Translations under genes and position numbers: made by a program
In this document: positions 1 through 64,000 of the stretch, in pieces
How the letters are laid out: every line of letters starts with the position of its first letter
Position numbering within the stretch: the stretch's first letter is position 1
Notes under the pieces: generated by a model
What the model saw: only the letters and a program-made list of their open reading frames with translations
Told to the model about the DNA's origin: nothing
The model's database searches: none
NCBI RefSeq assembly: GCF_029891735.1
Contig: NZ_JANQDH010000033.1
Span: forward strand, 1-64,000
From: Chrysosporum bergii ANA360D
GTDB lineage: Bacteria; Cyanobacteriota; Cyanobacteriia; Cyanobacteriales; Nostocaceae
Reading direction: 5' to 3'
DNA length: 64,000 nucleotides

Positions 1-2
1 GT

Positions 3-1151
3 AACAGAATATTAGGAGAAAAAGCAGAAAATGTGGAAAAAGCCATCGCTGCTTATTCTGCCGCACTTAAAGTTTATACCCCCAGTGCTTTTCCTCAACA
101 ATGGGCAATGACGCAAAATAATCTGGGGAATGCTTACCGTAACAGAATATTAGGAGAAAAAGCCGAGAATGTGGAAAATGCCATCGCTGCTTATTCTGCC
201 GCACTGGAAGTTTATACCCGCAGAGCTTTTCCTGAAGATTGGGCAGGAACGCAATATAATCTGGGGATTGCTTACGGTGAGAGAATATTAGAAGAAAAAG
301 CCGAGAATGTGGAAAATGCCATCGCTGCTTTTTCTGCCGCACTGGAAGTTTATACCCCCAGCGCTTTTCCTCAAGATTGGGCAGGAACGCAATATAATCT
401 GGGGATTGCTTACGGTGAGAGAATATTAGAAGAAAAAGCAGAAAATGTGGAAAATGCCATCGCTGCTTATTCTGCCGCACTGGAAGTTTATACCCCCAGT
501 GCTTTTCCTCAAGATTGGGCAATGACGCAATATAATCTGGGAATTGCTTACTATGAGAGAATATTAGGAGAAAAAGCAGAAAATGTGGAAAATGCCATCG
601 CTGCTTTTTCTACCGCACTGGAAGTTTATACCCCCAGCGCTTTTCCTCAACAATGGGCAGGAACGCAAAATAATCTGGGGAATGCTTACCGTAACAGAAT
701 ATTAGGAGAAAAAGCAGAGAATGTGGAAAATGCCATCGCTGCTTTTTCTGCCGCACTGGAAGTTAGAACCCGTAGCGCTTTTCCTCAGCAATGGGCAATG
801 ACGCAAAATAATCTGGGGAATGCTTACCGTGAGAGAATATTAGGAGAAAAAGCCGAGAATGTGGAAAAAGCCATCGCTGCTTATTCTGCCGCACTGGAAG
901 TTTATACCCCCAGTGCTTTTCCTCAACAATGGGCAGGAACTTTGTTCAATCTCGGTACTTTATACCAAAATGAAAAGAAATTTGATTTAGCTTACAAAAC
1001 TTTTGCTGATGCCATCCCAACAGTAGAATCTTTACGGGGAAAAATTATTTCTGGAGATGAAAGCAAACGTAAACAAGCAGAAGAATGGAATAGGCTTTAT
1101 GTTGGCATGGTGCAAGTGTGCCTAGCCTTGGGGAAAAAACTGAGGCGATAG
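3..1151 (+). CDS. TPR-repeat protein, 5' partial and frameshifted at the 3' end (CHAT-type TPR family)
   Basis: The frame is open from the first bases, so the start lies outside the window. The visible 383 residues hold seven near-identical 46-residue TPR-like units (NLGNAYRNRILGEKAENV, then AIAAYSAALEVYTPSAFPQ), followed by a degenerate TPR and a helical tail (KTFADAIPTVESLRG). TPRs of this kind normally precede a C-terminal CHAT caspase-like protease domain in cyanobacteria and mediate protein-protein contacts; that is family knowledge, and no CHAT domain is visible here. The frame stops at TAG 1149-1151 inside an A-run, but the next frame continues with EAIEYIERSKTRNLNDLM, the usual continuation of this family. 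The gene therefore looks broken rather than naturally ended. TPR identity is secure, CHAT membership is inferred. Confidence 0.85.
   Translation, partial: NRILGEKAENVEKAIAAYSAALKVYTPSAFPQQWAMTQNNLGNAYRNRILGEKAENVENAIAAYSAALEVYTRRAFPEDWAGTQYNLGIAYGERILEEKAENVENAIAAFSAALEVYTPSAFPQDWAGTQYNLGIAYGERILEEKAENVENAIAAYSAALEVYTPSAFPQDWAMTQYNLGIAYYERILGEKAENVENAIAAFSTALEVYTPSAFPQQWAGTQNNLGNAYRNRILGEKAENVENAIAAFSAALEVRTRSAFPQQWAMTQNNLGNAYRERILGEKAENVEKAIAAYSAALEVYTPSAFPQQWAGTLFNLGTLYQNEKKFDLAYKTFADAIPTVESLRGKIISGDESKRKQAEEWNRLYVGMVQVCLALGKKLRR
42..950 (+). repeat. Seven in-frame 138-bp direct repeats within the TPR gene
   Basis: The string GCCATCGCTGCT begins at 42, 180, 318, 456, 594, 732 and 870, exactly 138 bp apart each time with no indels. 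Each copy encodes a 46-residue unit. Copies differ mainly at a few sites (Tyr/Phe, CAACAATGG/CAAGATTGG), which fits recent unequal exchange or gene conversion. Confidence 0.95.
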
Positions 1152-1276
1152 AATATATTGAACGCAGTAAAACCCGCAATTTAAATGACTTGATGTTATT
1201 TAAACTACAGGCTGATATCATTGAGTCAGGGAAGAAATTCCCTGATCTTAAGCTGAAGTGGGTTGAAACCCACTAG
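1139..1276 (+). pseudogene. Out-of-frame continuation of the TPR gene, ended by a dispersed palindromic repeat
   Basis: After the A6 run near 1133-1138 a second frame reads TEAIEYIERSKTRNLNDLM, then FKLQADIIESGKKFPDLKL, to TAG 1276. The first part is the expected family sequence (…ERSKTRNL…). From about 1228 the sequence becomes a palindromic repeat (AGGGAAgaaaTTCCCT and GTGGGTTgAAACCCAC) that is not TPR or CHAT coding. Both a frameshift and a repeat insertion or deletion have therefore removed the C-terminal domain. Confidence 0.7.
1229..1276. repeat. Dispersed palindromic repeat related to the 6620-7266 array
   Basis: GTCAGGGAAGAAATTCCCTG is followed by a short linker and AGCTGAAGTGGGTTGAAACC. 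The reverse complement of the unit at 6700-6750 has the same order: GGGAATAAATTCCCTG, linker, AGCTGAAGTCGGTTAAAACC. It is the same family in inverted orientation, with compensatory changes in the stems. Confidence 0.75.
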
Positions 1277-1427
1277 TTTATGGTTTTGTTATGTGGTTCT
1301 GGTTCTGTAACGCGAGGAAATTAGCCCACAGCCAACAAGTCAGTAGTTTTGGCATATCCACAGATGACGGTGGGAGATTGATAGAATTGAAATATTGGGA
1401 ATTTTCACAACTTAGTCACTGATCATC

Positions 1428-1991
1428 ATGCCTTCTCAAATTACCGTCGAGAAAAAAAAGTTAAAAAATCCGCCTTTACAACTTCACTATCTGGGCGATC
1501 GCGTGCTGCGTCAAGATGCCAAGCGCATTGCCAAACTAGATGATGACATCCGTAAAATAGCACGGGAAATGTTGCAAACTATGTACAGTAGCGATGGTAT
1601 TGGTTTGGCTGCTCCTCAAGTGGGAATTCATAAACAACTCATTGTCATTGATTGCGAACCAGATAACCCGGCTAACCCGCCTCTGATCTTGATTAACCCG
1701 ACGATTAAACAAGTAAGTCGGGAACTGTGCGTTGCCCAAGAAGGGTGTTTAAGTATTCCCAACGTTTACTTAGATGTCAAGCGTCCCGAAGCGGTAGAAA
1801 TTGCCTATAAAGATGAATACGGCCGTCCCCAAACTCTGAAAGCTAATGACTTACTGGCGCGCTGCATTCAACACGAAATGGATCACCTCAAAGGCGTGGT
1901 ATTTGTAGATCGTGTAGAAAATTCCTTGGCTTTGTCCCAGGAGTTATCTAAAAATGGCTTTTCTTATCAAGCCGTGAAACCATTAGTATAA
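1428..1991 (+). CDS. def: Peptide deformylase
   Basis: Removes the N-terminal formyl group from nascent proteins in the cytoplasm. All three family motifs are present: GIGLAAPQVG (residues 57-66), EGCLS (105-109) and QHEMDHLKG (148-156). Metal ligands are Cys107, His149 and His153, and the catalytic Glu is Glu150. At 187 residues the length is normal for cyanobacterial PDF, with a slightly long basic N-terminus (VEKKKLKNP). The ATG at 1428 is the first start in frame. A small membrane protein follows 10 bp after the stop and may be co-transcribed. Confidence 0.97.
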   Translation: MPSQITVEKKKLKNPPLQLHYLGDRVLRQDAKRIAKLDDDIRKIAREMLQTMYSSDGIGLAAPQVGIHKQLIVIDCEPDNPANPPLILINPTIKQVSRELCVAQEGCLSIPNVYLDVKRPEAVEIAYKDEYGRPQTLKANDLLARCIQHEMDHLKGVVFVDRVENSLALSQELSKNGFSYQAVKPLV

Positions 1992-2001
1992 GGTAATAAT
2001 A

Positions 2002-2205
2002 GTGTATTTAACTCCAAAAAGCGGTTTATTTCTGGCTGGTGCTTGCATAACAGCCATCGCCGGCGTTGGTTCAGTGTTTGAACTGAGTTCTGGACAACCT
2101 GATTTAGGTGTTCAAGTAACTACAATTATCCTGGGATTGAGCATTCCCCTCACTGGATTATTTTTCATTGCCGCAGTGAAGGACGCAAGGGCTAACATTA
2201 AATAA
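2002..2205 (+). CDS. Small two-helix membrane protein, unknown function
   Basis: A 67-residue protein starting with GTG at 2002, ten bases after the def stop codon. Two hydrophobic segments are visible, about residues 8-29 (LFLAGACITAIAGVGSVFEL) and 38-58 (TTIILGLSIPLTGLFFIAAV), with a short basic C-terminus (KDARANIK). This suggests a small integral membrane protein. I do not recognise a characterised family. Placement suggests translation with def, though no functional link is implied. Confidence 0.6.
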   Translation: MYLTPKSGLFLAGACITAIAGVGSVFELSSGQPDLGVQVTTIILGLSIPLTGLFFIAAVKDARANIK

Positions 2206-2220
2206 ACATCAGGTAAGTAA

Positions 2221-2275
2221 AAAGGTAAGAAGGTGCAAAAAGTTACAAAAAGTTACAATTCATCCTTCTACCTTT
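2221..2275. terminator. Possible hairpin downstream of def and the small membrane gene
   Basis: AAAGGTAAGAAGG (2221-2233) can pair with CCTTCTACCTTT (2264-2275). The loop is long and holds a direct repeat of AAAAAGTTACA. There is no clean T-run, so termination is only a possibility. Confidence 0.3.
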
Positions 2276-2316
2276 GATCACGTGTTATGACAGCTTGAGT
2301 ACCTGAAATAAAAAAA

Positions 2317-3123
2317 ATGCTCACAGAAACAACTCTAAACTTACACCTATCACAAGGACATCTCAAATTACTAGAGACTTGTCCGCGTAAATTCCAACAC
2401 ACCTATTTAGAAGAACTCAACTCCCCCTCAAACCCTGAACAGCAAGAAAACCAAACTTTAGGTAGTCGCTTTCACCTGCTGATGCAGCAGCGAGAGATGG
2501 GTTTACCAATTGATAGTTTACTGGAAGGGCATATTCAACTGCAAAAGTGGATGTTAAACTTTACTAATGTAGCACCAGAAATTTTAACCCCTACTCAAAA
2601 CCAAAGTTTCCGCGCCAGTGAACATTACCGCACACTGCAACTGCAAAACTATTTACTGACTGTTGTTTATGATTTATTAATTACAGACCGGGAAAAAGCC
2701 CAAATTCTCGACTGGAAAACTTATCCTACACCCCCAAAAGACCACCAATTACAAGAAAATTGGCAAACAAGACTTTACTTATATGTTTTAGCTGAAACTA
2801 GCGCCTATTTACCAGAAAATATTTCCATGACTTACTGGTTTGTTCAATCAGAAGGTCAACCGCCGAATATTAACAATATTAAGTTTAATTACAATACTAC
2901 CCAACACCAGCAAATAGGTAAGAGACTGGATCAACTATTAAATCAACTAACTAACTGGTTGGAAGATTACCAAACTAATCAATTCTTCCCCCAGGTGCGG
3001 GAAAATAGTAAAATATGCAATGATTGTCATTTTGCCCCCCGTTGCCATCGCACCCAAGCTAGGGAAAAATATCACAAGAATTATTTACCTGATTTTGCCA
3101 ACATTCAAGAAGTATCTCTCTGA
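2317..3123 (+). CDS. PD-(D/E)XK nuclease family protein (RecB/AddB-like)
   Basis: A 268-residue protein with RecB-family nuclease features. These are LLETCPRKFQHTYLEEL near the N-terminus (first cluster Cys at about residue 21), GSRFHLLMQQ (the conserved His), VYDLLITD…ILDWKTYPTP (the D…DxK catalytic core) and QTRLYLYVLAE (the QxxxY helix). A C-terminal CNDCHFAPRCHR adds three Cys. Together with the N-terminal Cys this matches the 4Fe-4S arrangement of AddB, Cas4 and related nucleases. Expected activity is DNA exonuclease or processing. It lies 62 bp upstream of recJ, which fits DNA repair. Cas4 is considered unlikely: the length and pattern fit the stand-alone cyanobacterial family, and no cas1/cas2 is in view. 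Confidence 0.85.
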   Translation: MLTETTLNLHLSQGHLKLLETCPRKFQHTYLEELNSPSNPEQQENQTLGSRFHLLMQQREMGLPIDSLLEGHIQLQKWMLNFTNVAPEILTPTQNQSFRASEHYRTLQLQNYLLTVVYDLLITDREKAQILDWKTYPTPPKDHQLQENWQTRLYLYVLAETSAYLPENISMTYWFVQSEGQPPNINNIKFNYNTTQHQQIGKRLDQLLNQLTNWLEDYQTNQFFPQVRENSKICNDCHFAPRCHRTQAREKYHKNYLPDFANIQEVSL

Positions 3124-3185
3124 ACTGGAATAAAGTAAATTACCTCATACTAGGTAGATTGTTTGATATTTTTTGACTTAATTCA

Positions 3186-5519
3186 ATGCAGTGGATTATT
3201 ACAACACCTGAACAACCACCAGACTGGTTTATCCAAATTGTGAAGCAGCATACACCAGAATCAAAGGGATTGTATGCAGCACAGTTATTATGGAAACGGG
3301 GAATTAAAACCAGCCAGCAGTTAGCAGCCTTTGTCAATTATACAAGTTACCAGCCAGCTAGTCCCTTTGAGTTTGACCAAGAAATGCGCCTGGCAGTGGC
3401 AAGGCTGGAACAGGCACGCCATAACCATGATAAAATCGCCATCTGGGGAGACTTTGATGCTGATGGCATCACCGCTACTGCTGTTTTATGGGATGGTTTA
3501 GGGGAGTTTTTTAGTCAAAATACTCAATTAATTTACTACATACCCAATCGCCTCAAAGAGTCCCACGGGCTGAATTATCCAGGTATTGATAACTTACAAA
3601 AACAAGGTTGTAAGTTAATTGTCACTTGTGACACGGGCAGCACTAATATAAGTGAAATTATTTACGCCCAACAGTTGGGTATAGATGTAATAGTTACAGA
3701 CCATCACACCCTACCTGAACAACGCCCACCAGTGACAGCAATTATCAACCCCCGCTATTTGCCAAGTGAACATCAATTATTTCATCTATCTGGGGTGGGT
3801 GTTGCTTATAAGTTAGTGGAAGCCCTTTATTTAACTCTGCCTGACATTCCTAAAAACCCATTAACAGATTTATTAGATTTAGTGGCAGTGGGGTTAATTG
3901 CTGACTTAGTGCAACTGAGTGGAGATTGTCGATATTTAGCGCAGTTGGGTATTCAACGACTGCAAGCAGATTATCAACAACCACCCGCAAAGCGACGACG
4001 GCCAGGGATAGGGCGATTATTACAATTATCCCAGAAAAATGGCGATCGCCCCACAGATATTTCTTTTGGTCTCGGTCCACGGATCAATGCTGTTAGTCGC
4101 ATCCAAGGTGATGCTAGTTTCTGTGTGGAGTTATTAACTAGCCGGGATGTGAAACATTGTGATCAACTAGCAGAAACTACAGAATTGGCCAACACTCGCC
4201 GCAAATCTTTACAAAAAGACATACAAGGGCAAGTAATAGAAAAACTTTCGCAGTTGGACTTATCCACCACTAACGTTATTGTCTTAGCAGATAGGCAATG
4301 GCCCACGGGAGTATTGGGTTTAGTTGCTGGACAAGTAGCCCAAGAAACAGGCCGCCCGACAGTTTTATTAAGTACAGAAGACATTTCCCTAGCCAGGGGT
4401 TCGGCCCGTTCGGTTAACTCTGTAGACTTATACCAACTAGTGAAAAACCAAGCACATCTATTACATAGTTTTGGCGGACATCCCTTTGCTGCGGGTTTAA
4501 GCTTATTACCAGAAAATATTGCCTTATTTACAGATGCTATTAATCAGCAGTTGCGGCAGTCTTTGGGGGGGAAAACCCTCACCCCTACAGTACAAGCAGA
4601 TTTGACAGTTACTGTTGCTGATTTAGGTAAAGAGTTATTTTTAGAACTAAAACTACTGGAACCCTGTGGTATGGGAAACCCTGTACCAAAACTGTTAATT
4701 CAAAATTGCTGGTTTGAAAATTCTCAACAACGTAACCAGCAGGATTGGAAAGGAAAAAAAGTACAGTATATTAAAACTGACTTTGACATTCGGGATGAGT
4801 CTAGGGAAAAAAACTTTCCTGGTGTGTGGTGGGGACATTATCAACATGAATTACCGCCGGGTCGGTGTGATTGTATAGCCGAGTTAGACTATAACCCTGT
4901 GAAAAAACGCCATGAAATCCGACTAATTGCCGTCCGTCCCGCGCAAAACTCCACAGATACCAATACAGAAGCCAGCAACAGTATTTTTATTGATAGGATT
5001 TTAGATTACCGTCGTCAAGAATATTCACCACTTAAAACTCAAGACTCAATACTTTTAATGGAACATTGCCCCACTAACTGGGAAGATGTACGTAAATGTT
5101 TAAAGCAATGTCTGGATTATAACCAAAAACTAGCGATCGCCTGGTCTAAACCCAACCATCAACCACCAGAGGAAATTTGGCTGACCTTAGTTGGTATTGC
5201 CAAATATCTAAGTCGGACAAATCAATCGGTTACTTTGTTCCAACTATTACAAAAACTCAGTATCCGCCTCCAAACTTTATCCCTGGGAATAGAAGCCTTA
5301 CAATCTTTAGGTTTCACAGTAGGTTTCACAGTCACCACCAAAGACGATAATTTTTACATTAATTGGAATAGCAATCACCAACCACCACAAATGAGTAATG
5401 CAGCTGTGGAAAGATTTTTAGCCGCCATTAGTGAAGAACAATTCCAACAAAATTATTTTGCTGAAGTTCCTCTATCCACAATTCAAACCATCCAACATCT
5501 CCCCATACTTTTTTGTTAA
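3186..5519 (+). CDS. recJ: Single-stranded-DNA-specific exonuclease RecJ
   Basis: A 5'-3' ssDNA exonuclease of recombination and mismatch repair. The DHH phosphoesterase motifs are clear: DFDADGITATA (89-99), CDTGS (148-152) and VTDHH (170-174). LLDLVAVGLIADLVQL, GPRINAVSRI and the DHHA1 motif HSFGGHPFAAGLSL follow, then an OB-type region (LLEPCGMGNPVP). At 777 residues it is longer than E. coli RecJ because of a C-terminal extension of about 190 residues, common in cyanobacterial RecJ. The ATG at 3186 is kept because the N-terminus (QWIITTPEQPPDW) is typical. Bases around its stop codon are partly duplicated at 5659-5684. Confidence 0.95.
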   Translation: MQWIITTPEQPPDWFIQIVKQHTPESKGLYAAQLLWKRGIKTSQQLAAFVNYTSYQPASPFEFDQEMRLAVARLEQARHNHDKIAIWGDFDADGITATAVLWDGLGEFFSQNTQLIYYIPNRLKESHGLNYPGIDNLQKQGCKLIVTCDTGSTNISEIIYAQQLGIDVIVTDHHTLPEQRPPVTAIINPRYLPSEHQLFHLSGVGVAYKLVEALYLTLPDIPKNPLTDLLDLVAVGLIADLVQLSGDCRYLAQLGIQRLQADYQQPPAKRRRPGIGRLLQLSQKNGDRPTDISFGLGPRINAVSRIQGDASFCVELLTSRDVKHCDQLAETTELANTRRKSLQKDIQGQVIEKLSQLDLSTTNVIVLADRQWPTGVLGLVAGQVAQETGRPTVLLSTEDISLARGSARSVNSVDLYQLVKNQAHLLHSFGGHPFAAGLSLLPENIALFTDAINQQLRQSLGGKTLTPTVQADLTVTVADLGKELFLELKLLEPCGMGNPVPKLLIQNCWFENSQQRNQQDWKGKKVQYIKTDFDIRDESREKNFPGVWWGHYQHELPPGRCDCIAELDYNPVKKRHEIRLIAVRPAQNSTDTNTEASNSIFIDRILDYRRQEYSPLKTQDSILLMEHCPTNWEDVRKCLKQCLDYNQKLAIAWSKPNHQPPEEIWLTLVGIAKYLSRTNQSVTLFQLLQKLSIRLQTLSLGIEALQSLGFTVGFTVTTKDDNFYINWNSNHQPPQMSNAAVERFLAAISEEQFQQNYFAEVPLSTIQTIQHLPILFC

Positions 5520-5550
5520 CCAAGGTGAGTTAGATGTTTATAGTAGTAGC

Positions 5551-5570
5551 ACACTCTTCTAGAGTGTTTC
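5551..5570 (+). terminator. Hairpin downstream of recJ
   Basis: ACACTCT (5551-5557), TCT loop, AGAGTGT (5561-5567), then TTTC. A short stem about 30 bp after the recJ stop; a plausible weak terminator. Confidence 0.4.
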
Positions 5571-5588
5571 TATGGGGGTATACGGAAA

Positions 5589-5625
5589 GTTCAACACCCC
5601 CAATTCCCCGCAAGGGGATGGACAT
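5589..5625 (+). repeat. Orphan, degenerate CRISPR repeat upstream of the array
   Basis: 37 bases matching the array repeat (GTTCAACACC… CCCGCAAGGGGATGG), except for a base shift between the two C-runs and the ending GGACAT instead of GGAAAC. It shares the GGACAT ending with the terminal repeat at 6606-6642, so it looks like a displaced copy of the array's 3' end. Confidence 0.85.
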
Positions 5626-5684
5626 ACTGGCATATCTAAATCAGCAATTCTGGTGACATTTTTGTTAACTAGGGTGAGTTAGAT
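5626..5684. repeat. Junction scar built from copies of both array flanks
   Basis: CATATCTAAATCAGCAATTC and onward to ACATTT (5632-5662) is identical over 31 bases to 7333-7363, inside the 3' part of the ydcF-like gene. It is followed by TTTTTGTTAACTAGGGTGAG TTAGATG (5659-5684), a near copy (two differences) of the recJ end at 5511-5536. This mosaic records a rearrangement across the CRISPR locus. Confidence 0.8.
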
Positions 5685-6053
5685 GATTTAAGTTAACTAG
5701 TCCTCACGGGCTAACAACATGACAAAATGTAAACTGCACTAAACACTTCAAAACTCCTGAACTCTAACCCCAGTCACTGTTTCACCCATATTAAGAAATG
5801 TAAAGCCAGCCTCAAAACCGTTGCATGGAGCCACAGCTAGCCACAGCCAGTCAAAGAATGTAAATAAAAGTAAAGATATTAAAAAACCCTTGACTTGTTG
5901 GTAAAACCCTGTTATATTGGTTCCATAAGCTGAAAACCAAAACTTCAGCACCCCAGCCACAGCTACGCAAGCAAGATAATACATCTCAAATTCCGTAGTC
6001 TCGTGCAACCGAACCTTGAAAACCAAATACAGCAATAGTTTCCTATAGGTAGG
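5685..6053 (+). promoter_or_regulatory. CRISPR leader region with sigma70-type promoter
   Basis: There is no credible gene here. TTGACT (5890-5895) and TATATT (5913-5918) are separated by exactly 17 bp, about 135 bp upstream of the first repeat, and point into the array. AGCCACAGC occurs three times (about 5829, 5839 and 5958). The array orientation implied by the repeat's 3' GGAAAC and by the decayed last repeat also places the leader on this side. Confidence 0.7.
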
Positions 6054-6642
6054 GTTCAACACCCCAATTCCCCCGCAAGGGGATGGAAACTCTACTTCGC
6101 ACTCTGACCAATCAATTTCATACATTTCATCGTTCAACACCCCAATTCCCCCGCAAGGGGATGGAAACCTTAGTTATTGAATGCTAAGACTACTTGATTA
6201 GGTCTAACAAGTTCAACACCCCAATTCCCCCGCAAGGGGATGGAAACCCTTGTAATGGTTATTGAATTTGAAGTCTTTTGATAACTACAAATAGGTTCAA
6301 CACCCCAATTCCCCCGCAAGGGGATGGAAACCTTATAGTGAGCGTATGCTGACAATATAATGTCATAATTAGTTCAACACCCCAATTCCCCCGCAAGGGG
6401 ATGGAAACCTTTCATTTAGTTGAATAGTAGGTACAATGAATGTTCAACACCCCAATTCCCCCGCAAGGGGATGGAAACTTTTCGATAGAATTTTTAATTC
6501 TATCAAAAAAATTACAGTTTGGTTCAACACCCCAATTCCCCCGCAAGGGGATGGAAACTCAGACCCAAAATCTTCTATCTCGTATTCAAACAATCCACAA
6601 TCTGGGTTCAACACCCCAATTCCCCTGCAAGGGGATGGACAT
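6054..6642 (+). CRISPR. CRISPR array, 8 repeats of 37 bp and 7 spacers
   Basis: Repeats start at 6054, 6132, 6211, 6295, 6372, 6442, 6522 and 6606. The first seven are identical: they begin GTTCAACACCCCAATTC, carry CCCC-GCAA-GGGG (a four-base-pair stem with a GNRA-type loop) and end GGATGGAAAC. Spacers are 41, 42, 47, 40, 33, 43 and 47 bases, all different. The eighth repeat has C-to-T in the stem region and ends GGACAT, marking the leader-distal end. Transcription is therefore left to right. Repeat sequence and variable spacer length recall cyanobacterial type III or I-D arrays, but with no cas genes in the window the type cannot be assigned. Confidence 0.97.
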
Positions 6643-7266
6643 ACCGGCTGGAAGCCGGTGCTACTCACCCTATGCACGTAGGTTCTAAAATTAGTCGGTT
6701 TTAACCGACTTCAGCTATTAGACAGGGAATTTATTCCCTGGCTTCCTCCATTTCCCCGCAAGGGGATGGACATACCGGCTGGAAGCCGGTGCTACTCACC
6801 CTATGCACGTAGGTTCTAAAATTAGTCGGTTTTAACCGACTTCAGCTATTAGACAGGGAATTTATTCCCTGGCTTCCCCCATTTCCCCGCAAGGGGATGG
6901 ACATACCGGCTGGAAGCCGGTGCTACTCACAGTTTTAACCGACTTCAGCTATTAGACAGGGAATTTATTCCCTGGCTTCCTCCATTTCCCCGCAAGGGGA
7001 CGGACATACCGGCTGGAAGCCGGTGCTACTCACCCTATGCACGTAGGTTCTAAAATTAGTCGGTTTTAACCGACTTCAGCTATTAGACAGGGAATTTATT
7101 CCCTGGCTTCCTCCATTTCCCCGCAAGGGGACGGACATACCGGCTGGAAGCCGGTGCTACTCACAGTTTTAACCGACTTCAGCTATTAGACAGGGAATTT
7201 ATTCCCTGGCTTCCCCCAATTCCCTGCAAGGGGATGGACATACCGGCTGGAAGCCGGTGCTACTCA
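6620..7266. repeat. Tandem array of six hairpin-rich units containing the CRISPR repeat's 3' half
   Basis: GGGGAyGGACATACC recurs at 6631, 6762, 6893, 6996, 7127 and 7230, with spacings 131, 131, 103, 131 and 103 bp. A full unit carries five inverted repeats: CCCCGCAAGGGG, ACCGGCTGGAAGCCGGT, CCTATGCACGTAGG, GTCGGTTTTAACCGAC and AGGGAATTTATTCCCT. Short units lack the same 28 bp (the third hairpin and left arm of the fourth). The long-short order implies duplication of a 234-bp pair. The array starts inside the last CRISPR repeat and ends a few bases before the ydcF stop codon. Confidence 0.93.
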
Positions 7267-7272
7267 CGGTCA

Positions 7273-7983
7273 TTAATTAGAACTAACACCACCCTTGTAT
7301 TCACAATGAAAACCGCGGTTTTGCCATACCTGCATATCTAAATCAGCAATTCTGGTGACATTTGAGCATTTCGGCTGGATAACTTGACTCAAAACCCCCC
7401 AAAATAAGCTTCTAGTTACATCTAATCCAGTTTTCCAGCCAGACTCATGATTACCCGGAATACCCTCCTCAACAATAATATCTGGCTCCACCCAAATACC
7501 ATGAGCGCCCAAAAGAATCTGTCCTAGCCATTTAGCTCTAGGTAGGTGACTTTCTGAAGTAACTAGTTTAACTTTATGTACTCCCCATTGCCGCAAAATG
7601 GGAATCCCGTAATAAAAATTCTCAAAAGTTGAAATTGCACAATTTTCTGTCCACACCCGTTGTAAATCTGCTGCTTCCCTTTGAAAGATTAGCCATAGAC
7701 AAGGTGGTTGAGAACCGCCGGAAATTAGAACTGGAACTTGTGGATATTTTTGTATTGTTTGGGCTACATGAATTTCTCGGCTAATACTACCCCCCAGGAC
7801 AAAAAAAGCATCTACAGGCTGATGTGATGCCCAAACTAGAGTGATAGTGGTGAAAATCAGCCAAACACCGCACATAAAGCATAAACCACCAGCTATTTTT
7901 GGTATTGATTGCCACATTTTACCTAATTTTAACAACCAAGAAAGTGATGGTTTTTTCGGTTTTTTGGTAAATTTATGCTTCAT
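7273..7983 (-). CDS. YdcF family (DUF218) membrane protein
   Basis: A 236-residue protein with a basic N-terminus (MKHKFTKKPKKP) and one membrane helix (about residues 29-51, IAGGLCFMCGVWLIFTTITLVWA). A DUF218 domain follows: AFFVLGGSISREIHVAQ, then PVLISGGSQPPC, an acidic-aromatic stretch CAISTFENFYY and LVTSESHLPRAKWL. The family includes E. coli YdcF, SanA and ElyC, which act in or near the envelope; precise activity is unknown. The stop codon lies directly beside the hairpin-repeat array. A 31-bp piece of its 3' coding region (7333-7363) is duplicated at 5632-5662. Confidence 0.85.
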   Translation of the reverse strand: MKHKFTKKPKKPSLSWLLKLGKMWQSIPKIAGGLCFMCGVWLIFTTITLVWASHQPVDAFFVLGGSISREIHVAQTIQKYPQVPVLISGGSQPPCLWLIFQREAADLQRVWTENCAISTFENFYYGIPILRQWGVHKVKLVTSESHLPRAKWLGQILLGAHGIWVEPDIIVEEGIPGNHESGWKTGLDVTRSLFWGVLSQVIQPKCSNVTRIADLDMQVWQNRGFHCEYKGGVSSN

Positions 7984-8361
7984 AACATAGCTAATAAAAT
8001 CTGGTTTTCATCTCTTGAAAAATAATTATAATTAATTTAGTAAATTACTGTCTTGTCAAGTTAATATGAGATGTAAAAATGATATAGCATTTCTTAAACA
8101 CATGAGATACAAATGTAAAAGATCGTCTTGTAATGTGAGTATCCCTCGACTATACTTTGACTATACTTTGAGTATACTTTGACCACCCTCTGTACTCAGT
8201 ACTAAGGATGTACTCCATTTGGGCAAAATTCCCTAAGCTCAGAAAACGATCAGGAGAAAATAATGGGCTAACATAAATAAATTATAAGTATAAAAACCGA
8301 GAAATTCCCTAATACTTGATTGCCACGCTGTCAAAAAAACAACTATACTCCACTGGTATAC
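7984..8361. promoter_or_regulatory. Divergent intergenic region with 11-bp phased repeats
   Basis: Between ydcF (minus) and ctp (plus). Three head-to-tail 11-mers GA[C/G]TATACTTT lie at 8148-8158, 8159-8169 and 8170-8180, i.e. about one helical turn apart. GTACTCAGTAC (a near-palindrome) follows at about 8192. The repeats could be protein-binding sites or overlapping TATACT-type -10 elements. GAGATACAAATGT (about 8104) also occurs near 32551. No gene seen. Confidence 0.45.
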
Positions 8362-9696
8362 ATGAATCAATCTGTGAAACACTACTCCCCCCTACAAGCG
8401 GTATTGATTGGTGGAGCTATTGCCACCACTGCCACCGTCTCTGTATTTGCTCCGGTTTGGACTCGCTGCGTTCTTGCTGCCTTAGAGGATAGCCCAAAAG
8501 CCTTAGTTGACCAAGTATGGCAGTTGGTAAATAGTGAATATGTTGATGGCAGCTTTAATCAACAAGATTGGCTAGCCATGAGGCATACCTTATTAGGTAA
8601 AAAATATTCTTCTCAGGAACAGGCTTATGAAGCAATTCGCGAAGCCTTGCAAAAACTGGGTGATCCCTACACCCGGTTTATGGACCCCCAGGAATATCAA
8701 GCTTTAAGTAGCCAAACCGCTGGGGAAGTATCCGGTATTGGCATTCGCATGGAAATCAATGACAAAACTCAACGCCTCACGGTATTGGAAACCATCGAAA
8801 ATTCTCCAGCCCTCGCAGCTGGTGTTAAATCAGGTGATGAGATTTTGGCAATTGACGGTAAATCAACCCAGCAAATGTCATTAGAAGATGCTTCTGAGTT
8901 AATTCGCGGTAAAATTGGTACTTCCATAACAATTAAACTAGGAAGAACAGGGCAAAGTCCCTTTAGTTTGCAGCTAACACGAGCAATCATTGAAGTGCCG
9001 ACAGTGCGTTACACTCTCAAGCGAGAAGGTAACCGTCGGGTTGGTTATATCCGCTTGCGGGAGTTTAGTGGCCATGCTTCCGAGCAAATGCGCCGAGCGA
9101 TTCAAGATTTAAACAGTGAAAATGTGGATGCTTTTGTGTTAGATTTGCGGGGAAATCCCGGTGGTTTGTTAAATTCCAGCATTGAAATTGCCCGGATGTG
9201 GTTAGATAACGGTGGCATTGTCCGCACTGTTAAGCGTACCGGCGGGAGTGAGTTAACTAAAGCCAATCGCACGGCTTTGACTCAACGACCCTTGGCCATA
9301 TTAGTAGATGGTAATTCAGCTAGTGCTAGCGAAATCCTCACCGGCGCAATGAAAGATAATAACCGAGCCGTGGTTATTGGTAGTAAAACCTTTGGTAAAG
9401 CCATGGTGCAGTCTGTTCATGAATTAGCCGATGGTTCCGGTTTGGCAGTGACCATTGCCCACTACTACACCCCCGATGGTACAGATATCAATAAAAAAGG
9501 CATCATACCAGATATTAAGTTAGATTTAACAGCAGCACAACAGCGTCAACTGGCCAATAATCCCAATTTACTGGGTACAGAAAAAGATCCACAATATGCC
9601 AGGGCTATCACTGCACTATCAACTCAAAACTTTGCTCAACCCCCAGGACGTATTAACCAACCAATGAGTTCTGGCGGTATGGATTTAAAATTTTAG
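8362..9696 (+). CDS. Carboxyl-terminal processing protease (S41 family), CtpB-like
   Basis: A 444-residue serine protease of the Ctp/Prc family, expected on the lumenal or periplasmic side where it trims C-termini of precursors. An N-terminal hydrophobic segment (AVLIGGAIATTATVSVFAPV) serves as signal or anchor. A PDZ domain (GEVSGIGIRME… SGDEILAIDG) is followed by the S41 core with VLDLRGNPGG. The catalytic pair is Ser321 in GNSASASEIL and Lys346 in TFGKAMVQ, 25 residues apart as in Prc. The ATG at 8362 (MNQSVKHYSPLQ) is preferred to an upstream TTG at 8320 because it matches the usual family N-terminus. It resembles cyanobacterial CtpB more than CtpA as far as I recall, but the paralogue assignment is not certain. 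Confidence 0.93.
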   Translation: MNQSVKHYSPLQAVLIGGAIATTATVSVFAPVWTRCVLAALEDSPKALVDQVWQLVNSEYVDGSFNQQDWLAMRHTLLGKKYSSQEQAYEAIREALQKLGDPYTRFMDPQEYQALSSQTAGEVSGIGIRMEINDKTQRLTVLETIENSPALAAGVKSGDEILAIDGKSTQQMSLEDASELIRGKIGTSITIKLGRTGQSPFSLQLTRAIIEVPTVRYTLKREGNRRVGYIRLREFSGHASEQMRRAIQDLNSENVDAFVLDLRGNPGGLLNSSIEIARMWLDNGGIVRTVKRTGGSELTKANRTALTQRPLAILVDGNSASASEILTGAMKDNNRAVVIGSKTFGKAMVQSVHELADGSGLAVTIAHYYTPDGTDINKKGIIPDIKLDLTAAQQRQLANNPNLLGTEKDPQYARAITALSTQNFAQPPGRINQPMSSGGMDLKF

Positions 9697-9775
9697 CTGA
9701 GAGGATATAGAACTGGGAATACTCAATCAGTAATTCCACCTTTCTAAAAAAAACTCACTAAAAAACTCTTATTGT

Positions 9776-10738
9776 ATGAATCGGCCAGTTGATTCAACCA
9801 CTAGTAATACCTTATTGCCCATGGTATCAGTGGTTGTTCCTATTTATAACGGTGAGGCGGATCTACCTGCATTAATCCAGTGTCTGCAAGCTCAAACTTA
9901 CCCCCAAGACCGAGTAGAGTATTTACTGGTGGATAATAACAGCAGCGATCGCACCCTAACTCTGCTGAAAGCATCGGCTAAAAATTGCCCTTTAATTCGT
10001 GTTTTGGGGGAAAATAAAATTCAAAGCTCTTACGCAGCCCGCAATACTGGAATTCGTGCTGCGGTGGGGGAAATTCTCGCTTTTACAGATGTTGATTGTC
10101 ATCCCCAACCCCAATGGCTACACTCCTTGATCCAGCCTTTTGCTGATGCGGGTGTGGTCATTGTTGCAGGTGAGATTGTCTCATTACCAGGTAATAGCAT
10201 CTTAGAAAAACACGCACAGCGTGAAGAAACCTTATCCCAGAAGCATACTCTGACTAATTCTTTTTGTCCCTACGGTCAAACGGCTAATTTAGCCATTCGC
10301 CGCATTGCTTTAGAAACAGTAGGTTTATTTAGACCTTTTTTAACTACTGGTGGTGATGCAGACATTTGCTGGCGCATTCTGCGGTCAAATATCGGGCGGT
10401 TAGAATTTGCACCCAATGCCATTATTCAACATCGCCACCGGGCTACCCTCAAGGAATTACAAAGTCAATGGCGACGCTACGGACGCTCTAACCGCTATCT
10501 ACATGAATTATATGGTGTAGAATTAATGCCAGAGATCACAGCCAAATATTGCAGTTATCGCTTGACGCGGTGGTTAGTTAAGGAACTACCAAGGTATATT
10601 GTACAAGGGATGGCTGGTAAAGCCACCCTGGTGGATTTATTAAATACTCCCATTGGTTTGTTTACTGCCAGAGCGCGTTTTATTGGGCAAAGAGATGCTA
10701 CATTGCCCGAAAATGCCCAAAACATCCCCCGGCTGTAA
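9776..10738 (+). CDS. Family 2 glycosyltransferase
   Basis: A 320-residue GT-A enzyme: SVVVPIYNGEADLPALIQCL at residues 18-37, VDNNSSDRT (nucleotide-sugar binding), AFTDVDCHPQPQW (the DxD metal motif) and GGDADICWRI (the ED/W acceptor region). It transfers a sugar to a glycan or lipid acceptor that cannot be deduced. It lacks strong membrane segments. Neighbours are a protease upstream and a response regulator downstream, so the context gives no pathway. Confidence 0.9.
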   Translation: MNRPVDSTTSNTLLPMVSVVVPIYNGEADLPALIQCLQAQTYPQDRVEYLLVDNNSSDRTLTLLKASAKNCPLIRVLGENKIQSSYAARNTGIRAAVGEILAFTDVDCHPQPQWLHSLIQPFADAGVVIVAGEIVSLPGNSILEKHAQREETLSQKHTLTNSFCPYGQTANLAIRRIALETVGLFRPFLTTGGDADICWRILRSNIGRLEFAPNAIIQHRHRATLKELQSQWRRYGRSNRYLHELYGVELMPEITAKYCSYRLTRWLVKELPRYIVQGMAGKATLVDLLNTPIGLFTARARFIGQRDATLPENAQNIPRL

Positions 10739-10808
10739 CACCAACTGAGTTGATCAATAACTGCCAACTTTCGCTAAATTGGAAAAAGGTTAATACAGGG
10801 AAAATTCA

Positions 10809-11504
10809 ATGTCAGCACAACTGTTACTGGTAGATGATGAACCAGGATTGCGGGAAGCCGTAAGAGATTACTTACAAGAAAGCGGTTTCGGCGTTCAAGT
10901 TGCCAGTAACGCCACTGAGGGGTGGGATTTAATGCAGCAAAGCACACCCGATTTAGTTATTTCTGATATCATGATGCCCCGTGTGGATGGCTATCAGTTC
11001 CTTAAACAACTGCGGGAAGACCCCCGGTTTCAAACCCTCCCAGTTGTATTTTTAACTGCTAAAGGGATGACAGGCGATCGCATCCAGGGTTACCAAGCCG
11101 GTGTTGACGCTTATCTATCCAAGCCTTTTGACCCAGATGAATTAGTGGCTATAGTGGAAAATTTACTATCTCGTCGGATGGCTAAGGTTACGCCAAGTAC
11201 AGAAGAAGGCGAAACCATTGACATTGCTGAGTTAGCCAATCAAATTGCTCAAATCAAAGCCTTATTAACTCAAAGAAGTGCCATATCCCCTTCTCCGGCC
11301 CCATTTAAAATTGACTTGACCCCCAGAGAGCAAAGTGTTTTAAATCTGGTAGCAGAGGGACTAATGAACAAAGAAATCGCCCGACGTTTAGAAACCAGTG
11401 TCCGTAATGTGGAAAAATACGTGAGCCGTTTGTTTAGTAAAACTGGAACCAATAGCCGCACTGAGTTAGTTCGTTTTGCGTTGGAACACGGTTTGACTAA
11501 GTAG
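10809..11504 (+). CDS. LuxR/NarL-type response regulator
   Basis: A 231-residue two-domain regulator. The receiver (about 1-120) has the acidic pair DD9-10, phospho-acceptor Asp53 (VISDIMMPRVDGY), TAK and Lys105 (LSKPF). The C-terminal LuxR helix-turn-helix (about 165-230) reads TPREQSVLNLVAEGLMNKEI… VEKYVSRLFSKTGTNSRTEL. The layout resembles plastid and cyanobacterial Ycf29-like regulators, but the target and cognate kinase are not visible. AATTCA precedes the ATG, with AAAAAGG about 20 bp upstream. Confidence 0.9.
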   Translation: MSAQLLLVDDEPGLREAVRDYLQESGFGVQVASNATEGWDLMQQSTPDLVISDIMMPRVDGYQFLKQLREDPRFQTLPVVFLTAKGMTGDRIQGYQAGVDAYLSKPFDPDELVAIVENLLSRRMAKVTPSTEEGETIDIAELANQIAQIKALLTQRSAISPSPAPFKIDLTPREQSVLNLVAEGLMNKEIARRLETSVRNVEKYVSRLFSKTGTNSRTELVRFALEHGLTK

Positions 11505-12065
11505 AGCCTACTTACTTGTTTTTAGGTTGATATCAAGATGGTGTATTGTTCAGGAGGACAACACACCGGATTGATGTTGATTAATTGATTAATTGGTTAA
11601 TTGATATTTTGGTGTTTATTTTGTTTTCTGTTTTGACAGTAAAACCAACTATTGTTTTATTACCTAAGTATATACTTAGTGCCGTGATTGCTCTTTGAAA
11701 ATCAATAGTGTTTTAATTTGAATACTGTTTTAATCGCAACACCATTAACCTGATAACTAATTACCGTAGCTACTGGTTGTATTAAAACAATTCAAGGGTG
11801 GAAATTAACAGAGCAAAAAAACTATATCAAATACTGAAAGAGTAGACACACCATTATAACTACAGTACCAATCTACCTAAATGCTTTTTTGCCTTTCAAA
11901 CAACAGAATCAACCTGAGAGATGCTACTGCATTGATCTATATAGAAAGTAACTGTTTGTTAGCACATATGGGTATATGAACTAACTTGAAAAAAGTTGAT
12001 TATTTCATACTTAACTGCTGATTTTGCCGTTAGTGAATAACAGCTTGATATTGTTAGATTTTTAA
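11505..12065. other. 561-bp AT-rich intergenic region
   Basis: No credible gene. It holds a run of TTAATTGA-type repeats (about 11578-11608, GATTAATTGATTAATTGGTT) and several A/T-rich stretches. It sits between the ends of two convergent genes, so terminators are expected, but I see no strong GC hairpin with a T-run. Confidence 0.4.
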
Positions 12066-12347
12066 CTATTGACTGTTGTCACTAGCATTACGTAAACGCA
12101 TTAACTGGCGACGCATGGGGGGGGAAGCCTTGAACTCAGATACTTCCTGCGCCTTGACAGATGCTTGGAGCATCTCTAAAAACTCATCAGAGCCTTCCGT
12201 CAAAGCGTCCAGTAAAACTTGTAGTAGCTGCTCGCGATCGCCCAGCAGACTTTTTTCTTCTATCAACCGGAATTTGAGATGTATTTCGCATTCATAAACA
12301 CCTGCTTCGATATTATTTTTTTGGCGTGGTAATGCTTTAGAGTTCAT
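12066..12347 (-). CDS. Small conserved cyanobacterial protein (possible heterocyst-related regulator)
   Basis: A 93-residue protein beginning MNSKALPRQKNNIEAGVYEC. This ATG is preferred to a start 111 bp upstream because the upstream part (LQDFSFQTVDTKN) has no coding look. The body is helical and charged (EIHLKFRLIEEKSLLGDREQ, LLQVLLDALTEGSDEFLEML) with a basic C-terminus (MRRQLMRLRNASDNSQ). I have a weak recollection of a Nostocales family annotated as Npun_R1517-like heterocyst differentiation regulator with this look. Treat that as a lead only. No DNA-binding motif can be named from sequence. Confidence 0.65.
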   Translation of the reverse strand: MNSKALPRQKNNIEAGVYECEIHLKFRLIEEKSLLGDREQLLQVLLDALTEGSDEFLEMLQASVKAQEVSEFKASPPMRRQLMRLRNASDNSQ

Positions 12348-12927
12348 ATTTCTCAGGATTAGGTTACTTAGTGGTCGAGAGGGTGAGGAACTGTCTCCCC
12401 AGCCCAAATCCTTGATATTTTTTGTATCCACGGTCTGGAATGAAAAATCTTGTAACAACAGTTGTATTCTATATTGTCTCTCCTTAGTTTTTTCTAGTTG
12501 GACTGAAAACCTTAACTGGTTTCTTGTTGATCCAAATCTGGTTAGAGGTAAACCATAACTATTATTCAGTTTTTAATACCTTATACAATAAAGTTTCTGT
12601 AATAACTTGTTCAACCTTTTTAAAAGGTTTTTACAGCAACTTTATTTTATATGATTAATAGTTTGAGTTTTGACTGTTTTTTTTAGTGTTTTTACGTAAA
12701 TGTAGTGACCAATCAATGATTTTTCTCATGACTAGAGCTAGTTTCAGCTAAAATCCGTGAAATTACTAGATGTACCTTTTATCTAACCGGAAAATTTTAT
12801 CATGTTCATGAACAAATTAAGAGGGGTCGGGCGATGGACTCAATCAGGTGAGCAGGCATTTAAGCCACGGCATAAGTTCTACAATGAATTTAATGTAATT
12901 CAACTCAACCCGACAGCCTTTAGAATT
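12348..12927. other. Divergent intergenic region upstream of ndhM
   Basis: About 580 bp between the start of the small minus-strand gene and ndhM. The perfect inverted repeat AACCTTTT-T-AAAAGGTT, followed by TTT, lies at about 12612-12631. It could be an attenuator or short-RNA terminator. An open frame upstream of ndhM (from 12802) reads in phase but lacks family similarity and is treated as 5' UTR. Confidence 0.4.
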
Positions 12928-13287
12928 ATGGATAACTCAATGCTGCTCAAGTCAACAACTCGGCATATTCGCATCTTCGCCGCGGAAATTGACCAGGATG
13001 GGGAAATGGTTCCTAGTCATCAGGTGTTAACCTTAGATATTGACCCAGACAACGAATTTAATTGGAACGAAGACGCCTTACAAAAAGTTTATCGCCAGTT
13101 CGATCAACTGGTAGAAGCATCTAGTGGCGCTGACTTAACGGACTACAACCTACGTCGCATAGGATCAGACTTAGAGCATTATCTGCGATCGCTCCTGCAA
13201 AAAGGCGAAATCAGCTACAATCTTTCTAGTCGGGTTACTAACTACAGTATGGGACTGCCTCAAGTCGCTGCCAACGAAAATCAATAG
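12928..13287 (+). CDS. ndhM: NAD(P)H-quinone oxidoreductase subunit M
   Basis: A 119-residue subunit of the cyanobacterial NDH-1 complex, which carries out respiratory and cyclic electron transfer at the thylakoid membrane. The family is recognised from MLLKSTTRHIRIFAAEI, LTLDIDPDNEFNWNEDALQK, GADLTDYNLRRIGSDLEHYL and LLQKGEISYNLSSRV…NYSMGLPQ. The ATG at 12928 (MDNSMLLKS) is chosen because NdhM proteins begin here. The frame stays open 126 bp further upstream, but that part has no NdhM similarity. NdhM is specific to oxygenic phototrophs, which supports the cyanobacterial assignment. Confidence 0.95.
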   Translation: MDNSMLLKSTTRHIRIFAAEIDQDGEMVPSHQVLTLDIDPDNEFNWNEDALQKVYRQFDQLVEASSGADLTDYNLRRIGSDLEHYLRSLLQKGEISYNLSSRVTNYSMGLPQVAANENQ

Positions 13288-13398
13288 AGATTTTTATCCT
13301 GATACTGGGGTATGGCATTGGCCCAGCCCCCAACTAGCTGAAAAACTGGTTAAAAAAAAATATTTTCTAGCTCTCAACACATTTCCCCCAAAGCGTAT

Positions 13399-13404
13399 TA
13401 TAAT
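13399..13404 (+). promoter_or_regulatory. Probable -10 box of ssrA
   Basis: A perfect TATAAT lies 17 bp before the mature tmRNA 5' end. No good -35 hexamer is seen at the usual distance. Confidence 0.5.
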
Positions 13405-13421
13405 CGAGATATAAGCCCCAT

Positions 13422-13811
13422 GGGTCCGTAACGGTTTCGACAGGTTGGCGAACGCTACTCTGTGACTCAGGTCGAGAGTGAGTCTCCTCTCGCAAATCAA
13501 AGGCTCAAAACAAAAGTAAATGCGAACAATATCGTAAAATTTGCTCGTAAGCCTGCTCCTGTAGCAGTTGCCTAATAACCTCTTACAGGTTCGAGCGTTT
13601 CTAGTTTGACTCCGTTAAGGACTAGAGACCTAACCCCAACGGATGCTCTAACAAGTATTCTCTGGTTGACTTGTTAGCTAAGAGTTAATCAGAGCATCCT
13701 ACGTTCGGGACAATGAACGATTCCCGCCTTGAGGGTCAGATAGGCTAAACCTGTGAATGAGCGGGGTACAAATACCCAATTTGGACAGCAGTTCGACTCT
13801 GCTCGGATCCA
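13422..13811 (+). ncRNA. ssrA: Transfer-messenger RNA (tmRNA)
   Basis: Rescues stalled ribosomes. The tRNA-like ends are clear: 5' GGGTCCGTAACGGTTTCGAC and 3' GCAGTTCGACTCTGCTCGGA TCCA. GGGTCCG pairs with CGGATCC to form the acceptor stem. CCA is not encoded. The reading frame GCG(13522)…TAA(13575) gives the tag ANNIVKFARKPAPVAVA, a cyanobacterial type. The molecule is one-piece, not permuted. Confidence 0.97.
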
Positions 13812-13817
13812 CTGAAT

Positions 13818-13866
13818 AAAAACAAGCCCACCAAACACCAATGAGTTGAAGTGGGTTTTGTTTTGT
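13818..13866 (+). terminator. Terminator hairpin after ssrA
   Basis: AAAACAAGCCCAC (13818-13831) pairs with GTGGGTTTTGTTTT (13851-13864), ending in a T-rich run. It can work in both directions. Confidence 0.75.
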
Positions 13867-13912
13867 CAATGATATTGATACTCCCTGGGGAGTGTCAACT
13901 GATCGGTAATAG

Positions 13913-15355
13913 TTAATTTGGCTGATTTTCCCCAGTAGGAACCACCACAGCAGGAGGCTGGGATGGTTTTATTTCCCCTGGTGCTGGACTTGGTGGTGTG
14001 GTGGTGGGTGAAGCCTGACGAGTTTCACGGATTTCTCGCAGCCTTTCTACTAAAGATGGTGTGGGAGCAACACTGGGTTGTACAGGCGGGTCAGTAGTGA
14101 CTTTTGGCTGAGTTTCCGTTTTTTTGTTGCTAGTAGTACTGGGAGTTTGGTCTTCAGCCAAGGGAATATCAGGCCGGCGTTTTCTTCTAGGAGTTCTCAC
14201 TGGTGCAGAGTTACCCGGCGAAGAAGTAGGCGGGGTTTGACTGTTGTTATTCTGTTGTTTTTTAGATTCAGAAGGCGAGGCTGCTGGTTTGTTTATTTCC
14301 GGCTTCAATGTGGGCTGTTCAAATAAGGGATCCGAAGACGACTGTGGCTGAAAATGAGAAAATAAGCTGGTAATGCCAAAACCTGCTGTACCAGCAAATA
14401 CCGCCACACCCAGGGCTATGAATATTTGAGCGGTTTGATGTGGTTTGGGGCTACTTGGCTTTCGTGGTAATTTTTTTCCCGGCTTTTCCACAGGTAAAAC
14501 TATAGTTGGTACTGCTTGAGTAGGAACTGCATTATGTGTATTTACTTTAATTTCAGGTAACAACTGCAACCATTCACCCACTGTTGCTGGGCGAAATTGA
14601 GGTTCCATAGCCATACCACGGAGAATGGCTTGATTAACTGCTGCACTCAGGTGGGGTTGCAGTTCCCGAGGAGCAGCCATTTCTTCGCGATCGCGTAGTA
14701 ATGCAGGTAAAGGAACTTGTCCTGTCAATAAAGCATACAAAGTCGCCGCCAAACCATAAACATCTGTAGCGGGTGTGCGCTGTGCTTGGGTCAAATATTG
14801 TTCCACCGGAGCATAACCTTCAGAAACAATACCCGTGTGAGTTTGCTTAACACCATGATTAAATTCACGGGCGATGCCAAAATCAATTAGTACTACTTCC
14901 TGAGTTCCTTGACGCAGGATAATATTATCCGGCTTAATATCCCGGTGCAGCAAACCATTGTGATGTACTACTTGTAATGCTGACCCAACTTGACGAATAT
15001 AATGAATTGCAGTTACTTCTGGTAAAGGTATCCCTGGCAATACAAATGCTTCTCCTAAAGTTTCCCCAGGAATATATTCCATCACCATGTAAGGCAGTTG
15101 GTCTTCCACAAAAAAATCACTGATGCGGACAATATGAGGGTGGATACAACTAGCCAATCTTCTGGCTTCATCTTGGAATTGGCGCTCAAACTTGGCAAAA
15201 TCAGGATGTTGGCGGAGTTTTTCATTAATAGTTTTCATAACCACTTCCTGACCCAAGTAGTTATGAGTGGCTTTAAAGGTAATACCAAAGCCACCACGCC
15301 CTATTTCCTGGATTAGGGTATATTTGCCATCCTGCAAAGTTGTGCCTGCTAACAT
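13913..15355 (-). CDS. Serine/threonine protein kinase with membrane anchor and Pro-rich tail
   Basis: A 480-residue Hanks-type kinase. The kinase domain (about residues 10-270) has the glycine loop EIGRGGFGITFKA, catalytic Lys41 (VVMKTI), HRDIKPDN with Asp139 and IDFGIARE with Asp158. A single membrane helix (about 310-331, IFIALGVAVFAGTAGFGITS) is followed by a low-complexity Pro/Ser/Thr-rich tail of about 150 residues with a basic RRKRRP patch, probably outside the membrane. No sensor fold is visible in the tail. The start is placed at MLAGTTLQDGKYTL as in relatives; the frame stays open to a GTG at 15403. Confidence 0.93.
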   Translation of the reverse strand: MLAGTTLQDGKYTLIQEIGRGGFGITFKATHNYLGQEVVMKTINEKLRQHPDFAKFERQFQDEARRLASCIHPHIVRISDFFVEDQLPYMVMEYIPGETLGEAFVLPGIPLPEVTAIHYIRQVGSALQVVHHNGLLHRDIKPDNIILRQGTQEVVLIDFGIAREFNHGVKQTHTGIVSEGYAPVEQYLTQAQRTPATDVYGLAATLYALLTGQVPLPALLRDREEMAAPRELQPHLSAAVNQAILRGMAMEPQFRPATVGEWLQLLPEIKVNTHNAVPTQAVPTIVLPVEKPGKKLPRKPSSPKPHQTAQIFIALGVAVFAGTAGFGITSLFSHFQPQSSSDPLFEQPTLKPEINKPAASPSESKKQQNNNSQTPPTSSPGNSAPVRTPRRKRRPDIPLAEDQTPSTTSNKKTETQPKVTTDPPVQPSVAPTPSLVERLREIRETRQASPTTTPPSPAPGEIKPSQPPAVVVPTGENQPN

Positions 15356-15451
15356 AGGAAGTGCTAAGTTGATTGAAGCAATTAAATTGCCGGTTTTTAC
15401 CACTTATTTATTCTAAGAGCCTCGCGCAAAAGCGCAAAGGTGGGGTGTGGG

Positions 15452-17449
15452 TTAAAACCTCTGCCCTATGCCTAAATGTACTTTGCTTTCTCCTTGGTCA
15501 TTAATGCCATAATCTGCCCGAATTAAGCCCACAGGTGACTCTATACGTACCCCAGCACCATAACCAAAACCCTGACCAGGTTTACCCCGTACCCCCGCCG
15601 GATCTCCTGTGACAGTACTACCAGAGCCTAAGTCTGAGGCAAAGTCGGCAAATACTACACCCCCCAACACTGGCACAATGGGGAAGCGGTATTCCGCGCT
15701 GGCTAAGACATAACTGCGACCACTACCCACTGCTCCGTTATCATAACCCCGCACTGAGTCAGGACCTCCCAAGTTAAAACTTTCATAAGGTGCTAAATCA
15801 CCAATTACTGTCCCTGCTTGAAAATTCATCGCAAAAACTTGGGGTTGTTGATTATTAGTATTAAATAACTCCACAGGGACATAATAGCTGTAGTTAGCCT
15901 TCAGGCGGTTCATGGCAATATGACCTTGACCAAGGGGTACAGATTGTTCAGCACTCAAACTAAGTACAGAACCCTGGGTAGGATTAAAAACATTATCTCG
16001 TTTATCTTGGGAAGCCGTCAAGGATACTGTAGCTAGCTCATCAACACCAGTACCACTAGCAGAAAGGGAATTGCCCAGTCGGTCTGTTGGGTTAATATTA
16101 CCTTGACCATCACGAATTGTAGTGCGAGTGTAGTTAAATCCTAAAGTAGTATTCCAATTATCTAGGGGTTGCTGTAAGCTGATTCCTGCGCCAATTTGAC
16201 CCTCCCGCACCTTGTCGCCATTAGGTAGGGTAATTTTGTCATCAAAGGTTGCGGAGAGTTCCCGACGGCGAAAAGCATTGATTGTGTAGCCTATGCCATC
16301 GGGTTGACTAGGACGATAAGGACTAGTAAATTTACCATCAAACTGCAAATCATTATGACTTACACCCACATTTACTGCTAACCGATCATTCACACCACCA
16401 ATATTTTGATCTTGATAGCTTAATGTTCCTAACAATCCCAAATCAGCATTGTAGCTACCACCTACATTAATGGCACGCGCTCCCAATTCCTTTACTTCGT
16501 AAACTAAATTAATTTGGTTAGCATCTCCTTCTAAGGCAACATTAACACTTTCAAATAAGCCCGTTTGATATAACTTCTGCACATCTTGGCGCAGAGTTTT
16601 TTCCTCAAGAATTTGCCCGGATTTGAGTTGTAATTGCTGACGGAGAAACTCTGGCTGGGTGCGTCCTTTCACTGCTTGTCCTTGGCCATCAATGGTTTGA
16701 CCATCTTCATTGATGAAGCGAAATTTAATCTCACCCACTAACCCCTCAGCCACATTCACTCTCAGAATACCTTGGCGGTTGGGTTTGATGGATAGCACGC
16801 TGCCTAGTTGATAACCATTATCAGCATACCACTGATTAATTTTTTCTACAGCTTGTTTGAGTTGATCTGGGCTGATGGGTTGACCGATTTGTGATTGGAA
16901 CTGGTCTTGAGCTACTTGATAGGTGAGTACTTTGGCTCCAACAAGTTGCAGCGATCGCACTATCACTGGTTCTACATAATACACTACATCTAACCCATTG
17001 CCACTGCTGCTGCTATCCACCCTAGCACTGGCAAATAAACCCGTGTCTAAAATAGCGGCTATATCCCTTTGTAGCTGATTTTTACTGGTTTCCCTACCGG
17101 TTTGAGTTTTCATCACCCGGCGGACAATCTGCTGTAATTCCTGACTAGCTCCCACTATTTGCACCTTCGTAGCAGTGACCACCAAATTATTATCAGTGCT
17201 AGAAGATATGGTTTTTATTGGTATACTTGCTTGCCCCACTACAGAACGGGGAGAAAATTGTTCCAAAGCCATAATTTCTGGGGCTGCTATAGCCTCCATT
17301 CTGGTAGGTGTTTCTTCAACAACTGGGACTATAAAATTTCCCCCTGGTTGCTCCTGATAACTAGTGGTGGATGTAGCCGTTGCTGGTTGTGTAAGATTGC
17401 TAGTTGCCAAAGTAGCTAAAGTAAGAATTGCAGTAGAAGGAAGGCGCAT
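15452..17449 (-). CDS. Omp85/BamA-type outer membrane protein with POTRA domains
   Basis: A 665-residue outer-membrane assembly or translocation protein. A signal peptide (STAILTLATLATSNLTQPATA) leads to a linker, then three POTRA-like domains (about residues 90-330; e.g. RSLQLVGAKVLTYQVAQDQF and INQWYADNGYQLGSVLSIKP). The C-terminal β-barrel contains NLGGPDSVRGYDNGAVGSGR, the conserved VRGY motif of loop 6. It ends VHLGIGQRF with the terminal Phe used for barrel insertion. The family includes BamA, TamA and chloroplast Toc75/OEP80. Which paralogue this is cannot be decided by eye. It may be transcribed independently of the kinase downstream (96 bp gap). Confidence 0.93.
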   Translation of the reverse strand: MRLPSTAILTLATLATSNLTQPATATSTTSYQEQPGGNFIVPVVEETPTRMEAIAAPEIMALEQFSPRSVVGQASIPIKTISSSTDNNLVVTATKVQIVGASQELQQIVRRVMKTQTGRETSKNQLQRDIAAILDTGLFASARVDSSSSGNGLDVVYYVEPVIVRSLQLVGAKVLTYQVAQDQFQSQIGQPISPDQLKQAVEKINQWYADNGYQLGSVLSIKPNRQGILRVNVAEGLVGEIKFRFINEDGQTIDGQGQAVKGRTQPEFLRQQLQLKSGQILEEKTLRQDVQKLYQTGLFESVNVALEGDANQINLVYEVKELGARAINVGGSYNADLGLLGTLSYQDQNIGGVNDRLAVNVGVSHNDLQFDGKFTSPYRPSQPDGIGYTINAFRRRELSATFDDKITLPNGDKVREGQIGAGISLQQPLDNWNTTLGFNYTRTTIRDGQGNINPTDRLGNSLSASGTGVDELATVSLTASQDKRDNVFNPTQGSVLSLSAEQSVPLGQGHIAMNRLKANYSYYVPVELFNTNNQQPQVFAMNFQAGTVIGDLAPYESFNLGGPDSVRGYDNGAVGSGRSYVLASAEYRFPIVPVLGGVVFADFASDLGSGSTVTGDPAGVRGKPGQGFGYGAGVRIESPVGLIRADYGINDQGESKVHLGIGQRF

Positions 17450-17551
17450 AATAATATTTGGTTTCTAGTTAAACTTAATCTATCTAGTTGACGTAGACAG
17501 TTAATGTTTTGATTTTGTTTCTGATTTTTCCTCCCCAATACCAGTATTTGT

Positions 17552-18910
17552 ATGAGTAACACCGCCGCCTCCTCCCCTGAAATAACCCCTCCTTGGCAGT
17601 TGTTAGTTTTAAGCAATGGTCATGGTGAGGATCTGATTGCAGTGAGGATATTACAACAACTCCAGCAACAAGAAAACCCCCCAGATATTTTTGCATTACC
17701 CTTAGTGGGTGAAGGGCGCGCTTACCAACAGTTAAATATTCCCTGTATCGGTTCAGTACGCACCATGCCTTCTGGGGGGTTTATTTATATGGATGGACGG
17801 CAATTAGTCAGGGATGTGCGCGGGGGTTTGTTACAACTGACCCTCAATCAAATTCAAGCCCTTCGGCGCTGGGTAAGTAACCAAAAAAAATTAGGTAACA
17901 AACAAGCCATTTTAGCCGTAGGGGATATTGTTCCTTTATTATTCGCGGCTTTCAGTAATGCTAACTATGCCTTTGTGGGTACAGCTAAATCAGAATATTA
18001 CGTCCGGGATGAAGTGGGACTATTACCCAGAAAATCCCCAGGGGCGCGTTGGGAAAACTTTTCTGGTTCAATTTATCATCCTTGGGAACGTTGGTTAATG
18101 AGCCGTCGCCGTTGTCGGGCTGTTTTCCCTAGAGATACCTTGACCACACAAATATTAAAAAAGTGGCCAATTCCTGCTTTTGATTTGGGTAATCCCATGA
18201 TGGATGGTTTAGAACCCAAGTTTTTATTACCAGAATTTTATACCCCACAGTCCCAAGGGCAAGAAATACCCAGACCATTAGTGATAACTCTGTTACCTGG
18301 TTCCCGTGTCCCAGAAGCTTACGCCAACTGGGAAATCATTATGGCGGCTGTGTCTGCCTTGATAACTAGTTTATTAGAAGTACATCCCACTTTACACTCT
18401 TCTGGCAATGTAATATTTTTAGCTGCGATCGCCCCTGGTTTAGATGAAAATATTTTATCTCAAACTGTAAAATCCCAAGGTTGGGAAGCCAACCCCAATC
18501 AGCCCCCCATCCCCATTACTGATCCGCAAACTTTGATCTTTAAGCGCAGAAATAATTATATTTTGCTCACACAACAAGCCTATAATGAGTGTTTACATTG
18601 GGGAGATTTTGCCATTGCTATGGCAGGGACCGCAACAGAACAATTTATTGGTTTAGGAAAACCTGCCATTGCCATTCCCGGTCATGGTCCCCAATATAAC
18701 CCAGCTTTTGCCGAAGCTCAAAGCCGACTGTTAGGACAGTCCTTATTATTAGTAGACAATCCCGCACAAGTTCCCCAAGCGTTGCAGTCCCTATGGCAAA
18801 ATCCTGATACTTTACACATGATTGCTGAAAACGGAATCCGGCGCATGGGTAAACCAGGGGCAGCCCGCAGAATTGCTGATTGTCTAGTTGACATACTCAA
18901 CCACCATTAA
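17552..18910 (+). CDS. Lipid-A-disaccharide synthase-related protein
   Basis: A 452-residue GT-B-type protein of the cyanobacterial LpxB-like family: LLVLSNGHGEDLIAVRILQQL at residues 18-38, PLVGEGRAYQQLNIP, then VITLLPGSRVPEAYANW and MAGTATEQFIGLGKPAIAIP in the nucleotide-sugar half. The related LpxB makes the lipid A disaccharide. This branch is distinct in sequence and its substrate is not established. The start at ATG 17552 lies about 100 bp from the divergent Omp85 gene, so the two may share a regulatory region; both concern the outer membrane. Confidence 0.9.
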   Translation: MSNTAASSPEITPPWQLLVLSNGHGEDLIAVRILQQLQQQENPPDIFALPLVGEGRAYQQLNIPCIGSVRTMPSGGFIYMDGRQLVRDVRGGLLQLTLNQIQALRRWVSNQKKLGNKQAILAVGDIVPLLFAAFSNANYAFVGTAKSEYYVRDEVGLLPRKSPGARWENFSGSIYHPWERWLMSRRRCRAVFPRDTLTTQILKKWPIPAFDLGNPMMDGLEPKFLLPEFYTPQSQGQEIPRPLVITLLPGSRVPEAYANWEIIMAAVSALITSLLEVHPTLHSSGNVIFLAAIAPGLDENILSQTVKSQGWEANPNQPPIPITDPQTLIFKRRNNYILLTQQAYNECLHWGDFAIAMAGTATEQFIGLGKPAIAIPGHGPQYNPAFAEAQSRLLGQSLLLVDNPAQVPQALQSLWQNPDTLHMIAENGIRRMGKPGAARRIADCLVDILNHH

Positions 18911-18971
18911 GTACAAAGTTGATTTTTGACCCTTTACAGCAACCTGCTAGCTTCTCATCCCTTGGCAAATA

Positions 18972-19694
18972 CTATCCCACCAACCCAGAACGCAAAGCCC
19001 GCACTGCCGCTTGGGTACGGTCATCAGCACAGAGTTTATTTAAAATATTGCGAACATGAGTTTTCACAGTACCCACTGTAATGTACAGTTTCTCTGCAAT
19101 TTGTCCATTGCTGCATCCAGCCACAATCAACTCTAAAATTTCCAGTTCTCTTTGAGTCAGTGGATAGGTTTCTAATACCTGTTCATACTCTGTAGCCAGT
19201 GCTTCAATTTTCACTGTTTTATGTTTATCCGCAGGTTGGCTTTCTCCAGGGATACCCTGGCGCATTTTTTTGAGGACTACGTTGGCAATGGCTGGATCAA
19301 TCCAAGAGTTACCGTGATAGGTTGCTTGTATTGCCTCGGTTAATTTATTAATGCTGGTTTCTTTCATGTAGTAAGAGTCAGCACCTGCGGCAAAAGCTGC
19401 TAGTACAGCATCTTCTGTGTTATCCATAGTCAAAATCAGGATTTTAGTAGCAGTTTGCCCAGTTTCCACTTGGTAACGTCTAAACTTGCGGGTAAGTTCA
19501 ATACCATCCATATCTGGTAAGCCAATATCTACCACTGCTACATCTGGTTTAGCTGTTTCTAAAAGTTTCAGTCCTTGAGTACCATTGGCTGCTTCCCCAA
19601 TTACTCTCAAAGCGCTGTGAGATTGTAGGGCCGCTCTCAGTCCCATTCTGGTTAGATCATGATCTTCAATTAAAATAATGCTTATTTCACTCAT
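18972..19694 (-). CDS. LuxR/NarL-type response regulator
   Basis: A 240-residue regulator. The receiver has DHD at residues 11-13, Asp56 (VAVVDIGLPDMDGIEL), ILTMDN and Lys (YMKETSINKL). The C-terminal LuxR HTH is LTQRELEILELIVAGCSNGQ… GTVKTHVRNILNKLCADDRT. The ATG at 19694 (MSEISIILIEDHD) fits the domain better than one 27 bp upstream. Signalling genes follow across a long intergenic gap; a functional link is not proven. It is convergent with the LpxB-like gene. Confidence 0.92.
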   Translation of the reverse strand: MSEISIILIEDHDLTRMGLRAALQSHSALRVIGEAANGTQGLKLLETAKPDVAVVDIGLPDMDGIELTRKFRRYQVETGQTATKILILTMDNTEDAVLAAFAAGADSYYMKETSINKLTEAIQATYHGNSWIDPAIANVVLKKMRQGIPGESQPADKHKTVKIEALATEYEQVLETYPLTQRELEILELIVAGCSNGQIAEKLYITVGTVKTHVRNILNKLCADDRTQAAVRALRSGLVG

Positions 19695-20750
19695 TGTTAT
19701 ACTCGCTTTTGATAATTGCATTGTTAGAGTATGGACTTGTTAAATAGTTGATATGATTTTCCCAAACCAAAGATAGATGATCTTTGGACAATTTGGCATC
19801 TCTCCAGAGAAATAGTAAATGTGCGGTTGATTAGCTGATAGATTTGGTTAAAAATCTAGCTAAAGGTATATCGTCATTCCGTCAACAAACATAGAAGATT
19901 GAAACGAGTTCTAGTTTTTCTGCTCCGTCTCAGACACTAGGCAATATAATACACGTTTACTATAATATAGCAGACCATAGCAAATAATGCTCATGGTATT
20001 TCCCTGGTGTCTCAGATGAAATTTTTGGTCAGTTTTCTCACCCTCTAACTTGACCATTAGTCAGATAACACAGTGATTATGGTAGCCGCCGGCAAAAAAT
20101 ATGTGTAGGAAAACTAAAAATGATTATTTTTGTGGTTATTCTTGGCATCAGCTGTATTTTTAGCTCAATTTGCCTCCAGCCCACAAATGAGTAAAACTGG
20201 TTAGGCTTACGGTACACGATTTTGGTACGTAACTCTCACTAATGACTGAGGACGCGCGTTAGCTCGCTAATTTACAATTATTTTGAGGATTAACAAAGTA
20301 CTTGATGTGACTTTATGTCGATTTCCTCTCCTGAAGCAGTTAAGGAAAGTCAATGAGGCTGCTATCAAGACAGAATGGAGGCAAAAATTAATCTAGACAA
20401 TGGTTCGTTACACATCTGAGTAAGAGTATTCCCTAATGCCTATACAGGTTAAGGGATGGTGAGTGCTACCATTGCACCCTCGGTTTTACCTTTACGCATT
20501 TCTAAGTTAGTAGATTTTAGTAAGTTTTCTCAAACGGTATTATACTAAACTTCACAAGTTATCACATCCCTACAGGGTAATATGTGATCCTTAAGGATTT
20601 GAGTATGACCACAGTATAAAAAGTAAAACCTATCATGTATAAGGCAAAATGTGGTGAAAACTATATCTAAAATCACAATTATTTAGTGGGTGAGTTGGAA
20701 AATATAAATGCTATACATCAGCCTGTATTTGACAGCGAAAATAAAAACCA
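19695..20750. promoter_or_regulatory. Long divergent intergenic region (about 1.05 kb), no gene seen
   Basis: Lies between divergent signalling genes. It contains clustered AT-rich -10-like strings (AATATAATACACG and ACTATAATATAGC, about 19941-19970), the perfect 12-bp palindrome ATCCTTAAGGAT (20587-20598) and GTATAAAAAG near 20616. No tRNA-like structure and no ORF with coding character were found. An unrecognised small RNA remains possible. Confidence 0.45.
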
Positions 20751-22085
20751 ATGAAAGAAATGCTGAGAATTTTGGTTGTAGACGATGATGAATTAGATCG
20801 CATGGCAGTACGTCGGGCTTTGACTACGGCAGGTGTTTGTGTACAACTGTTTGAAGTTACTGATGGATCTGACGCACTGGCTGCTTTAAGAACCAATATT
20901 TATGATTGTGTTTTCCTCGGTTATCGTTTACAAGATCAAGACGGTTTGGCACTAATTCAAAAACTAAGTTCTGCGGAGGTCAAAGTTCCTTTAGTAGTCC
21001 TTATCCCCCAACAAGATGAACATATCGCTGTCGAGTTAATGAAAGCTGGTGCTACAGATTATCTTTCTAAGTCTAAGTTATGTTCAGAAACTTTAGCTAG
21101 GGTTTTACGCTATGCTGTCAGCATACACCGTGCTGAAATGCAGACAGCATTAGTCAATCAGCAACTCAGAGAAACTAATGAGCAGCTGCTGCGTAAGAAT
21201 CAAGAACTAGAAAAACAACAGAGACAAATTCAGTTACAAAATTTGAAGCTATTGGAAGCATCACGGCTAAAATCTCAATTTTTAGCTACTATGTCTCATG
21301 AACTACGAACTCCCATGAACGCCATTATTGGCTTTGCTCAAATCTTACTGCGCCCAAAGTTCGGTAAGCTGTCCCATGGGCAAAAAGACATGGTGGAGCG
21401 CATATTGAACAATGGCAAACAGTTACTGATGTTATTAAATGAAGTTCTTGATTTTTCTAAGTTAGAAGGAGGGCGATTACAGTTAAAGCCAGAATTATTT
21501 GATTTAACCAAAACTATCAATATGGTTGTTGGCGAAATGCGTTATTTAGCAGAAGCAAAAAAGTTGTCCTTGCAAGTTGATCTTAATATGCAGCATCCTC
21601 TGATATTCAATGATTCAGGGCGTGTCCGGCAGATTTTAATTAATTTATTATCCAATGCCATTAAATTCACTGAGTCTGGTTGTATTGAGATTAAAGTTAC
21701 AGAAATTTCTCCCAGCCAATTGGCTATCTCCGTTCGGGATACAGGAATTGGCATAGCCGCCAGGGATTTTCAACATATTTTTGAACCTTTTCGACAAGTG
21801 GATCAAAGTATTACTCGGAAATATCCTGGTACTGGGCTGGGTTTAGCCATCATAGATTTTTTGGTGCAAATGATGGGAGGAAAAATTGTTGTGGAAAGTC
21901 AGTTAGGAGTTGGTTCTATGTTTAGGATTGAAATGCCAAGACAACTATCTTTACCCAAGAAAATGGTTAGTTTACCGGGGTTAAATCTCCATGGAGAGGA
22001 TATTTTTTACTCCGTTCAGAACCCCGACCAATCCCCGCCTAAATCTTACAAAGCATCCATGGGTTTTCCCCATCTTAAGCTATAA
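20751..22085 (+). CDS. Receiver-histidine kinase hybrid with a degenerate receiver
   Basis: 444 residues: N-terminal receiver-like domain (about 5-125), coiled coil (about 130-170, NEQLLRKNQELEKQQRQIQ), HisKA with His183 (FLATMSHELRTPMNAI) and HATPase_c (N-box INLLSNAIKFTE, G1 RDTGIGIA, G2 GTGLGLAI). The kinase half looks complete. In the receiver the phospho-acceptor site reads DCVFLGYRLQDQDG, so Gly57 stands where Asp is expected. The usual Thr region reads LIPQQDE. The acidic DDD (11-13) and Lys107 remain. It probably cannot be phosphorylated at that site. The second hybrid starts 27 bp downstream, suggesting an operon. Confidence 0.93.
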   Translation: MKEMLRILVVDDDELDRMAVRRALTTAGVCVQLFEVTDGSDALAALRTNIYDCVFLGYRLQDQDGLALIQKLSSAEVKVPLVVLIPQQDEHIAVELMKAGATDYLSKSKLCSETLARVLRYAVSIHRAEMQTALVNQQLRETNEQLLRKNQELEKQQRQIQLQNLKLLEASRLKSQFLATMSHELRTPMNAIIGFAQILLRPKFGKLSHGQKDMVERILNNGKQLLMLLNEVLDFSKLEGGRLQLKPELFDLTKTINMVVGEMRYLAEAKKLSLQVDLNMQHPLIFNDSGRVRQILINLLSNAIKFTESGCIEIKVTEISPSQLAISVRDTGIGIAARDFQHIFEPFRQVDQSITRKYPGTGLGLAIIDFLVQMMGGKIVVESQLGVGSMFRIEMPRQLSLPKKMVSLPGLNLHGEDIFYSVQNPDQSPPKSYKASMGFPHLKL

Positions 22086-22112
22086 GTTATGATTATAAAC
22101 CGTTGATAAACC

Positions 22113-23246
22113 ATGTCTGTTGTGGAAAAGCCGAAAATTGATCGTATTCTCGCCGTTGATGATACTCCAGATAATCTCATTTTGGTGCAGACGATTCTAG
22201 AAAGTGAGGGCTATGAGATTGATTTAGCAGCGGATGGTTTTACAGCCTTGGTCAAAATTGAACAATCCCCGCCTGATCTCATTTTACTAGATGTGATGAT
22301 GCCTGGAATGGATGGTTATGAAGTCACTCGGCGAACTCGCAACAATCCCAACCCGAATATTAGTTATATTCCCATTCTCCTGATTACTGCTTTTCATGAA
22401 TCCAGCGTGGTGGCGGGGTTGGATGCTGGTGCAGATGATTTTATTCGTAAACCATTTGATACAGATGAACTCTTAGCCAGAGTGCGATCGCTACTGCGCC
22501 TGAAACATAGTTTAGACGAACAAAAAAAAATGGCTCGTCAGCGTGAGGATTTTGTCTCGCGTTTAACTCATGATTTGCGGACTCCTTTAGTGGCTGCTGA
22601 CCGGATGCTGGGTTTGTTTCAACAGGAAACCTTCTGTCCAATTTCTCCGGAAATGAAACAAGCGATCGCGGTGATGATTCGCAGTAATCAAAACTTAATG
22701 CAGATGGTCAACACCCTATTAGAAGTCTATCGCTTGGAAGCAGGTAAAAAGACTTTCAACGATGAGGTCTGTAATCTACCGGAAATTATTGAAGAAGTCA
22801 GTAACGAACTCACTCCTCTGGCCAAGGAGAAAAACTTGGTTATCAAAATAGATACCAGTCAGTTAGACTTTCACAAGAAAAGCGCCGGTGTAGTAATGGG
22901 GGATTCCCTAGAATTACGACGTGTATTTAACAACTTAATTGGCAATGCCATCAAATTTACTGATACAGGAGGTATAGAAGTTTGTCTTGGGGAAAAATGC
23001 GCTGATTCTCAGGGTCAAGATTGCGTAGTTGTTCACGTGACAGATACGGGTTATGGCATTGCACCAGAAGATCAAGCCTTTGTTTTTGAACGGTTCCGCC
23101 AGGGTAGAAACAAACGATCTGGTAGTGGTTTAGGTCTGCACTTATCCAGGCGAATTGTGGAAGCACACGGTGGTACAATTACACTGTCCTCTGAAATCGG
23201 GCGGGGTAGTGTATTCACAGTCACCTTACCAAAACATAGTCATTAG
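22113..23246 (+). CDS. Receiver-histidine kinase hybrid (intact receiver)
   Basis: 377 residues. The receiver (about 10-128) has Asp17-18, phospho-acceptor Asp60 (LILLDVMMPGMDGYEV), ITA and Lys113 (IRKPFDTDEL). HisKA follows with His153 (FVSRLTHDLRTPLVAADRML), then HATPase_c with NNLIGNAIKFTDTG, VTDTGYGIAPED and GSGLGLHLSRRIVEAHGG. No membrane helix, so it is cytoplasmic. It is co-directional and 27 bp after the degenerate-receiver kinase, and convergent with a single-domain regulator. Phosphate flow among these products is plausible but not shown. Confidence 0.94.
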   Translation: MSVVEKPKIDRILAVDDTPDNLILVQTILESEGYEIDLAADGFTALVKIEQSPPDLILLDVMMPGMDGYEVTRRTRNNPNPNISYIPILLITAFHESSVVAGLDAGADDFIRKPFDTDELLARVRSLLRLKHSLDEQKKMARQREDFVSRLTHDLRTPLVAADRMLGLFQQETFCPISPEMKQAIAVMIRSNQNLMQMVNTLLEVYRLEAGKKTFNDEVCNLPEIIEEVSNELTPLAKEKNLVIKIDTSQLDFHKKSAGVVMGDSLELRRVFNNLIGNAIKFTDTGGIEVCLGEKCADSQGQDCVVVHVTDTGYGIAPEDQAFVFERFRQGRNKRSGSGLGLHLSRRIVEAHGGTITLSSEIGRGSVFTVTLPKHSH

Positions 23247-23266
23247 TCCTGGGGCTTGGTTTGTAT

Positions 23267-23701
23267 TTAGCATTCTGCACTTTTAAGAGTCGGGGCAGAT
23301 TTGAACCTACCACCCAGCAGACGATAAATCACCGCCTCTAAATCCTCAATCATGTAAGGTTTACTGATGTAATCGTCAAATCCTGCCGAAAGGAGGCGTT
23401 CTCTATCTTCCCTAGTGGCTAAAGCGGTAACTGCGATAACTGGAATTTCGCAAGTTAGGGGTTCCTGTTTCAAATAATGGACAACATCAGTTCCGCTCAA
23501 ACCTGGTAAGAAAATATCTAACATAATCAGGTCTGGCTGATGCTCTTTTGCCACCAGCAAGGTAGTGGAACTCTCCGATTGACAAATGAATCTACAGCCC
23601 AGTGACTCAAGTGCATAACCAATCAGCAGTAGACTATCATCGTGATCTTCCACTACCAAGACTAAAGGCTGCTGAAAGTTTTGCTGCTTTTCATCACTCA
23701 T
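23267..23701 (-). CDS. Single-domain response regulator
   Basis: 144 residues with one CheY-like receiver: VVEDHDDS (acidic cluster about residues 18-21), Asp62 (LIMLDIFLPGLSGTD), VTALATRED and the Lys of YISKPYMIEDLEAV. No output domain; the short C-terminal tail (GGRFKSAPTLKSAEC) is unstructured. The start at 23701 (MSDEKQQNF) is chosen over 23722. The gene is convergent with the upstream hybrid kinase with only 20 bp between stops, so their transcripts may overlap. Likely a phosphorelay partner; inferred only from context. Confidence 0.9.
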   Translation of the reverse strand: MSDEKQQNFQQPLVLVVEDHDDSLLLIGYALESLGCRFICQSESSTTLLVAKEHQPDLIMLDIFLPGLSGTDVVHYLKQEPLTCEIPVIAVTALATREDRERLLSAGFDDYISKPYMIEDLEAVIYRLLGGRFKSAPTLKSAEC

Positions 23702-24428
23702 GAATGAATGTGCCAGATACATCTGTTCTCCAGAAGATTAAATGAGGAATAATCGCCGAAACATCCTGTGAGGATAGAATCGAGCTTATCCAGGATTAGC
23801 TCAAGTTTAGTTTTGCTTTTACCTTATTGATGATTTTCACCCATGGAAAAACGTAAGGAAAAGAAGCCTTAAAACTATAGGTTGAGCGAGTACTTCTTGA
23901 TTATACGCAAAATTACAGAATATTTTTCGCCGAATTTATAATAACTCGATGGAAAAATTATAATTCACTCTAGTATACCTAAGACTACTAATGTCCTTAG
24001 AGTCGAGGAGACAGAATCATCAGGCTTAAGTCATTACTAAACCTTAACCTCTAGTTTAACTTATCTTCACCTCTGCCCCTGGCAACTTGAAAAAAAACTC
24101 ACAGCATAATCTCTCAACCTTGAGCAGAGATGCAGATATTTAGTTGGTGAATAAAACCATTTTTTCCTTATTTACCAAATATTCTGGGTTGGGATCGCCT
24201 AATTTAATTTCAGCTAATAAAACTCCCATCCATCCCTGTTTAACTTAACTATTATAGATTTTTTAGCATCTATCCACAGGTATGGCTGGGTAAACGTAGT
24301 TGACTATCGGAGAATACAAATGTAATATAAAAAACGTCAACTCCTGGAAAAACTAACTTAATGCGCCCTTGCATCAGCCTAACATTTAGGATATTAAACT
24401 CAGTTCTATCCCTCGATAATTTAACAAT
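23702..24428. other. 727-bp divergent intergenic region, no gene seen
   Basis: AT-rich sequence between the divergent single-domain regulator and the AAA ATPase gene. Candidate promoter-like strings exist (e.g. TTTATAATAACTCG near 23936), but nothing is distinctive. No coding frame or structured RNA was recognised. Confidence 0.35.
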
Positions 24429-25628
24429 ATGGAATTTGATTATTTTAGAAACAACGAAGCCAGTCCTCACAATAACCCCCAAAGCTTACTTAACTCTGGC
24501 TGGCGACCATTTCATAGACAATTAGACTGGGAATTTTTAGGGAAGCTGTTATTTCATGACACACAGGAATTAACTCAAAAAACCTTGAACTTAGCCAGCA
24601 ATTTCGCTGAGATATTAGGACGTAATAATTATGCTTGGTGGGCTAACTTATTGAATACAGTATCTGATAATACACGCAATGAAATAGAAAAATTTTGGAA
24701 CTACATCACACCAGACCCCCAATCACCGGATCATCAATACAAGGATATTTTGAGTACAGAGACACCTATTGTCCAATTTGTCAGTCGTAGCAGTATTCCT
24801 ATTGATTATGTTCTTAATCGCTTGCAAGAAATTACTGTGTTACGAATTTTAGGTTTATTAGATTGTCCTGATATTATTACCCAGCATTACTTAGAACGAG
24901 ATTTTTATTTTCCTGCGGAAAAATTCCTTAGTTGGGAGCGTTTAGAAGTTATTAATACAACTTATGCTTATTGGTCAAGCTACGACATTTGGCTGCAAGT
25001 AGAACCATACGATCGCGGCAAACGCCACTATACTTTAATGTCAAAGAATATCTCACCCCTGGTTAACAAAGCCACCTATGACTTAGCCGTGATGCTGAGT
25101 GGATATCAAAGTCGTGTAGGTAAAGTTAACAGTCAATATCCTATTCGCAGTTTTCCCCCGGATATTCAAAACTTTACCGACGCAGTGCAACAAGCAATTC
25201 TCACTCAAAATCAATTAGCTGTTTTAGTACATGGTGAACCGGGTACTGGGAAAACAGTATGGACACAAGCAGTGGCTAAAGAAATTATTGTACCTTTAGG
25301 CTATGTAGTATTTATTTTAGATCACGATGCGATCGCTAACTTTGTCCCTCCCAATTATTTAGAGCGGATTTGCATTATTATCAATGAGGCTGATAACTTA
25401 GCACACAATCGCGCCTCCCAAGCAGCCCAGTATAATAATAAAACAGAACATATACTTGGTTTATTAGATGGAAGTTTGTATCAAAGTATAATTGATGACT
25501 CTGGTATTCAACTCCAACAAAAGTTAGTTGTGTTGATGACTTGCAACACCACGGAAAGATTAGATCCCGCTATGTTGCGTAAAGGTAGAGTTGATTTAAT
25601 TTATCAATTTACACAAGTGTTTGTGTAG
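24429..25628 (+). CDS. AAA-family ATPase, unknown role
   Basis: 399 residues. The N-terminal 240 residues are of unknown fold and rich in aromatic residues. The C-terminal AAA module has Walker A GEPGTGKT (269-276), a Walker B-like strand ICIIINEAD (314-322) with Asn where Asp is usual before the Glu, and sensor-1 VLMTCNTTERLDPAMLRKGR with an arginine-finger-like R…GRVD. The domain ends soon after, so it lacks a long lid. AAA proteins of this type remodel partner proteins; no partner is suggested by neighbours. Confidence 0.85.
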   Translation: MEFDYFRNNEASPHNNPQSLLNSGWRPFHRQLDWEFLGKLLFHDTQELTQKTLNLASNFAEILGRNNYAWWANLLNTVSDNTRNEIEKFWNYITPDPQSPDHQYKDILSTETPIVQFVSRSSIPIDYVLNRLQEITVLRILGLLDCPDIITQHYLERDFYFPAEKFLSWERLEVINTTYAYWSSYDIWLQVEPYDRGKRHYTLMSKNISPLVNKATYDLAVMLSGYQSRVGKVNSQYPIRSFPPDIQNFTDAVQQAILTQNQLAVLVHGEPGTGKTVWTQAVAKEIIVPLGYVVFILDHDAIANFVPPNYLERICIIINEADNLAHNRASQAAQYNNKTEHILGLLDGSLYQSIIDDSGIQLQQKLVVLMTCNTTERLDPAMLRKGRVDLIYQFTQVFV

Positions 25629-25663
25629 TTTTTAGTCAAGGGAATTAACAAAACTATTTCAAT

Positions 25664-26959
25664 ATGACAACCATTTTTAACTCCCATCCAGAAAAAGTAA
25701 CCAGACTATTTTCTCATTTGGTCAGCCATAAAAATCAATTGATTCATCAACCAGGTAGCGTCTTAGGGAACACAGCCCTCATCGCCGGTACTACAGTTGG
25801 GGTTGGTATCCTAGCATTACCTGCTGTCACTCTACCATCCGGGGTTGTGCCTTCTACACTGTTATTAATTACTGTGTGGCTATATACCATTATTTCCGCT
25901 TTATTACTAGCAGAAGTATGTGTTAATGCTATGCGTGTAGAAGGACGTGTAAGTATTGGTTTGTTGGGGATGGTGGAAAAAACCTTGGGTTTTGTAGGGG
26001 CGCGAATTGCTGGAGCAGCATATTTATTTTTACACTATGCCCTACTAGTAGCTTACATGACCGAGGGAGGAAAAATTTTACTTTCTGGGTTCTCTCAGCT
26101 ATGGACAAAACAAAACATTCCCCCGGCTTGGGTAGGGACAGTAAGTTTCACCTTGTTATTTGGTGGGATGATGTGCTGGGGACGAAAAAAGTTAATGGAA
26201 AAATTGAATAATGCTTTTGTGGTAATTGTGATTACTTCTTTTTTGGGACTATTGCTGCTAGCAGGAGGACAAGTTAAGAGTGTGCAACTCTTAACTCAAA
26301 ACTGGACCGCCTTGGGGTCCGCTGTGTCAGTGATGTTAGTGGCGCTGTTTTTCCATAACATTGTCCCTGTGGTGGTGACTCAGTTAGAAGGAGATATACC
26401 TAAAATTCGCCGTTCTATGATCATTGGTTCTTTGATTCCTTTAATTATGTTTTTGGCCTGGAATGCTGTGATTTTAGGAAGTGTCAGTGTTGATATGGTT
26501 CAAACAACCGCTGAATTTGACCCAGTGCAAATCTTGCGCGGGGGTAGTGCTGGGGAATGGTTGGGGGTGTTATTATCTATCTTCTCAGAGTTTGCGATCG
26601 CCACTTCATTTATTGGTGTTGTTTATGGGTTGGTAGATTTTTTCCCAGATATCTTCCCATGGACAACAGGTAAACCCTTAATTCGTCTACCGCTTTTTTC
26701 AATAATTCTCTTACCTCCCATGAGTTTAGGTGCAATTAATCCTGGTATTTTCTTTAGCGCCCTAGATTTTGCTGGTGCTTTAAGCATTTCAGTTTTAGGC
26801 GGAATCATTCCGGCATTAATGACTTGGAAGCAGCGACAAGAACAGCAGTTATATAGTATTAATCAACGCTTTGTCCCTGGTGGTAACTTAACCTTAATTA
26901 TCATCATGGCAATTGCATCTGTATTGATTATTAGGCAAATACTCCTGATGATGGAATAG
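25664..26959 (+). CDS. Aromatic amino acid (tyrosine/tryptophan) permease family protein
   Basis: 431 residues with about 11 hydrophobic segments. The first helix carries the HAAAP/APC signature GNTALIAGTTVGVGILALPA, followed by LITVWLYTIISALLLAEVCV. This matches TyrP/Mtr-like proton-coupled transporters of tyrosine or tryptophan. A soluble N-terminal stretch of about 30 residues (NSHPEKVTRLFSHLV) precedes the membrane domain. It follows the AAA gene by 35 bp on the same strand. Substrate specificity is inferred from family only. Confidence 0.88.
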   Translation: MTTIFNSHPEKVTRLFSHLVSHKNQLIHQPGSVLGNTALIAGTTVGVGILALPAVTLPSGVVPSTLLLITVWLYTIISALLLAEVCVNAMRVEGRVSIGLLGMVEKTLGFVGARIAGAAYLFLHYALLVAYMTEGGKILLSGFSQLWTKQNIPPAWVGTVSFTLLFGGMMCWGRKKLMEKLNNAFVVIVITSFLGLLLLAGGQVKSVQLLTQNWTALGSAVSVMLVALFFHNIVPVVVTQLEGDIPKIRRSMIIGSLIPLIMFLAWNAVILGSVSVDMVQTTAEFDPVQILRGGSAGEWLGVLLSIFSEFAIATSFIGVVYGLVDFFPDIFPWTTGKPLIRLPLFSIILLPPMSLGAINPGIFFSALDFAGALSISVLGGIIPALMTWKQRQEQQLYSINQRFVPGGNLTLIIIMAIASVLIIRQILLMME

Positions 26960-26964
26960 GGAAC

Positions 26965-26986
26965 ATAGGCTAATTCATTAGCCTAT
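26965..26986. terminator. Bidirectional hairpin between permease and oligopeptidase genes
   Basis: ATAGGCTAAT-TC-ATTAGCCTAT, a perfect 10-bp stem that includes the oligopeptidase stop codon (26970-26972). It suits termination of two convergent genes only 10 bp apart. Confidence 0.65.
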
Positions 26987-29033
26987 CCAAAATGAAAGCA
27001 TATTCAAACGCCAACTCTCGCAAACTTTCATAACGTCCAGAAGCGCCGCTATGTCCTGCGTCCATGTTCATTTTCAGCAGCAGAATATTATTGTCTGTTT
27101 TCAGTTCCCGGAGTTTGGCTGTCCATTTAGCCGGTTCCCAATATTTAACCCGCGCATCATTCAAACCCGCAGTAATCAATAAGTCTGGGTAATGCTTCGC
27201 TTCAACGTTATCATAGGGGGAGTAAGATTTCATGTAATCATAATAAACCATGTCATTAGGATTACCCCATTCTTCCCATTCCATAGCTGAGAGAGGTAGA
27301 GAAGTATCTAGAATTGTTGTCACCACATCCACAAAGGGAACATCAGCCACCACAACTTTAAATAAATCAGGACGCATATTCATCACCGCACCCATTAATA
27401 AACCCCCAGCACTTCCCCCAGTAATGGCTAGGCGATCGCTTGCTGTCCAATTTTCAGCAATTAAATATTCTGCACAGGCGATAAAATCTGTAAAGGTGTT
27501 CTTTTTCTGTAAGAATTTCCCTTGTTCATACCACTGTCGCCCCATTTCTTCCCCGCCGCGAATATGGGCAATGGCAAATACTACTCCCCGGTCTAATAAT
27601 GTTAACCTACTAGATGAAAACGATGCAGGGTAAGAAGAACCATAAGCACCGTATCCTGTCAGTAACAAAGGATTTTTGCCATCTTGTTTAACTCCCTGTT
27701 TGTACACCATAGAAATGGGTATTTTTGTCCCATCTACAGCGGTAGCCATCAGCCACTCACTGCGATATTGAGTTTTATCATACCCTCCTAACACTTCCGT
27801 TTGTTTTTTCAACTCCCTTTCATGGCTGTCCATGTTGTAGTCAAAAACAGAATGGGGTGTAACTAAAGAAGTGTAATGAAAACGCAGTATGTTAGTATTA
27901 AACTCTAGGTTATTGCCTTCATAAAACTCATAAGTTGGTTCAGGAAAACTGATGTAATTTTCTTCCCCAGTGCCTAAGTTCTGCACCCTGGCTCTTGGCA
28001 ATCCTCCTTTTCTTTCATAAATAACTAAGTGATTAGCAAACAAACTTACCCCTAACAGTAGCACATCTTCTCTGTGGGGGATGATAGTTTGCCAATTTTC
28101 TCTACCGGGGGCGTATACTGATGTTTTCACTAATTGAAAATTAGTAGCATTGTAATTCGTAACAATGTAAAAATCATCATTGTGATGGTCAAGCTCATAT
28201 TCTACCCCTGTGGTTCGTGGCTGAACTATCTTCAAGTCACCCTGGGGATGATTGGCATCCAAATAATGAATTTCTGTAGTGATGCTACTTTCTAACTGCA
28301 TCACTATATATGATTTACTCAGGGTTTTACCCACATATAAATGAAAAATCTCATCTTTTTCTTCATATATTAACACATCTTTTTCAGCAGAAGTTCCTAA
28401 TGTGTGTCTGAGTAGTTGGTAAGGGCGATTAATATCATCAACTTTGGTGTAAAATCCAGTTTGATTGTCATTAGCCCACACAAAGGAAACATAAGTTTCT
28501 GTAATTGTTTCCGGATATAAGTGACCTGTGTTCAGGTGGAGAAAACACAAAGTATATTCCTCGGAACCTGTTGTATCAAACGAATAAGCTAATACTTGAT
28601 GATTGGGGCTAACGGCAAATACACCTAATTCAAAAAAATCATGACCTGCTGCCAATTCGTTCTCATCTAGTAGTATTTCTTCAGCAGCTTGTAAATTACC
28701 TTTTTTGCGGCAATGAATTGGATAAGATTTACCCTTTTCAGTGCGGCAATAGTAATAATAATCATCTATCCGGTTGGGGACTGATAAATCTGTCTCCTTA
28801 ATCCGCTCCAGCATTTCATTATATATCTGGGTTTGCAGCGCTTCTGTGTGCTGCATCATGGCTGCTGTGTAAGTGTTTTCAGCCTGCAAATATTCTATCA
28901 CCTTTGGATTATTAATATCTCGCATCCAAAAGTATTTATCTATGCGGCGATCGCCGTTTAATTCTAAAACTTCTGTTTGTTGCTCGGCAATGGGTGGGGT
29001 GACTATTCTTGGCAAGGTGGTATTTTGATTCAT
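26970..29033 (-). CDS. ptrB: Oligopeptidase B / S9 family prolyl oligopeptidase
   Basis: 687 residues, the usual length for oligopeptidase B, which cleaves short peptides after basic residues in the cytosol. An N-terminal β-propeller region (DKYFWMRDINNPKVIEYL… YYYYCRTEKGKSYPIHCRKK) precedes the α/β hydrolase domain. The catalytic triad is Ser541 in GGSAGG, Asp626 in GLNDARV and His661 in DAGHSGASGR. RGGEEMGRQWYEQGK, a strong oligopeptidase B motif, is present. No signal peptide. Confidence 0.93.
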   Translation of the reverse strand: MNQNTTLPRIVTPPIAEQQTEVLELNGDRRIDKYFWMRDINNPKVIEYLQAENTYTAAMMQHTEALQTQIYNEMLERIKETDLSVPNRIDDYYYYCRTEKGKSYPIHCRKKGNLQAAEEILLDENELAAGHDFFELGVFAVSPNHQVLAYSFDTTGSEEYTLCFLHLNTGHLYPETITETYVSFVWANDNQTGFYTKVDDINRPYQLLRHTLGTSAEKDVLIYEEKDEIFHLYVGKTLSKSYIVMQLESSITTEIHYLDANHPQGDLKIVQPRTTGVEYELDHHNDDFYIVTNYNATNFQLVKTSVYAPGRENWQTIIPHREDVLLLGVSLFANHLVIYERKGGLPRARVQNLGTGEENYISFPEPTYEFYEGNNLEFNTNILRFHYTSLVTPHSVFDYNMDSHERELKKQTEVLGGYDKTQYRSEWLMATAVDGTKIPISMVYKQGVKQDGKNPLLLTGYGAYGSSYPASFSSSRLTLLDRGVVFAIAHIRGGEEMGRQWYEQGKFLQKKNTFTDFIACAEYLIAENWTASDRLAITGGSAGGLLMGAVMNMRPDLFKVVVADVPFVDVVTTILDTSLPLSAMEWEEWGNPNDMVYYDYMKSYSPYDNVEAKHYPDLLITAGLNDARVKYWEPAKWTAKLRELKTDNNILLLKMNMDAGHSGASGRYESLRELAFEYAFILDRLMN

Positions 29034-29070
29034 TGTTGATGATCTCAGGCAAATGCAGATAACTATTTAA

Positions 29071-29772
29071 CTATTTAGTCAAAAAAAGTGAACTAGAACC
29101 TTTACTACCGCTATGAGACTTCTTTTTTAAGGTACACAAGCCAATTGCTGGTATAACCCCCAGAACCACAGCAGTAAGTCCTTGTCCACCCCAATACAAT
29201 ACAGCAATGCGATGGACATTTGGAATTAAATTTTCTATCAAAGACAGTAACCACAGGAAAAAACTAATCAACAGCAAACACACAGAAGGCAGAAAATTCC
29301 ACCACCACACTTGTTTAGCATAGCGTCGCAACACCAGCCATTGGCACAGTCCCAGCCAAGCTCCGGACAGAATGTACAGAATAGTTGACAATAGCCCCCA
29401 CATTAAGGCTAACTCAGAAGATAAACCCTGATCAGAAGAACTGGCAACAGAAGAAATATATTTCACCCAAGCTGTGCCGACACTGTAGGCTATTAACCAA
29501 CCTATACTAGTAGCCAGCATCCACAGGCGACCTGCAATATACTGACGTAACACCAGGGCTTGATCAGTTGCAAAAACCACCGCAAACAGAATATTAGCAA
29601 GGACTTTCACCCATGGCCACGAATCCACAGGAGCTAGGCCACCTAAAAGGCTTCTTTCTAAACCTATACTGCTAATGCCGCCCACAACCCATCCTAAAAT
29701 GCTCATTGAGGTAAATTGTAAACAAAACTTTGGTTGTTGGGGACGGGGGATCAAAAATTTTCCAGTTTGCAT
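29071..29772 (-). CDS. Polytopic membrane protein, unknown function
   Basis: 233 residues with about six hydrophobic segments (e.g. FTSMSILGWVVGGISSIGLE, LANILFAVVFATDQALVL, GLLSTILYILSGAWLGLCQW and LLLISFFLWLLSLIENLI) and repeated QxLVLRxY sequences (QALVLRQYIAGR and QWLVLRRYAKQV). The two similar halves suggest internal duplication. I recognise no characterised family. It follows oligopeptidase on the same strand (upstream of it, 37 bp gap). Confidence 0.6.
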   Translation of the reverse strand: MQTGKFLIPRPQQPKFCLQFTSMSILGWVVGGISSIGLERSLLGGLAPVDSWPWVKVLANILFAVVFATDQALVLRQYIAGRLWMLATSIGWLIAYSVGTAWVKYISSVASSSDQGLSSELALMWGLLSTILYILSGAWLGLCQWLVLRRYAKQVWWWNFLPSVCLLLISFFLWLLSLIENLIPNVHRIAVLYWGGQGLTAVVLGVIPAIGLCTLKKKSHSGSKGSSSLFLTK

Positions 29773-29892
29773 ATTATATTAAGTTAAGTAAAGCATTAAC
29801 TATCCTTAAAGTTAACCTCCTGAAAAAGCGTAATCTGAGAATGATAAGCTAAACAGTGGCATAAATATTAATGACTTAGGATCAAGTGTTAA

Positions 29893-30948
29893 ATGCGTGT
29901 TTCGTTAACTGCTCCTCATCTCCTCCGGGCTGCGCGTGGTGAATTAGTGGATCGTCCCCCTGTCTGGATGATGCGACAAGCGGGACGATATATGAAAGCA
30001 TATCGAGATTTAAGGGAAAAATATCCATCTTTCCGCGATCGCTCAGAAATTCCCGAAGTAGCCATAGAAATTTCCCTGCAACCTTGGCAAGCATTCCAGC
30101 CAGACGGAGTGATTTTATTTTCCGACATTGTTACCCCATTGCCAGGTTTAGGCATTGACATGGACATTGCCGAGGGTAAGGGGCCAATTATTCATTCCCC
30201 ACTGCGTAGTCAAGCCCAAATTGACAGCTTGCGCCCTTTAGAACCAGAAGCATCGCTACCATTTATCAAGACCATATTGCAGGCCTTACGCCAAGAAGTG
30301 GGCAATCACTCCACCGTTTTAGGCTTCGTGGGCGCACCCTGGACATTAGCAGCCTATGCAGTGGAAGGTAAAGGCTCAAAAACCTACTCAGTGATCAAAA
30401 ACATGGCCTTCTCAGACCCCACCATGTTACATCAGCTTTTAGGTAAACTAGCTGATGCCATTGCCGTTTATACCCGTTACCAAATTGACTGCGGCGCTCA
30501 AGTTGTGCAGATGTTTGATTCCTGGGCGGGTCAACTCAGCCCCCAAGATTATGATACCTTTGCTCTGCCCTATCAGCAAAGAGTTTTTCAGCAAGTTAAA
30601 CAAACTCATCCGGATACACCCTTGATTTTGTTGGTTAGTGGTAGTGCTGGTGTGTTAGAGAGAATGCCTAAATCTGGTGCTGATATTGTCACCGTAGATT
30701 GGGCAGTGGATATGGCACAAGCAAGAGCTAGATTAGGTAAACAGGTCAAAGTCCAAGGAAACCTTGACCCAGGGGTATTATTTGGTTCTCGTGAATTTAT
30801 CCGCGATCGCATTGTTGACACGGTTCGCAAAGCAGGAAACTGGGGACACATCCTCAATCTTGGTCATGGTGTCCTACCAGAAACCCCAGAAGAAAACGTC
30901 GCCTTCTTTTTTGAAACAGCAAAACAACTCAAAGCCTTAGAAGTTTAG
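29893..30948 (+). CDS. hemE: Uroporphyrinogen decarboxylase
   Basis: 351 residues. Converts uroporphyrinogen III to coproporphyrinogen III in haem and chlorophyll synthesis. Signature [20 protein letters not shown] (residues 21-40, with Arg28 and Arg32), Asp78 in [24 protein letters not shown] and [15 protein letters not shown] are all present. The ATG at 29893 gives the normal length. Monocistronic in appearance, with a hairpin after its stop. Confidence 0.98.
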
Positions 30949-30979
30949 CTGTATTGTTAAATCTTCTCTCCATGATCAT

Positions 30980-30999
30980 GGTTGGGCAAATGCCCAACC
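30980..30999 (+). terminator. Hairpin downstream of hemE
   Basis: GGTTGGGCA-AA-TGCCCAACC, a perfect 9-bp stem starting about 30 bp after the hemE stop. There is no T-run, so it may be a REP-like element rather than a simple intrinsic terminator. Confidence 0.5.
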
Positions 31000-31021
31000 T
31001 AACTATATTACCTGTTTTAAT

Positions 31022-31969
31022 ATGAACCAAAAACGAATTTTTATCACTGGTGCAAGTGGCTGTATAGGTCACTACATCACAACCGCATTAATTCACCATA
31101 CCAACCATGAGTTATATTTATTCGTCAGAAACCCTGAAAAACTACAAATTGATCCGGAAATTCGCCCCGGTATCACCGTCTTAACTGGTGATATGCAAAA
31201 AATTCACCTTTTAGCTGACTTACTCCCAACAATTGATACAGCAGTCCTCACCGCTACAGCCTGGGGGGGCGATCGCACCTTTGATATTAATGTTTTCAAA
31301 ACAGTAGAATTAATCAAAATGCTTGATCCCCAGCGCTGTGAACAAGTCATTTATTTTTCTACAGCCAGTGTTTTAGATAAAAATAATCAACCCCTGACAG
31401 CAGCTGGAGAAATTGGTACAGATTATATTCGTTCTAAATATGAATGTTTACAAAAAATCTCCCAACTAGAAATAGCCCCCAAAATTACCAAAATTTTCCC
31501 CACTTTAGTACTAGGAGGCGATGAGCAAAAACCTTATTCTCATCTCACCCTAGGAATACCAGAAGTGATTAAATATATTAACATAATTCGCTTTTTACAA
31601 GTAGACGGCAGTTTTCATTTTATCCACGGGCGGGACATTGCTACCATTGTCCAATATTTAATTGACTCCCCACCCCAACCCCATCAACCGCGCCAATTTG
31701 TTTTAGGACAGCAAAAATTAACAGCAAACCAAGCCGTAGAACAGGTATGCGCCTACTTAGGTAAAAATATTTACTTTCGCATTCCCCTATCCTTAGCACT
31801 AGCTAACCTAATTATTGCCATATTTCGCATTCAAATGGCGGACTGGGATAGATTCTGCATGAATTACCGTCATTTTAGTTATGATGTGACTAATCCTACC
31901 ACATGGGGTTTACCCAATTACTGCGCTACCATGGGAGATGTCTTACAAATTAGCGGTATAGAAAAGTAA
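31022..31969 (+). CDS. NAD(P)-dependent epimerase/dehydratase (extended SDR)
   Basis: 315 residues with an N-terminal Rossmann motif (IFITGASGCIGHYITTAL, GxxGxxG at 10-16) and an SDR active-site pair Tyr135-xxx-Lys139 (DYIRSKYECL). A Ser-containing strand YFSTASV lies about 20 residues before, as in the family. The substrate is unknown; nucleotide-sugar or lipid intermediates are usual. A small secreted protein begins 14 bp downstream and may share its transcript. Confidence 0.85.
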   Translation: MNQKRIFITGASGCIGHYITTALIHHTNHELYLFVRNPEKLQIDPEIRPGITVLTGDMQKIHLLADLLPTIDTAVLTATAWGGDRTFDINVFKTVELIKMLDPQRCEQVIYFSTASVLDKNNQPLTAAGEIGTDYIRSKYECLQKISQLEIAPKITKIFPTLVLGGDEQKPYSHLTLGIPEVIKYINIIRFLQVDGSFHFIHGRDIATIVQYLIDSPPQPHQPRQFVLGQQKLTANQAVEQVCAYLGKNIYFRIPLSLALANLIIAIFRIQMADWDRFCMNYRHFSYDVTNPTTWGLPNYCATMGDVLQISGIEK

Positions 31970-31983
31970 AAAGAGCTAAAGAA

Positions 31984-32472
31984 ATGAACCCTTACACCCA
32001 TTGTCAAACTAAACTCTGGCTTTTAACTGCCCTAGCCTGGGTATTAATGCCTAAAACTGTTGAAGCTCAAACCATCCCTAATATTACTATTCCTACCCCC
32101 ACAGTCAGAGTACCAAATATTTCTATCACCCAACCATCATTTACTAACGGAAGGGTGAATAGTCCCGTCATCACACCAGGATTTACCAATACAAATACAC
32201 TAACTGTGAAGACCATTGATCCATTAAGCACCAGCCCAAGTAAAATTAATATTCCCAGGTTAAAAAAAATACCAAATATTCCCGTTAGTCAACCTAGAGT
32301 TAGCACTGAACCCACAATTAATATTCCTTTAGGAACAATACCAAGTATTGACTTTGGCAACATATCAATTACACGCCCTGACATCACCGAGTTAGAAACA
32401 GGTGTCACACTAAAAGTTAACGGTGAAATTGTGGATAATAGTCATCTGAACCACCTAATCATATCTCCCTAA
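31984..32472 (+). CDS. Small secreted repeat-containing protein, unknown function
   Basis: 162 residues. A signal peptide is visible (LWLLTALAWVLMPKTVEAQ, predicted cleavage after VEA). The mature part is low-complexity, rich in Ile, Pro, Thr and Asn, with recurring short motifs of the type xIPNITIPTPTVRVPNISI. This pattern suggests an extended or β-rich cell-surface polypeptide. No family recognised. Start at ATG 31984. Confidence 0.6.
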   Translation: MNPYTHCQTKLWLLTALAWVLMPKTVEAQTIPNITIPTPTVRVPNISITQPSFTNGRVNSPVITPGFTNTNTLTVKTIDPLSTSPSKINIPRLKKIPNIPVSQPRVSTEPTINIPLGTIPSIDFGNISITRPDITELETGVTLKVNGEIVDNSHLNHLIISP

Positions 32473-32597
32473 GAGGATGTTTGAGAAGCAAGAAAAGTAT
32501 GGTAGTGGGGGCTTATTGCAATAGGCCTCTACAAATAGAACAGTGAACACGTGAGATACAAATGTGGTGGATCAAAGCAATTCACGTAGCTCAACAC
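32473..32597. repeat. Possible IS or MITE remnants between convergent genes
   Basis: AGAGGATGTTTGAGAAGC just after the stop at 32472 resembles an end sequence often seen at transposase-related elements in cyanobacteria (recollection, not checked). CACGTGAGATACAAATGT (about 32548) is nearly the same as CACATGAGATACAAATGT near 8099. No coding sequence. Confidence 0.3.
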
Positions 32598-35500
32598 CTA
32601 AAACTTTAACTGCATATTGATTTGTCCATTCAAACCACCTTCGCCATCTTCTAAACGCGAATTAATTACCCAATTAGAGTTAGGGCTGCGATAACGAAGT
32701 ATCCATCCTAGGCTACTATTTCTTAGTTCCCTATTCATATTGGATAATCCTGTAGTATTATTACTCAGATTTATAGTTTGGTTATTAGGAGAGTTTGAAT
32801 AAGAACAACCCACGGTTAAAGTGCCAAATTTTGAGTTATTAATTATGTTATAAGTTGTTTCTAATTTGTATGTTGTTTCCCGATTACTAATAGACATAGA
32901 ACCATTGACATTTAAACTACTTTTATGGGAAAATATCAAAGATAGAAAAGTTACTAGATCCCCAATTCTATTGGATTTGATATCAGAGTTCAGTATGGAG
33001 GGGGCATAACTTAATATAGGATAAAACATTATGCTATAGTCTGTTTCTCTCAGTTGAAATACGTTACCCAAAGAAGTAGTTGACAAATTCAACGCATTAG
33101 GATTAGTGTTATATTCTAAAGAAAAAAAGTGGGAACTAGATACACTTTGGCTAGATGACTTATTCTCACCATGAGAGATATTGTTGAAATCTTTTTTCAA
33201 GGCGAGTTTCAATATTCCTCCCATAGAGCTTTCTTGAGTACCAACGGAATTAGATAAATTACTATTAACCATAGGTGCAGAATCAGGAAAAAGATTAAAC
33301 CACATCCCTGCTGATAAAGCATAGTTAAAATCATTCAGCGTACCAGACATGAGAAATTCCATAGCCGGGAGATAAATATCTCCCACATAAGAACGGGTGT
33401 CAATTTCTCTTTGCTGAGAAGTACTCAATACGATACGCCCCGAACCTAGAGTAAAGGCCTTACTCGATCCCGGTATAGGACCAACAGTAAATATTTTGCC
33501 GGAATCTACCACAAAAGATTCATTAAATAAAACCTCTCCATTAGAATTTGTTGCTTGAAGAAAGCTTAAATCAACAGTTCTGTTAATGTCAGTTATCTCG
33601 ACGGGAATATTAACACCTGTATAGGATATGGGATTAAGGTCAGAAAAATTTACAGACTCTATGACAAAAAACTCGTCAGGATTCCAAGGCGTTACTTCTT
33701 GCTCGATGAATTGGACTAATCTTCTATAAATTCCTGTTCTGAATTGGAATAATGATGAACTATTGGGAGTAACATTGGATGCAAAAGTATAACTTCCTGA
33801 AACTTGCGATAGGTTAGTATTACTATCTGCATAACTGAGTGTGTTATTCAACCGCGTATTCATTTCCCTTCGTTCCTCTGAGGTAGACTTGCTCTTGAGA
33901 TTACCTAAAGGACGTAACTGCTGATACTCTTCTTTAGCTACATTGAGAGTTTCATGCAAATCACCTGGATTGATTAAATTAAACAAGCCACCCACTATTA
34001 AACCCACACTGGCATTTACACTTTGATTGAAATCAGTATTTTTCCATTCTTCTGTAGTCAAAGATATACCTGGATTGCTAAACACGTTTAAATAACTTAA
34101 CCTAGCTTCCTCCGGATCATAGTAGATCAAATTGCGGTTACGAGACAAACTAAATGTATACCTAGACCAATATTCTCCCCCATCATTATTATTCAACTTA
34201 GTGGTAGTTGTAATTTTTGGCTCTTTGAACCCGAAGTTATTCCACATGAAGGAATTGAGATAATGTAAGTCTTTCTGTTGTTCCGTTAAAAAAGGATTGC
34301 TGAGAACTGCTACCAAGTCATTATTCTCACTCTCATTAAACCGTAATTTTTTCACACCAGGTAAAGAAGAAACTTCTGGTTGAAATGAAAACCCTTGACT
34401 AGTTAAAATATTACCCGGTGTCAGTCCAAAAGCAATGGCATTTTCCCTGGGAACACGACTACCAACTTCCAGGGTGACACCATTATTTAATAAAGGTTTT
34501 AAATTAACGGTAGGAAATCCCAAGAAAAATTCCGGTGCATTTGTAGCATCTAAATTTTCAAAAAAGGAACCGCCTCCTAAAATACTGCGTGTATTGCCCT
34601 TGTCAGGGTCATCCATGAAGTATATGCTTTGGTTAAAAGTACCATTAGGCTGGGTAATATTTAAGTTTAATTGAGCATCATCAGTTAAGTTTGTTCCAGG
34701 AGGTAAAGTAATTTCCGCAGCACCCACGATAAAAGAGACATCATCTAATTTTTGGTTTCCCACTAACTCTCTAAAGTCAACAGCTAAACCAATTGCTACT
34801 TGTGTTCCTTTGAAGGTGGTGGAAGTTTGAGCTGCTTGTGTGGTTGTTTGTTGACTAACTGAACCCTGATAACCAAGATTCATATGCTTTCCTTGAGTCT
34901 CCATGACCAACTGATTACCATCTAAAAGCCAATAAAATTGTTCATCTTGGGGATATAAAGAAATAGTCGCTGATTGTATTAAAGAATTTCTGCGGGAATT
35001 ATTTAATAGTGGGGTTGTCCGGTAATCAAAATTGAAAGTAGAGTACAAGCTAGATTTTAATGGTTGAAAATTACGAGGATTAATCACCAGTTGATCACTA
35101 GTATTTACCACATATGGATACCTTGACGCGCTGCTCTGTAACAAACCACGTATTAAAGCTGTCAAAACTGTTCTATTTTCTGTTGGTGTTGATGGTGGTT
35201 TTTTTGGTGGTTCTTGTGGTGGTTCTTGTGGTGGTTCTTCTGAGTCTGGTAAAGCAGGTATTTGAGGAATTTTAGGTATAGGTAAGTTGGGATTAAAGGG
35301 TTCTAAAGGCGGTTGGCTTTGTTGGTTTTCGATTACCTGTGCTATGGGCTGATTCTTAATGATAGGTTGGGGTGTAAATTGGTAAGCATCCGCGTGAATA
35401 AATTCTGGTTCAGCTACCTGATCAATAACATAAGTATTATTTACCCCGCGATTTACGAAATAATCGGGGAACTGAGAGTCAGAATTGCCACTCACATCAG

Positions 35501-36041
35501 CATTAGTACTAATTAAGATTTTATCAAGTGACAAATAACCAATCTTGAGTATTTCTGCTGCTGGTTTTGGCGGCTGTTTCAGGGGTTCTGAGTTGGTATT
35601 CTCCTGTGCGATTACAGGCTGGTTTTTAATGACAGGTGCGGGAGTAAATTGGTAAGCATCCGCGTGAATAAATTCTGGTTTAGCTACATCTATAACAGGA
35701 CCATTACTGTAGTCATGTGGTGCTAAAGGAAATATTCTTGACTGATTACCTGAAACATATTCGGGGAACTGAGGGCTAGAATTTTGACTCGGTTTCAGGT
35801 CAGTATTGTTTAAGGTTTTATCTGGTGATGCAGAACTAATAGTTAGTTCTTCTAGGTCAAAACCGGGGTGTGTGGTCTGCCAATTTGGCTGTGTTGATGC
35901 TAGCTGTATTTTCTCTTGATGCTCATTGGTAATAATAAATTTTTGTGAATTAACCGCAACTGCCTTTTTGACCGGCAAGACTGTGATTAACCACAAAGTC
36001 ATCAAAATCCCAATTTCTGGAACAACATCTTGTTTTTGCAT
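32598..36041 (-). CDS. Large cell-envelope protein with predicted C-terminal β-barrel
   Basis: 1147 residues. A hydrophobic N-terminal segment (IGILMTLWLITVLPVKKAVA) acts as signal peptide. The next 270 residues are disordered and hold two copies of the motif EFIHADAYQFTPxPxIKNQP (about residues 128-147 and 215-234). A PPQEPPQEPPKKPP run follows. The rest, about 850 residues, is rich in alternating polar/hydrophobic strands (e.g. SSLFQFRTGIYRRLVQFIEQ and FGTLTVGCSYSNSPNNQTIN). It ends GGLNGQINMQLKF, a terminal Phe as in outer-membrane barrels. I recognise no named family. A divergently encoded small secreted protein lies upstream. Confidence 0.75.
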   Translation of the reverse strand: MQKQDVVPEIGILMTLWLITVLPVKKAVAVNSQKFIITNEHQEKIQLASTQPNWQTTHPGFDLEELTISSASPDKTLNNTDLKPSQNSSPQFPEYVSGNQSRIFPLAPHDYSNGPVIDVAKPEFIHADAYQFTPAPVIKNQPVIAQENTNSEPLKQPPKPAAEILKIGYLSLDKILISTNADVSGNSDSQFPDYFVNRGVNNTYVIDQVAEPEFIHADAYQFTPQPIIKNQPIAQVIENQQSQPPLEPFNPNLPIPKIPQIPALPDSEEPPQEPPQEPPKKPPSTPTENRTVLTALIRGLLQSSASRYPYVVNTSDQLVINPRNFQPLKSSLYSTFNFDYRTTPLLNNSRRNSLIQSATISLYPQDEQFYWLLDGNQLVMETQGKHMNLGYQGSVSQQTTTQAAQTSTTFKGTQVAIGLAVDFRELVGNQKLDDVSFIVGAAEITLPPGTNLTDDAQLNLNITQPNGTFNQSIYFMDDPDKGNTRSILGGGSFFENLDATNAPEFFLGFPTVNLKPLLNNGVTLEVGSRVPRENAIAFGLTPGNILTSQGFSFQPEVSSLPGVKKLRFNESENNDLVAVLSNPFLTEQQKDLHYLNSFMWNNFGFKEPKITTTTKLNNNDGGEYWSRYTFSLSRNRNLIYYDPEEARLSYLNVFSNPGISLTTEEWKNTDFNQSVNASVGLIVGGLFNLINPGDLHETLNVAKEEYQQLRPLGNLKSKSTSEERREMNTRLNNTLSYADSNTNLSQVSGSYTFASNVTPNSSSLFQFRTGIYRRLVQFIEQEVTPWNPDEFFVIESVNFSDLNPISYTGVNIPVEITDINRTVDLSFLQATNSNGEVLFNESFVVDSGKIFTVGPIPGSSKAFTLGSGRIVLSTSQQREIDTRSYVGDIYLPAMEFLMSGTLNDFNYALSAGMWFNLFPDSAPMVNSNLSNSVGTQESSMGGILKLALKKDFNNISHGENKSSSQSVSSSHFFSLEYNTNPNALNLSTTSLGNVFQLRETDYSIMFYPILSYAPSILNSDIKSNRIGDLVTFLSLIFSHKSSLNVNGSMSISNRETTYKLETTYNIINNSKFGTLTVGCSYSNSPNNQTINLSNNTTGLSNMNRELRNSSLGWILRYRSPNSNWVINSRLEDGEGGLNGQINMQLKF

Positions 36042-36537
36042 TGGATGTAATCATAAATTTTTTGTTAGCCCTGCTGTTCTCACCCATGATTTCACAATTT
36101 ACCCAAATTTTCAGATGATATCGACCAAAGAACCTGTAATCAACAGTTTTTACTATAAATATCTTCAAGTATACCCAATGGACTACCAGTTTAGTAGTAT
36201 AAGAAATGTGCTTTTTATTATAAGTATCTTAAGTTCCCACGAAAATCATCAAAAAAAATTACTAAATAAAGTTGACATAATTTTACTTGTCATGTAGGCT
36301 GATATATCAGGTATGTATTTAACAACAGCCTAATACTGCTTAACATACCAAATAGTACTCTCTATCCACTCATTACTTAGGTAGGCAATGTACTATTTTG
36401 CATAACTTCTATACTAACTGAGTGGAGTACCATCTGTACTCTTCGTGTGTAGAGGTAGCAATGGTTGAGTAAAGCTAAAGCTGTAGTTAAGTTAACAAAT
36501 ATATACTGTTATTGTCTCCCAAAAATTAGGTATTGAC
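36042..36537. promoter_or_regulatory. Divergent intergenic region between two envelope genes
   Basis: 496 bp with no convincing gene. A perfect palindrome CTGATATATCAG lies at 36299-36310, and GTACCATCTGTAC is near 36428. AT-rich strings (AAATATATACTG near 36497) could hold the promoter of the plus-strand gene. Confidence 0.4.
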
Positions 36538-36960
36538 GTGATGAACACCAACGCCAAAAAAATCTCCAAAGCCGCAGCCATTGCTTCTCTCTTAGCAGGT
36601 GGCGCAGTAGCTGGTTCTTTCGTTGCTGGTCAGCCAGCACAAGCTCAAATCGCTAACAGTGCTAGCGTTGCTGTAACCAACATTCTCACCAACGGTAACA
36701 CAGTTACCTTCGCCGGAGAAATGGTTATGCCAGAAGATAGTGGTGTCACTTTAACCGGTGGAATGAGTTTAGGTCTTACCTATACTGCTAATGGTGGAGG
36801 TGATAACTATCTGTTGCAAAGTGCTTCTTTTAATATTTCCACCAAAGTAACAGCCGTACAATCAGTTGCTGCGTCTACCGCTCGTGCCATTGATAGTGCC
36901 TTGGTAGGCAGTCGTTTCGGCGATATTATTGGTGTGCTAGAAGCTGCTGGCATGGAATAA
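36538..36960 (+). CDS. Small secreted protein, unknown function
   Basis: 140 residues. The classical signal peptide KKISKAAAIASLLAGGAVAG… ends in QPAQAQIA, with predicted cleavage after AQA. The mature part (about 105 residues) is β-rich and Gly/Ala/Thr-rich (TLTGGMSLGLTYTANGGGDN), with a hydrophobic helix near the C-terminus (RFGDIIGVLEAAGME). No Cys. No family recognised. Start at ATG 36541 (second Met) is equally possible. Confidence 0.7.
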   Translation: MMNTNAKKISKAAAIASLLAGGAVAGSFVAGQPAQAQIANSASVAVTNILTNGNTVTFAGEMVMPEDSGVTLTGGMSLGLTYTANGGGDNYLLQSASFNISTKVTAVQSVAASTARAIDSALVGSRFGDIIGVLEAAGME

Positions 36961-36990
36961 TTAAGGAAAATAGACAATTCTTCCAACTAC

Positions 36991-37140
36991 AGGAAAGACT
37001 GCGACAATTGCAGTTTTGACATGGACAGGGATCTAAATGTCGCCATTATTCTATTGCGTTTGGCTAAAGCGTGACAGGTTACCGAGGGGTAACTGCTTCC
37101 ATGCTTCCGTTGAAGTCAGAAGTAAAGTCTAGCTTTGTCC
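36991..37140 (+). pseudogene. Remnant of a TnpB (IS200/IS605-type) C-terminus
   Basis: From about 36991 one frame reads RKDCDNCSFDMDRDLNVAII LLRLAKA, then TGA 37072-37074. CxxC followed by DRDLNxAxxLxRLA is the zinc-ribbon and last catalytic-Asp segment of TnpB/IscB-type transposon nucleases (normally …DRDLNAAINL…). Further similarity may continue in another frame (FHASVEVRSKV). The rest of the gene is absent, so this is a decayed 3' end. Confidence 0.65.
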
Positions 37141-37189
37141 AGGTCTCATATGGCAGCACAAAAAGAATTGCCAATTAGTTTAATAGTCT

Positions 37190-37212
37190 CCCCCCTACCA
37201 ACCATAGGGGGG
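37190..37212 (+). terminator. Strong hairpin downstream of the TnpB remnant
   Basis: CCCCCCTA-CCAACCA-TAGGGGGG, a perfect 8-bp GC-rich stem. It may be a terminator or the right-end structure of the lost IS200/IS605-type element. About 115 bp remain before the next gene. Confidence 0.6.
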
Positions 37213-37326
37213 AATTGTTAAATTACACTATAGTGATGATACATATTATTGCTTTTGGTACCTTGGGAGTGACGTACACTCACACACAAACCATGTAAAA
37301 CCACAGGTAGATCCTCAGTTGTCAAT

Positions 37327-37725
37327 ATGAGCATTTCGGAAAAAGAATATTATTCTCAACGCACTCAGCAAATCAAGCGCCGTAAGCGAATTGTCACCAT
37401 AGTTGGTGGGGTTGGATTTGTTGGTTCTCTTATCTTTAGCAGTGTCACTAGCATTTTATCATCTCTGCAAAAGCAATCTCAGCCACCAGTCACAGAGTCA
37501 ATAGACACCCAACTGCAAAAACAAGCCCACGGTTACGAATTAGTTTTACAACGAGAACCCAACAACGCCCTGGCTTTGGAGAATTTAACCAAAATCCGCT
37601 TACAACTGGGGGATAATCAAGGAGCAGTAGAGTTAATAGAAAGACTGCTGGCTTTATACCCGGAACGGGAAAGTTATCGCACTGTATTGGCGGCGGTTAA
37701 GCAGAAAATAGCAGAAGAAAAGTAA
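37327..37725 (+). CDS. Small membrane-anchored TPR protein
   Basis: 132 residues. A basic N-terminus (QQIKRRKRIVTI) leads into one membrane helix (about residues 24-43, VGGVGFVGSLIFSSVTSILS). A single TPR-like pair follows (GYELVLQREPNNALALENLT, then DNQGAVELIERLLALYPER). Topology suggests a cytoplasmic N-terminus with TPRs across the membrane, or the reverse. It is upstream of and co-directional with a glycosylation block, but separated from it by about 57 bp. Confidence 0.75.
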   Translation: MSISEKEYYSQRTQQIKRRKRIVTIVGGVGFVGSLIFSSVTSILSSLQKQSQPPVTESIDTQLQKQAHGYELVLQREPNNALALENLTKIRLQLGDNQGAVELIERLLALYPERESYRTVLAAVKQKIAEEK

Positions 37726-37782
37726 AGATATATAGATTGGTTGTCAGATACATGAACATTGAAGTGTAAATTTGAGGTAAAA

Positions 37783-40700
37783 ATGCTCACAACCGAAAAG
37801 ATACCAGAATGTCAATCTAAATTTAACCTCAGCTATCATGTTGGCTTTAGCTACATTTGTCAAGAATTAGTTGGATTTGAAAATAAAGATGTGCTGGAAG
37901 TAGGGGGAAGTTTACCCCCTGATTTTGTTTTTAATTATCTGGGTGTGAAATCGTGGACAGGAATTGAAACCCCAGATTATGAGAAATCCCTCCAGGAAAC
38001 TGGGGGTTTAACTCATAAAGGAACAGTTATTATTGATGATAATAATCTCAAAAATAATCTCTCTCACTACAAATTTGTTAACAAACAACAAAGCAACTAT
38101 AGGTTTTATTTAGAAAATATTGAAGATTTACCAGAAGAATATTATCACCAATATGATTTAATTTTTTCCATAGCTGCTTTTGAGCATATTCACAAATTAC
38201 CATTAGCTTTGGATAAAATGTTTTTGGCTCTTAAACCGGGAGGCAAATTATTTTCCATTTTCTCGCCTATCTGGTCTGCTTATGATGGTCATCATTTACC
38301 AGAAATCATAGATGCTAAGGGTAATAAATATAATTTTGGTAATTCTCCTATTCCACCATGGGGACATCTATTGATGAGTCGTGGAGAAATGACTAGATAT
38401 TTGTATGAAAAAATTGATAAAGCAACGGCAGACCAAATAGTATATTACGTTTATCAATCCAACCATATCAATAGGTTTTTTACAGAAGATTATATTGATG
38501 CAGTTCGACAAACTCAGTTTAAAGTTAATAAGTTAGATTTGGTTTTCCCATCGTCAATTAATCCAGTACAGGAAGAAAAGCTAAAACTAATGCATCCCGG
38601 TAAAAAATATTTTACCAACAATGGTATTCTTTTAGTCTTAGAAAAAGATATGGATAGTCAGAAATCACCACATAAGGTTTATATGAATAACAATACCGAT
38701 ATACAAAACAAACTACAGGAAGCCCAAAAACATTTTATCAACCAGGAATTTTCACAAGCGGCCGACTTATACAAAGAAACATTAATATCTCATCCTCAGT
38801 TCGCAAAACAAGGATTATCTATTCCTTTAAGCCACTGTTTGATTTTATCAGCAAATTGGACGGAAGTCTCAGCCAACTTAATTCCAGGGCTTAATTATTT
38901 ACAGGTTTCGGGATGGTTAAATTCTATCGCCCAAGGTAAGCCTGTTAATGCAGAAAATCAACCCATTCCGTGGTACACTTATCCAGCCATAGAGTTTATT
39001 GAAGATAAAGTTAAAAGTCATTTTTCAGTATTTGAATTTGGTGCAGGACAGTCAACTTTATGGTGGGGCGCAAGGGTAAAACAAGTAATTTCCATTGAAA
39101 GTGATGAAAGCTGGTTTAATCAAATTCATCAGGAAATGCCCCAGAATGTCCAATTAAATTTAGAATCAGATCAACAAAAATATGCAGATTTTATCTGGCA
39201 ATATCCAGATGAATACTTTGATGTAATTATTGTTGATGGCATTAACCGTAATCAGTGCTTAGAAAATAGTTTAACCAAAGTCAAAAGCAACGGCTTGATA
39301 ATTTTTGATAATACAGATGATTGCCGTTATGATTTATCCCTGGGCTTACTGTCTTCACAAGGTTATCAAAGAATTGATTTTTGGGGTTTGATTCCCGGCT
39401 ATGTTTATAAAAACTGTACCTCTGTATTTTTTAAATCAACGGAAATACTAGCAAGTAACTCTCTACCCAGTGATAAAATTTCTTCTTTGGGTAAGTCTTG
39501 TAGGCAAATCACTAGCCCAAAATCGCCAGAAATGAACACCAGCCCATCTAATGATAATTGGCAATTAACCACACCAGTGGCTTTAATCATATTTAACCGC
39601 CCAGAAACCACGGCGACGGTATTTGCAGCCATTCGCCAAGCAAAACCGCCTAAGTTATTAGTTATCGCCGATGGACCGAGACTTAATCACCCAGGGGAAG
39701 CAGAACAATGTACCGCAGCCAGAGACATAATTAATCAAGTTGATTGGCAGTGTGAGGTATTAACTAATTACTCTGATGTAAATTTAGGTTGTCGTCAAAG
39801 AGTTAGTAGTGGTTTAGATTGGGTGTTTGACCAGGTAGAAACAGCAATTATATTAGAAGATGACTGTTTGCCTCATCATAGTTTTTTCCGATACTGTCAG
39901 GAATTGTTAATAAAATATCATGATGAACAACGCATTATGATGATTTCTGGTGATAACTTCCAATTTGGACGTAATCCAACAGAATATAGTTATTACTTCT
40001 CTCGTTATGGTCATTGTTGGGGTTGGGCAACTTGGCGCAGAGCTTGGAAAAAGTATGATGATTCCATGGAGCTATGGCCAGAGTTAAAAAATCATGGTTG
40101 GTTGCATGATGTACTGTCCCACCGGGAAGCTGCTGATTTTTGGGCAGGAGTGTTTCAAGGTGTTTATGATGGTTTTAGTAGCTGGGCTTATATCTGGCAA
40201 TACACCCTTTGGCTAAATCATGGCTTAACCATCTTACCCCGGATTAACTTGGTTTCTAATCTTGGGTTCGATTCTGGCACTCATACAACAATGAAGGATA
40301 GCCCCTTGGCTAATATGGCAGTGGAACCTATGAATTTTCCCCTGCAACATCCTCCGGTGATTGTTCGCCATCGCCAAGCAGATGATTTCACCGAATCCAG
40401 AATTTTTAGTGGTACCTCTCCTCAATTGGCGTTAAATTCACCATCTCACAATTCCCCAGCAGCAATTATTCACCATATTAATCATCATGAAAATGCCGCA
40501 GCTTTACAGTTAATTAATTCAGCGCCTAAAATGCCTACGGCTATGAATTACGGACAAGCCGTTGCACTGGCTAAAACTGGAGAAGTTACCGCAGCCCTGG
40601 TCTGTTTAAACAGATTACTGAACCACAGTCCCGCCCACACCAAAGCCATCACCCTGAAAAAACAGTTAAGTAAAAACCTGGCTGACCATCACCCAGACCA

Positions 40701-42357
40701 CCCTATTATCGCCCAAGTTAATCATCTGTTAGAAACAAATCAAGTGGCGGCAGCTTTCAAACTCCTCAATGAAGCTAAAGCCTTAAAACAACCAATCATG
40801 GGGTTGGATTATTTACGAGCCAAATGTTTTTTCCAAGGGGGAAGCATCCCGGCTACTATTCAAGCGTTGTACGAAGAATTACGCTACTTCCCCGCCCATC
40901 ATCAAGCGGAGGACTTTCTCCATCAACTTTTAAATCAATATCCTCTAGTTGGAGAAATTCAAGACCCGGAATTTCAACAAATATATAGATTGATTCAACC
41001 ATACACCATGTTGAGTGAGGCGCGGTTGTATTCCCTGTTCACCCTGATCAAAAAAGTTTGCCTAGAGAATATCCCCGGTAACTTTGTGGAGTGTGGAGTG
41101 GCCGCTGGTGGTTCCACTGCTTTAGTGGCAGCTGTAATCAAACGCTATACAAAACAGCCCCGTTGGGTTTATGCTTTTGACTGCTTTGATGGGATGCCAG
41201 CACCCACAGAACAAGATAAATGTCGTGGTTTGTCTCCTGATTCTATAGGATGGGGGACGGGTACTTGCGCGGCGACAAAAGCAAGCGTTAAGGAAATCTG
41301 CAATCAATTGGGTGTGGGTAATCTGGTTCAGTTAGTTAAGGGTTATTTTCAAGATACCTTACCTAAAATGAGAGATGCAGTGGGGATGATCGCCCTGTTG
41401 CATATGGATGGAGAGTGGTATGAATCCACCAAAACTGTTATTAGTCATTTATACCAGCGCATTTCTCAACATGGATTTGTTCAAGTAGATGATTATGGTT
41501 TCTGGGATGGTTGTCGTCAAGCAATACATGAATTTGAAGCAGAGAATGATCTGAGGTTTGACCTGCATCCCATAGATGGTACAGGGGTTTGGTTTAGTTG
41601 TGATGATAAATTCGCCATTAACTCAGCGTTGGACAGTTCATTGATTGCTCAATTTAATCAAGATGATCCGGTTCAACATGGTATTCAAAGTCAGATGTCC
41701 CAAAATGAACGGTTTCAACTATATTATGCCCTGGGTCACTTGTTACCTGTTGCTGCTTCTCCCCTGCGGTTTGTGGAAATAGGCTCGTTTGCTGGTAGTT
41801 CCTTATTTCTTAACTATCAAGCCCTAGCCCGTAATCACAGTAACATACAGGGCTGGGCAATTGACCCGGGATTACATCCACAACTAAAAACTGTACTGGA
41901 TAAATTACCCCCGCAAATTATTCATCTCAAAATGTTTTCCCATGATGCCTTAGCTCAATTGCAAGAAATTTTTGCAGCTGATGGTAACTATCCAGTTTAT
42001 ATTTTTGTGGATGGCGATCATTCTTATCAAGGTGTTAAACAGGATATTCTCAACTACTATCCCTTACTTGCTCCTGGTGGGTTAATGATTTTTCATGATT
42101 ATTTACCACCCCTAGATCAGGAAAATAGCTCATCAATTTTGTTTCATCACGGAGGAAAAGAGCCAGGAATTAGACAAGCTTGTCAAGAATTAATGGAAGA
42201 TACTTATAACTGCCAAGTCATCAACGTACCTTTGTTATATCCTGATGATCCTACACAAACTCAAGCCCATTTACCCATTATCCCCGGTGTGTTTTCTTCT
42301 TTAAGAATTTATCGTAAGGAGAAGCAGAAACACCAAACACAACCAAACCAAAATTAA
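37783..42357 (+). CDS. Giant multidomain methyltransferase/glycosyltransferase with TPRs
   Basis: 1524 residues. Domains in order, approximate residues: SAM methyltransferase (15-285; DVLEVGGSLPPDFV, then LIFSIAAFEHIHKLPLALDK); short TPR (300-340); second methyltransferase-like fold (375-540; FEFGAGQSTLWWGARV, VIIVDGINRNQ); GT-A glycosyltransferase (585-840; ALIIFNRPETTATVFAAIRQ, then ILEDDCLPHHSFFRYC); TPR linker (890-1040); TylF/MycF-like methyltransferase (1075-1280; NFVECGVAAGGSTALVAAV, VYAFDCFDGMP); and a CmcI-like methyltransferase (1300-1500; FVEIGSFAGSSLFLNYQALA, VYIFVDGDHSYQGVKQDI). The start at ATG 37783 has GAGG (37774-37777). The stop overlaps the next ATG (TAATGA). It probably modifies a surface glycan; the substrate is unknown. 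Confidence 0.88.
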   Translation: MLTTEKIPECQSKFNLSYHVGFSYICQELVGFENKDVLEVGGSLPPDFVFNYLGVKSWTGIETPDYEKSLQETGGLTHKGTVIIDDNNLKNNLSHYKFVNKQQSNYRFYLENIEDLPEEYYHQYDLIFSIAAFEHIHKLPLALDKMFLALKPGGKLFSIFSPIWSAYDGHHLPEIIDAKGNKYNFGNSPIPPWGHLLMSRGEMTRYLYEKIDKATADQIVYYVYQSNHINRFFTEDYIDAVRQTQFKVNKLDLVFPSSINPVQEEKLKLMHPGKKYFTNNGILLVLEKDMDSQKSPHKVYMNNNTDIQNKLQEAQKHFINQEFSQAADLYKETLISHPQFAKQGLSIPLSHCLILSANWTEVSANLIPGLNYLQVSGWLNSIAQGKPVNAENQPIPWYTYPAIEFIEDKVKSHFSVFEFGAGQSTLWWGARVKQVISIESDESWFNQIHQEMPQNVQLNLESDQQKYADFIWQYPDEYFDVIIVDGINRNQCLENSLTKVKSNGLIIFDNTDDCRYDLSLGLLSSQGYQRIDFWGLIPGYVYKNCTSVFFKSTEILASNSLPSDKISSLGKSCRQITSPKSPEMNTSPSNDNWQLTTPVALIIFNRPETTATVFAAIRQAKPPKLLVIADGPRLNHPGEAEQCTAARDIINQVDWQCEVLTNYSDVNLGCRQRVSSGLDWVFDQVETAIILEDDCLPHHSFFRYCQELLIKYHDEQRIMMISGDNFQFGRNPTEYSYYFSRYGHCWGWATWRRAWKKYDDSMELWPELKNHGWLHDVLSHREAADFWAGVFQGVYDGFSSWAYIWQYTLWLNHGLTILPRINLVSNLGFDSGTHTTMKDSPLANMAVEPMNFPLQHPPVIVRHRQADDFTESRIFSGTSPQLALNSPSHNSPAAIIHHINHHENAAALQLINSAPKMPTAMNYGQAVALAKTGEVTAALVCLNRLLNHSPAHTKAITLKKQLSKNLADHHPDHPIIAQVNHLLETNQVAAAFKLLNEAKALKQPIMGLDYLRAKCFFQGGSIPATIQALYEELRYFPAHHQAEDFLHQLLNQYPLVGEIQDPEFQQIYRLIQPYTMLSEARLYSLFTLIKKVCLENIPGNFVECGVAAGGSTALVAAVIKRYTKQPRWVYAFDCFDGMPAPTEQDKCRGLSPDSIGWGTGTCAATKASVKEICNQLGVGNLVQLVKGYFQDTLPKMRDAVGMIALLHMDGEWYESTKTVISHLYQRISQHGFVQVDDYGFWDGCRQAIHEFEAENDLRFDLHPIDGTGVWFSCDDKFAINSALDSSLIAQFNQDDPVQHGIQSQMSQNERFQLYYALGHLLPVAASPLRFVEIGSFAGSSLFLNYQALARNHSNIQGWAIDPGLHPQLKTVLDKLPPQIIHLKMFSHDALAQLQEIFAADGNYPVYIFVDGDHSYQGVKQDILNYYPLLAPGGLMIFHDYLPPLDQENSSSILFHHGGKEPGIRQACQELMEDTYNCQVINVPLLYPDDPTQTQAHLPIIPGVFSSLRIYRKEKQKHQTQPNQN

Positions 42358-44735
42358 TGACCATGAAAATCTTACATATTATTGACTTTTTATGTCTTGG
42401 TGGTGCGGCTCGCTCTATGATGGCGATCGCTAAATATTCTCGGCAGTTAGATGATCAACTACAACATCAAGTTATTTCTCTCAAACCCGCAGAAACCCAA
42501 GCAGTGCAATTAGCACAATCAGGGGGAATGGAATTCATTGATCCAGTTGATGAAATTGCCCGTTACCAATTAATGACAGAAGCGGATATAGTGCAGATTC
42601 ACTATTGGAATCATCCCCAGATGTTTTCATTTCTGCATTCACAACTACCAGCCACACGGTTAATGATCTGGTTTCATGTTTCAGGGGATAGCGCCCCCCA
42701 AGTAATTACCAGGGATTTAATTAATTATGCTGACTTTGCCATTCCCTGTAATCCCCATTCCTACGAACTACCTGTAGTGCAACAATTAGCGCCAGAAATC
42801 AGACAAAAAAAAGTGGGTATGGTTTACGATGCGGCAGACTTTGCCAGGTTGAATAATATCCAATCTCTTCAATCCCGCCCCCACCATACTTTTAACGTGG
42901 GTTATATGGGATTGTTATCTTTTAGCAAAATGCACTCTAGTTATATTGCTATGAGTGCTAAAGCAGATATTCCGGACGTTAAATTTATTTTATGTGGCGG
43001 TGGTGATGTTCAACTGCTGCAACAACAAGCTTTAGAATTAGATTCTTTGGCTAAATTTGATTTTCGTGGTTTTGTGGAGGATATCGCCTCAGCCATTGCT
43101 GAATTCGATATTTATGGTTATCCAGTGTGTGAAGATACCTACGCAGCCGCAGAACTAAATTTACAAGAAGTCATGTATGCCGGAGTTCCGCCGGTGGTGT
43201 TTCCCTATGGGGGAATTAAAAAATTAGTTATTGATAATTATACTGGTTTAGTTGTTCAGAGTGAGTTAGAGTATACCCAAGCTTTAGAGTATCTTTATCA
43301 CCATCCCCAGGAAAGATTAAGACTAGGGAAAAATGCCCAACAATACGCCCAACAAATATTTGGGGCAGCAAACGCCGCTAAACAGCTAAATCCCCTTTAT
43401 TATCGCTTGATGTCACAGCCTAAGCGCTGTAGAAAGTGGAGTATCCCTGTAGATGGCAATTTGTTAGATGAACCCCTATCATTATTAGATGTGGTTGATA
43501 TTCCCCCCCAGTTTACCGGTGCAAAAAAATTCATTGAATCTTTAGGAGATACAGCGCCTCAATTTATTACCAGTTTAACTGCTGAAAATATTCAGCAATT
43601 GTTTGCTGCCGATGATCAAATAGCCCATTCTTCTACTTTGTTAGGTTTAGGAGAAGGGGGAGTAGTTCAATATGCTATGTTTTATCCCCAAGATGGTTAT
43701 TTACAATTGTGGTCTGGGTTAGTTGGCGACAATCAAGGAAAAACTGAATACGCCCTGAGCAGTTTTGTTAAAGCCATTAACTTGGGCTGTAATCATTGGC
43801 GAGTGTTTTGGTACTTAGCCCAAGTAGCAGAACGTCTTGGTAAAACTTCTGTACTGCAATCAGCTTTACATCAGCTGAGTCAAGTTGTCCCCTATTTCAC
43901 CCCAGCCCAACAGATGAGAGCAAGGTTAGAAAAACTCTCAACTTCTCAGTTGGTATCTAGTTTAAAACTGAGGGAAATTAACTTAATCATCTTCCCAGAC
44001 ACCAGCCAAGCAGAACAGGTAATTTATCAAGACTTAATCAATGTGATTACCGCTTTAGAGGAGCATCCCCACTGTAAAAACATCACCTTACTCATCAACG
44101 CCAGTAGGTTTCCCAGCCATCTCACCCAGTCCTTTACAGATAACCTATGTCAAGAAGAAGAAGAAAGTTTACAAATTTCCCTAGTAGGTGAATCATCCCC
44201 CATGCAGTGGCAGGCTTTATTACCCCAACTAACTGCCAGACTTATTTTAACCCAGGAAGATCAACAAACCATAGCACAACTGCCAGTAAATCAGCTACCA
44301 TCTCTGGAGTTGGAAAACCTGGAGCAGCAATTAGCCATTATACTAACAGACCATCTGCAAAAATCTCTCCGGCTCAGACCAACCAACTATATCATCTTCC
44401 CCGACCCCAGCCAGGGAGAAGCCTCTATTTATCAAGACTTAGTAAATGTCATTACCAGCTTAGAAGAACACCCGGACTGTGAAAACATCACCTTACTTAT
44501 CAACGCCAGCAAGTTTCCCAGCCATCTCACCCAGTCCTTTACAGATAACCTATGTCAAGAAGAAGAAGGTTTACAAATTTCTTTAGTAGGTCAGTTATCC
44601 CCCATGCAGTGGCAAGCTTTGTTACCTCGGTTAACTGCTAGGATGATTTTAACTCATGAAGACCAAGAAACCATAGCACAAGTACTTATAGAAGACGTGC
44701 CAACAGTTACAGAAATCCCAATACCAAGCAACTAA
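42357..44735 (+). CDS. GT-B glycosyltransferase with duplicated C-terminal module
   Basis: 792 residues. The N-terminal 360 residues look like a family-4-type glycosyltransferase: ILHIIDFLCLGGAARSMMAI, then VGYMGLLSFSKMHSSYIAMS and LQEVMYAGVPPVVFPYGGIK. A TPR-like stretch follows (about 450-530). The C-terminus has two copies of a module of about 100 residues (about 540-640 and 676-775) that share FPSHLTQSFTDNLCQEEE and SPMQWQALLP. The copies are also close at DNA level (about 43973-44280 and 44380-44690), showing recent duplication. The gene starts within the stop of the preceding gene, so the two are translationally coupled. Confidence 0.85.
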   Translation: MTMKILHIIDFLCLGGAARSMMAIAKYSRQLDDQLQHQVISLKPAETQAVQLAQSGGMEFIDPVDEIARYQLMTEADIVQIHYWNHPQMFSFLHSQLPATRLMIWFHVSGDSAPQVITRDLINYADFAIPCNPHSYELPVVQQLAPEIRQKKVGMVYDAADFARLNNIQSLQSRPHHTFNVGYMGLLSFSKMHSSYIAMSAKADIPDVKFILCGGGDVQLLQQQALELDSLAKFDFRGFVEDIASAIAEFDIYGYPVCEDTYAAAELNLQEVMYAGVPPVVFPYGGIKKLVIDNYTGLVVQSELEYTQALEYLYHHPQERLRLGKNAQQYAQQIFGAANAAKQLNPLYYRLMSQPKRCRKWSIPVDGNLLDEPLSLLDVVDIPPQFTGAKKFIESLGDTAPQFITSLTAENIQQLFAADDQIAHSSTLLGLGEGGVVQYAMFYPQDGYLQLWSGLVGDNQGKTEYALSSFVKAINLGCNHWRVFWYLAQVAERLGKTSVLQSALHQLSQVVPYFTPAQQMRARLEKLSTSQLVSSLKLREINLIIFPDTSQAEQVIYQDLINVITALEEHPHCKNITLLINASRFPSHLTQSFTDNLCQEEEESLQISLVGESSPMQWQALLPQLTARLILTQEDQQTIAQLPVNQLPSLELENLEQQLAIILTDHLQKSLRLRPTNYIIFPDPSQGEASIYQDLVNVITSLEEHPDCENITLLINASKFPSHLTQSFTDNLCQEEEGLQISLVGQLSPMQWQALLPRLTARMILTHEDQETIAQVLIEDVPTVTEIPIPSN

Positions 44736-44803
44736 AATCACACAGTATTAATCATGGTAAAATCTTACCAAAATCTTATTTACCATGGGGATAGAAACCA
44801 GCG

Positions 44804-44853
44804 ACAAGCCTAAACAAGCCTAAACAAGTCTAAACAAGTCTAAACAAGGGTAA
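44804..44853. repeat. Five 10-bp direct repeats upstream of the SPINDLY-type gene
   Basis: ACAAGCCTAA is repeated with period 10 (variants ACAAGTCTAA and ACAAGGGTAA), ending about 30 bp before the next start codon. It could set spacing of promoter elements or be a slippage tract. Confidence 0.7.
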
Positions 44854-44882
44854 ATATCTATCAAGGAAATGGTGTACTATCT

Positions 44883-47800
44883 ATGATTATTTTTTGCAGT
44901 GGAATCAGCGACGATTTAAGAAAACTATCTGACAACCTTTGCCAATCCCTACTTACTCAAACCGGTCATCAAAACCCGCAAACCATAGCTTGTAACACTG
45001 CACCGGAAATTGACGCTTATTTTCAACTCATCACCCCCTCCTCAGTACCAACAGTCATCCGATATCGCATCCTCTCAGAACTAGCTCTAGAGAAAATTCA
45101 CCAAGGTGAAGCCAAAAGCATTTATCTACACCAAGACCCGCGGGAAATTATAGCTGCTGTCCTAGCTGCTCCTGAAAAAAAGGTCACATTTGACTTAATT
45201 GTATTGAACCTCTGGCAACAATATCAAGAAAAATGGTTTCCTCACCACCATGAAAATCATCAACTTACCTTATTTATCCCCAGAGAAAAACTGCTATCAC
45301 AACCACAGTTAACAATTAGTCAATTAGCAACGTATTTAGAACTACAACCCACCGATACAGTTATTCAACTATTAATCAACCAGTATGCCATCACGCCGGA
45401 AATAACAACATCCTGGCGAGAAATTCTCACCCCTGAACAGTGCTTAATCATTGCAACATTACTTAAACCATTACTGCTGCATTTTAATTATGTAGAAGAG
45501 TCTAACTTATCTCAGGAATTAGAGCAACATTTAACATCCATTCAATTAGATAACCTCCTGGGGGAAATTGAACCAATCTTTAAGCCAAGTACCTCTTTTA
45601 AAGAGCAACTAAGAGAGCAGTTTTATGAATCTGTAGAACAACATCTCATCACCACCTTAACAGCGATGGGTAGGTCAGAAATCGCAGCCGAAATCTGCCA
45701 TTCACTCGGCAATATCCTCAACTCCCAACATGAATTGAAATTAGCAGAAAAATGGTACTTACACGCTTTAAGCATCCAACCTCTTTTAGGCAAATCTCAC
45801 TATAATTTAGGACTGATTTCTGAACAACAGGAAGACTGGGAAAAAGCCGCCAACCACTACAAACAAGCCATTAACATTAATACCAATTACACCAAAGCCC
45901 ACTACCGTTTAGGCGTAATTTTCCGGCGACAACAACAATTCACCCCAGCTATAGAGAAATTTTCCCAAGTGTTAACACTAGATGCAAACCATCAGGGGGC
46001 AAAATTTAACCTAGCATTAATTTGGGAACAGGGAGAAAGTGTAGTAGAAATTGAAAATATTTTGAATCTGGAGAAAACTGAATTAGAATCATTGCCAAAA
46101 CTCAGCAAACAAATTAACAATGCTGGGACAGACTTAGTTGATGAAGGTAAGTTAAGAGAAGCTCAAAAATACTTTCAATTTGTCATAGAAATACACCCGG
46201 ATCATCACCTAGGTTACTATAATTTAGGTTGTATCTTCCAAAATGAAAATTATTATCTAGAAGCAATATACTACTACAAGCAAGCCTTAAAACTCAATCC
46301 AGAATACATCAGCGCTCTGCAAAACTTAAGTTATGTCTACTATCAAAATGGACAGCCTGACTTAGCTCAAGAATGTATCCAAAAAGCCCTGGAATTAGAT
46401 GGTAACAATGGCAGAAACTACTACATTTTAGGGTATTTTGCCAATAACCAGGGCAAAATATTAGAATCTATCAATTTGCTTAATGAGGCATTAAAAATCG
46501 ACCCGAATAATCCTCAGTTACATTCTGCCTTTTTGTTTAATATCAGTTCCCTCACCAGTTTTACCCCCCAACAAATATTAGACTCAAGTCAACTGTGGTA
46601 TCAGCAGCAAATAGTCAAACAATGGCTACCCACCCTCACCAACCACCCCAACCATAAAACCCCCCAACGCCGTTTACGCATTGGCTATATTTCTCCTGAT
46701 TTCCGTAGACATTCAGTGAGTGGATTTATTAAACCTATTATTCAACACCACGATCGCAGCCGTGTAGAAGTTTTCTGTTATGGGGAAGTGGGTAAACCTG
46801 ATGTGGTGACAGAAGAAATTAAAGATATATGCGATGTTTGGCACTGTACACTGGGTCTTTCTGATTTAGAAGTAGCTGAATTAATTAAAGCAGACCGCAT
46901 AGATATTTTAGTAGATTTGGCAGGACATACCGTCAATAACCGTATAGTTGTGTTAGGTATGAAACCAGCCCCCATTCAAGCCACTTACTTAGGCTATTTT
47001 GCCACTACAGGACTACCCACCATCGACTATTGGATAACTGATCAAATCCTCCATCCCCATAATACAGAGGAAAAAACCAGCGAAACTATTTGGCGTTTAC
47101 CTCGTTGCTATGTGGGTTATGAACCTTTAAAAAATGCTCCTGATATCACTCATCAACTACCCTACCAAAAAACAGGAATCTTCACCTTTTCATCTTTTAA
47201 TACTTTACGCAAACTCACACCAGAAACCTTTGCTCTGTGGACTGAAATTCTCAAAGCCGTTCCCCATTCTCGCCTAGTGATCAAATGTTCTAGTTCTAAC
47301 GTTTTCAGCCCCCTAATTAATGAAAAAATAAAAATTCCCTTTGCAGAACAAGGTATTGACCTGAAACGCATCTACTTATACGGTGGTTATGCAGCCGATG
47401 AAGACCACCTCAATCTTTATAATCAAGTTGATCTGCATTTAGATAGTATCCCCTACACAGGATGTACTACAACTTGTGAGGCTTTGTGGATGGGAGTACC
47501 CACACTTACCCTAGCAGGGAAGCGGAAAATGGAGCGCATGAGTGCTACTATTCTTCATAGCGTCGGTTTGGATGAATTTATCACCCACAGCGTGGAAGAG
47601 TATGTGCAAAGGGCGGTGGAATTGGTTAAAAGTCCAGATATTCTCCAAGATTTACGTTCAACCATGCGCCAAAGAGTGCAGCAGTCTCCTTTGTTGGATG
47701 TACAGGAGATGACTAGAACTTTAGAAGCAAGTTATGAACAAATGTGGCAAATTTATCTACAACAGCCATCAGCCGCTACCGAAGAACACCCCCCACGTCC

Positions 47801-48077
47801 CGCTGTTTTCCCAGGAGATTTAGATTATACTGCGGCAATTAACTATTACCAGGAGTACCTCAAAGAACATCCTGATGATGCCCAAGCCTACTATCATTTG
47901 GGTTTAGCTTATCAAGAAATTGATGATGTGGAAAAGGCTATCTCCGCTTATTTGCAATCTCTATCTATTGATCGCTCCTCTCCAGCAACTTATCAAGCTT
48001 TAGCTAAATTGTTACAAGAACAAGAATTAGATGAGCAAGGGGAAAAATACCATCGCTATGCTCAGTTTTTAATGTAA
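44883..48077 (+). CDS. TPR and O-linked N-acetylglucosamine transferase (SPINDLY-type) protein
   Basis: 1064 residues. The N-terminal 230 residues have sulfotransferase-like flavour (SIYLHQDPREIIAAVLAA, PREKLLSQPQLTISQLATYL), though this is uncertain. TPRs run from about 270 to 560 (KSHYNLGLISEQQEDWEKAA…). A GT41-type domain spans about 600-960: RIGYISPDFRRHSVSGFI, ILVDLAGHTVNNRIVVLGMK PAPIQATYLGY, then DLHLDSIPYTGCTTTCEALW MGVPTLTLAG. A TPR pair closes the protein (AQAYYHLGLAYQEIDDVEKA). The family transfers GlcNAc or other sugars to Ser/Thr of proteins. It follows two glycosyltransferase genes on the same strand, which fits a protein- or surface-glycosylation locus. Confidence 0.92.
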   Translation: MIIFCSGISDDLRKLSDNLCQSLLTQTGHQNPQTIACNTAPEIDAYFQLITPSSVPTVIRYRILSELALEKIHQGEAKSIYLHQDPREIIAAVLAAPEKKVTFDLIVLNLWQQYQEKWFPHHHENHQLTLFIPREKLLSQPQLTISQLATYLELQPTDTVIQLLINQYAITPEITTSWREILTPEQCLIIATLLKPLLLHFNYVEESNLSQELEQHLTSIQLDNLLGEIEPIFKPSTSFKEQLREQFYESVEQHLITTLTAMGRSEIAAEICHSLGNILNSQHELKLAEKWYLHALSIQPLLGKSHYNLGLISEQQEDWEKAANHYKQAININTNYTKAHYRLGVIFRRQQQFTPAIEKFSQVLTLDANHQGAKFNLALIWEQGESVVEIENILNLEKTELESLPKLSKQINNAGTDLVDEGKLREAQKYFQFVIEIHPDHHLGYYNLGCIFQNENYYLEAIYYYKQALKLNPEYISALQNLSYVYYQNGQPDLAQECIQKALELDGNNGRNYYILGYFANNQGKILESINLLNEALKIDPNNPQLHSAFLFNISSLTSFTPQQILDSSQLWYQQQIVKQWLPTLTNHPNHKTPQRRLRIGYISPDFRRHSVSGFIKPIIQHHDRSRVEVFCYGEVGKPDVVTEEIKDICDVWHCTLGLSDLEVAELIKADRIDILVDLAGHTVNNRIVVLGMKPAPIQATYLGYFATTGLPTIDYWITDQILHPHNTEEKTSETIWRLPRCYVGYEPLKNAPDITHQLPYQKTGIFTFSSFNTLRKLTPETFALWTEILKAVPHSRLVIKCSSSNVFSPLINEKIKIPFAEQGIDLKRIYLYGGYAADEDHLNLYNQVDLHLDSIPYTGCTTTCEALWMGVPTLTLAGKRKMERMSATILHSVGLDEFITHSVEEYVQRAVELVKSPDILQDLRSTMRQRVQQSPLLDVQEMTRTLEASYEQMWQIYLQQPSAATEEHPPRPAVFPGDLDYTAAINYYQEYLKEHPDDAQAYYHLGLAYQEIDDVEKAISAYLQSLSIDRSSPATYQALAKLLQEQELDEQGEKYHRYAQFLM

Positions 48078-48120
48078 ATCATCGTCTTGTAGTGCGAGTA
48101 TCCTGCTCGCTGCTAAATTA

Positions 48121-49239
48121 CTAATTTGCTCTTTCCCATAGGCGTTGAATTTCTCTAGTGATTTGACCAGGGGATGGTGGTAGGGTGTTAATATTTGGTG
48201 TTATTTCTGCACCTGGTATATTCTGATTCCAGGGACTATTAGGCACTGTTTTGATATCTACAGCATTATTCACCGGACGGAAACCATACTCAACCAGCAC
48301 GGCTTGTTGTTCTGGTTGAATGAGAAAATCGAGAAATTTTCTGGCCGCATTGGCAGTAGCATTATTAATATTACGACGAACAATTACAGCAGTAGCAGTA
48401 GTTTCAATGGAGGGATCTAAATAATAGATTTTGTATGATTTGGATTGGTTTGTTTTGGATTGTTGCCAACGATAAAGAGCAATACTTTCATAAACTGTAG
48501 CCACATCAGCATCATTAGGACCCTTAGCAATAAATTCTTGTAGCAGAGTGTCTGTAGACCGGGGTGGCTGGTAAACTGATTTTTTGATCAAACTAAATAG
48601 CGATCGCACAGACGGATCATTTAAACTGGCACTATTAATATTTGTAATATTTGTACCAATTTTCGCTTGAATCCAAAGATTTAAAGTTAATTGACCACTA
48701 TTAGAACGAGTTGGATCTGTAGTTACAAAATCAAAACTACCCCAATTCTTAGCACCGCCTATTTTTTCCCAACTACCGGCTGTCATTGCTTGTTCTATTC
48801 TCTCCCATTGAAAGCCTCCATTAGCAAATAACACTTGACCACGTTCAGGCCAAGCAATAGCCACTAACATTGTTTTAGCTACTGGTTTAGGAGAGTCATA
48901 AAACGGTTCAGTATTATTGATTGCTTTGAAGCGATCGCCTAATTCTGTTAAAATTTCTCCATTAGCAGGAATTAACACCGCTGGCTGAAAATCATTTTTG
49001 TTATCAATGTAATTGTTAACGATTTCTTGAGAACCTTGAAACTTTAATTCTAATTTAATATTCCGGTTAGCTTGTGCAAATTTTGCTTGTAATTTTTGCA
49101 AAGGTTCCTTTAATTCCGTACCGCTAACAACTACTAAAGTTTGTTCCGATCCAGGTATGGGGGTATAGGTTAATCCTAATGCAGATAACATAATTGCCAC
49201 AGAAGTGATTATTTTTCCAGATTTAGCTGTTTTATTCAT
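48121..49239 (-). CDS. Extracellular solute-binding protein (PstS/tungstate-like fold)
   Basis: 372 residues with a signal-like N-terminus (IITSVAIMLSALGLTYTPIP). The binding-protein fold shows VVSGTELKEPLQKLQAKFAQ and FDFVTTDPTRSNSGQLTLNL, the latter matching the ligand loop of the phosphate or sulfate-binding group. ATVYESIALYRWQQ is also shared in spirit with the upstream gene (ASVYESSVIAANANL). No transporter permease or ATPase is in the cluster. Third gene of a minus-strand operon (16 bp after the second). The function may be sensing or surface binding rather than ABC import; this is inferred. Confidence 0.82.
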   Translation of the reverse strand: MNKTAKSGKIITSVAIMLSALGLTYTPIPGSEQTLVVVSGTELKEPLQKLQAKFAQANRNIKLELKFQGSQEIVNNYIDNKNDFQPAVLIPANGEILTELGDRFKAINNTEPFYDSPKPVAKTMLVAIAWPERGQVLFANGGFQWERIEQAMTAGSWEKIGGAKNWGSFDFVTTDPTRSNSGQLTLNLWIQAKIGTNITNINSASLNDPSVRSLFSLIKKSVYQPPRSTDTLLQEFIAKGPNDADVATVYESIALYRWQQSKTNQSKSYKIYYLDPSIETTATAVIVRRNINNATANAARKFLDFLIQPEQQAVLVEYGFRPVNNAVDIKTVPNSPWNQNIPGAEITPNINTLPPSPGQITREIQRLWERAN

Positions 49240-49255
49240 AAAATCCCCTCACCAA

Positions 49256-49978
49256 TTATTTCTGTACTAAGAAGTAAACACTTTCTTGTAAACTCACCAT
49301 TTCTTCACTGAGTAATTGCAATTGATTAATTTGTTCTGCATCAGTTAAATCAGAACTATACAATTTAGTTTGCAATCGCTGTAATACTCCAGCATAATCT
49401 TGAACCTGAGTAGAAAGACTAACAATTTGAGCTAGGCGAATATCTTGGCCTTCTTCAGCTAGTTTAATATTACGTTGCAAACTAGCTGCTAGTTGCTGTA
49501 AATGTTGCTGCGCCACACCGGAACTAGATGACAGCTTATCTTGTACTTGAGTTAATTGTTGTTGTAGCTCACTTACTGAAAGTTGGGTATTACTGGCTTG
49601 TAAACCCTGGGCGAGATGGTCAATTTTTTCTGGAACTTGCACAGCGCGATCGCAACTTATTTCTATTGCTGCCAACAATTCTACATGAAAAGCATCAGTT
49701 AACAATCGTTGTGCTGCCAATTTTAACTTATTTGCTTGATTCACCAAAGCTAAAGCCGAAGCTTTCACAGTTTGTAATTCCTGTTCTAACTCTGGGTTAT
49801 TTAAGTTAAATGATTCTGGTTCTCTATAGTGCAAATAACTAGCAGCAACCGCAGCCACACCAGCCGCCATAGGTAGGATAATCATACTAGGTAAATTCAC
49901 CAAACGGACACCGACAATCAAGCAAACTCCCCCAGCTAACACAGCCATAGGATAATATAAAGGATTGGTCAGTTTCAT
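49256..49978 (-). CDS. Membrane-anchored coiled-coil protein
   Basis: 240 residues. Two hydrophobic segments near the N-terminus (about residues 9-25 and 29-47: YPMAVLAGGVCLIVGVRLV and MIILPMAAGVAAVAASYLHY) are followed by a long α-helical, Gln/Leu-rich region with heptad character (ELEQELQTVKASALALVNQA, LQQLTQVQDKLSSSSGVAQQ, INQLQLLSEEMVSLQESVYF). It sits between two solute-binding genes with gaps of 16 and 22 bp, so it is probably their membrane partner. No named family. Confidence 0.75.
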   Translation of the reverse strand: MKLTNPLYYPMAVLAGGVCLIVGVRLVNLPSMIILPMAAGVAAVAASYLHYREPESFNLNNPELEQELQTVKASALALVNQANKLKLAAQRLLTDAFHVELLAAIEISCDRAVQVPEKIDHLAQGLQASNTQLSVSELQQQLTQVQDKLSSSSGVAQQHLQQLAASLQRNIKLAEEGQDIRLAQIVSLSTQVQDYAGVLQRLQTKLYSSDLTDAEQINQLQLLSEEMVSLQESVYFLVQK

Positions 49979-50000
49979 ATTTTTTACAGCGTGTTTTGAC

Positions 50001-51707
50001 TTAAAACTCTACTTGTAAATTCGCCATCAATTTAGCAATATTATCTGGGTCACTCTGAGAATAATAACCCCCATTTAACTCAGCAATTTTTTGCAGAGCA
50101 TAGGGATTAAACTCACCTTCATTACCGTAACCTACCGTAAAAAACGATATTCTTTGGTCAGTATTAAAACCAGTTTTCTGTAATTCCTTTTCTAGCTGAA
50201 AAAGAGAAACTTTAGAGCCGGCATCTTCTCCATCGGTTAATACTACCACTGCATTAATAGCATTGGGGCGGAGATTTTGTTGTAACCATTTTTGGGCAGT
50301 AATGATAGCATCATATAAAGCTGTAGCACCATCAGCCCTGAGTCCACTAACAAACTGTAAACCGCGATCGCGTCCTGTTGATGTACTATCCACTAAAACT
50401 GGTGGTCGAATTTCTGAGTCAAAATCAATTAAAGCTATTTTTTCCTTTGGTCCCAAACTATTGATATAATTTGATATAGTCTTTTGCACATTTGCCAACT
50501 TTGTGCCTGTCATTGAACCAGAAGAATCCACCACCACCACCACCTGTGAGGGTTTTTTAGCGTATTCTTGCCAAGATTTGAGCATGGCGGCTACAACTTC
50601 TGGTTTTGGAGGCCGTAAAGAATCGTATTGTGCTTGTGGATCAACTCCAAATTGACGGCTAAATTTTGACCCTAGAGGAATACCCGGTATACCCGGACGT
50701 AAACCCAAGTTAGTGGCGATATTCTGAGTTTCAGGCGATCGCAAGTAAGCGATAAACTTTTCTGCTGCTGCTTTTTCATCACCACTCACCCAGGGAGCAT
50801 TAGGAACAATTGCCCGCATATTAGAGCTAAAAGTCCTCTGGGGATAAATTGCTTCATAACCCTGTTCTCCCAGTTGTAAATTAGCATTAGCCGCAATCAC
50901 ACTAGACTCATATACTGAAGCAACGGAAGCCCAAAAAGCCCCATTTTTCGCCATTGCTTTGGCTAATGAGTCCGTAGAAATACCATAACGGGTAATTTTG
51001 TTTTGGATTTGCTGAACTTGTCCTTGAAACCTTTGCACATCATTAACCGTTAAATCCTCTGGGCGCTTACCCGACACACTGACAAATTGAGCTACCAGAG
51101 TTTGCAATCCAGAATTAGAGCGAGTTGGCGCAGTGTGGACATAGTTAACCGTCAAAAGGGGCGCATCCGGGTCAATGTCACGATGATTTGTCACCTTAAC
51201 TAAGGTTTTGTGCAAATCAGGGACTTTTCGCAACCCCTGGGCAATATCCTGCTGTGCCATAAACACCATTGGTGTACTAGCTATAAGTGGTGACTCTATA
51301 ATTTCCGGGATGTATTTTTGTCCGGGAAACAGTTGACTGATTTGGTAAATTAACTGACTTTGATAAATTTCACCATCCACAGACACCACAGTGGGAAAAT
51401 CTGGTGCATCAGCCGGTAAAGTTCCTTGCTTGAATTGACTTGCTTGAGAAACTAACCGAGTGACTACATCACCGCTACCCAAGGCCTCGCACAGCACCTG
51501 AAAACCCTGTCCATTTTCCAGTTTAGGTTTTGTAGCATTAAACTTAGTTGCAGCTTGATTACAAAAATCTTCCAAAGCACTGCCCACTAATAGTTTAACC
51601 TTTAAACCCCCATTATCTCCTGAATTGCCGCCTCCACAACCAGTCAATAACAAAACACTCAAAGCCGCCGTAATACTGAACTTCAACGGACTAGATTGAA
51701 AAATCAT
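50001..51707 (-). CDS. Lipoprotein with solute-binding and VWA domains
   Basis: 568 residues. A lipobox LLLTGC gives a lipidated Cys24. Residues 35-350 form a solute-binding fold (LLVGSALEDFCNQAATKFNA, TAPTRSNSGLQTLVAQFVSV, then ASVYESSVIAANANL). A VWA domain follows (about 388-568) with an intact MIDAS: Asp394 in VVVVDSSGSMTG, the Thr region GADGATALYDAI and VVVLTDGEDAGSK. VWA with MIDAS binds protein partners through a divalent ion. It is first gene of the three-gene operon; the second solute-binding protein shares the TRSNSG loop, so the two may be related by duplication. Confidence 0.92.
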   Translation of the reverse strand: MIFQSSPLKFSITAALSVLLLTGCGGGNSGDNGGLKVKLLVGSALEDFCNQAATKFNATKPKLENGQGFQVLCEALGSGDVVTRLVSQASQFKQGTLPADAPDFPTVVSVDGEIYQSQLIYQISQLFPGQKYIPEIIESPLIASTPMVFMAQQDIAQGLRKVPDLHKTLVKVTNHRDIDPDAPLLTVNYVHTAPTRSNSGLQTLVAQFVSVSGKRPEDLTVNDVQRFQGQVQQIQNKITRYGISTDSLAKAMAKNGAFWASVASVYESSVIAANANLQLGEQGYEAIYPQRTFSSNMRAIVPNAPWVSGDEKAAAEKFIAYLRSPETQNIATNLGLRPGIPGIPLGSKFSRQFGVDPQAQYDSLRPPKPEVVAAMLKSWQEYAKKPSQVVVVVDSSGSMTGTKLANVQKTISNYINSLGPKEKIALIDFDSEIRPPVLVDSTSTGRDRGLQFVSGLRADGATALYDAIITAQKWLQQNLRPNAINAVVVLTDGEDAGSKVSLFQLEKELQKTGFNTDQRISFFTVGYGNEGEFNPYALQKIAELNGGYYSQSDPDNIAKLMANLQVEF

Positions 51708-51970
51708 ACAGTCCCCACTAATATAATTTATACAAAATTATATATAACATTATTTACCGCCATAACCAACGCCTCGAAATTTAAAGACATGGCAATGAAA
51801 CCAGATCGCGACATAGCGAATTTATTCCGGGAACATAAAACACCGCCTGTTCGTCGGCATGATATAATTACTAAGTTAAAAAACATCACCATTAGTAAAA
51901 AAAATTAATAAAAAGTCAATAATTAGTTCATAGTTGGGATAACAATCAATCAAAGTGTGAGGATGATTAT
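51708..51970. promoter_or_regulatory. Divergent region between the VWA operon and radical SAM gene
   Basis: 263 bp. A 39-codon frame (51789-51908, MAMKPDRDIANLFREHKTPP) is present but cannot be supported as a gene. The ribosome binding site GAGG at about 51958 serves the radical SAM gene. TATAATTTATACAAAATTAT (51721-51740) is AT-rich and may include the operon promoter. Confidence 0.4.
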
Positions 51971-53572
51971 ATGCGAATCTTACTGGTATACCCAATCTTT
52001 CCCAAAACCTTTTGGTCATACGAGAAAATTCTTGACTTAGTTGATCGCAAAGTTTTGTTACCGCCTTTAGGGTTAGTGACAGTAGCAGCAATCCTACCCC
52101 AACAATGGGAGTTTAAGCTAGTCGATCGCAACATTCGCCCGGTCACAGAAGCAGAATGGGACTGGGCAGATATAGTCATATTATCGGCGATGATTGTCCA
52201 AAAACAAGACCTACTGGCACAAATTCAAGCAGCAAAACAACGTGGTAAATTAGTAGCAGTGGGGGGACCATATCCCACCTCTGTACCCCAGGAAGTGCAA
52301 AAAGCCGGTGCAGATTTTCTGATCCTGGACGAAGGGGAAATCACCTTACCCATGTTTATTCAAGCAGTTGAAAGGGGAGAAACCTCCGGAACTTTCCGCG
52401 CCACAGAAAAACCAGATGTAACAAATACGCCCATTCCCCGTTTTGACTTATTAGAACTTGATGCTTACGACATGATGTCGGTGCAGTTTTCCCGTGGGTG
52501 TCCCTTCCAATGCGAATTTTGTGACATTATAGTTCTCTATGGACGCAAGCCCCGCACTAAAACCCCGTCCCAACTATTAGCAGAGTTGGACTACCTTTAT
52601 GAATTAGGCTGGCGGCGTGGGGTGTTTATGGTGGATGACAACTTTATCGGTAACAAGCGCAATGTCAAATTGTTACTCCAAGAGTTAAAAGTGTGGATGG
52701 CAGAACATCAATACCCCTTCCGCTTTGATACGGAAGCTTCTGTAGATTTAGCACAAGACCAGGAACTAATGGAATTAATGGTAGAGTCTGGTTTTGCTGC
52801 GGTGTTCCTAGGCATTGAAACCCCCGATGAGGATAGTCTGCAATTAACCAAAAAATTCCAAAATACTCGCAGTTCCCTAACTGATGCTGTGCAAGCCATC
52901 ATCAAAGCCGGACTGCGCCCCATGGCTGGGTTTATTATCGGCTTTGACAACGAAAAGCCAGGGGCGGGCGATCGCATTGTCAGATTTGCCGAACAAGCAG
53001 CTATTCCTTCTACTACCTTTGCCATGTTACAAGCACTACCAAATACAGCCTTGTGGCATCGTCTGCAAAAAGAAGGACGACTGCGGGAAAACCAAGACGG
53101 TAACATTAACCAAACCACCTTAATGAACTTTCTCCCCACCCGTCCTCTGGAAGATATTGCCAGAGAATATATTGAAGCCTTCTGTACTTTATATGACCCA
53201 GTGAAGTATTTAGACCGGACTTATCGCTGTTTTTTAATCATGGGTAAACCAACATGGAAAGCACCGGCTAAAATGCCAGAATGGACAATTGTCAAAGCCC
53301 TACTGATCGTCATTTGGCGGCAAGGTGTCAAACGGGAAACACGCTGGAAATTCTGGCATCACTTATTTAGCATCCTCAAACGTAACCCAGACGTTGTAGA
53401 ACATTATCTTGCCGCCTGCGCTCACAATGAACACTTTATAGAATATCGCCAAATTGTCCGCGATCAAATAGAAAGTCAACTAGCAGAATATTTAGCCCAA
53501 GGTGTAGAAAAACCTTATCTACCCCTAGAGGTGAAAACAGCTGAAAATAAAACCGAAGCACTGGCTAGTTAG
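51971..53572 (+). CDS. B12-binding-domain radical SAM enzyme
   Basis: 533 residues. The N-terminal cobalamin-binding-like Rossmann domain (about 1-145; LLVYPIFPKTFWSYEKI, AVGGPYPTSVP) lacks a visible DxHxxG, so B12 may be bound base-off without that His or not at all. The radical SAM core begins at FSRGCPFQCEFCDI with Cys177, Cys181 and Cys184 (CxxxCxxC) coordinating 4Fe-4S. VEHYLAACAHNEHF and a DUF4070-like C-terminal region follow (FLPTRPLEDIAREYIEAF). Such enzymes act on lipids, tetrapyrroles or other small molecules; the substrate here is unknown. A good GAGG site precedes the ATG. Confidence 0.88.
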   Translation: MRILLVYPIFPKTFWSYEKILDLVDRKVLLPPLGLVTVAAILPQQWEFKLVDRNIRPVTEAEWDWADIVILSAMIVQKQDLLAQIQAAKQRGKLVAVGGPYPTSVPQEVQKAGADFLILDEGEITLPMFIQAVERGETSGTFRATEKPDVTNTPIPRFDLLELDAYDMMSVQFSRGCPFQCEFCDIIVLYGRKPRTKTPSQLLAELDYLYELGWRRGVFMVDDNFIGNKRNVKLLLQELKVWMAEHQYPFRFDTEASVDLAQDQELMELMVESGFAAVFLGIETPDEDSLQLTKKFQNTRSSLTDAVQAIIKAGLRPMAGFIIGFDNEKPGAGDRIVRFAEQAAIPSTTFAMLQALPNTALWHRLQKEGRLRENQDGNINQTTLMNFLPTRPLEDIAREYIEAFCTLYDPVKYLDRTYRCFLIMGKPTWKAPAKMPEWTIVKALLIVIWRQGVKRETRWKFWHHLFSILKRNPDVVEHYLAACAHNEHFIEYRQIVRDQIESQLAEYLAQGVEKPYLPLEVKTAENKTEALAS

Positions 53573-53635
53573 TTAATTATGGCGAATTTTGCCCAAGTGA
53601 GGTACATCCCTAGCAAGTTGCGGTAAACCGTCAAT

Positions 53636-53662
53636 AATCGCCGATCTCAAAGGTCGGTGATT
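53636..53662. terminator. Hairpin between convergent radical SAM and exoribonuclease genes
   Basis: AATCGCCGA (53636-53644) pairs with TCGGTGATT (53654-53662), one G-T pair. It lies just after the exoribonuclease stop on the minus strand and after the radical SAM gene on the plus strand. Confidence 0.55.
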
Positions 53663-53665
53663 ATA

Positions 53666-55714
53666 TCAGTGGCTTTCTTGATACATGATTTCCTGAAACT
53701 GAATCAAATCTCTTTGGGGGTCAGCGTGGCTAACCTTGACTACTAATTGTTCTCCTAAGGCCACCGAACGTTTAAAAAACATTGGCAACTGTAAACCCAA
53801 ATCTTCTAATAAAATTAGTGCCAAGTTGCTGTCTTCCCGTAGCCACATCAAAACCGTCACATCCCAAACCTGGTCTGGATGACGACGCAAATATTCTAAA
53901 GCCCAATATCTATTAGTTTGCCGTTCTACCATGGTCACTTCTTGAGTGGTGGTAGCAACTGTCATCATCACTTCTCGCAATTGTTCTGCTGAAAAAGGCA
54001 ATACCTCACCCCGTAAGTGAGCTTTTAATTGAAAGTGAGTCAGTAAGTCACTATAGCGGCGAATGGGTGAAGTGGCTTGAGTGTAGGTATTTAAACCCAA
54101 ACCCGCATGACGTAGCGGCGTAATGCTCATTTCGCTCTTAGGCATACAACGACGCATGGCGCAAGCCCGGACAAATCCTGCTGGTAGTAACATCAATTCC
54201 TCCGGTGGAGGTAATTCTGGTTGTGGTTGACCACGAAAAGGCAGAGGTATCTTGTGAGTTTGACCGTAACTAGCAGCTACTTCACCAGCTAAAATCATCA
54301 TTTCTGCCACCAACTGCCGGGATAAGGAATCATCTAAAATATCAATGTTGATCTCATCGTTTTTGACCTTGATCATCGCCTCCGGCATATTGATACTAAT
54401 GGCTCCCTGATTGTACCGCCAAGACCTGCGCTTCTGAGACCAGTTAGCGATCGCCTCAATTTCTGGTTCTGCTTCCACACCTAATTCCAGCATTTCATCC
54501 ACATCTTCATAGGTGAGGCGATAAGTCGGCTTAATCAAACTGGGATGAATAGTATAATCGCCCACCGACCCGGATTCATCTAACACCACCCCAAAGCTCA
54601 AAGCACAAGACATTCTTCCCTGTACCAAACTCATGGGACCTGTTGCCAATAACTCCGGGAACATAGGAATCATCCCCGTGGGCAAATAAACTGTACTGCC
54701 CCGTTTTCTTGCTTCCAGGTCTAACTCATCTTCTGGTACTAACCACCGGGTGGGGTCGGCAATATGCACCCACAACCGTTCTCGCCCATCTGGTAGTAAC
54801 TCCCAACTTAAACCATCATCTATTTCTGTAGTGCTTTCATCATCTATTGTGTAGACTTTTAAATGAGACAAATCCAGGCGATTTGTATCTACGTCTGTGG
54901 GGGGGAAATCTAACCGCTCTTGCACCACTTCTAATACCTTGTTAGGAAACTGAATCGTAATGGAGGAACGACGCAGAAACAAGTTTTCATGGGCATCCCA
55001 CCAACCCAACTCTACCAATAACTGAAAAGCCCCTGGGGGAGTTGCCGGACGACCCAGCATATTCATTGTTTCTAACACCGGGGACGGGGGAGGATAGGCA
55101 CGAGCTAAACCGTCGTAATTTACTCCCATTCGCACCACATCTGCCAGCAGCGCTGCGTATTTTTCCACCGCTTCTAATCGCTGGCGGTCCTGGCGTTGCC
55201 ATTCCACTGCTTCACCTTGGAGGGCTTGTTCTACCCGGGCTAAAAATTCCTCTTGTCCCTTAGCTTTAAGTGCTTTTACTTCTATCTGGTGTTTGAGTTC
55301 TGCTACCTGGGAGGCAGTTCTTGGTTCATAGGCTTCTCCCTTTTGCTTGAAATAAAGTTTGTCTTCTGATAACAAGCAGTGAGCAGCATAACAAGCTGCG
55401 GGATCTGATGCAGAAAACAGCAAACTTGCCATTTCAGCTGGTGTGACTGTTTCTCCGTCCTCCACCAGTAATTCCCAAGCCACCTCCAAACTAGAGGGAT
55501 CTATATATGGTTCAACCTGCCCCTGAAAATCGGCAATATCCGAGAGCTTGTAGGTTTGCCCATTAACTGTATAACTTATTTGTCTAGGGGCGAGGCTGTG
55601 AGATTGACCACGTTCATCTACCACAAACCAACGGGTTTTACCGTCCGGACGTTCTACTACTCCCAGACGGCGATCGCCTTGAACCCTAAATTCAACCAGC
55701 GTACCCTTCTCCAC
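53666..55714 (-). CDS. RNB-domain exoribonuclease (RNase II/R family)
   Basis: 682 residues. Degrades RNA 3' to 5'. The RNB catalytic region starts at YTIDDESTTEIDDGLSWE with Asp291, Asp299 and Asp300 as metal ligands. IADPTRWLVPEDELDLEARKR, GSTVYLPTGMIPMFPE, and PIRRYSDLLTHFQLKAHLRG (the RNB C-terminal signature) follow. The N-terminus (MEKGTLVEFRVQGDRRLGVV) is a short SH3/CSD-like part and differs from E. coli RNase R. A C-terminal S1-like segment remains (VKVSHADPQRDLIQFQEI). The next genes upstream (S18, L33) share the strand. Confidence 0.93.
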   Translation of the reverse strand: MEKGTLVEFRVQGDRRLGVVERPDGKTRWFVVDERGQSHSLAPRQISYTVNGQTYKLSDIADFQGQVEPYIDPSSLEVAWELLVEDGETVTPAEMASLLFSASDPAACYAAHCLLSEDKLYFKQKGEAYEPRTASQVAELKHQIEVKALKAKGQEEFLARVEQALQGEAVEWQRQDRQRLEAVEKYAALLADVVRMGVNYDGLARAYPPPSPVLETMNMLGRPATPPGAFQLLVELGWWDAHENLFLRRSSITIQFPNKVLEVVQERLDFPPTDVDTNRLDLSHLKVYTIDDESTTEIDDGLSWELLPDGRERLWVHIADPTRWLVPEDELDLEARKRGSTVYLPTGMIPMFPELLATGPMSLVQGRMSCALSFGVVLDESGSVGDYTIHPSLIKPTYRLTYEDVDEMLELGVEAEPEIEAIANWSQKRRSWRYNQGAISINMPEAMIKVKNDEINIDILDDSLSRQLVAEMMILAGEVAASYGQTHKIPLPFRGQPQPELPPPEELMLLPAGFVRACAMRRCMPKSEMSITPLRHAGLGLNTYTQATSPIRRYSDLLTHFQLKAHLRGEVLPFSAEQLREVMMTVATTTQEVTMVERQTNRYWALEYLRRHPDQVWDVTVLMWLREDSNLALILLEDLGLQLPMFFKRSVALGEQLVVKVSHADPQRDLIQFQEIMYQESH

Positions 55715-55814
55715 AACTCTCGCTTTTATTTATTGAACATTTTACTAAACATTTCACAGTTTTGAGTTAGGAGTTTTGATTCTTTGCTCATCACTCATAA
55801 CTCATGACTTCTGC

Positions 55815-56030
55815 TTACGCTTCTGCATTGACAAATGGCAATAAAGCCAAAATCCGCGCCCGTTTTATTGCTAATGTCAATTCTCGCTGCTGCTGACAGG
55901 TCAGCCCTGTAATCCGACGTGGTAATATTTTTCCCCGTTCGGTAATGAATTTCCGCAACAGGTCTACATCTTTGTAATCAATTGGTTCTCCTGGCTTTAT
56001 GGGAGACAGGCGACGACGAAAATAGCTCAT
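55815..56030 (-). CDS. rpsR: 30S ribosomal protein S18
   Basis: 71 residues: [40 protein letters not shown] and [20 protein letters not shown] cover the conserved S18 fold. The start at 56030 lies 2 bp after the rpmG stop codon, so the two ribosomal genes are translationally linked. Normal length for the family. It lies 100 bp upstream of the exoribonuclease gene, same strand. Confidence 0.97.
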
Positions 56031-56032
56031 GT

Positions 56033-56227
56033 TTACTTAATTTCCTTGTGAACAGTATGTTTATTGCAGTGGGGGCAGAACTTTTTTAGTTCTAAGCGGT
56101 TTGTTGTATTCCGACGGTTTTTAGTGCTGGTATATCTAGAAACACCAGGCGATCGCTTTTCAGCGTTAGTACGACACTCAGTACATTCGAGCGTAATCGT
56201 TATGCGGACACCTTTATTCTTAGCCAT
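56033..56227 (-). CDS. rpmG: 50S ribosomal protein L33
   Basis: 64 residues: [20 protein letters not shown], then [20 protein letters not shown] and [14 protein letters not shown]. Both CxxC pairs (CTEC and CPHC) that bind zinc are present, so it is the zinc-binding form. First gene of the rpmG-rpsR pair. Confidence 0.97.
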
Positions 56228-56273
56228 AATTTTGCAAACAATCCAGCCTGCGGGGAATTAACACAAATTATTA

Positions 56274-56507
56274 TTATCTCACACTTCGGCGCAATTTTTC
56301 AACTAATCGCTTAATTTTTAGATCCAGCGAGTAGCCCCGACGCGACGAAACTATGAAAGTGCCTGCATAGCGATCATGCAAAGCTTGCCGCCTCTCATGG
56401 TTAGACCAAGCAGCACCACACCCAATTGTAGCTTCTCGCTGCCAAAGCGATCGCAAAGTGGGAATTTTGCCTGTGATTTGCCCGTTAACCACTCCCAAAA
56501 CTTTCAA
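56274..56507 (-). CDS. Small conserved-looking protein, unknown function
   Basis: 77 residues from TTG: KVLGVVNGQITGKIPTLRSL WQREATIGCGAAWSNHERRQ, then ALHDRYAGTFIVSSRRGYSL DLKIKRLVEKLRRSVR. It is basic at the C-terminus. The frame stays open upstream (…LTQVWVYD before LKVLG), so the true start may differ. The GVVNG…GCGAAW pattern looks like a genuine protein rather than random. It lies between rpmG and the isochorismatase-like gene on the same strand. Family not recognised. Confidence 0.5.
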   Translation of the reverse strand: MKVLGVVNGQITGKIPTLRSLWQREATIGCGAAWSNHERRQALHDRYAGTFIVSSRRGYSLDLKIKRLVEKLRRSVR

Positions 56508-56542
56508 GTCATAAACCCATACCTGTGTAAGTATAGCAGCAT

Positions 56543-57093
56543 TTACGCTGTCAACGCCACAGCCTCCTGAGTGGGTATCACTTTAGCATATCCGAAAGCC
56601 AAGGCCGCCATAAAAGAACAGTGAACCTCTAAAGCTGATGTAAAATGACCGTAAAATTCAAGATTACTAGCCGCACAGGCATCATGAGCAACAATACAGT
56701 CAAACCCCAAATCATAAGCTGCACGAGTTGTTGCATCTATACACATATTGCTCATGGCTCCACAAATTACCAATTTTTCCACCCCAGCACTATGTAAACC
56801 TTCCAAAAGATTAGTCTGTCGAAAACTATTGGCGAACTCTTTTATAATAATCTTTTCGTCTGCTTGGGGTTTAACAGATTCGTGTATCTCAGCACCACGA
56901 GTACCAACCACGAAAAACGGTGCTTGAGGATTTTTGGCTATATGTTGAACATGGAAAACCGGCCAATTTTGGCTACGAAAAGCACTCAGCAACCTAGCAG
57001 CATTTAGCGCCGCCATATCCATACCCACAAGTTCCCATTTCCCCCTGGGAAATAATCACGCTGAATATCAACTAAGACTAAGGCGGTTTTCAT
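56543..57093 (-). pseudogene. Isochorismatase-family cysteine hydrolase, single-base frameshift
   Basis: The 3' frame (from 57028) gives 161 residues with catalytic Cys in ICGAMSNMCIDATTRAAYDLG and the family tail HDACAASNLEFYG. The expected N-terminus lies upstream in another frame: ATG 57093 reads MKTALVLVDIQRDYFPGG, with the catalytic Asp in VDIQRDYF and an AGGAG site. The two frames join at a G5 run (57041-57045 on the complement). One extra G restores …FPGGKWELVGMDMAALNAAR…. Either a true inactivating frameshift or a homopolymer sequencing error. Expected activity is hydrolysis of amides or isochorismate-like substrates. Confidence 0.85.
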
Positions 57094-57129
57094 CCGATTA
57101 TCTCCTTAAAACTTTACTGCAACTCCTTT

Positions 57130-57768
57130 TTACCGTAGCCTATATGACATCAGTTTACAACTTGGTGATTCTTGAATAGATGAAAATATCTTCTTACCTT
57201 GGAATATATATGAATCATAGGGTAATGTTACTTCTTCCTGAAAGCCTACCTTGCGAAATACATTTTGAGATGTAATTCCAGTTGCTTCAGAAATCGCCAC
57301 AGAAAAATAATTTAGCCTGGCTAACCTTAAATTCTCTTTGAGAAGATTGGTAGCAATTTTTTGATTTTTGTATTCCTCTTTAACCCCTAGTAACAAAATA
57401 TGCAATGTTTGCCATGCTTCCCAATATTGGTATTTAGCAAAATAACTATATTCTAACCTCTCTAGAAACTTGTGAATTGGTTCAAACTTATGACTAATTT
57501 CCTGAATATAAAGAGGTATTGCCATCAAATGTTTTGAGATGACAAAACCAACAATCTGTGCATTAGCAGCGGTGGCAACAATAGAAAGCCTATCCTCAAT
57601 TGCCTTGAATAAATAAGGTTCCAGGAATCGTCTAAATTCTTGATAATTTATCTTCAAACTTTTAGTGATTGGCTCATTATTAACAAATAATTGAGAGCAT
57701 AAATCAACAGTTTGCTCAAAATCACCTGATTCCATAACTCTAAATTTTACCTTTTCTTGCTCATCCAT
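57130..57768 (-). CDS. GNAT-family acetyltransferase
   Basis: 212 residues with a GNAT-like fold: FRVMESGDFEQTVDLCSQLF (β1-α1), ATAANAQIVGFVISK (β4) and the acetyl-CoA loop region LLLGVKEEYKNQKIATNLLK (R/QxxGxxA replaced by Q-K-I-A). It ends SQNVFRKVGFQEEVTLPYDS. The length and long insert (about 80-130) recall arylalkylamine-type N-acetyltransferases. It lies on the same strand as the PixA-like cluster but behind a strong terminator (57779-57825), so it may be transcribed separately or only by read-through. An amine from the upstream decarboxylase would be a natural substrate; that is inference. Confidence 0.75.
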   Translation of the reverse strand: MDEQEKVKFRVMESGDFEQTVDLCSQLFVNNEPITKSLKINYQEFRRFLEPYLFKAIEDRLSIVATAANAQIVGFVISKHLMAIPLYIQEISHKFEPIHKFLERLEYSYFAKYQYWEAWQTLHILLLGVKEEYKNQKIATNLLKENLRLARLNYFSVAISEATGITSQNVFRKVGFQEEVTLPYDSYIFQGKKIFSSIQESPSCKLMSYRLR

Positions 57769-57778
57769 AACTCACTTG

Positions 57779-57825
57779 AAAAAAAATTATCAAGGCTATA
57801 AGAAACCCGTACACAAAGCCTTGAT
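57779..57825 (-). terminator. Intrinsic terminator of the PixA-like operon
   Basis: On the minus strand ATCAAGGCT (57825-57817) pairs with AGCCTTGAT (57797-57789), then AATTTTTTTT follows (57788-57779). It is a textbook stem with a U8 tract, about 80 bp after the last PixA-like gene. Confidence 0.85.
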
Positions 57826-57906
57826 ATGTAAAAACTCTGGTGTGAGCAACCATGCCCACACCATATTTATAATTACATAAACCTTAGCTCATGTAATTAC
57901 AAGTAA

Positions 57907-58470
57907 TTAATATTGTCCCTCTGTCACGCCAATTACTTTGAAAGAGGGCTTTTCTTCAGTGTGTAAATACACTTTCTCTTTTTTGCCTTCCTGCTCAAGT
58001 TCCAGAACCAACCTGTAATTATAAACACCTGGTTTTAAAGTGCTTAACACGGCTCCTGCCCAATAATAATAAACAGGGCAATAACGATGGCGCATCATAT
58101 CAGGACCGCCATAAATCTTTAACTCACTGCAAATCTTAGTTTCTGAAAATTCCTCGTTGTCACCCTCTTGTTGGCTGTCCAGAAAAACAATGTTATTGAT
58201 TTTCGGCATAGGTGGCCATGTTCCATCTGGTCTCTTTTCCATATCCATAGGATAGATAATCCAGTTGATAACCTGCCCAGGCTTACAAACAGTTTGCAAA
58301 TGACCTGTTCCCTGACCAGTACCACCCACACTATTGTCCATCATGTAATAGGTGTCTTTCAGTGAGTTATTTTTCACAGCTTTGTGAATATCTATCACAG
58401 TAACTATGTTCAGCTGTACTGAATTTAGCTGTCCTGGATTTTGCTTCTTGAGAGTTGAGTTATTTGACAT
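57907..58470 (-). CDS. PixA/AidA-family inclusion-body-type protein, paralogue 4
   Basis: 187 residues. Motifs of the PixA/AidA family are clear: IVTVIDIHKAVKNNSLKDTYYM (N-terminal strand-helix), MMDNSVGGTGQGTGHLQTVC, KPGQVINWIIYPMD, FLDSQQEGDNEE, YYYWAGAVLSTLKPGVYNYR and LVLELEQEGKKEKVYLHTEE. It has a loop insert (MDMEKRPDGTWPPMPKIN). The family contains PixA of Xenorhabdus inclusion bodies and quorum-regulated AidA; neither has a firm role in metabolism. Last gene before the terminator; 87 bp after paralogue 3. Soluble, no signal peptide. Confidence 0.88.
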   Translation of the reverse strand: MSNNSTLKKQNPGQLNSVQLNIVTVIDIHKAVKNNSLKDTYYMMDNSVGGTGQGTGHLQTVCKPGQVINWIIYPMDMEKRPDGTWPPMPKINNIVFLDSQQEGDNEEFSETKICSELKIYGGPDMMRHRYCPVYYYWAGAVLSTLKPGVYNYRLVLELEQEGKKEKVYLHTEEKPSFKVIGVTEGQY

Positions 58471-58557
58471 GATTTTCTTCTTGCTGAATTGAACAAGTTG
58501 TGAATTTCCGCAGACTATGAAGTCAAAAAATGCCGTGGCAAAATATCAAGCCTAGTT

Positions 58558-58962
58558 TTAATTGTTACCAATCAGATAAAGAGGAGTAGCTGTTGGTATT
58601 GGCTCGGCTCTAGTTCCACAGAGAAATTCAATGTTGTAGGGAACTTCTTGAACATCTTCCTTAACGATACCAATCCAGTAGGCAACATCAGTACCTTCAT
58701 AAACCTTCTTTTCTGGCTCGCAATATTTGCGGTCGATGATAATATCAGCGATCGCTGCATAGGCTTCACATTCTAAGAATGTTACTGTCCACACCAATCG
58801 ATCCCCTTTGTTCACCATGGTTTTTAAACTCTCAGTACCATGACCTGTGGAACCATTGGCTTTTTCAGAGTCCTGAAAATAGACCTGTCCACTCAGAGAA
58901 TCAGTAGCCAAAGCTCCCACAACATCTATTACACTGGCGATTGTTATTGTTTTCATTGCCAT
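58558..58962 (-). CDS. PixA/AidA-family inclusion-body-type protein, paralogue 3
   Basis: 134 residues, the shortest and most divergent copy. It shares IASVIDVVGALATDSLSGQVYF (residues 7-28), SEKANGSTGHGTESLKTMVN, KGDRLVWTVTFLECEAYAAI and VPYNIEFLCGTR. The MMDN motif of other copies is replaced by QDSEK, and PGQVIxW by KGDRLVW. The start is placed at ATG 58962 (or 58956); the frame upstream has no family similarity. 51 bp separate it from paralogue 2. Family membership is inferred from shared spacing rather than a full motif set. Confidence 0.75.
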   Translation of the reverse strand: MAMKTITIASVIDVVGALATDSLSGQVYFQDSEKANGSTGHGTESLKTMVNKGDRLVWTVTFLECEAYAAIADIIIDRKYCEPEKKVYEGTDVAYWIGIVKEDVQEVPYNIEFLCGTRAEPIPTATPLYLIGNN

Positions 58963-59013
58963 AACCTGTCTTACATTGTTTAAGATTGTGTTCAAAAATC
59001 AAGCCGCTGATTA

Positions 59014-59829
59014 TTACATAGGAATTGGTAAGTATCCCATACCCGCCTTGGTAAACCCATTGACCTTGGGATCATTGGATATCTTGATATACGCCTCATG
59101 GGTAAAGTCTACTGGTACCCATGCCCATGCTCCATCCTCACGGGAGAGCTTGTACAGCTGGATATGCATTGTGTAAGCATAGGTTCCTGGTCTAGAAGTA
59201 TCAACAGATGCAGCCCAGTACCAACCGTCTGTCACCATATCCGGAGATCCATAAGCAGCTGGGTAGATAATGTTTTTATCAACTGCTTCACCAGTGATAT
59301 TGGTGATAATGGGATTGAGAGAATTGATTTCAGGGATCTCTCCATCAACCTCAGTCACCAAATTCCCTGTGACATCCATGATTTTTTGTCCAACAGAGCC
59401 AAGTTCTTGTTGGGAACCACCATATTTACTTTTAACCTGGGTTTTTACCCCGGCGCTACCGGATATACCCTTGAGTAAATCAATCACTTGACTTATTTTT
59501 GTAGAGGCATTCACCTGTTCTATCAGGGCTTGAACCTCGTCTATTACCTTCAAATCACTATTTTTTGACTTTTCGGATAAGAAGCTCTTAGGTAGGGTGG
59601 GGGGTAGAGAACCAACCCCATAGGGTAACCAGTTCAATACCTGTTCATTAGCCTGGGAGCCATCACAGAAACTAGTACCATTGATCGCAGAAATCAATTT
59701 ACCAGTTCCTAAACCTTCTGACCCCTGTAACTTCATATTGTCGAAGAGGTAAGTATTACCTTCCAAGGTGTTAGCTGCTAAGGCAGCAGCAACATCAACG
59801 AGTAAGATTATTCCCAGCTGTTGGCTCAT
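59014..59829 (-). CDS. PixA/AidA-family protein with a large internal insertion, paralogue 2
   Basis: 271 residues from ATG 59829, which has AGGAGA 11 bp upstream. The frame opens 54 bp earlier without family sequence. The N-terminal part has GIILLVDVAAALAANTLEGN, YLFDNMKLQGSEGLGTGKLI and QVLNWLPYG. About 110 residues (KSFLSEKSKNSDLKVIDEVQ… GEAVDKNIIYPAAY) are inserted before the family C-terminus (YGSPDMVTDGWYWAASVD TSRPGTYAYTMHIQLYKL). The insert is rich in charged and helical sequence, absent from the other copies. It may give this paralogue a second binding surface. Confidence 0.85.
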   Translation of the reverse strand: MSQQLGIILLVDVAAALAANTLEGNTYLFDNMKLQGSEGLGTGKLISAINGTSFCDGSQANEQVLNWLPYGVGSLPPTLPKSFLSEKSKNSDLKVIDEVQALIEQVNASTKISQVIDLLKGISGSAGVKTQVKSKYGGSQQELGSVGQKIMDVTGNLVTEVDGEIPEINSLNPIITNITGEAVDKNIIYPAAYGSPDMVTDGWYWAASVDTSRPGTYAYTMHIQLYKLSREDGAWAWVPVDFTHEAYIKISNDPKVNGFTKAGMGYLPIPM

Positions 59830-59918
59830 AACGTTTCTTTCTCCTGAGTTTAAGTTTGTTTTCACTACACAATCGGTGATCAAATACCGTTTGTGCTGGC
59901 TTTTTCATGGGCTGGCAG

Positions 59919-60356
59919 TTAAATTCGCTTCAAGGCAGGGGTATCTACATACATAAAACAGTTCTTGCCTTCATACATCTGTAGCTCAAATCTATACTTG
60001 TACTCCACCCCAGGCACAAGGTAATATGGCACAATACCAGACCAAACATTGACGTGCAGCTTATCGCTTTGCAGTGTTGTCGGGTCTTCTGGAATTGGTT
60101 GAACACTAGTACCATCTTGGTTAAGAAAAACAATATTTCTGATGGCTACTGGTGTTTGCAAATCAAGAGCTAAAATTGTCCAGTGTATAACTTGTCCTGG
60201 AGTACACAAGGTAACTAAGTCTGGTGTTCCTTGATTTAAGCTACCCCAAGGACTATTGTCCATCATGCAAAGATTACCATTTAACAGGGTGCCGCTAGAA
60301 AGCGATTCAATCACATCAACAACAGTGAATATGCTGATTTTTGATTCCATCTCCAT
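59919..60356 (-). CDS. PixA/AidA-family inclusion-body-type protein, paralogue 1
   Basis: 145 residues from ATG 60356 (GAGGA site 6 bp upstream); a longer frame from 60452 lacks family sequence. Motifs: ISIFTVVDVIESLSSGTLLN, CMMDNSPWGSLNQGTPDLVT, CTPGQVIHWTILALDL, SDKLHVNVWSGIVPYYLVPG and YKYRFELQMYEGKNCFMYVD. It is the canonical form among the four. 204 bp lie between it and the PaaK-like gene, and a hairpin (60498-60534) occurs in that gap, so the PixA-like genes may also have their own promoter. Confidence 0.9.
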   Translation of the reverse strand: MEMESKISIFTVVDVIESLSSGTLLNGNLCMMDNSPWGSLNQGTPDLVTLCTPGQVIHWTILALDLQTPVAIRNIVFLNQDGTSVQPIPEDPTTLQSDKLHVNVWSGIVPYYLVPGVEYKYRFELQMYEGKNCFMYVDTPALKRI

Positions 60357-60497
60357 AATATTCCTCGCCGTTATTTTATGTGTAACAAAACAGCAGTTGA
60401 CACTCCCCTGACATTCAGAAGATTCTTGTTTAATCAGCTGATCTGAAAACATCCAGAATTTGCTCTTGACAAGCCTACTAGAATATTTAATCTAGGG

Positions 60498-60534
60498 TTC
60501 GGGCGTGACATTCCCTACCTTGTTTTGTACACCC
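60498..60534 (-). promoter_or_regulatory. Inverted repeat between the enzyme pair and the PixA-like genes
   Basis: TTCGGGCGT (60498-60506) and ACACCCGAA (60526-60534) pair with one mismatch-type G-T. No U-tract follows on the minus strand, so regulation or RNA stability is more likely than termination. Confidence 0.4.
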
Positions 60535-60560
60535 GAAAGGGACTCAAGAGTTAACTAAGT

Positions 60561-62102
60561 TTAAAAAATGTCTCTGATGAAAGGAACTTTACCCAAGGGA
60601 GTTCTATAGATTTCTTCAGACCACTTTTTAACTAGTTTGATATCAAACCTGTAGCCACTCTTTTCTATGTAATATACATTAGCTTCCCCTCGGTTGAATA
60701 TAGATAAAGAATAGATTAAGGATTCCAGGAATAAACGTTTAATTCCTTCACTTCCTAGCATATTATCCATTCTGATAAACAAACTCTTCACATCATCTAC
60801 CGCAGCAATTAATTCCAACCGTTTGATGGCGCGATGGTTGACAAACTGTATTTCGTGCGCCAGTGCTTGCAAGTCAAAAACACCAGCAGCCTTTAATTCA
60901 TGGCAAAGAGAAGCATAGACCTGGGGAGCAGAATATTGTGTGTCATCAATATGAATAACATCCCCACTGCGGCCTAAAAACTCAAATTGTTGGGTTTTTA
61001 ATCCTGGCCCGTCTAAATTGGGGCGACGAATGACTCTATCTCCCGATTTAAATCTGAGAAAAGGTGCTTCATGTCCATGAAGTCTAGTTACCACTAACTC
61101 CCCTTCTTCTCCTTCAGCAACCCACTTTCCGTCACTGTCTACAATCTCAATCATGTGTAGCCCTGGAACTGCTGCCAAATAGGGAATTTCTGACTTCAAC
61201 TGCAAGCCAATAGCTTCGTTTTGTACTGTGGCAAAGTAACTTAAAATCTCTAGATTAGGATAAAGCTCTTTTAGTTCAAGTTGTTTACGATGTGGTAATA
61301 TCCCACTACCATACATGGCTACGCGGAAACTTTTTCTCGCTTCCTCATGTAGGCCAATACCAAGGTCGCTGAGAATTGCTATTCCTGCGGAAATCGCCAT
61401 AATTGCCTTGGGTCCTGGATAGGACATAATATGGTGAAAGACTTCCCTCATCACAGGACCCGCACCAAGATAGTTAATGCCTGGTATGTGCTGTAAAACA
61501 CCACCAACCATTGTGCCGCTACTCCACATCTGAAAGTCTGCCAAGGTAGTAGCAACCCATTTCGGCTCATCCCCTGTTAAGTAATTACTTAACATATATT
61601 CGCCAATAAATTCCCCGGCGATTTTGTAGGTGTCGTGTAATTCTTTTAATGAATAAACCATTTCTACTGGTAAACCAGTACTGGTTCCACCACTAGCAAC
61701 AATTTCAAAACCACCATAGCTTAAAGGAACTACTAAACCTGGTCTAGATCCCATAAACAACTCACCCATAACAGTCTTATCAGAGATGGGTAATTGTTGC
61801 CATTCCTCAAAATTCCGGGGAGCTTTGTTCAGACCCGCCTTCTCAATCATATCTTTCCACATAGGATTGAGCATTAAAGTATTGGTCATTTGTTGCAACC
61901 GCCGCAACACCAAAGCATTTTGAATGGAATGATCAAGTTCACTATATTTAGTTTCAAAAACTCTTTCACATTGTTGAATTTTACTCAAAAAGGAAGGTAG
62001 TTTAACCACGTCATCAATTGACTGTGGCTCCAACTCATCAGACCCTATCAACTGATTTACTAACTCTTGATTAGATATGGATACTTTATTTTCAGCCAAC
62101 AT
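60561..62102 (-). CDS. Phenylacetate-CoA-ligase/LuxE-like adenylate-forming enzyme
   Basis: 513 residues. The P-loop-like motif is SGGTSTGLP (137-145), with LSYGGFEIVA before it. Further PaaK-like blocks are YGSGILPHRKQLELKELYPN, EGEEGELVVTRLHGHEAPFL and FKSGDRVIRRP (the R-x-K-x-G-D motif where ATP is bound). Such enzymes activate an acid as an acyl-adenylate, then transfer it to CoA or another acceptor. No carrier-protein domain is attached. The carboxylate substrate is not visible. It begins 4 bp after the decarboxylase stop, so the two are likely co-translated. Confidence 0.87.
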   Translation of the reverse strand: MLAENKVSISNQELVNQLIGSDELEPQSIDDVVKLPSFLSKIQQCERVFETKYSELDHSIQNALVLRRLQQMTNTLMLNPMWKDMIEKAGLNKAPRNFEEWQQLPISDKTVMGELFMGSRPGLVVPLSYGGFEIVASGGTSTGLPVEMVYSLKELHDTYKIAGEFIGEYMLSNYLTGDEPKWVATTLADFQMWSSGTMVGGVLQHIPGINYLGAGPVMREVFHHIMSYPGPKAIMAISAGIAILSDLGIGLHEEARKSFRVAMYGSGILPHRKQLELKELYPNLEILSYFATVQNEAIGLQLKSEIPYLAAVPGLHMIEIVDSDGKWVAEGEEGELVVTRLHGHEAPFLRFKSGDRVIRRPNLDGPGLKTQQFEFLGRSGDVIHIDDTQYSAPQVYASLCHELKAAGVFDLQALAHEIQFVNHRAIKRLELIAAVDDVKSLFIRMDNMLGSEGIKRLFLESLIYSLSIFNRGEANVYYIEKSGYRFDIKLVKKWSEEIYRTPLGKVPFIRDIF

Positions 62103-62106
62103 ATTT

Positions 62107-63696
62107 TTACTTACTTCTTTTGTATTCAGAACTGATGGTTTGTTTTTGTTGTTTTTGATTGATTAACTCTTGTCCAGTTTTTCTAATTTCAGATAGCAAC
62201 ATACCTATGTGAGTACTATTGATCTGATGGTTCATAAAAACTAGACGCAGAGATGGTATACCATTAATGTCAATTTTGGAAATGAAGAATTTACCGCACT
62301 CTTTGATGCGGTTCCTAATTTCCACCTGAAAATTGGGAAACTCTGATTCCACTAAGTTGGAGGGTAAATAACGAAAACAAAGGATATTCACCTCTGGTTG
62401 GTGAAGCACCTGGAAGTCAGGTTCTCCCTTGAGGATCTGATAAGCTTCTTTGGTCAACTCACACAAATACTCGATCTTGTCAGCAAATACAGCCTTGCCA
62501 TAAATAGCCCACAATACCCACAGGTTCATGATCAGAGGTCTTTTAGTACACTCAAAATTTTGTTCTCCACTATCAAATTGAGTGTAGATATCAGGAGTCT
62601 TTTCAAAAACATAACTGGCGTTCTGATGGAATGCTCCATAACTTTTTTCTCTATTTCTATAGAAAAGAAGAGTACACACCCCTGGTAGAAACATCATCTT
62701 GTGAGCGTCCCACACAAAGGAATCTACTTTTTCAATTCCCTTTAACTTGTGGCGCAATTGATCGGAAACTAGTAGACTTGCACCATGGGCCCCATCTACA
62801 TGAAGCCAGATATTTTTCTCTTTTGCTATCTTTGCCAGTTCCTCCAACTGGTCAAAAGCTCCTACTGCAGTAGTACCCGCAGAAGCCACCAGACAGAAAA
62901 CTTTGAGGCCTCGTTGTTCTGCTGCTTCTAGGGTAGGACGCACCTTCTCTATACAAATTTGCCGTTGACTATTAACCGGTAAGCGGACGATCTGATTTTC
63001 TCCAACCCCTATGATCCCTACTGCACGCTGGAGACTGTAATGTGCATCCTCGCTCAAGGCAATTGCTGGGCGACATTGTCCCGCCAACGCAGATACACCC
63101 CCAGACCAAATCTCGGGAAACTTGTCATTTCTGGCCGCCAAGAGGGCTGTTAAGTTGCCTAATGTCGCCCCTGAAGTTGTCACCATGGCAAAATTATCCG
63201 GATCCCAACCAATGAATTTGTTTAATTCATCAGCCATGATCCGTTCCACCACATTGGGTAACTGTCCAGCTTCATAAAAGGAGGATGGTTGATTGACAAT
63301 TGAGCTAATCAAGTCAACGATACCAGCCAAGGGAATCACACCAGAAAACTGGCGACCCATATAACCGGGGGAGTACACTTGTATGCCCGTTTTAATATAT
63401 AAGTCAATAATTGCCCCTAGCCTTTCTGCATCAAAGGGAGCGATGCTTTCCTGTTCCTCAGTCATTAGATCCTTTGCAGATTCCAATAGAACATAAGGAT
63501 TGGTCAGTTCCAGCCCCCGGATTGACGAATCAGCTAAATATTTTTCTAACTTGCCAATCACTAATTCAGCGGTTTTCCTAAACAATTCAGGATCAAAAAC
63601 ATCCTGCTGAGGACTTGATGGGATATCATTGTTGATAGTATAACCACGCTCTTGTATACAGGTACTCCAAAAATCAGTATCACCACGTAATTGCAT
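62107..63696 (-). CDS. PLP-dependent group II amino acid decarboxylase
   Basis: 529 residues. Removes the carboxyl group from an amino acid to give an amine. The PLP-binding Lys333 lies in SFVWDAHKMMFLPGVC, and Asp301 in LHVDGAHGAS contacts the pyridine nitrogen. VTTSGATLGNLTALLAARND and CLVASAGTTAVGAFDQLEEL are typical of Pfam pyridoxal_deC members such as glutamate, DABA and aromatic decarboxylases. Substrate cannot be told by eye. ATG 63696 is preferred to GTG 63708. It is the first gene in this strand's cluster, and its upstream 300 bp hold no gene. Confidence 0.9.
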   Translation of the reverse strand: MQLRGDTDFWSTCIQERGYTINNDIPSSPQQDVFDPELFRKTAELVIGKLEKYLADSSIRGLELTNPYVLLESAKDLMTEEQESIAPFDAERLGAIIDLYIKTGIQVYSPGYMGRQFSGVIPLAGIVDLISSIVNQPSSFYEAGQLPNVVERIMADELNKFIGWDPDNFAMVTTSGATLGNLTALLAARNDKFPEIWSGGVSALAGQCRPAIALSEDAHYSLQRAVGIIGVGENQIVRLPVNSQRQICIEKVRPTLEAAEQRGLKVFCLVASAGTTAVGAFDQLEELAKIAKEKNIWLHVDGAHGASLLVSDQLRHKLKGIEKVDSFVWDAHKMMFLPGVCTLLFYRNREKSYGAFHQNASYVFEKTPDIYTQFDSGEQNFECTKRPLIMNLWVLWAIYGKAVFADKIEYLCELTKEAYQILKGEPDFQVLHQPEVNILCFRYLPSNLVESEFPNFQVEIRNRIKECGKFFISKIDINGIPSLRLVFMNHQINSTHIGMLLSEIRKTGQELINQKQQKQTISSEYKRSK

Positions 63697-64000
63697 GATT
63701 ATAAACACTCAAGACGAACAATGAACGTTAAACCTAGTTTTTTGTTGCCAAATTGGCAGAAAAACTGTCTTCATTTGTACTGTTGATTAACCCTTGTTGT
63801 CAAGAGTAAATTTAAAAAAAACATAAAGATTGCTGTTGTGATGTTCCTAATTAGCAATTAAACTTAGTTTTTTTAATGTAGCTAATTTTACTTAATTTAG
63901 TATACTGGGGAAGATGCCGGCACTACCAGCTTGGGATTTTTTTAATTTGACCGAAATATCAACAGAAAGGAACTTGACACTCCCCACGGCTTTAGCCGGG
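63697..64000. promoter_or_regulatory. Upstream region of the decarboxylase-PixA cluster
   Basis: About 300 AT-rich bases without a gene (on the minus strand these precede the cluster). Near the window edge, TTGACACTCCCCACGGCTTT (63974-63993) followed by AGCCGGG contains an interrupted stem (CCCACGGCT/AGCCGGGG-like). It resembles palindromes found near IS200/IS605-type ends in cyanobacteria. The element continues past the window. Confidence 0.4.

Follow-up and report, generated by a model that had tools for sequence, protein, structure and literature searches.

The locus considered here lies in a 64,000-nucleotide stretch of DNA from Chrysosporum bergii ANA360D, which as a whole is called the window; the genome of this strain comprises 3.9 Mb in 120 contigs. 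On the minus strand of the window, the order of transcription is decarboxylase, ligase, X4, X3, X2, X1, two terminator-like hairpins, a GNAT gene and an isochorismatase-family gene. The first gene (62107..63708) encodes a PLP-dependent group II decarboxylase, whose open reading frame runs from a GTG at 63708 and contains an ATG at 63696, and the second (60561..62102) encodes a divergent PaaK-like adenylate-forming enzyme of the ANL superfamily, referred to as the ligase. They are followed by four predicted paralogues of the PixA/Mak fold, namely X4 (59919..60356), X3 (59014..59829), which carries a long helical insertion, X2 (58558..58962), which is nearest in sequence to MakC/MakD, and X1 (57907..58470), the best conserved of the four. 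For X4, homologues favour a start near 60356 over the start of the longer ORF at 60452. At these positions the minus strand holds six uninterrupted frames, as a preliminary description of this DNA had stated, and the gap of four bases that it gave between the two enzyme genes is borne out by the decarboxylase stop at 62107 and the ligase ATG at 62102.

Two terminator-like hairpins stand 3' of X1 on the same strand (57779..57863). An 11-bp hairpin at 57863-57838 was returned by the terminator scan, and the U8 terminator previously proposed to close the cluster was recovered by eye at 57825-57779, with a 9-bp stem and a long loop; the scan accepts only loops of 3-8, and this hairpin is therefore not listed by it. 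Since its 10 hits compare with 6.5 (sd 2.5) for shuffled sequences, the scan is weak by itself. Past the terminators, on the minus strand, are an accessory GNAT acetyltransferase gene (57130..57768; PF00583, 21.7 bits against a cut-off of 20.7) and the recurrent partner of the cluster, an isochorismatase-family hydrolase gene (56543..57093; PF00857, 1.6e-34), whose frame is broken in the assembly, so that tblastn requires two frames covering residues 1-22 and 15-183. Rfam gave no match at E up to 0.1. The six core genes look to be under selection, with dN/dS of 0.085-0.144 between the window and a Dolichospermum copy, where dS is 0.69-1.56 and partly saturated.

A search for the same gene order in other genomes had been proposed as a check on the cluster, and this order was found across phyla and is not confined to this strain. 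Within the order to which the window belongs, the ligase was detected in 9 of 388 genomes from 8 genera, its own genome included, and the X1 profile matched the same 9 genomes, with four matches in each carrier and none in the other 379. The regions around the ligase in these carriers keep the same order, one being split on two contigs (G261) and one having a broken decarboxylase end (G118). A wider scan of genome collections with two ligase peptide patterns, which misses distant versions, returned 24 loci, a set that overlaps the nine carriers (e.g., L017 and L026). These comprise 13 cyanobacterial loci, 8 actinobacterial loci (6 Streptomyces, Actinomadura and Actinacidiphila), Filimonas, a Paludibacteraceae MAG and a MAG assigned to Aminicenantes (L037), an assignment that may be a binning error.

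In 19 of the 24 loci, the six genes are each covered over more than 80% of their length in the same order and on the same strand. Contig ends cut three loci (L029, L042 and L049), the last of which also has shifted ligase and X4 frames, and the decarboxylase is incomplete in two: L028 lacks its first half, and in L038 a full ligase is preceded only by fragments of the decarboxylase and of a ligase. Extra genes intervene in L037, as an aminotransferase gene between the ligase and X4, and in L022, as an unassigned ORF. An apparent decarboxylase-ligase fusion in L044 was dropped, because it proved to be an ORF running on out of frame through GC-rich DNA. The six genes also stand in order at each of three further Streptomycetales loci, whose DNA is 79-88% identical to that of the nearest other loci. 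The recurrence of the same order across phyla places the arrangement beyond chance, and it is well supported that the six genes are one conserved unit, hereafter the cassette. The explanation that the genes cluster by chance, or in a lineage-specific way without joint function, is contradicted by the fixed order and the strict co-occurrence across phyla; nothing was seen in its favour, it is refuted within the collections covered and it is given almost no weight. Because cyanobacteria, soil actinobacteria, Bacteroidota and rhizobial plasmids all keep the order, the cassette gives the impression of a genuine system that has yet to be described.

The cassette is rare and patchy. It was found in 5 of 293 Streptomycetales genomes (scan centre included), in 1 of 295 genomes of the class of Filimonas (the scan centre itself), in 2 of 292 sampled genomes of the window's phylum and in one of the two genomes of its genus. 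The congeneric genome, which is 89% complete, has no cassette at the same site: its flanks are syntenic up to about 56519 and from about 64051 in window positions, about 1.7 kb of other genes lies between them against about 7.5 kb in the window, and the cassette queries gave nothing better than E 0.004 in this intervening stretch. Searches of 72,556 plasmid records with the ligase, X1 and X2 all picked out one and the same set of seven, namely five from Bradyrhizobium, one from Sinorhizobium and one from Nonomuraea; the rhizobial data consist of plasmid records only. All four of the seven plasmid loci that were examined have the six genes in order. On the Bradyrhizobium barranii plasmid, the cassette genes overlap or almost touch, and transposase/recombinase genes are close by. 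Three rhizobial plasmid records label the ligase and X genes 'hypothetical protein', and the Nonomuraea plasmid stretch carries no annotation.

Calculated over 22 loci, the protein distance matrices of the six genes correlate with r of 0.85-0.95, a value to which the shared ancestry of the hosts also contributes and which none of 2000 permutations reached for any of the 15 pairs. X1-X4 form four clades with support of 0.902, 0.954, 0.999 and 1.0, and in 88 of 88 cases the top match of an X protein in other loci came from the corresponding position; X1-X4 are thus not redundant. They are four copies that arose by duplication, had already diverged when the cassette spread and were all retained. 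The X profiles match nothing outside the cassette in eight carrier genomes, which represent four lineages. In the concatenated tree, which was rooted on the rhizobia by choice, nine cyanobacterial loci form a clade with support of 1.0 and eight actinobacterial loci form one with 0.92, and this separation indicates that inter-phylum transfer has been old or rare.

The decarboxylase is classed as a group II PLP decarboxylase by its match to Pfam PF00282 (4.2e-54) and by its PLP lysine, K333. Its nearest solved relative is glutamate decarboxylase 1 (GAD1; 3vp6, 3.3e-56). H219, D301, K333 and R484 are invariant in 14 of 14 aligned decarboxylases, and we take these to be the stacking histidine, the PLP-pairing aspartate, the PLP lysine and the arginine aligned to the substrate-binding arginine of GAD1, respectively. 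In the cassette enzymes, the glutamine of the GAD1 pocket loop FFNQLS, presumably a pocket residue, is replaced by an invariant arginine (R115), and the next serine is replaced by phenylalanine. With its key residues intact and this glutamine exchanged for arginine, the enzyme is predicted to be active, probably on a different substrate, and its specificity is probably not that of glutamate decarboxylase. The model of the aspartate 1-decarboxylase PanP also matches all 14 decarboxylases; its score of 169 bits compares with an equivalog cut-off of 606.

The ligase is more distant from known families. Pfam gave no match in the window ligase, and PF00501 was matched in 5 of 16 members (best 1.7e-4); the ligase profile matches the phenylacetate-CoA ligase 4r1l at E 1.5e-11, the FlxY model matches at 4.9e-9, far under its cut-off, and the PaaK equivalog TIGR02155 gives 18.4 bits against a cut-off of 646. 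The SGGT loop, GD, GR and a C-terminal lysine in a GK motif are invariant in 16 of 16 ligases and are read here, by assumption, as the functional motifs of ANL enzymes. The protein would accordingly be placed, by weak sequence similarity, as an outlying member of the ANL superfamily, and because the scores against known ANL families are weak, its acceptor and even its activity are guesses.

X1-X4 contain no recognised catalytic domains, and their family was given earlier as PixA/AidA, with an HMM search proposed as a check. Pfam PixA (PF12306, cut-off 21 bits) does not match X1-X4 of the window even at E up to 10; it has no match in the genome of the window strain or in 14 control genomes, and among 24 X members it matches two, the better at E 0.039. 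The NCBIfam model MakCD (NF049870) matches 24 of 24 members at E up to 1 (best 5.3e-24), and the window proteins give 4.2e-12 (X1), 6.7e-17 (X2), 1.3e-8 (X3) and 1.3e-12 (X4, from the 177-aa ORF), with 46.2, 61.7, 34.9 and 47.8 bits, below its cut-off of 110 bits. Profiles of X1, X2 and X4 match 8rqy, the structure entry that belongs to the MakC/MakD publication, at 5.2e-8, 7.7e-20 and 7.1e-11, and that of X2 matches MakD at 3.9e-15. Profile comparisons link X1 to X2, X3 and X4, and X2 to X4, with probabilities of 98.2-99.7, the X1-X3 link spanning 59 columns.

AlphaFold models of medium confidence (mean pLDDT 73.4 for X3 and 73.9 for X1) place the fold of these two proteins. The X3 model matches 8rqy with Z 16.4, MakD with 15.9 and Burkholderia PixA (4lzk) with 13.7 (rmsd 3.1, 139 aligned), and the X1 model gives 13.9, 13.4 and 12.8 (rmsd 3.5, 143 aligned) for the same three; 4q52, 4pib and SO1698 follow with Z around 9-11, the value for SO1698 being 10.2 with X3 and 10.6 with X1. 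The X proteins are therefore MakCD-like by sequence and, as far as the models of X1 and X3 go, members of the PixA superfamily by fold, so that the earlier family call holds for the PixA fold and fails for the Pfam family.

The X proteins may themselves be enzymes, together forming a PixA-fold catalytic set for condensing or tailoring the compounds that decarboxylase and ligase deliver. The fold is common to SO1698, which is titled an aspartic peptidase in its PDB entries, the core holds no other condensing enzyme, and each X protein has its own set of invariant polar residues, those of X1 being D45, N69, D82, K118 and D124 in 12 of 12 sequences. However, only D45, W70, W137 and Y152 (X1 numbering) are invariant over the 24 X members, no catalytic residue set is common to all four, and the fold by itself shows no function; this explanation is considered unlikely.

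Within about 10 kb of the cassette, no gene family recurs across lineages except the isochorismatase-family partner, the flanking groups listed being housekeeping genes, regulators, transposases and run-on ORFs. The partner gene adjoins the cassette in 10 of the 13 cyanobacterial scan loci, the other three being short contigs, and lies on the same strand in all three rhizobial loci. Among 12 actinobacterial loci, three have it: L048 and L053 with the gene on the other strand, and L081 with the gene on the same strand. In actinobacteria this adjacency could be due to chance, as the family is common there; none was found at L037, L042 and L046, and neither Bacteroidota locus has one. The GNAT gene adjoins the cassette in the Dolichospermum/Aphanizomenon copies, and a GNAT in L020 is 37% identical and on the opposite strand. 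A SnoaL-like gene lies 3' of X1 in L022-L024 and near L032 as well, and L032 also has two prephenate-dehydrogenase-domain genes 3' of X1, which are a weak hint at an aromatic substrate.

It could be that the X proteins are mak-like accessory factors for the expression or export of a toxin and that the enzymes are incidental, as the sequence relation of the X proteins to MakC/MakD allows. Within about 10 kb, however, nothing besides the isochorismatase partner recurs across lineages, and passages of PMC8617504 report that Vibrio MakC/MakD are inessential for the secretion of MakA/B/E from E. coli; an accessory role of this kind is considered very improbable. In the neighbourhoods that were read, genes of the MakA/B/E pore-forming type are neither annotated nor recurrent. 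Viral contigs gave seven pattern matches, none related to the ligase, and none of five proteins matched PHROGs. PADLOC gave only weak matches of the decarboxylase (SspA and DndA at about 1e-4, Cas12i at 0.004), which were taken as similarity of the PLP fold and hence as no sign of a phage-defence system.

Taken tentatively, the preferred reading is that the cassette is a self-contained and horizontally transferable small-molecule operon in which X1-X4 form one cytoplasmic assembly and the hydrolase trims the product. Its basis is the conserved unit, the families of the two enzymes and the preservation of their key residues, the fold seen in the X1 and X3 models and the four X orthologous groups, from which we infer the chemistry, the assembly and the role of the hydrolase. 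The decarboxylase would convert an amino acid to an amine, and the PaaK-like ANL enzyme would adenylate a carboxylic acid and may pass the activated acid to the amine, giving an amide. The four non-interchangeable X proteins would come together in the cytoplasm as a single hetero-oligomer on which the enzymes work or by which an intermediate or the product is bound, and the isochorismatase-family hydrolase, where present, would trim or recycle the amide. Passages of PMC11484084 describe MakC and MakD as cytosolic and as dimers in crystals, which counts for such an assembly; they also describe cross-linked MakD as mostly monomeric, which counts against it, as large complexes are then not a property of all proteins with this fold.

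Genes for transport, carrier proteins or tailoring do not recur from lineage to lineage, which is unusual for a secreted natural product and counts against the operon reading, as do the old or rare inter-phylum transfer and the patchy hydrolase outside cyanobacteria and rhizobia. A bolder form, decidedly less probable, is a protein-templated assembly in which the ligase loads the acid onto or into an X1-X4 heteromer, where it would be joined to the amine without carrier protein or peptide synthetase. If this form is true, PixA, AidA and MakC/MakD are relatives of assembly proteins, and the fold has its first biochemical role. The X proteins might instead sequester or self-protect, binding the finished product and holding it in inclusions, which is near the view of the preliminary description that PixA-like proteins bind, store or present a small molecule; PixA became known first as a protein of Xenorhabdus inclusion bodies, according to passages of PMC9060813. 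However, the strict co-conservation of four paralogues exceeds the needs of a simple binder, and MakC and MakD are soluble cytosolic proteins in PMC11484084, which leaves sequestration a doubtful candidate.

Host-associated bacteria produce PixA, AidA and MakC/MakD abundantly and under regulation, and we know of no established biochemical role for them. As relatives of MakC/MakD are here tied to two assayable enzymes over large evolutionary distances, the function of the fold becomes testable. The functions of MakC/MakD are called unknown in passages of PMC11484084. The carriers are bloom-forming cyanobacteria, streptomycetes and root-nodule isolates, in which the cassette is plasmid-borne, and these kinds of carrier suggest an ecological role for a metabolite, one now missed by genome annotation, as the three 'hypothetical protein' records illustrate.

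That no system of this composition has been described agrees with the open-licence PMC literature, in which no such cluster was found, mentions of PixA being judged by title and the start of the abstract; what is new is the composition of the cassette, and this status is provisional. For the Photorhabdus pcfABCDEF operon, taken up as a lead, regulation and an effect on clumping are described in passages of PMC4235431 and PMC4414361, which do not name the families of its genes. The cassette decarboxylase belongs to the same family as the PanP/glutamate decarboxylase group and differs in its PanP score and in the pocket exchange of glutamine for arginine. The PaaK/FlxY acyl-CoA ligases share the ANL superfamily and weak similarity with the ligase, which differs in that it has no full-length match, comprises about 513 aa against 436 for 4r1l and lies far under every equivalog cut-off. 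SO1698 of Shewanella oneidensis (PDB 3n55 and mutants) has the same general fold, with Z of about 10, and is a single protein. The PixA/AidA/Bnr1 proteins (PF12306) of Xenorhabdus and Burkholderia resemble X3 and X1 in fold (4lzk), but the window proteins have no PF12306 match; aidA and bnr1 form a two-gene operon of paralogues, and the passages of PMC9060813 that describe it do not mention a decarboxylase-ligase pair. The MakC/MakD proteins of the Vibrio cholerae makDCBAE operon are like X1-X4 in fold, in a detectable sequence relation and in being small paralogues adjacent in an operon. In the passages of PMC11484084, the mak operon combines two paralogues with three pore-forming proteins and has neither decarboxylase nor ligase, whereas the cassette, whose window proteins score under the MakCD cut-off, combines four orthologous groups with two enzymes.

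The isochorismatase-family gene of the window (56543–57093, minus strand), a recurrent neighbour of the cassette, has a frame shift near its start, at 57030–57093, where tblastn returns two frames, and the gene is intact in related genomes. The broken frame may mean that the gene became a pseudogene recently, or it may be an artefact of assembly.

Other genes lie beside the cassette in Brasilonema, where two prephenate-dehydrogenase-domain genes follow X1, the last of the four PixA/Mak-fold paralogues, on the same strand (L032:14847–16918), and their predicted domains suggest a possible link with aromatic amino acids; and in Sinorhizobium alkalisoli, where a gene for a CVNH (cyanovirin-type lectin) domain is located about 1.4 kb upstream of the annotated start of the cassette decarboxylase (L052:6826–7269). 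Extra genes also occur between the ligase and X4, namely a class I/II aminotransferase gene on an Aminicenantes MAG contig (L037:5021–6202) and a 180-aa ORF (L022:4097–4636), which has no Pfam match and by eye presumably resembles an HD-type hydrolase.

In a Symploca MAG, decarboxylase and ligase fragments precede a full-length ligase (L025:201–1002, on a contig shared with locus L038), an arrangement attributable to decay, duplication or misassembly. At the corresponding site of the congeneric genome G1190 (L090, contig 37), the place of the cassette is taken by about 1.7 kb with ORFs of 185 aa and 414 aa, which, judged by eye, we take to be RDD-like and MoeA-like, respectively.
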